DNA from: Oscillospiraceae bacterium
GTDB taxonomy: Bacteria; Bacillota; Clostridia; Oscillospirales; Ruminococcaceae
Length of the DNA stretch: 13,264 bases
Assembly: GCA_017848155.1 (NCBI GenBank)
Contig: JAGAKC010000423.1
Location: 1 to 13,264, forward strand
Direction of reading: 5' to 3'
How positions within the stretch are numbered: the first letter of the stretch is position 1; each line of letters begins with the position of its first letter. A model generated the notes under the pieces. That model was not told the DNA's origin and did not search any database. It saw nothing but the letters and a program-made list of their open reading frames with translations. The translations under genes were made by a program, and so were the position numbers. This document shows, one piece after another, positions 1-13,264 of the stretch.

Positions 1-10
1 CAATAGCTGT

Positions 11-40
11 GTACTGCGGTGGCGATGCTGACCGCAGTAC
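11..40 (+). other. Perfect 10-bp inverted repeat (hairpin) upstream of rsgA
   Basis: GTACTGCGGT at 11-20 is exactly complementary to ACCGCAGTAC at 31-40, with a 10-nt loop. A TAG at 4-6 could be the stop of an upstream gene, but too little sequence is present to tell. No T-run follows the stem, so it is not a classical intrinsic terminator. It may be an RNA-stabilising or processing structure between genes, or part of the rsgA leader. Confidence 0.5.
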
Positions 41-52
41 ATGTGATTTATA

Positions 53-88
53 GGGCATTTCTGCCCACTGGGAGGAGATGATCGTATT
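53..88 (+). promoter_or_regulatory. rsgA translation initiation region: hairpin, Shine-Dalgarno, AUU start
   Basis: A short hairpin (GGGCA at 53-57, loop TTTC, TGCCC at 62-66) sits 3 nt before a strong Shine-Dalgarno, GGGAGGAG at 70-77. The AUU at 86-88 lies 8 nt after that site and is in frame with RsgA. An ATG at 78-80 directly abuts the Shine-Dalgarno but is in another frame and encodes only 11 codons before TAA at 111-113. The rsgA frame has a stop at 44-46 and no ATG, GTG or TTG between there and the GTG at 176. Confidence 0.6.
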
Positions 89-982
89 TCTTCGGGATTT
101 GACGGAAAGATAATCAGAGCGGTCGGCGGAAACTACTACGTTGACGTTAGTGACGGCGACAGAAAGGGCGAGGTCGTGAAATGCAGCGCAAGAGGCATAT
201 TCCGCCTTGACGGGATAAGTCCCTGCGCAGGCGATAATGTCCGTGTGCAGACGGAGGACAACACCGACCCTGTCATCGCCGAAATATATGAGCGCAAGAA
301 CTATCTGATACGTCCGCCGCTTGCGAATCTTGACGGGATAGTGTTTGTGAATTCGTGCATCGAGCCGCTTCCTAACAGGTTCGTGCTGGACAAGCTGGTG
401 GCGATCGCCGACAGCAAGGGCATCGAGCCGCTGGTGGTGTTCACAAAGACCGACCTGAAGGACGCAGGCGATATCATAGATGTATACCGCAGCATCGGTA
501 TAGATGTCTGCCTTGTAAACAATATGACGGGCGAGGGCGCAGAGCGTGTGATGGGCTTCATAAGCGGCAGAGTTACCGCATTCGTTGGAAACTCGGGCGT
601 TGGCAAGTCAAGCCTTATGAACGTGCTTTTCCCCGAGCTTTCACTGGAAACTGCCCACATCAGCAAGAAGCTGGGCAGAGGCAGGCACACCACACGACAG
701 GTGGAGATGTACAGGCTTGCGGGCGGCTACGTGGCGGATACTCCGGGCTTTTCCACGGTGGAAACGGAGCGTTATTGCAGGATACCGAAGGGCGAGCTGG
801 ACATGGCTTTCCGTGAATTCGGCGAGTTCATGAACGAGTGTCAGTTTGCGGACTGCGCCCATATTAAGGAAAAGGGCTGTGCGGTGCGTGAGGCGGTCGA
901 AAACGGCAGGATAGCACGCTCACGCTATGACAGCTATCTCAGAATGTACGAGGAAGCGAGCAGGAGAAATGAGTGGGAGTAA
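86..982 (+). CDS. rsgA: RsgA, circularly permuted GTPase of 30S ribosome maturation
   Basis: RsgA binds the nearly mature small subunit and hydrolyses GTP to license late 30S assembly in the cytoplasm. From AUU at 86 the product has 298 residues, a usual length. An N-terminal OB-fold with the GKIIRAVGGNYYV signature comes first. The permuted GTPase motifs follow: TKTD (about 120-123, G4), MTGEG (G5), P-loop GNSGVGKSS (168-176), HTT (about 201-203) and DTPGF (218-222). A C-terminal zinc site has C252, C257, H259 and C265. Starting at the GTG at 176 would give 268 residues and delete about 30 residues of the OB-fold that are clearly coded upstream, so I prefer AUU with its 8-nt Shine-Dalgarno spacing. 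An indel near 78-100 is the alternative. The 3' end overlaps thiN by 14 nt. In B. subtilis rpe separates rsgA from thiN; here it is absent. The function is certain; the start is less so. Confidence 0.93.
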   Translation: MSSGFDGKIIRAVGGNYYVDVSDGDRKGEVVKCSARGIFRLDGISPCAGDNVRVQTEDNTDPVIAEIYERKNYLIRPPLANLDGIVFVNSCIEPLPNRFVLDKLVAIADSKGIEPLVVFTKTDLKDAGDIIDVYRSIGIDVCLVNNMTGEGAERVMGFISGRVTAFVGNSGVGKSSLMNVLFPELSLETAHISKKLGRGRHTTRQVEMYRLAGGYVADTPGFSTVETERYCRIPKGELDMAFREFGEFMNECQFADCAHIKEKGCAVREAVENGRIARSRYDSYLRMYEEASRRNEWE

Positions 983-1592
983 TATAGCGTCGATAATATG
1001 CGGAGCGCCTGACGGAAGTCTTGACCGCAGCCTTGTGGAGGGACTTGTCATCTGCGCTGACAAGGGCATGGAGCACGCTGCGGCGGCAGGCATCACACCT
1101 CACATAGTGGTGGGCGACTTTGACAGCAGCACTGTGCTACCGCCTGACGGCATCGAGTGCATCAGGGTATCTCCCATAAAGGACGACACAGACGCAATGC
1201 TTGCCGCAAATACGGCTATAGAGCGTGGCTGTACTGTGCTGAGGTTCTTCTGTGCCCTTGGCGGACGGTTTGACCACACCTTTGCGAATGTACAGATGCT
1301 TCAGCACCTGCATGAACGGGGGATATACGCAGAGCTTTACGGCGGCAGCGAGAGGATAAGGCTGCTGCATGAGGGAGATTCGGTGCGCATCCCGCGCTTT
1401 GAGGGGTTCGTTTCGCTTTTTTCCTACACGGCTGTCGCAGAGGTGACCGAAACAGGTATGAAATACCCCTTGCAGCACTACGCCCTCGACCACGGCTTTC
1501 CGCTCGGCGTAAGCAATGAGGTGGCCGAGGAATACGGAGAGATCATCCTGCACAGCGGAACGGCGATACTGTGCGAGTATCACGGGGCGTAG
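969..1592 (+). CDS. thiN: Thiamine pyrophosphokinase (thiamine diphosphokinase)
   Basis: Transfers pyrophosphate from ATP to thiamine, making the cofactor thiamine diphosphate in one step; typically the salvage route in Firmicutes. The ATG at 969 has AGGAG at 962-966 and gives 207 residues, typical for the family. Visible motifs are CADKGMEHA (29-37), the acidic GDFDS (49-53), KDDTD (71-75), GGRFDH with N107 (98-107), and the C-terminal thiamine-binding-like segment with TGMKYPL (162-168) and GVSNE (180-184). An earlier in-frame ATG at 927 lies well inside rsgA without a comparable ribosome site and would add 14 residues before the conserved domain. The 14-nt overlap with rsgA suggests translational coupling. 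No terminator is evident after the stop. Confidence 0.93.
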   Translation: MSGSNIASIICGAPDGSLDRSLVEGLVICADKGMEHAAAAGITPHIVVGDFDSSTVLPPDGIECIRVSPIKDDTDAMLAANTAIERGCTVLRFFCALGGRFDHTFANVQMLQHLHERGIYAELYGGSERIRLLHEGDSVRIPRFEGFVSLFSYTAVAEVTETGMKYPLQHYALDHGFPLGVSNEVAEEYGEIILHSGTAILCEYHGA

Positions 1593-1637
1593 CTTGCCGC
1601 AGATTGTTACAGTTTGGTTACATTTTCGGTGAACTAC

Positions 1638-1666
1638 TTGATTTTTCGGGTATGTGATGATAAAAT
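1638..1666 (+). promoter_or_regulatory. Sigma-A promoter of the BIG2/solute-binding gene
   Basis: TTGATT at 1638-1643 and TAAAAT at 1661-1666 are separated by exactly 17 bp, so transcription should start near 1673. AGGAGG at 1689-1694 lies 6 nt before the ATG at 1701. Two GTTACA copies (1606-1611 and 1617-1622) lie 11 bp apart, on one helical face, just upstream of the -35 and might form a regulator site; that last point is speculative. Confidence 0.7.
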
Positions 1667-1700
1667 TATTATATATAAGTGATATATCAGGAGGTACGTT

Positions 1701-3497
1701 ATGAGGATACGTCAGAGGACATTAAGCATGCGTATGCTGCTGGTGTTCATGTTTACGACCATGTTCGGAGCGTTCACGGTCACTGCCTCTGCTGCAGCAA
1801 AGGTGAAGATGAGCAAGGCTTCTGTCACTATCGCAGTGGGAGAGACCTATGAGCTTCAGCTTCTCAATTCAAGCGGCACTGTGAAGTGGTCGACGGACAA
1901 GAAGTCTGTTGCCACGGTAAAAAATGGCAAGGTGACCGCAAAGAAAACAGGTACTGCGACCATCACGGCAAAGTACAAGTCAAAGTCCTACACATGCACA
2001 GTAAACGTGGTCAAATATCGCGTATACGGCAAAAAGACCAGCCTTACTGTCGGCAAGTCCATGCAGCTTAGCGTTAAGGGCAAGGTGGGAAGCAAGACCG
2101 TAAAATGGAGCAGCTCTGACAACTCTGTACTTAAAGTAGATCAGAAGGGCAAGGTCACAGCTGTCGGAGTTGGTACAGCAAAGATATACGCAATGATCGA
2201 CGGTCAGCGCTACTACAAGACCATCAAGGGCAAGTGTGCCGTACCCGATGACGGCGAGGTGCTGAACATCTGGTGCTGGAACGACGAATTCCAGCAGCTG
2301 GTGGTGAACTACTACCCCGATTATGTGGAGCTGACAGACGAGATAGGCATGATCGGAGATGTGGTGGTGTACTGGTACATCCAGCCTGATTTCGACGGCG
2401 ATTATCAGCAGTACATAGATACCATGCTGACATATGGAGATGATGCCTTTGAAAAGGACGACCTTATAGATATCTTCCTCGTGGAGGCAGACTATGCTGA
2501 CAAGTACCTCAACAGTGACTATGTTTTACCCGTGCGTGAGATCGGTATAACCAAAAAGTACACCGATGATATGTACGATTACACAAAGCAGATCGGCTCT
2601 GACGATGACGGTCTTTTAAAGGCAGTTTCATGGCAGGCTGCCCCCGGCGTTTTCGCATACAGACGTGATATAGCAAAGAAAGTGCTCGGCTATGACGATC
2701 CCGACAAGGTGGCAAAGGCTATCTCCACATGGGACAAGTTCACATCTGTTGCGTCAAGGATGAAGAAGCAGGGCTACTGCATGACCTCCTCCCATGACGA
2801 GCTGCTGAGAGTGTTTATGAACAGCGCCGACGCACCTCTCGTAAAGAGAAACACTATCACTCTCAATGACGAGGTCATGGACTGGATAGAGATGTGCAAG
2901 CTCTATGCCGATACAGGCTACAGCGCCTGCGCCGAGATATGGAGCGAGGAATGGATGAGCGGCACGAATGAGAACGTGTTCGGATATTTCTATCCCACAT
3001 GGGGCGTGAACTTCACACTTCCCGGCTCCGCATATGACACCTACGGCGACTGGGCTGTCTGTGAAGCTCCCGAGCCTTACTACTGGGGCGGCTCGTGGCT
3101 GTGTGCCGCAAGCACCACCGACAACGCATCTCTCGTGGCAGATATCATGCAGACTCTCTGCTGCGATATGACCGTGATGTACAGCATCTCCACAGGCGAG
3201 GAAAGGGATTTTTCCAACAACGCTTCCGCAAATGCGGTGGCTGCAAGGGGCAAGAGCGGCGATAAGTTCCTCGGCGGTCAGAACAGCTTCAAGGTGTTCA
3301 ACAGCGTTGCAGAGGACATAAAGCTCCCTGACAGCACTATCTATGATGCGGATATCATGACCGCACTTCAGATATGCTTTGCAGACTACTTTGAGGGCAT
3401 CATTGATTTCGACGAGGCACTGGACAGCTTCTATGAAATGGTCATCTCACAGCATCCCAATCTCAGAAGGCCATCAGTGCTTCCTAAAGAGCCGTAA
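1701..3497 (+). CDS. Secreted protein with two BIG2 Ig-like domains and a solute-binding fold
   Basis: A 598-residue exported protein. Residues 1-33 form a signal peptide: basic start, hydrophobic MLLVFMFTT core, and probable cleavage after ASA near 31-33. No lipobox cysteine is seen, so it is not an ordinary lipoprotein. Residues about 34-103 and 105-178 are two BIG2-type domains, each ending with the GKVTA..TGTA or GKVTAVGVGTA signature. From about 186 the chain resembles family-1 extracellular solute-binding proteins: LNIWCWNDEFQ at the start, then GVFAYRRDIAKK, the STWDKF helix, and an YYWGGSWL segment. Binding proteins usually feed an ABC importer, but no permease or ATPase gene is next door, so the ligand is unknown. 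Sugar or peptide are guesses. It has its own promoter and terminator. The Ig-like part may tether it in the wall or to a polymer. Confidence 0.85.
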   Translation: MRIRQRTLSMRMLLVFMFTTMFGAFTVTASAAAKVKMSKASVTIAVGETYELQLLNSSGTVKWSTDKKSVATVKNGKVTAKKTGTATITAKYKSKSYTCTVNVVKYRVYGKKTSLTVGKSMQLSVKGKVGSKTVKWSSSDNSVLKVDQKGKVTAVGVGTAKIYAMIDGQRYYKTIKGKCAVPDDGEVLNIWCWNDEFQQLVVNYYPDYVELTDEIGMIGDVVVYWYIQPDFDGDYQQYIDTMLTYGDDAFEKDDLIDIFLVEADYADKYLNSDYVLPVREIGITKKYTDDMYDYTKQIGSDDDGLLKAVSWQAAPGVFAYRRDIAKKVLGYDDPDKVAKAISTWDKFTSVASRMKKQGYCMTSSHDELLRVFMNSADAPLVKRNTITLNDEVMDWIEMCKLYADTGYSACAEIWSEEWMSGTNENVFGYFYPTWGVNFTLPGSAYDTYGDWAVCEAPEPYYWGGSWLCAASTTDNASLVADIMQTLCCDMTVMYSISTGEERDFSNNASANAVAARGKSGDKFLGGQNSFKVFNSVAEDIKLPDSTIYDADIMTALQICFADYFEGIIDFDEALDSFYEMVISQHPNLRRPSVLPKEP

Positions 3498-3506
3498 ATA
3501 ACAATA

Positions 3507-3540
3507 ACTCGCAGAGTGATATGCTCTGCGAGTTTTTTTG
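3507..3540 (+). terminator. Intrinsic terminator after the BIG2/solute-binding gene
   Basis: ACTCGCAGAG at 3508-3517 pairs perfectly with CTCTGCGAGT at 3525-3534 around a 7-nt loop, followed directly by a run of Ts. It begins about 10 nt after the stop codon and should insulate the small genes downstream. Confidence 0.92.
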
Positions 3541-3617
3541 TAACAAAATCCGTGCCTTGGAATAGTATGTGGTGAGGGGCGAAGCTGCCCTGTAATTTCA
3601 GCACGGGAGGTGACGGT

Positions 3618-3788
3618 ATGAAAAGGCGCAGAAAGCACAGGGGCGGCAGATGCGGCGGCGCAGCAGTGCTTGCGGCGGCTGCATTTTTCGGAGCGCTGCT
3701 GTGCCTGTCGTTTTTTTCGGTGAAGCTGCTGCTGTTTGGTATCGCAGTGCTGTTTATCGTGCTGGGTGTATTTCTTATCAGGCTTTGA
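3618..3788 (+). CDS. Small two-helix membrane protein preceding spoVM
   Basis: I do not recognise a named family. The ATG at 3618 has GGGAGG at 3605-3610 with 7-nt spacing and opens a 56-residue frame. Residues 1-11 are strongly basic (MKRRRKHRGGR). Two hydrophobic segments follow, about 15-33 (AAVLAAAAFFGALLCL) and 36-54 (KLLLFGIAVLFIVLGVFLI), joined by a short FFSVK turn, and the chain ends RL. The positive-inside rule predicts both ends in the cytoplasm. Its stop is 14 nt before the spoVM start, so the two are probably co-transcribed. I infer a role linked to spoVM, perhaps in the forespore or mother-cell membrane; nothing in the sequence proves this. No convincing sigma-A, sigma-E or sigma-G promoter is visible in 3541-3604. 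Confidence 0.7.
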   Translation: MKRRRKHRGGRCGGAAVLAAAAFFGALLCLSFFSVKLLLFGIAVLFIVLGVFLIRL

Positions 3789-3802
3789 AAGGGGAGTTAC
3801 AT

Positions 3803-3898
3803 ATGAAGATAGTAGTGGTCAGAAGCCCTCGTCTGTTTGCAGGTATCTTAAGAGCTATATTCGGAATAAAGAAGCAGGACAGGGAAATTCAGCCATAG
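3803..3898 (+). CDS. spoVM: SpoVM-like spore coat anchoring peptide
   Basis: SpoVM is a tiny amphipathic helix that embeds on the convex forespore membrane and anchors the SpoIVA coat base layer. The ATG at 3803 has AGGGGAG at 3790-3796 with 6-nt spacing and gives 31 residues. Aligned without gaps to the 26-residue B. subtilis peptide (recalled from memory), M1, K2, P9, G14, I15, R17, A18, G21 and D26 are identical. R7 and R10 stand for K7 and K10, and L11/F12 for F11/L12. P9 is the residue known to matter for curvature sensing. The last five residues, REIQP, extend past the Bacillus end. In B. subtilis spoVM follows rsgA-rpe-thiN; here it lies 2.2 kb after thiN, with the solute-binding gene and a small membrane gene between. 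The identification is by alignment from memory but is strong for so short a protein. Confidence 0.87.
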   Translation: MKIVVVRSPRLFAGILRAIFGIKKQDREIQP

Positions 3899-3923
3899 TT
3901 TTGGAAACTGTCCCGAAAAGTGC

Positions 3924-3952
3924 TTGAATTTTGCTGCCATACGTGATACAAT
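3924..3952 (+). promoter_or_regulatory. Promoter of the SLOG/YpsA-like gene
   Basis: TTGAAT at 3924-3929 and TACAAT at 3947-3952 are 17 bp apart, with an extended -10 TGA (3944-3946). Transcription should begin near 3959. The GATACAAT at 3945-3952 also matches 7 of 8 positions of the sigma-E -10 sequence CATACAAT, so a sporulation sigma factor could in principle read it too; the -35 favours sigma-A. Confidence 0.7.
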
Positions 3953-3981
3953 ATTACCACTGAATATGCAGAGGTGATAAT

Positions 3982-4470
3982 TTGTACAGAGTTTCTTTTA
4001 CGGGTTACAGACCGTCAAAGCTCCCGTTTTTTGGTGAGGACGACCCGATGTGTGCGGCGCTGAAGGCACGTATTTCTGACAAGGTGGAGGAGCTTTACAG
4101 GCTCGGCGCAACAGGGTTTTTCACAGGCATGGCGCTGGGTGTGGATACATGGGGCGCAGAGGCGGTGCTGTCGCTTCAGAAAAAGCACCCCGAGGTACGG
4201 CTGTATGCCATGATACCCTGCCGTGGTCAGGAGAATAAATGGAGCGCAGCTGACAAGCAGCGCTATGCCCGTATCCTGCAGCTTTGCAGCAAGGTGCTGT
4301 GCATAAGTCCCGAGTACACATCGGACTGCATGCATAAGCGTAACCGTGCCCTTGTGGACATCTGCGACTTTCTTGTCGCAGTGTACGACGGACGCAGCGG
4401 CGGCACGCAGTACACCGTAAACTACGCCGAAAAACAGGGCAAACGTGTGATAGTCATTCCACCTGTATAA
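3982..4470 (+). CDS. YpsA-like SLOG-family protein (DUF1273)
   Basis: A 162-residue Rossmann-like protein of the SLOG superfamily, which includes DprA- and YpsA-type proteins thought to bind nucleotides or nucleotide-derived ligands. The start is TTG at 3982, with GAGGTGAT at 3971-3978. Family hallmarks are FTGYRPSKLPFF (6-17), the glycine-rich TGMALGVDTWGAE (48-60), a polar KRNRALVD helix (119-126) and GGTQYTVNYAEKQGKRV (140-156). In B. subtilis YpsA has been tied to cell division and oxidative stress; whether that transfers is unknown. The gene has its own promoter within the tail of the spoVM transcript and is convergent with gpmI. It is probably monocistronic. Confidence 0.85.
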   Translation: MYRVSFTGYRPSKLPFFGEDDPMCAALKARISDKVEELYRLGATGFFTGMALGVDTWGAEAVLSLQKKHPEVRLYAMIPCRGQENKWSAADKQRYARILQLCSKVLCISPEYTSDCMHKRNRALVDICDFLVAVYDGRSGGTQYTVNYAEKQGKRVIVIPPV

Positions 4471-4475
4471 AAATC

Positions 4476-4500
4476 AAGGCAGCCAAAAAGGCTGCCTTTT
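4476..4500. terminator. Bidirectional intrinsic terminator between SLOG gene and gpmI
   Basis: AAGGCAGCC (4476-4484), loop AAAAA, GGCTGCCTT (4490-4498), with TTTT on the + side. On the - strand the stem is followed by TTGATTTTT, so it can also terminate gpmI, whose stop lies at 4516. Confidence 0.9.
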
Positions 4501-4515
4501 CTATGCTATAAATTA

Positions 4516-6087
4516 TCAGATCATGCTGTCTTCCCAGCAGGAGGGCGCTTCAAGACCGAACATCTTAACAACCGTGGGAGCCACGTTTGCAAGACCGTAC
4601 TCGCCGTCCTTGATGGTGTACTTTACATCCTTGTCGTAGATGATGAAAGGAACAGGGTTCAGGGAGTGAGCTGTTCTTACGTTTACCTCGCCCTTCTTGT
4701 TCTTCTCCAGCATCTCGTCAGCGTTGCCGTGGTCAGCTGTTACCAGCATTGTCACACCGTACTCGTCGCATACGTCCTTAAGACGTGCAAGACCGATATC
4801 AACGGACTCAACACCGATGATGGTAGCAGCCATGCTGCCTGTGTGTCCTACCATGTCGCCGTTGGGGAAGTTGCAGCGCAGGAAGTCGTACTTCTTTGAC
4901 TTGATAGCCTCGATAAGAGCGTCAACTATCTCTGCGGACTTCATCCAGGGGCGCTGGTCGAAGCTTACGTTGTCGGAGGGTATCTCCACGTACTCTTCAA
5001 GCTCCTCGCTGAACTTGCCGCTCTTGTTGCCGTTCCAGAAGTAGGTAACGTGACCGTACTTCTGTGTTTCGGAGATAGCGTACTGCTTCATGCCTGCGTT
5101 CACGAATACCTCGGAGAGAGTATTTGTGATCTCGGGCGGATTTACAAGGTATCTTGCAGGAAGCTTAAGGTCGCCGTCGTACTGCAGCATACCTGCGTAG
5201 CATACGTCAGGCTTCTTGCCTCTGTTGAAGTATGTGAACTCGTCCATATCGAATGCCATGGACATCTCGATAGCACGGTCGCCACGGAAGTTGAACAGGA
5301 TAACGCTGTCGCCGTCAACGATCTTTCCTACAGGCTCGCCGTTCTCTGCGATAACGAATGCAGGGAGGTCCTGATCGCTGGTAACGCCTGTTTCGGCAAC
5401 CAGTGTGTCGAACGCTTCGATAGCGGAAGCGAACTGTCTGCCCTCGCCCTTTACATGGGTGTTCCAGCCAAGCTCTACCATCGGCCAGTCAGCCTGATAT
5501 CTGTCCATCGTCAGCTTCATTCTGCCGCCGCCCGATGCGATCCTTGCGTCAAAGCCGCCGTCGTTCAGCTCTGCAAATACTGCTTCAAGCTGTTTTATGA
5601 ACTCGCCGCCTGTCAGCGGAGGAACATCACGTCCGTCCAGCAGTGCGTGAACTCTTACCTTGGAAACTCCGTCAGCCTTTGCACGCTTTACCATGTTGAT
5701 AAGGTGGCTGATGTTGGAGTGTACGTTACCGTCAGACAGCAGACCGATGAAATGCATGGTGCTGTTCTTGTCCTTTGCGTTCTTTGCAAGCTCCTGCCAT
5801 GCAGCGGAATCGTACATCTTTCCGCTCTCGATGGACTCGTTTACGAGCTTTGCGCCCTGAGAGTAGATCTGTCCGCAGCCGAGTGCGTTGTGACCTACCT
5901 CGGAGTTGCCCATGTCGTCGTCAGTGGGAAGTCCTACTGCGCCGCCGTGAGCCTTGAGTCTTGCCATGGGGCAGTTTGCCATCATCCAGTCAAGTGTGGG
6001 GGTGTTTGCTTCTGTAACAGCGTCGCCGAGACCTGTCTTGGAGAAGCCCACACCGTCCATTACTACTAATAATACGGGTTTAGCCAT
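4516..6087 (-). CDS. gpmI: 2,3-bisphosphoglycerate-independent phosphoglycerate mutase
   Basis: Interconverts 3- and 2-phosphoglycerate in lower glycolysis using two manganese ions and a phosphoserine intermediate. The 523-residue frame starts at ATG 6087 with AGGAGA at 6095-6100. Visible residues are D11 in VVMDGVG, catalytic S62 in MGNSEVGH, H123, DGRD (151-154), MDRY (194-197), RGDR (268-271), GDMVGHTG (410-417), ADHGNAD (451-457) and H474. Several segments, GGGRMKLTMDRY, AGMLQYDGDLKLP, KYGHVTYFWNGNKSG and EIPSDNVSF, match the plant/trypanosome form better than the Bacillus form as I remember them. It is the last gene of the pgk-tpiA-gpmI block, 59 bases after tpiA, with a short palindrome in the gap. 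eno does not follow. Confidence 0.95.
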   Translation of the reverse strand: MAKPVLLVVMDGVGFSKTGLGDAVTEANTPTLDWMMANCPMARLKAHGGAVGLPTDDDMGNSEVGHNALGCGQIYSQGAKLVNESIESGKMYDSAAWQELAKNAKDKNSTMHFIGLLSDGNVHSNISHLINMVKRAKADGVSKVRVHALLDGRDVPPLTGGEFIKQLEAVFAELNDGGFDARIASGGGRMKLTMDRYQADWPMVELGWNTHVKGEGRQFASAIEAFDTLVAETGVTSDQDLPAFVIAENGEPVGKIVDGDSVILFNFRGDRAIEMSMAFDMDEFTYFNRGKKPDVCYAGMLQYDGDLKLPARYLVNPPEITNTLSEVFVNAGMKQYAISETQKYGHVTYFWNGNKSGKFSEELEEYVEIPSDNVSFDQRPWMKSAEIVDALIEAIKSKKYDFLRCNFPNGDMVGHTGSMAATIIGVESVDIGLARLKDVCDEYGVTMLVTADHGNADEMLEKNKKGEVNVRTAHSLNPVPFIIYDKDVKYTIKDGEYGLANVAPTVVKMFGLEAPSCWEDSMI

Positions 6088-6109
6088 GTTTGTTTCTCCT
6101 TATATTGTA

Positions 6110-6129
6110 GGGGCGACCTGTGGCCGCCC
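6110..6129. repeat. Short GC-rich palindrome in the tpiA-gpmI gap
   Basis: GGGCG at 6111-6115 and CGCCC at 6125-6129 pair around an inner CC-TGT-GG hairpin, with one A/C mismatch. Units of the form GTAGGGGCG...CGCCCG are, from memory, common dispersed intergenic palindromes in gut Clostridia, so this may be one copy. It lies in the mRNA between the tpiA stop (6147) and the gpmI start, where it could affect mRNA stability or the tpiA/gpmI ratio. Confidence 0.45.
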
Positions 6130-6146
6130 GTGATCTGAATAGTTTA

Positions 6147-6920
6147 TCAGCCGTTCTCTGCTGCCTTGATGATAGTTGTGAAGTCAGCAGCCTTCAGGGA
6201 AGCGCCGCCGATAAGACCACCGTCAACGTTCTTCTTGGAAACCAGCTCAGCAGCGTTTGCAGCGTTCATGGAGCCGCCGTACTGGATAGTGATAGCCTCT
6301 GCAACGTCAGCGCCGTAGAGCTTAGCGAGTGTAGCACGGATGAATGCGCATACCTCCTCAGCCTGATCTGCTGTTGCGGTCTTGCCTGTGCCGATAGCCC
6401 ATACAGGCTCGTAAGCGATAACGCACTTCTTAAGGTCGTCTGCCTCGATGCCGAAGAAGTCAAGCTTGATCTGACGAGCGATCACTTCCTCTGTGATGTT
6501 GCACTCACGCTCCCAGAGAAGCTCGCCAACGCAAACGATGGGCTTAAGACCTGCGGCAAGAGCAGCCTTTGTTCTCTTGTTTACAGTTTCGTCTGTTTCA
6601 GCGAAGTACTGTCTGCGCTCGGAGTGGCCGAGTACTACGTACTCAACGCCCATCTCTGCCAGCATGTCAGCGGAGATCTCGCCTGTGAAAGCGCCGCTCT
6701 TCTCGAAGTGGCAGTTCTCAGCGCCGATCCTGATGTTTGTGCCCTCTGTAGCAGCCAGAGCTGTTTCAAGGTTTGTGAAAGGAACGCAAGCCACGATCTC
6801 AACAGACTTTACGTCTGCTACCATGCCCTTGAGCTCGTCCAGAAGTGCCTTTGCCTCGGGACGTGTCTTGTTCATCTTCCAGTTGCCTGCGATTATTGCT
6901 TTTCTTGTTGCCTTGTTCAT
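6147..6920 (-). CDS. tpiA: Triosephosphate isomerase
   Basis: Interconverts dihydroxyacetone phosphate and glyceraldehyde 3-phosphate as a cytoplasmic TIM barrel. From ATG 6920 it has 257 residues, a normal size. Catalytic residues are visible: K15 in AGNWKMNK (11-18), H99 in LGHSERR (97-103) and E171 in AYEPVWAIGTGK (169-180), whose latter part is the flexible loop 6. The phosphate-binding GGS (215-217) and GGLIGGASL (234-242) close the barrel. I chose this start because AAGGAG (6930-6935) lies 9 nt upstream and the canonical N-terminus follows at once. The same frame stays open far upstream into a pentapeptide-repeat sequence, which is listed separately. It lies between pgk and gpmI in the glycolytic block. 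Confidence 0.95.
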   Translation of the reverse strand: MNKATRKAIIAGNWKMNKTRPEAKALLDELKGMVADVKSVEIVACVPFTNLETALAATEGTNIRIGAENCHFEKSGAFTGEISADMLAEMGVEYVVLGHSERRQYFAETDETVNKRTKAALAAGLKPIVCVGELLWERECNITEEVIARQIKLDFFGIEADDLKKCVIAYEPVWAIGTGKTATADQAEEVCAFIRATLAKLYGADVAEAITIQYGGSMNAANAAELVSKKNVDGGLIGGASLKAADFTTIIKAAENG

Positions 6921-7253
6921 TGTTTTATTCTCCTTATGATTATTTTTATAGAAGTCCATCATTTCATGAACGCTTACACCGTCTATCGTCATTCCGTCCA
7001 GCCTGCAGTTTACTATTGCGGCACCTGTGAGGTCGCATTTTTCAAGACTCGCACCGCTGAGATCGCATTGCAGAAAGCCTGCGCCGCGAATATCGTTCTC
7101 GACAAAGCCTGCGCCCTTTAGCTGGGTTCGTATAAAAGCAGAGCCTTCCAGGGTGCTTTCCTCTATGTCGCAGCACAGCCTGCTGCGCTCGATACGGAGA
7201 TCTTCGGAGCTGCATTCGCTTATCAGCGATATCTTTTCGTTGATAATGTTCAT
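6147..7253 (-). CDS. Possible pentapeptide-repeat/TPI fusion (in-frame N-terminal extension of tpiA)
   Basis: A frame from ATG 7253, with GAGGT at 7259-7263, runs 111 codons and then continues without a stop into tpiA, for 368 residues in total. Residues about 33-92 are twelve unbroken pentapeptide units (STLEG, SAFIR, TQLKG, AGFVE, NDIRG, AGFLQ, CDLSG, ASLEK, CDLTG and so on). These predict a right-handed quadrilateral beta-helix of three turns. Residues 93-111 look like a translated intergenic leader, rich in A/T codons and containing the tpiA Shine-Dalgarno (AAGGAG read as codons). This suggests a separate pentapeptide gene that lost its stop, with ribosomes either running through to a fusion or re-initiating at the tpiA ATG. 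Pentapeptide proteins have varied roles; none can be assigned here. Whether the fusion exists as protein is unknown. Confidence 0.55.
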   Translation of the reverse strand: MNIINEKISLISECSSEDLRIERSRLCCDIEESTLEGSAFIRTQLKGAGFVENDIRGAGFLQCDLSGASLEKCDLTGAAIVNCRLDGMTIDGVSVHEMMDFYKNNHKENKTMNKATRKAIIAGNWKMNKTRPEAKALLDELKGMVADVKSVEIVACVPFTNLETALAATEGTNIRIGAENCHFEKSGAFTGEISADMLAEMGVEYVVLGHSERRQYFAETDETVNKRTKAALAAGLKPIVCVGELLWERECNITEEVIARQIKLDFFGIEADDLKKCVIAYEPVWAIGTGKTATADQAEEVCAFIRATLAKLYGADVAEAITIQYGGSMNAANAAELVSKKNVDGGLIGGASLKAADFTTIIKAAENG

Positions 7254-7270
7254 GGTCTACCTCAAAGAAT

Positions 7271-7290
7271 AGGGCAGATCGCTCTGCCCT
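7271..7290. other. Stem-loop in the pgk-tpiA intergenic gap
   Basis: AGGGCAGA (7271-7278), loop TCGC, TCTGCCCT (7283-7290) is a perfect 8-bp stem. In the direction of the genes (-) it is followed only by ATTCTTTG, a poor T-run, so it should act as a leaky terminator, a processing site or a 3'-end stabiliser of pgk mRNA. On + a T6 run (7296-7301) follows 5 nt after the stem, which would block antisense transcription. Confidence 0.6.
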
Positions 7291-7312
7291 ATCTGTTTTT
7301 TGGATTTAGGAA

Positions 7313-8533
7313 TTACTTGTCCTGAATTACATCGATACCGGGAAGTACCTTACCCTCGAGGTACTCGAGAGAAGCGCCGCCGCCTGTGGAGATGTGGCTC
7401 ATCTTGTCGGAGTAGCCGAGCTGTACAACAGCAGCTGCGGAGTCGCCGCCGCCGATGATCGTTGTAGCGTCAGCCTCTGCAAGACCCTTAGCTACTGCGA
7501 TAGTACCCTTTGCGAGGATGGGGTTCTCAAATACGCCCATAGGACCGTTCCAGACAACAGTCTTTGCAGCCTTAGCCTCGTTAGCGAACAGCTCCATTGT
7601 CTTGGGACCGATGTCAAGACCCATCATGTCAGCAGGGATCTTGTCGGAGTCAACAACGGATACCTCTACCTCAGCGTCGATGGGGTCAGGGAATGCCTTT
7701 GTGATAGTTGTGTCGATGGGCAGGAGCAGCTTCTTGCCGTTAGCCTCTGCCTTAGCGAGCATCTCCTTGCAGTAGTCGATCTTCTCGTTGTCAACGAGGG
7801 ATGTGCCTACCTCATAGCCCTTAGCCTTGAGGAAGGTGTAAGCCATACCGCCGCCGATGATGAGTGTATCGCACTTCTCGAGGAGGTTGGAGATAACGTT
7901 CAGCTTGTCAGCAACCTTAGCACCGCCGAGGATAGCAACGAAGGGACGAACGGGATCCTCAACAGCGTTGCCGAGGAAGTCGATCTCCTTGTTCATCAGG
8001 TAGCCTACAGCTGTTTCCTTAACGAACTTTGTAACGCCTGCTGTGGAAGCGTGCGCTCTGTGAGCAGAGCCGAAAGCGTCCATTACGAAGAACTCACCGT
8101 CAACGAGAGCGCCGAGCTCCTTAGCGAACTCCTCACCGTTCTTTGTTTCCTCTGCGCCACGGAAGCGTGTGTTCTCGAGAACAACGATCTCGCCGTCGTT
8201 CATAGCAGCAACAGCAGCCTTTGCGTTGTCGCCTACAACTGTATCGTCCTTAGCGAATGTTACCTTTGTGGAAACCAGCTCAGCGAGTCTTTCAGCAGCA
8301 GCCTTCAGGGAGAACTTGTCCTCAGGACCGTTCTTCGGCTTGCCGAGGTGAGAGCACAGTACGATCTTTGCGCCGTTCTCAACCAGCTTGTTGATGGTGG
8401 GAAGCGCAGCAACTATTCTGTTGTCGTTTGTGATCTTGCCTTCCTTCATGGGGACATTGAAGTCAACTCTTACGAGGACCTTCTTGCCCTTTACTGCGAG
8501 GTCTTCTACGTGTTTCTTGTTAAGCTTGCTCAT
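7313..8533 (-). CDS. pgk: Phosphoglycerate kinase
   Basis: Makes ATP from 1,3-bisphosphoglycerate, the first substrate-level phosphorylation of glycolysis, in the cytoplasm. The ATG at 8533 with AAAGGAAA about 8 nt upstream gives 406 residues, close to the usual 390-400. An in-frame ATG at 8569 adds 12 residues ([12 protein letters not shown]) but has no ribosome site and precedes the conserved start. Signatures are VRVDFNVP (21-28), CSHLGKPK (60-67), [34 protein letters not shown], the WNGPMGVFE hinge region and the C-terminal nucleotide-binding GGGDSAAAV and [11 protein letters not shown]. It is the first gene of the block in this window and has its own promoter, so gapA must be elsewhere. 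The product should be abundant; the strong promoter and biased codons fit. Confidence 0.96.
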
Positions 8534-8567
8534 TTTTTTATTTCCTTTCGTTATGAAAATATTGAAC

Positions 8568-8606
8568 ATACCATGGTGAGTCCCTTATTACCTAAGGTAT
8601 ATCACC
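8568..8606 (-). promoter_or_regulatory. Structured 5' leader of pgk with two crossing inverted repeats
   Basis: On the - strand, in order: GGTGA (8606-8602), ATACC (8600-8596), TCACC (8579-8575), GGTAT (8572-8568). The first pairs with the third and the second with the fourth, an A-B-A'-B' arrangement that gives either alternative helices or a pseudoknot. A local TACC-TTA-GGTA hairpin competes. It lies between the predicted start of transcription (about 8610) and the ribosome site. It matches no riboswitch I know. Confidence 0.35.
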
Positions 8607-8616
8607 CACAAGATAT

Positions 8617-8645
8617 ATTGTACTATATTTTATAGAATTTTGCAA
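8617..8645 (-). promoter_or_regulatory. Sigma-A promoter of the pgk-tpiA-gpmI block
   Basis: On the - strand TTGCAA (8645-8640) and TACAAT (8622-8617) are 17 bp apart, in very A/T-rich DNA. Transcription should start near 8610, giving a leader of about 77 nt. Confidence 0.85.
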
Positions 8646-8673
8646 GTATTTTTTCATATTATTTGAGAAAAAA

Positions 8674-8748
8674 TTAACGCAACACCGCACAAAGACCACT
8701 TTTTGGTTTTGCACGCATCTTGCTTGCATCTTTTCCGTTATCTTGCAC
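8674..8748 (-). CDS. Possible 24-residue basic peptide inside the intergenic element
   Basis: GTG at 8748 follows AAGGAG (8759-8754) by 5 nt and opens 24 codons ending TAA at 8676-8674. The peptide is polar and basic, MQDNGKDASKMRAKPK at the N-terminus and SGLCAVLR at the end, with no membrane segment. The stop lies just outside the left inverted repeat of the surrounding element. It matches nothing I can name. It may be chance, or a peptide carried by a repeated element. Confidence 0.2.
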   Translation of the reverse strand: MQDNGKDASKMRAKPKSGLCAVLR

Positions 8749-8848
8749 AAATTCTCCTTGACAGGCGCCAGCCTGCCTGCGTCGAATTTGTACGATCTAA
8801 CGAAAGATCTGACGGCGCAATCTGCGTACGATCTTTGTGCGTTATTGC
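8679..8848. repeat. Structured ~170-bp intergenic element with inverted terminal repeats (MITE-like or ncRNA)
   Basis: This fills most of the gene-free stretch between pgk and the Nudix gene. The ends, 8679-8695 and 8832-8848, are 17-bp inverted repeats with 15 matches, including ten in a row (CGCACAAAGA / TCTTTGTGCG). Inside are further pairings: ACAAATTC (8747-8754) with GAATTTGT (8784-8791), enclosing CAGGC-GCCA-GCCTG (8762-8775); GATCT-AACGAA-AGATC (8794-8809); and CGCA-ATC-TGCG (8816-8826). GTACGATCT occurs directly at 8790-8798 and 8826-8834. TTAAC flanks both sides (8674-8678 and 8851-8855), though not flush on the right. It encodes no transposase. A small non-autonomous mobile element and a folded RNA gene are both possible. 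Confidence 0.6.
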
Positions 8849-8882
8849 TTTTAACAGCTTGTTCAGCCTGTATTTATTGAAT

Positions 8883-8911
8883 TTGACATAATACCGTGAG
8901 CAGTGTATAAT
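8883..8911 (+). promoter_or_regulatory. Perfect consensus sigma-A promoter of the Nudix gene
   Basis: TTGACA at 8883-8888 and TATAAT at 8906-8911 with a 17-bp spacer match the consensus exactly. A GCAGCTGC palindrome lies at the likely start point (8915-8922). Such perfection is unexpected for a housekeeping Nudix gene and implies strong or repressor-controlled expression. Confidence 0.9.
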
Positions 8912-8954
8912 ATAGGCAGCTGCAGGGGAATATATACAGATATGAGGTGATCTT

Positions 8955-9449
8955 ATGGATTTTATCTACTGCCCGAAATGCGGTGAAAGGCTCATGAAAA
9001 GGGAGATGGGGGACGAGGGGTTCGTGCCGTTCTGTGAAAGCTGTGAAAGACCGTGGTTTTCGTTTTCTTATCCTTGCGTCATCTGCCTTGTGGAGAATGA
9101 AGTGGGCGAGATAGCGCTGATACGGCAGACCTATGCCACGGAGCGTTTCGTGTGCGTTGCAGGCTTTATTGCGCAGGGTGAAACTGCCGAGCATGCCGCA
9201 CGACGTGAGATAGCCGAGGAGATAGGTCTTGAGGTGCAGGAGCTGACTTATGTGGGAAGCTACTTTTATCGGAAGAATGACGATCTGATGCTTGGCTTTG
9301 CGGCGCAAGTGAAAAAGGCTCCGTTCACCCTTTCGGAGAACGAGGTGGAGTCTGCAAGGTGGTTTTCCGTCACGGATGCCGCAAAGGAGCTTGAAAAGGG
9401 CTGCACGGGCAAGGAGCTGCTTCGTGACCGGCTGGAGATGAAAAAGTAA
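8955..9449 (+). CDS. Zinc-ribbon Nudix hydrolase (NudC-like architecture)
   Basis: Nudix enzymes cleave a diphosphate bond in substrates of the form nucleoside diphosphate linked to X. The 164-residue chain starts at ATG 8955 behind GAGGTGA (8944-8950). An N-terminal zinc ribbon has C6, C9, C27 and C30. The Nudix box, residues 70-92, matches G-x5-E-x7-REuxEExGu exactly (GFIAQGE...REIAEEIGL). After it comes SYFYRKNDDLMLGF (102-115), where NAD(H) pyrophosphatase NudC would show SQPWPFP before the LMLGF stretch. The zinc ribbon and LMLGF resemble NudC, but the missing motif and shorter length leave the substrate open, so I give no symbol. It has its own strong promoter. A short Asn/Gln-rich gene follows on the same strand with no terminator visible between. 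Confidence 0.88.
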   Translation: MDFIYCPKCGERLMKREMGDEGFVPFCESCERPWFSFSYPCVICLVENEVGEIALIRQTYATERFVCVAGFIAQGETAEHAARREIAEEIGLEVQELTYVGSYFYRKNDDLMLGFAAQVKKAPFTLSENEVESARWFSVTDAAKELEKGCTGKELLRDRLEMKK

Positions 9450-9486
9450 AATGTTATGAATATTCTTCATGTTCGTGTGCAGAATA

Positions 9487-9510
9487 ATGTTGCGGCGGAA
9501 AGCTGCACAT
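9487..9510 (+). promoter_or_regulatory. Leader hairpin before the Asn/Gln-rich peptide
   Basis: ATGT (9487-9490), a bulged T, GCGGC (9492-9496), loop GGAAA, GCTGC (9502-9506), ACAT (9507-9510). It lies about 10 nt before the AGGAGGAG ribosome site and may protect the 5' end or modulate translation. No promoter is clear in 9450-9486. Confidence 0.35.
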
Positions 9511-9536
9511 CATTACACACAGGAGGAGTTTGTATC

Positions 9537-9638
9537 ATGTCTAACCATAACGATCAGAACAAGCAGAATCAGAACAGCCAGAACAACCAGAACAAGCAGA
9601 ATCAGAACAACAAGCAGAACAACGACAACCGTGGCTGA
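9537..9638 (+). CDS. 33-residue Asn/Gln-rich low-complexity peptide
   Basis: The ATG at 9537 follows a very strong AGGAGGAG (9521-9528) by 8 nt and encodes 33 residues. By my count 14 are Asn and 8 are Gln, with three Lys, and there is no hydrophobic segment or signal peptide. The core is built from units like QNKQNQN and SQNNQ. The frame opens upstream to 9456, but only the internal ATG has a ribosome site. It ends 14 nt before a terminator stem. No family is recognised. Soluble, disordered Asn/Gln-rich small proteins occur in spores and stress responses of Firmicutes, and spoVM in the window makes a spore role conceivable, but that is only conjecture. Confidence 0.7.
   Translation: MSNHNDQNKQNQNSQNNQNKQNQNNKQNNDNRG
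9555..9609 (+). repeat. 33-nt-period repeat in the Asn/Gln-rich gene
   Basis: The same 22-nt stretch beginning CAGAACAAGCAGAATC occurs at 9555-9576 and 9588-9609, an 11-codon period. Identity at the DNA level, including synonymous positions, suggests recent duplication by slippage, so the copy number may vary between strains. Confidence 0.7.
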
Positions 9639-9652
9639 TAGCTGAACAGAAG

Positions 9653-9687
9653 ATTTGCCCCGAACTATTTCGGGGCAAATTTATTTG
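9653..9687 (+). terminator. Intrinsic terminator after the Asn/Gln-rich gene
   Basis: ATTTGCCCCG (9653-9662) pairs with CGGGGCAAAT (9671-9680) around an 8-nt loop, followed by TTTATTTGT. On the - strand the stem is followed by CTTCTGTT, so it may also weakly end the dtd transcript, whose stop is at 9692. Confidence 0.88.
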
Positions 9688-9691
9688 TCTG

Positions 9692-10126
9692 TTATTCTAA
9701 TACTATCGTAAAAGGTCCGTCGTTCACAAGGCTTACCTTCATGTCTGCGCCGAATATACCCGTCTGCACTACGGGTATCTCCCTGCGGCACAGCTCTGTG
9801 AAATATCCGTACAGGCGCTCCGCTTCATCGGGCGCCTTTGCCATAAGGAAATTCGGACGGTTGCCCTTGCGGCAGTCCGCATACAGTGTGAACTGCGATA
9901 TTATCAGCAGCTCTCCGCCCACGTCCTTCAGCGAAAGGTTCGTCTTGCCGTTTTCGTCCGAGAATATCCGCAGGTTTATCATCTTCGTGTAGAGTCTTTC
10001 GCACTGTGCTTCGGTGTCCTCCTGACCTATTCCCAGCAGTACAAGGTACCCTTTTCCTATCTCTCCGCAGACCCTTCCGTCCACCTTTACATCTGCATGC
10101 TCCACACGTTGTATAACTATCTTCAT
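9692..10126 (-). CDS. dtd: D-aminoacyl-tRNA deacylase
   Basis: Removes D-amino acids (and glycine) wrongly attached to tRNA, a cytoplasmic proofreading step. The 144-residue frame starts at ATG 10126 with GAGGA about 7 nt upstream; the family is about 145-150 residues. It begins MKIVIQRV, has SQFTLYAD (77-84), KGNRPNF (87-93) and the cross-subunit NDGPFT (135-140), where NDGPVT is the commoner form. It starts 15 nt after the TPM-domain gene ends, so it is probably the last gene of the sir2-zinc ribbon-TPM-dtd transcript. Functional linkage to those genes is not obvious; it may be there for co-expression only. Confidence 0.95.
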
Positions 10127-10141
10127 ATTACTGTCCTCTGC

Positions 10142-11767
10142 TTATCTTCTGCGTCCGCCGCCGCCGCGTCCGCTCCTGCTCCGGCCACCGCCGCCGCTTC
10201 TGCCGCCGCCCGATGAGCTGCGGCTTATCTTGTGGGAGGTGGTGTATTCACGTATGAATACATCGCTTCTGTGCGTGAATCTCGTGCGTGTGCTGTCCAT
10301 ATATGTACGGGCGCTTACAGGCTTTCTTTTCGTGTAGCCTCTCCTGAAGCCTGATGTTACGATAAATGCAATAAGCGCCGCAAATCCGAGCGGCATTGCC
10401 CATTCGAAGATGAAGCGGTCGATATCGCCCTCGTAGGTGTAGCTGTAGTCATCATCGTAATCGTAGTAATAGTCATCGCCTATATCATCCGCATTGTCTA
10501 TCACCACGCAGAAGGTGTTTACCGCCTCATAGTAGCCGTATTCCTTCAGGTCGCCCTGTATCTCGGCGAGCATGGGGTCTGTCTTGCCGTTTACGATGTC
10601 GGTACCCCTGCCGTAGCTGCTTATGTAGTCGTACTGTGTGTCGTTGTCCAGAAGCAGCAGGATGTAGTTGCTGCCGTAGCCGAAGGAATCGTCTGCGAAA
10701 TCATCTGCATACTGCTTTGACGACTTTCCGCCGAGGTCGTCGGTTATGACTACGCCGATGTTGCACTGTGCGGAGGCTGCGGTCTTTTCAAGCGTTGGCA
10801 GCAGCATATTCTGCTCCTGTGCGGTGAGCGAATCGTCATAGTCCATGATGACCACCATGAACTTTTCCGCCGAGGGCAGCTCCACATCCGAAACGTCCAC
10901 TCCGAAATAGTCACAGAAGCCCACCAGCGCCGCAAAATAGCCGCTCCTGTCAAGCTCCTCATACACAGCGTCGAAGATGCTCTGTATATGACCGCTGTAC
11001 AGCTCCGTGCCGAGTCCGCTGAAGGATATCCAGTCAAAGCTGTCAGGGTCAGTGGTCAGCAGCATTACTATCGCATCCGAATCCTTTCCGAAATGATGGT
11101 CAAGGAAGTCATCCGCAGCCTTGCCCGACTGCTTTCCGTCAAGGTCGTCGTCGATGATGATACCTATGTGGCACTGTGCGTTATATGCCGCCTGTATCAG
11201 CAGTCCCGAAAGCTCCTGCTGCTGCTCTGTGGTCAGTGCGTCGGCTTCGTCATCTATCACCACACTGTATGATGGCACGGACGGCTGCTCGGTGTATTCA
11301 TACGGCACAGCGCCGAGGAGTATGGGCAGCTTATATGCTCCGTCTATAACAGACCTGTCCTTCATGTCCGCCATTATCTGCACGAGGATATCGTCCTTAA
11401 GTGAGGAGTATCTGTCCTTTGCGCTGCCGCCAAGCACCAGCGTTGCTTCATCGCAGTCGCCCTTCACCACAAGATATACCGAGGCGCTGTCGCTGCCGAA
11501 GATATCCTCCATCTGACGGTCAGCATAGTCCGTGATATCCTCGCCGTAAAGCTCGTCCACAAAGGATATTCCTATATTGCAGCCAAGGTCGTTTGCTGCA
11601 TTCATCAGCTGCCCGCGAAGCTCCATCTCGTCGTCCATCGTTATGGCGTCTGAAACGTCTATGACTGACGCAGCGTATCCGTCTGCGTATGAGGGAAATA
11701 TCATGCATGCTGCGGTCATCACAGCGGCAAGCGCCGTGCACAGCAGCTTCTTTATCTTACAAGCCAA
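10142..11767 (-). CDS. Membrane protein with three TPM-like domains and Arg/Gly-rich tail
   Basis: A 541-residue exported membrane protein. Residues 1-28 are a signal peptide with probable cleavage after SYA. Three similar alpha/beta blocks follow, about 34-153, 168-287 and 303-422. Each has a VIDDEADALT-like start, a CNIGI/CHIGI/CNIGV strand and a D/E-rich turn, as in TPM-fold (PF04536) domains. Then come an Asp/Tyr-rich linker (424-448), one transmembrane helix (about 452-472) and a basic tail ending in Ser/Gly/Arg repeats (517-541). The TPM blocks should face outside and the tail the cytoplasm. The start is TTG at 11767, 8 nt after GGGAGG, overlapping the zinc-ribbon gene by 11 nt. The pair resembles B. 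subtilis YdjG/YdjH, partners of the phage-shock protein PspA; this assignment is inference. Most relatives have one TPM domain. Confidence 0.8.
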   Translation of the reverse strand: MACKIKKLLCTALAAVMTAACMIFPSYADGYAASVIDVSDAITMDDEMELRGQLMNAANDLGCNIGISFVDELYGEDITDYADRQMEDIFGSDSASVYLVVKGDCDEATLVLGGSAKDRYSSLKDDILVQIMADMKDRSVIDGAYKLPILLGAVPYEYTEQPSVPSYSVVIDDEADALTTEQQQELSGLLIQAAYNAQCHIGIIIDDDLDGKQSGKAADDFLDHHFGKDSDAIVMLLTTDPDSFDWISFSGLGTELYSGHIQSIFDAVYEELDRSGYFAALVGFCDYFGVDVSDVELPSAEKFMVVIMDYDDSLTAQEQNMLLPTLEKTAASAQCNIGVVITDDLGGKSSKQYADDFADDSFGYGSNYILLLLDNDTQYDYISSYGRGTDIVNGKTDPMLAEIQGDLKEYGYYEAVNTFCVVIDNADDIGDDYYYDYDDDYSYTYEGDIDRFIFEWAMPLGFAALIAFIVTSGFRRGYTKRKPVSARTYMDSTRTRFTHRSDVFIREYTTSHKISRSSSGGGRSGGGGRSRSGRGGGGRRR

Positions 11768-12842
11768 GCAGCATACCTCCCAACTTGAAAACAGCGGTAA
11801 GCACGGCGAATATTCCTGTGCCGAAAAGCGCTGCCTTTATTTTGCTGACGGGGAGTATTCCGAAGCGGTTTCCCGTCTGACCGTTCATTACGAACGGATA
11901 GTCCTTGCCGTTGAAGGTATAGTTAAGGAACCACACAGGCAGCAGTGCGTACACCGCTGTTTTCTTCTGGTAGTCCATATGGCTGTGGGTGATGGTGATG
12001 GAGTTGTAGCCTGTCATATCCTGCTTCAGCACCTCGTTCGCAGCCTGCTCGATACGCTGGTCGATGCGCTTTGCAGCCTCGTCAAGACCCACGTCGTACT
12101 TTTCCGCTGCGCAGCCCGAAAGGTAGCTCATGGAAAACGGCTTGATGCCCTGATAGTTGAACGGCTCGATGCTCTCCATCAGCGAGTCGTCGATACGCTT
12201 TGAGCCATCGCAGGGCACACGTATGAAGGTCATGTCCGCCGCACGCTCCACCCTGTACACCTTTGTGTTGGTGTAGCGTGTATCGCCGCTGCGCCAGCTG
12301 CGTATCTTCTTTGCGTCAGCCGTTGCGTTCGCCTTTACGACGCCGCTTTTCAGCCAGTAGGGCACATAAAGTGCGGATATCTCCACTACCTTTGCGTTGC
12401 GCTTGAAGCCGCCGGGCAGCAGGAATTTTCCCTTTGTGTACTCCTTGAATGCCTGCTCCGCAAGCTCCTTTGTGGTGGCAAAGGGGATAATAAGGTCAGG
12501 CTTGAACTCGCCCGAGAGCCTTCCCGAAAGTATAACGGGAGTGTGGCAGAAATGGCAGCGCACCGACGCTTCCAGCTCGCCGCAGATAACGCCTGCTCCG
12601 CAGTTAGGGCAGTTGTACAGTGCAGATGCGCCTGTAAATTCCTCCTGCGCCTGCTGCTCCTCTGTAAGCTCGGGGTCAGCCTGCTCCAGCTTCATCTGCT
12701 CGTTTTCCGAGAAGTGCTTTTTGATATCCTCCTCACTGAACCTGCTGTCGCAGTAAAGACATCTGAAGCCGTTCTGTGTGCTGTTGTATTCCAGTGCCGC
12801 ATTACAGTTCGGGCACTGATAAGTCACTGTCTGAATGTCCAT
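11757..12842 (-). CDS. Double zinc-ribbon protein, YdjG-like
   Basis: 361 residues from ATG 12842 with GGAG (12853-12850) 7 nt upstream. Two four-cysteine ribbons are clear: C10, C13, C28, C31 and C78, C81, C96, C99, the first TFIIB-like. A Glu/Gln-rich stretch (about 39-70) links them. The middle (about 110-330) is a mixed domain with no signature I can name, and the last 28 residues are hydrophobic (ALFGTGIFAVLTAVF and GGMLLGL), a likely membrane anchor. Homologues are often mislabelled as helicase or RNA polymerase subunits because of the ribbons. The immediate TPM partner, sharing 11 nt of coding sequence, argues for a membrane complex like YdjG/YdjH in phage-shock-type envelope stress. 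It starts 27 nt after the sir2 stop. Confidence 0.8.
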   Translation of the reverse strand: MDIQTVTYQCPNCNAALEYNSTQNGFRCLYCDSRFSEEDIKKHFSENEQMKLEQADPELTEEQQAQEEFTGASALYNCPNCGAGVICGELEASVRCHFCHTPVILSGRLSGEFKPDLIIPFATTKELAEQAFKEYTKGKFLLPGGFKRNAKVVEISALYVPYWLKSGVVKANATADAKKIRSWRSGDTRYTNTKVYRVERAADMTFIRVPCDGSKRIDDSLMESIEPFNYQGIKPFSMSYLSGCAAEKYDVGLDEAAKRIDQRIEQAANEVLKQDMTGYNSITITHSHMDYQKKTAVYALLPVWFLNYTFNGKDYPFVMNGQTGNRFGILPVSKIKAALFGTGIFAVLTAVFKLGGMLLGL

Positions 12843-12869
12843 ATAATTACTCCGTATGTATTACCGATG

Positions 12870-13264
12870 CTATCTTATTTCTATCTCCGAAAACACCTTT
12901 CCGATGCTGTCAGCTATGACAAGGTCAGCGTTTTCGTCAGCACTTGTGGGCGACTTGTTTATCACCACTGTATATCTTCCGTTGAATACATCTATTAGTC
13001 CTGCCGCAGGGTATACCGCAAGCGATGTGCCGCCTATTATCAGTGCGTCCGCCGCAGCTATCTCCTTTATCGCACGGTCAAGGTCGCTGTCCTTCAGCTG
13101 CTCCTCGTACAGCACCACGTCAGGCTTTATCCGTCCGCCGCAGCTGCATCTCGGCACTCCGCCGCAGTCCGTCACCGCTGACAGCGGATACGCCCTTGCG
13201 CATTTCTCGCAGTAGTTTCTGTGTATGCTTCCGTGAAGCTCCACCACATTCCTGCTTCCTGCCG
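12870..13264 (-). CDS. Sir2-family NAD-dependent protein deacylase (partial, N-terminus outside window)
   Basis: Sirtuins remove acyl groups from lysines, using NAD. About 131 C-terminal residues are present; the N-terminal NAD-binding half lies beyond 13264. The frame runs to the window edge, reading AGSRNVVELHGS, the conserved stretch just after the catalytic His. The zinc-binding cysteines appear in NYCEKCARAY and PRCSCGGRIKPDVVLYEE. GGTSLAVYPAAGL and the terminal INKSPTSADENADLVI are Rossmann-fold sirtuin signatures. A GTG at 13247 is not the start, since conserved sequence continues upstream. It is the first visible gene of the - strand cluster, with the zinc-ribbon gene 27 nt downstream. 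Target proteins cannot be inferred. Confidence 0.93.
   Translation of the reverse strand, partial: AGSRNVVELHGSIHRNYCEKCARAYPLSAVTDCGGVPRCSCGGRIKPDVVLYEEQLKDSDLDRAIKEIAAADALIIGGTSLAVYPAAGLIDVFNGRYTVVINKSPTSADENADLVIADSIGKVFSEIEIR

Follow-up and report, generated by a model that had tools for sequence, protein, structure and literature searches.

In the DNA studied here, a stretch of 13,264 nucleotides that is called the window below, the open reading frame (ORF) at positions 3803 to 3898 (+) is best explained as spoVM, lying second in a unit of two genes, a reading to which we assign a probability of about 0.88. SpoVM is an amphipathic peptide found where the outer forespore membrane faces the mother cell; there it holds in place SpoIVA, the ATPase on which the spore coat is built. 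Its presence is expected in a spore-former; of more interest is the adjoining gene, which encodes a small membrane protein of 56 amino acids (3618..3788, +) and ends 14 nt before spoVM. In the proposed arrangement, an intrinsic-terminator-like hairpin (3506..3539, +; a 13-pair stem with a T run) would be followed by a promoter-like element (3539..3569, +), by the 56-aa ORF with its putative ribosome-binding site (GGGAGGTG; 3605..3612, +) and, 14 nt further on, by spoVM, of which the putative ribosome-binding site (GAAAGGGGAG; 3787..3796, +) overlaps the stop codon of the 56-aa ORF.

The translation of 3803-3898 reads MKIVVVRSPRLFAGILRAIFGIKKQDREIQP, followed by a stop codon, and comprises 31 residues, the 26-residue SpoVM core plus five more. 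It matches the NCBIfam equivalog model for SpoVM (NF033436) completely, over model positions 1-26, with 46.7 bits (E 2.2e-12) against a curated cut-off of 31 bits, which is the outcome of the profile search that the initial annotation had proposed, and it is the sole SpoVM match across the assembly of its own genome. A Pfam-A scan of the ORF gave no match, and phmmer against the PDB returned B. subtilis SpoVM (2mvh_A) alone, with a weak score (E 0.35). The alignment with the 26-aa B. subtilis peptide is free of gaps from the start to Asp26 and has 9 of 26 positions in common (M1, K2, P9, G14, I15, R17, A18, G21 and D26), so that the residues named in the initial annotation (P9, G14, I15, R17, A18, G21 and D26) were correctly identified; the five additional C-terminal residues and the 9/26 identity set the two peptides apart. 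Pro9 is retained and the amphipathic helix after it is present. For residues 10-25 the hydrophobic moment amounts to 0.59, the same value as in B. subtilis SpoVM; 518 of 10000 shuffles matched it, which makes it only moderately exceptional. According to Ribis et al. 2017 (PMC5607322), no SpoVM residue but Pro9 is fully conserved, and Pro9 is essential to recognise positive curvature. The remark that a gene of this size goes unannotated stands in so far as the poor annotation of spoVM was already described in 2012 (PMC3533761), but a dedicated NCBI model exists. Judged by its sequence, the ORF is a real and ordinary SpoVM.

Conservation among relatives bears this identity out. SpoVM matches were obtained in 122 genomes of a draw of 148 from the family, 108 of them above the cut-off, and in 40 of 43 genomes of the genus; two of the three genus genomes without a match are 69-73% complete and the third (G183) is 97% complete. 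All 40 genus loci, i.e. the window and 39 further SpoVM-positive loci, encode a SpoVM-like peptide of 26-31 residues with K/R-S-P-K/R at positions 7-10, starting with ATG in 37 cases and with TTG in three. Over codons 2-23 of these loci pN/pS is 0.149; the value rises to 1.04 and 2.89 when the frame is shifted, and the spoVM frame is therefore under selection at the protein level. Across the 148 family genomes SpoVM and SpoIVA tend to occur together (116 genomes with both, 14 with neither, 6 with SpoVM only and 12 with SpoIVA only; Fisher p 1.5e-8, in a test that ignores shared ancestry and genome incompleteness), which means that SpoIVA was found in 116 of the 122 SpoVM-positive genomes; each of the six with SpoVM and no detected SpoIVA is at most 90% complete. 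The two matches lie no more than 6 kb apart in at least 33 of the 148 family genomes, mostly at about 1.7-3 kb; for this count the comparison covered 36 SpoIVA positions. This proximity is a second recurrent neighbourhood of spoVM in the family.

The genome from which the window derives is represented by an assembly of 2.39 Mb in 498 contigs that is 77% complete, and it carries the ordinary signature of endospore formers. SigE is present above the cut-off (371 bits), as is a partial Spo0A (217.7 bits, cut-off 200); SpoIIGA (114 bits) and a SigF-like ORF (205 bits) score below their cut-offs, and so does a SigG fragment of 192 aa (319 bits). SpoIVA is represented by a fragment with 268 bits in Pfam and 256 bits in NCBIfam, the latter below the whole-protein cut-off, and the ORF directly 5' of it has a SipL SPOCS domain and a weak LysM match. 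The SpoIVA, Spo0A and SigG sequences are fragments at contig ends. Thus, of the genes that the initial annotation wished to see searched for, spoIVA, spo0A, sigE and sigG were all found (spoIVA, spo0A and sigG as partial genes), and sporulation capacity is supported at the level of gene content by these together with spoIIGA, the sigF-like gene and sipL. A genome without spoIVA and sporulation sigma genes, and a peptide without conservation among relatives, were looked for as the contrary outcome and not obtained. As a separate observation, on contig C207 of genome G000 (L077, L083) spoIIGA-sigE is convergent with the sigG fragment; in B. subtilis spoIIGA, sigE and sigG all run in one direction.

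The initial annotation also placed the peptide in a conserved neighbourhood. In B. subtilis, spoVM comes after rsgA-thiN, and this order was indeed found, with spoVM no more than about 300 nt after thiN, in 11 of 28 rsgA loci, all of them from more distant relatives; closer to the window it does not hold. In the window, rsgA (176..982, +; TIGR00157, 222 bits) and thiN, for thiamine diphosphokinase (927..1592, +; TIGR01378, 139 bits; its true start is probably within the ORF), are separated from spoVM by the gene for a secreted-looking protein of 598 aa with Big_2 Ig-like domains (PF02368; 1701..3497, +), which has its own terminator, and by the small ORF, so that spoVM is not directly 3' of thiN as it is in B. 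subtilis and has a small membrane-protein gene in front of it. In the four closest relatives (L032-L035) spoVM is absent from the 6 kb after rsgA; in three of these genomes it is located on another contig, and in the fourth it was not found. A conserved rsgA-thiN-spoVM unit was therefore rejected for the genus. Because the 598-aa gene, the terminator and the promoter-like element intervene, spoVM is probably not transcribed together with thiN.

As to the other genes of the window, the 598-aa protein has no counterpart at the 39 other genus spoVM loci; it contains two Big_2 stretches, and its C-terminal part has no good match among the curated families of Pfam and NCBIfam. Downstream of spoVM lies a gene of the YpsA (SLOG) family (3982..4470, +; PF06908), preceded by a match to a sigma-70-type promoter at 3924-3952. 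At 6147-7253 (-) a triosephosphate isomerase ORF has an in-frame pentapeptide-repeat stretch in front of it (residues ~57-98), which may be a separate small gene that is read through, or a fusion. The nearest named records at rsgA are four metagenome-assembled genomes of Oscillospiraceae with 84-92% identity, two of which are labelled roe-deer colon.

The promoter-like element at 3539-3569, TGTAAC-N15-GAATAGTATG, is conserved upstream of the two-gene unit in the genus. With up to two mismatches in its 14 fixed bases it occurs at 38 of the 40 genus loci and in 2 of 2806 background windows, and with up to three mismatches at all 40 loci and in 48 of 2806; since the motif was derived from the same genus loci, this enrichment is not an independent test. 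The exact pattern was present in two of five genus genomes that were searched, solely at the spoVM locus, and thus defines no regulon. Its upstream half is unlike the sequence found, at 13 loci of the genus, in front of spoIIIAA. A sigma-E consensus of the B. subtilis type was tried and not retained, as it occurred at scattered positions in 7 of 38 upstream regions as compared to 252 of 3152 background windows (18% vs 8%). We propose that the element may be a sigma-E-type promoter of the two-gene unit.

The 56-aa ORF, a conserved gene on which the initial annotation was silent, starts with a strongly basic segment (7 of the first 12 residues are K or R), is free of acidic residues and turns hydrophobic at about residue 13, remaining so up to its end. 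A homologue is located upstream of spoVM on the same strand at all 40 genus loci. At 38 of these it was found directly, not more than 45 nt from spoVM; a profile detected it at the other two, L126 and L134, where the distance is about 108 and 64 nt, respectively. At 29 of the 40 loci the gap measures 12-16 nt. In the genus loci pN/pS of the small ORF is 0.40 in frame and 0.77 and 2.22 in the shifted frames, and an alignment of 22 genus sequences has 12 invariant columns. The structure predicted for the protein is a single long helix (residues 12-55; mean pLDDT 74, pTM 0.34), a prediction that does not discriminate between one and two membrane passes. Scans of Pfam and NCBIfam gave no family for the ORF. 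DUF6249 (best E 0.00034, in 2 of 20 members), YtpI and YtaF appeared as scattered weak matches, and membership of these families was not accepted.

The surroundings of the pair vary within the genus. An ORF of the xseA cluster lies upstream of it at 27 of the 40 loci, one of the SpoIIIAH cluster is present at 18, in 17 cases less than 1 kb downstream, and both occur together at 15; several loci are cut by contig ends, and the names of the flanks were verified in one genome (L158). There, the flanks are SpoIIIAH, AG, AE, AD, AB and AA on one side and an AmaP/Asp23-like ORF, NusB and XseA on the other. In L158, and by cluster at 15 of the 40 loci, the pair is inverted between spoIIIAH and the AmaP/Asp23-like gene, against the direction in which the rest of that neighbourhood is oriented. 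The loci near to the window (L124, L125, L131, L140, L148, L149, L159 and L160) have flanks that mostly differ from the xseA/SpoIIIAH type and often from each other.

Beyond the genus, the small ORF was followed with a profile (A1) of 20 small-ORF sequences, ten of them from genomes of the family draw, with which the 148 family genomes were scanned regardless of position. At E<=1e-5 all 38 matches share the strand of spoVM and precede it by 16-156 nt, and 28 of them came from genomes that contribute no row to the profile. At E<=1e-4 this position was found for 45 of 46 matches; the 46th (G104, locus L165) is followed by a SpoVM-like peptide of 23 residues that ends right after the helix and is missed by the curated SpoVM model. 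At E<=0.01, 48 of 63 matches lie beside spoVM, the other 15 being that of G104 and 14 that look like background. By this profile, the pair is present in 48 of the 122 SpoVM-positive family genomes and 74 are without it.

A draw of 393 genomes from the class, searched with A1 at E<=1e-3, gave matches in 52, and in 43 of these a SpoVM-like peptide is encoded directly downstream (20 beside a SpoVM-model match and compared by hand, 14 recognised by pattern and nine by eye). Twenty-three of the class peptides have no match to the curated model at E<=0.01 and were recognised through the adjoining small ORF. No SpoVM-like peptide was detected alongside the match in nine of the 52: in L186, L187 and L195 (family f22) there is no SpoVM within about 220 nt of the small-ORF relative, and the matches in L190, L196 and L200-L203 are mostly inside longer frames or in frames that contain stops. 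L186 apparently has two tandem copies of the small-ORF relative. Conversely, 122 class SpoVM matches have no adjoining A1 match; inspection of 28 of these, mostly better-scoring ones, showed that at 14 loci spoVM is preceded, at a distance of 4-79 nt, by a small hydrophobic ORF and that the other 14 have none (a 32-aa ORF in L220 was left out of this count). Since 43 of the 52 genomes are paired and 14 of the 28 inspected loci lack such an ORF, a small membrane-protein gene before spoVM is common in Clostridia and not universal. Four SpoVM-like peptides from family f5 of the same order (L173, L176, L179 and L199, from genomes G374, G482, G391 and G527, respectively), each encoded right behind the small membrane ORF, carry S, T, K or H where Pro9 would be expected, and their curvature sensing may be different.

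A comparable arrangement has been described in C. difficile, where, according to the account in PMC5607322, spoVM is controlled by sigma-E and co-transcribed with CD25622, an upstream gene for a 50-aa protein; the window likewise has a protein of about this size encoded directly before spoVM. The same account presents CD25622 as apparently unique to Peptostreptococcaceae, whereas the relatives detected here occur in other families. A search of open-access literature found no paper on CD25622 besides this one. An alignment of class-wide small-ORF members (A3), with three rows from the genus or family and one from G454, matched 780 proteins, and many of the best 120 of these 780 are 'hypothetical' or unnamed. 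Also among the best 120 is P0151, a C. difficile-labelled protein of 50 aa that is 98% identical to the ORF by which SpoVM is preceded in G454 at a distance of 35 nt, and from species, length and position we infer that P0151 is CD25622. Another protein of the family, P0076, comes from C. acetireducens, a harmless Clostridium that can be cultivated; its sequence recurs in L211, in the ORF placed 11 nt ahead of SpoVM. A class profile without G454 and the three genus/family rows scores P0151 with 30.9 bits, a score reached by none of 10000 shuffles. In public records P0151 and P0172 (50-51 aa) are named '2-oxoglutarate translocator', which is very likely a mis-annotation.

The relation of the window ORF to this group is less direct. 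The genus profile, compared with class rows that contained no genus or family rows, gave an hhalign probability of 94.6 (E 6.4e-8); an earlier hhalign comparison against A3 was partly circular, as A3 held three such rows. The A1 profile scores P0151 with 11.4 bits, which 7 of 10000 shuffles reach, and, taken by itself, the window ORF reaches 3.8 bits with the class rows, as do 434 of 10000 shuffles. With the genus profile and C. difficile-type sequences the probability was 0.3 and P0151 was not found, and the proline that most class-wide rows have at their centre is missing from the window ORF. Links between such small ORFs are uncertain because the sequences are short and hydrophobic. The comparisons indicate that the C. 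difficile protein forms one group with the class-wide rows, and they join the window ORF to this group weakly, by way of profile-profile comparison and family intermediates.

With SpoIVA and SipL encoded in the genome, SpoVM is likely to have the same anchoring role as in known systems. By analogy with B. subtilis and C. difficile, the unit would be expressed in the mother cell under sigma-E, and the peptide would sense curvature through Pro9 and bind SpoIVA. For the 56-aa protein we tentatively suggest, at appreciably less than even odds, that it may be an integral membrane component of the SpoVM basement layer; made together with SpoVM, it could stabilise the SpoVM-SpoIVA-SipL anchor, or confine it, in the outer forespore membrane. 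B. subtilis has, in CmpA, a very small sporulation protein that acts with SpoVM and SpoIVA. The 56-aa protein resembles CmpA in its small size and in its proposed action with SpoVM and SpoIVA, and no sequence kinship is claimed; PMC5607322 reports that homologues of CmpA are absent from Clostridia. A precedent for the proposed role is SpoVQ (CD3457) of C. difficile, a different protein, which is described in PMC8265636 as a sigma-E-controlled mother-cell protein that resides in the outer forespore membrane and binds both SpoIVA and SipL, and as restricted to Peptostreptococcaceae.

The main competitor of this suggestion accepts the peptide as SpoVM and regards the 56-aa ORF as an unrelated passenger, the adjacency of which has been kept since short distances rarely break. 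In its favour, the small ORF evolves faster than spoVM (pN/pS 0.40 vs 0.15), and the profile finds nothing beside spoVM in 74 of the 122 SpoVM-positive family genomes; a small hydrophobic ORF is absent from 14 of the 28 inspected class loci. The C. difficile insertion mutants of PMC5607322 also suggest little effect of the small gene: as reported there, SpoVM is largely dispensable, and an insertion in CD25622, likely polar on spoVM, had essentially the same effect as one in spoVM, from which the authors saw little impact of CD25622. An idle passenger would, however, hardly be expected to show frame-specific selection, to stay with spoVM at 40 of 40 genus loci while the flanks change (xseA cluster at 27, SpoIIIAH cluster at 18, and others), or to be directly followed by a SpoVM-like peptide in 43 of the 52 class genomes with a profile match. 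We consider the passenger explanation less likely than not.

It is also conceivable that the small ORF is mainly a translational leader that sets the output of SpoVM, with a peptide of little importance in itself. The overlap of its stop codon with the Shine-Dalgarno sequence of spoVM, as seen in the window, and the gap of 12-16 nt at 29 of the 40 genus loci, would fit such a function; the pN/pS of 0.40 and the 12 invariant columns in 22 genus sequences point instead to selection on the protein, and the gap extends to about 108 nt in L126 and, between profile match and SpoVM match, up to 156 nt in the family, which makes the leader explanation improbable. That the ORF arose by chance or is a relic, in a lineage that has lost sporulation, or that the peptide has been co-opted for another membrane-curvature role, overlaps in part with what the initial annotation had raised, and it is highly improbable. 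Six of the 148 family genomes do have SpoVM and no detected SpoIVA, but all six are at most 90% complete, and the strong purifying selection and the conserved promoter-like element argue against it. A non-sporulating lineage or a new role of SpoVM was rejected in view of spo0A, sigE, spoIIGA, partial sigG, the sigF-like gene, sipL and partial spoIVA in the genome.

Most of the coat morphogenetic proteins of Bacillus are missing from Clostridia, as stated in PMC5607322, and since the anchoring of the clostridial coat is poorly known, a small gene linked to spoVM matters. A membrane protein that is kept with spoVM through shifting neighbourhoods is a candidate for a missing coat anchor, and its gene can serve as a pointer to divergent spoVM genes, as illustrated by the 23 peptides recognised in this way, four of them without Pro9. 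In its widest form, which we hold to be doubtful, the proposal would be that a dedicated small membrane protein encoded before spoVM in Clostridia is a third element, so far overlooked, of the basement layer that SpoVM and SpoIVA form, and a widespread family, and this family may be one that lies outside Pfam and NCBIfam rather than a curiosity of Peptostreptococcaceae. If this is true, such a third element of the basement layer may bear on the lower importance of SpoVM in C. difficile than in Bacillus.
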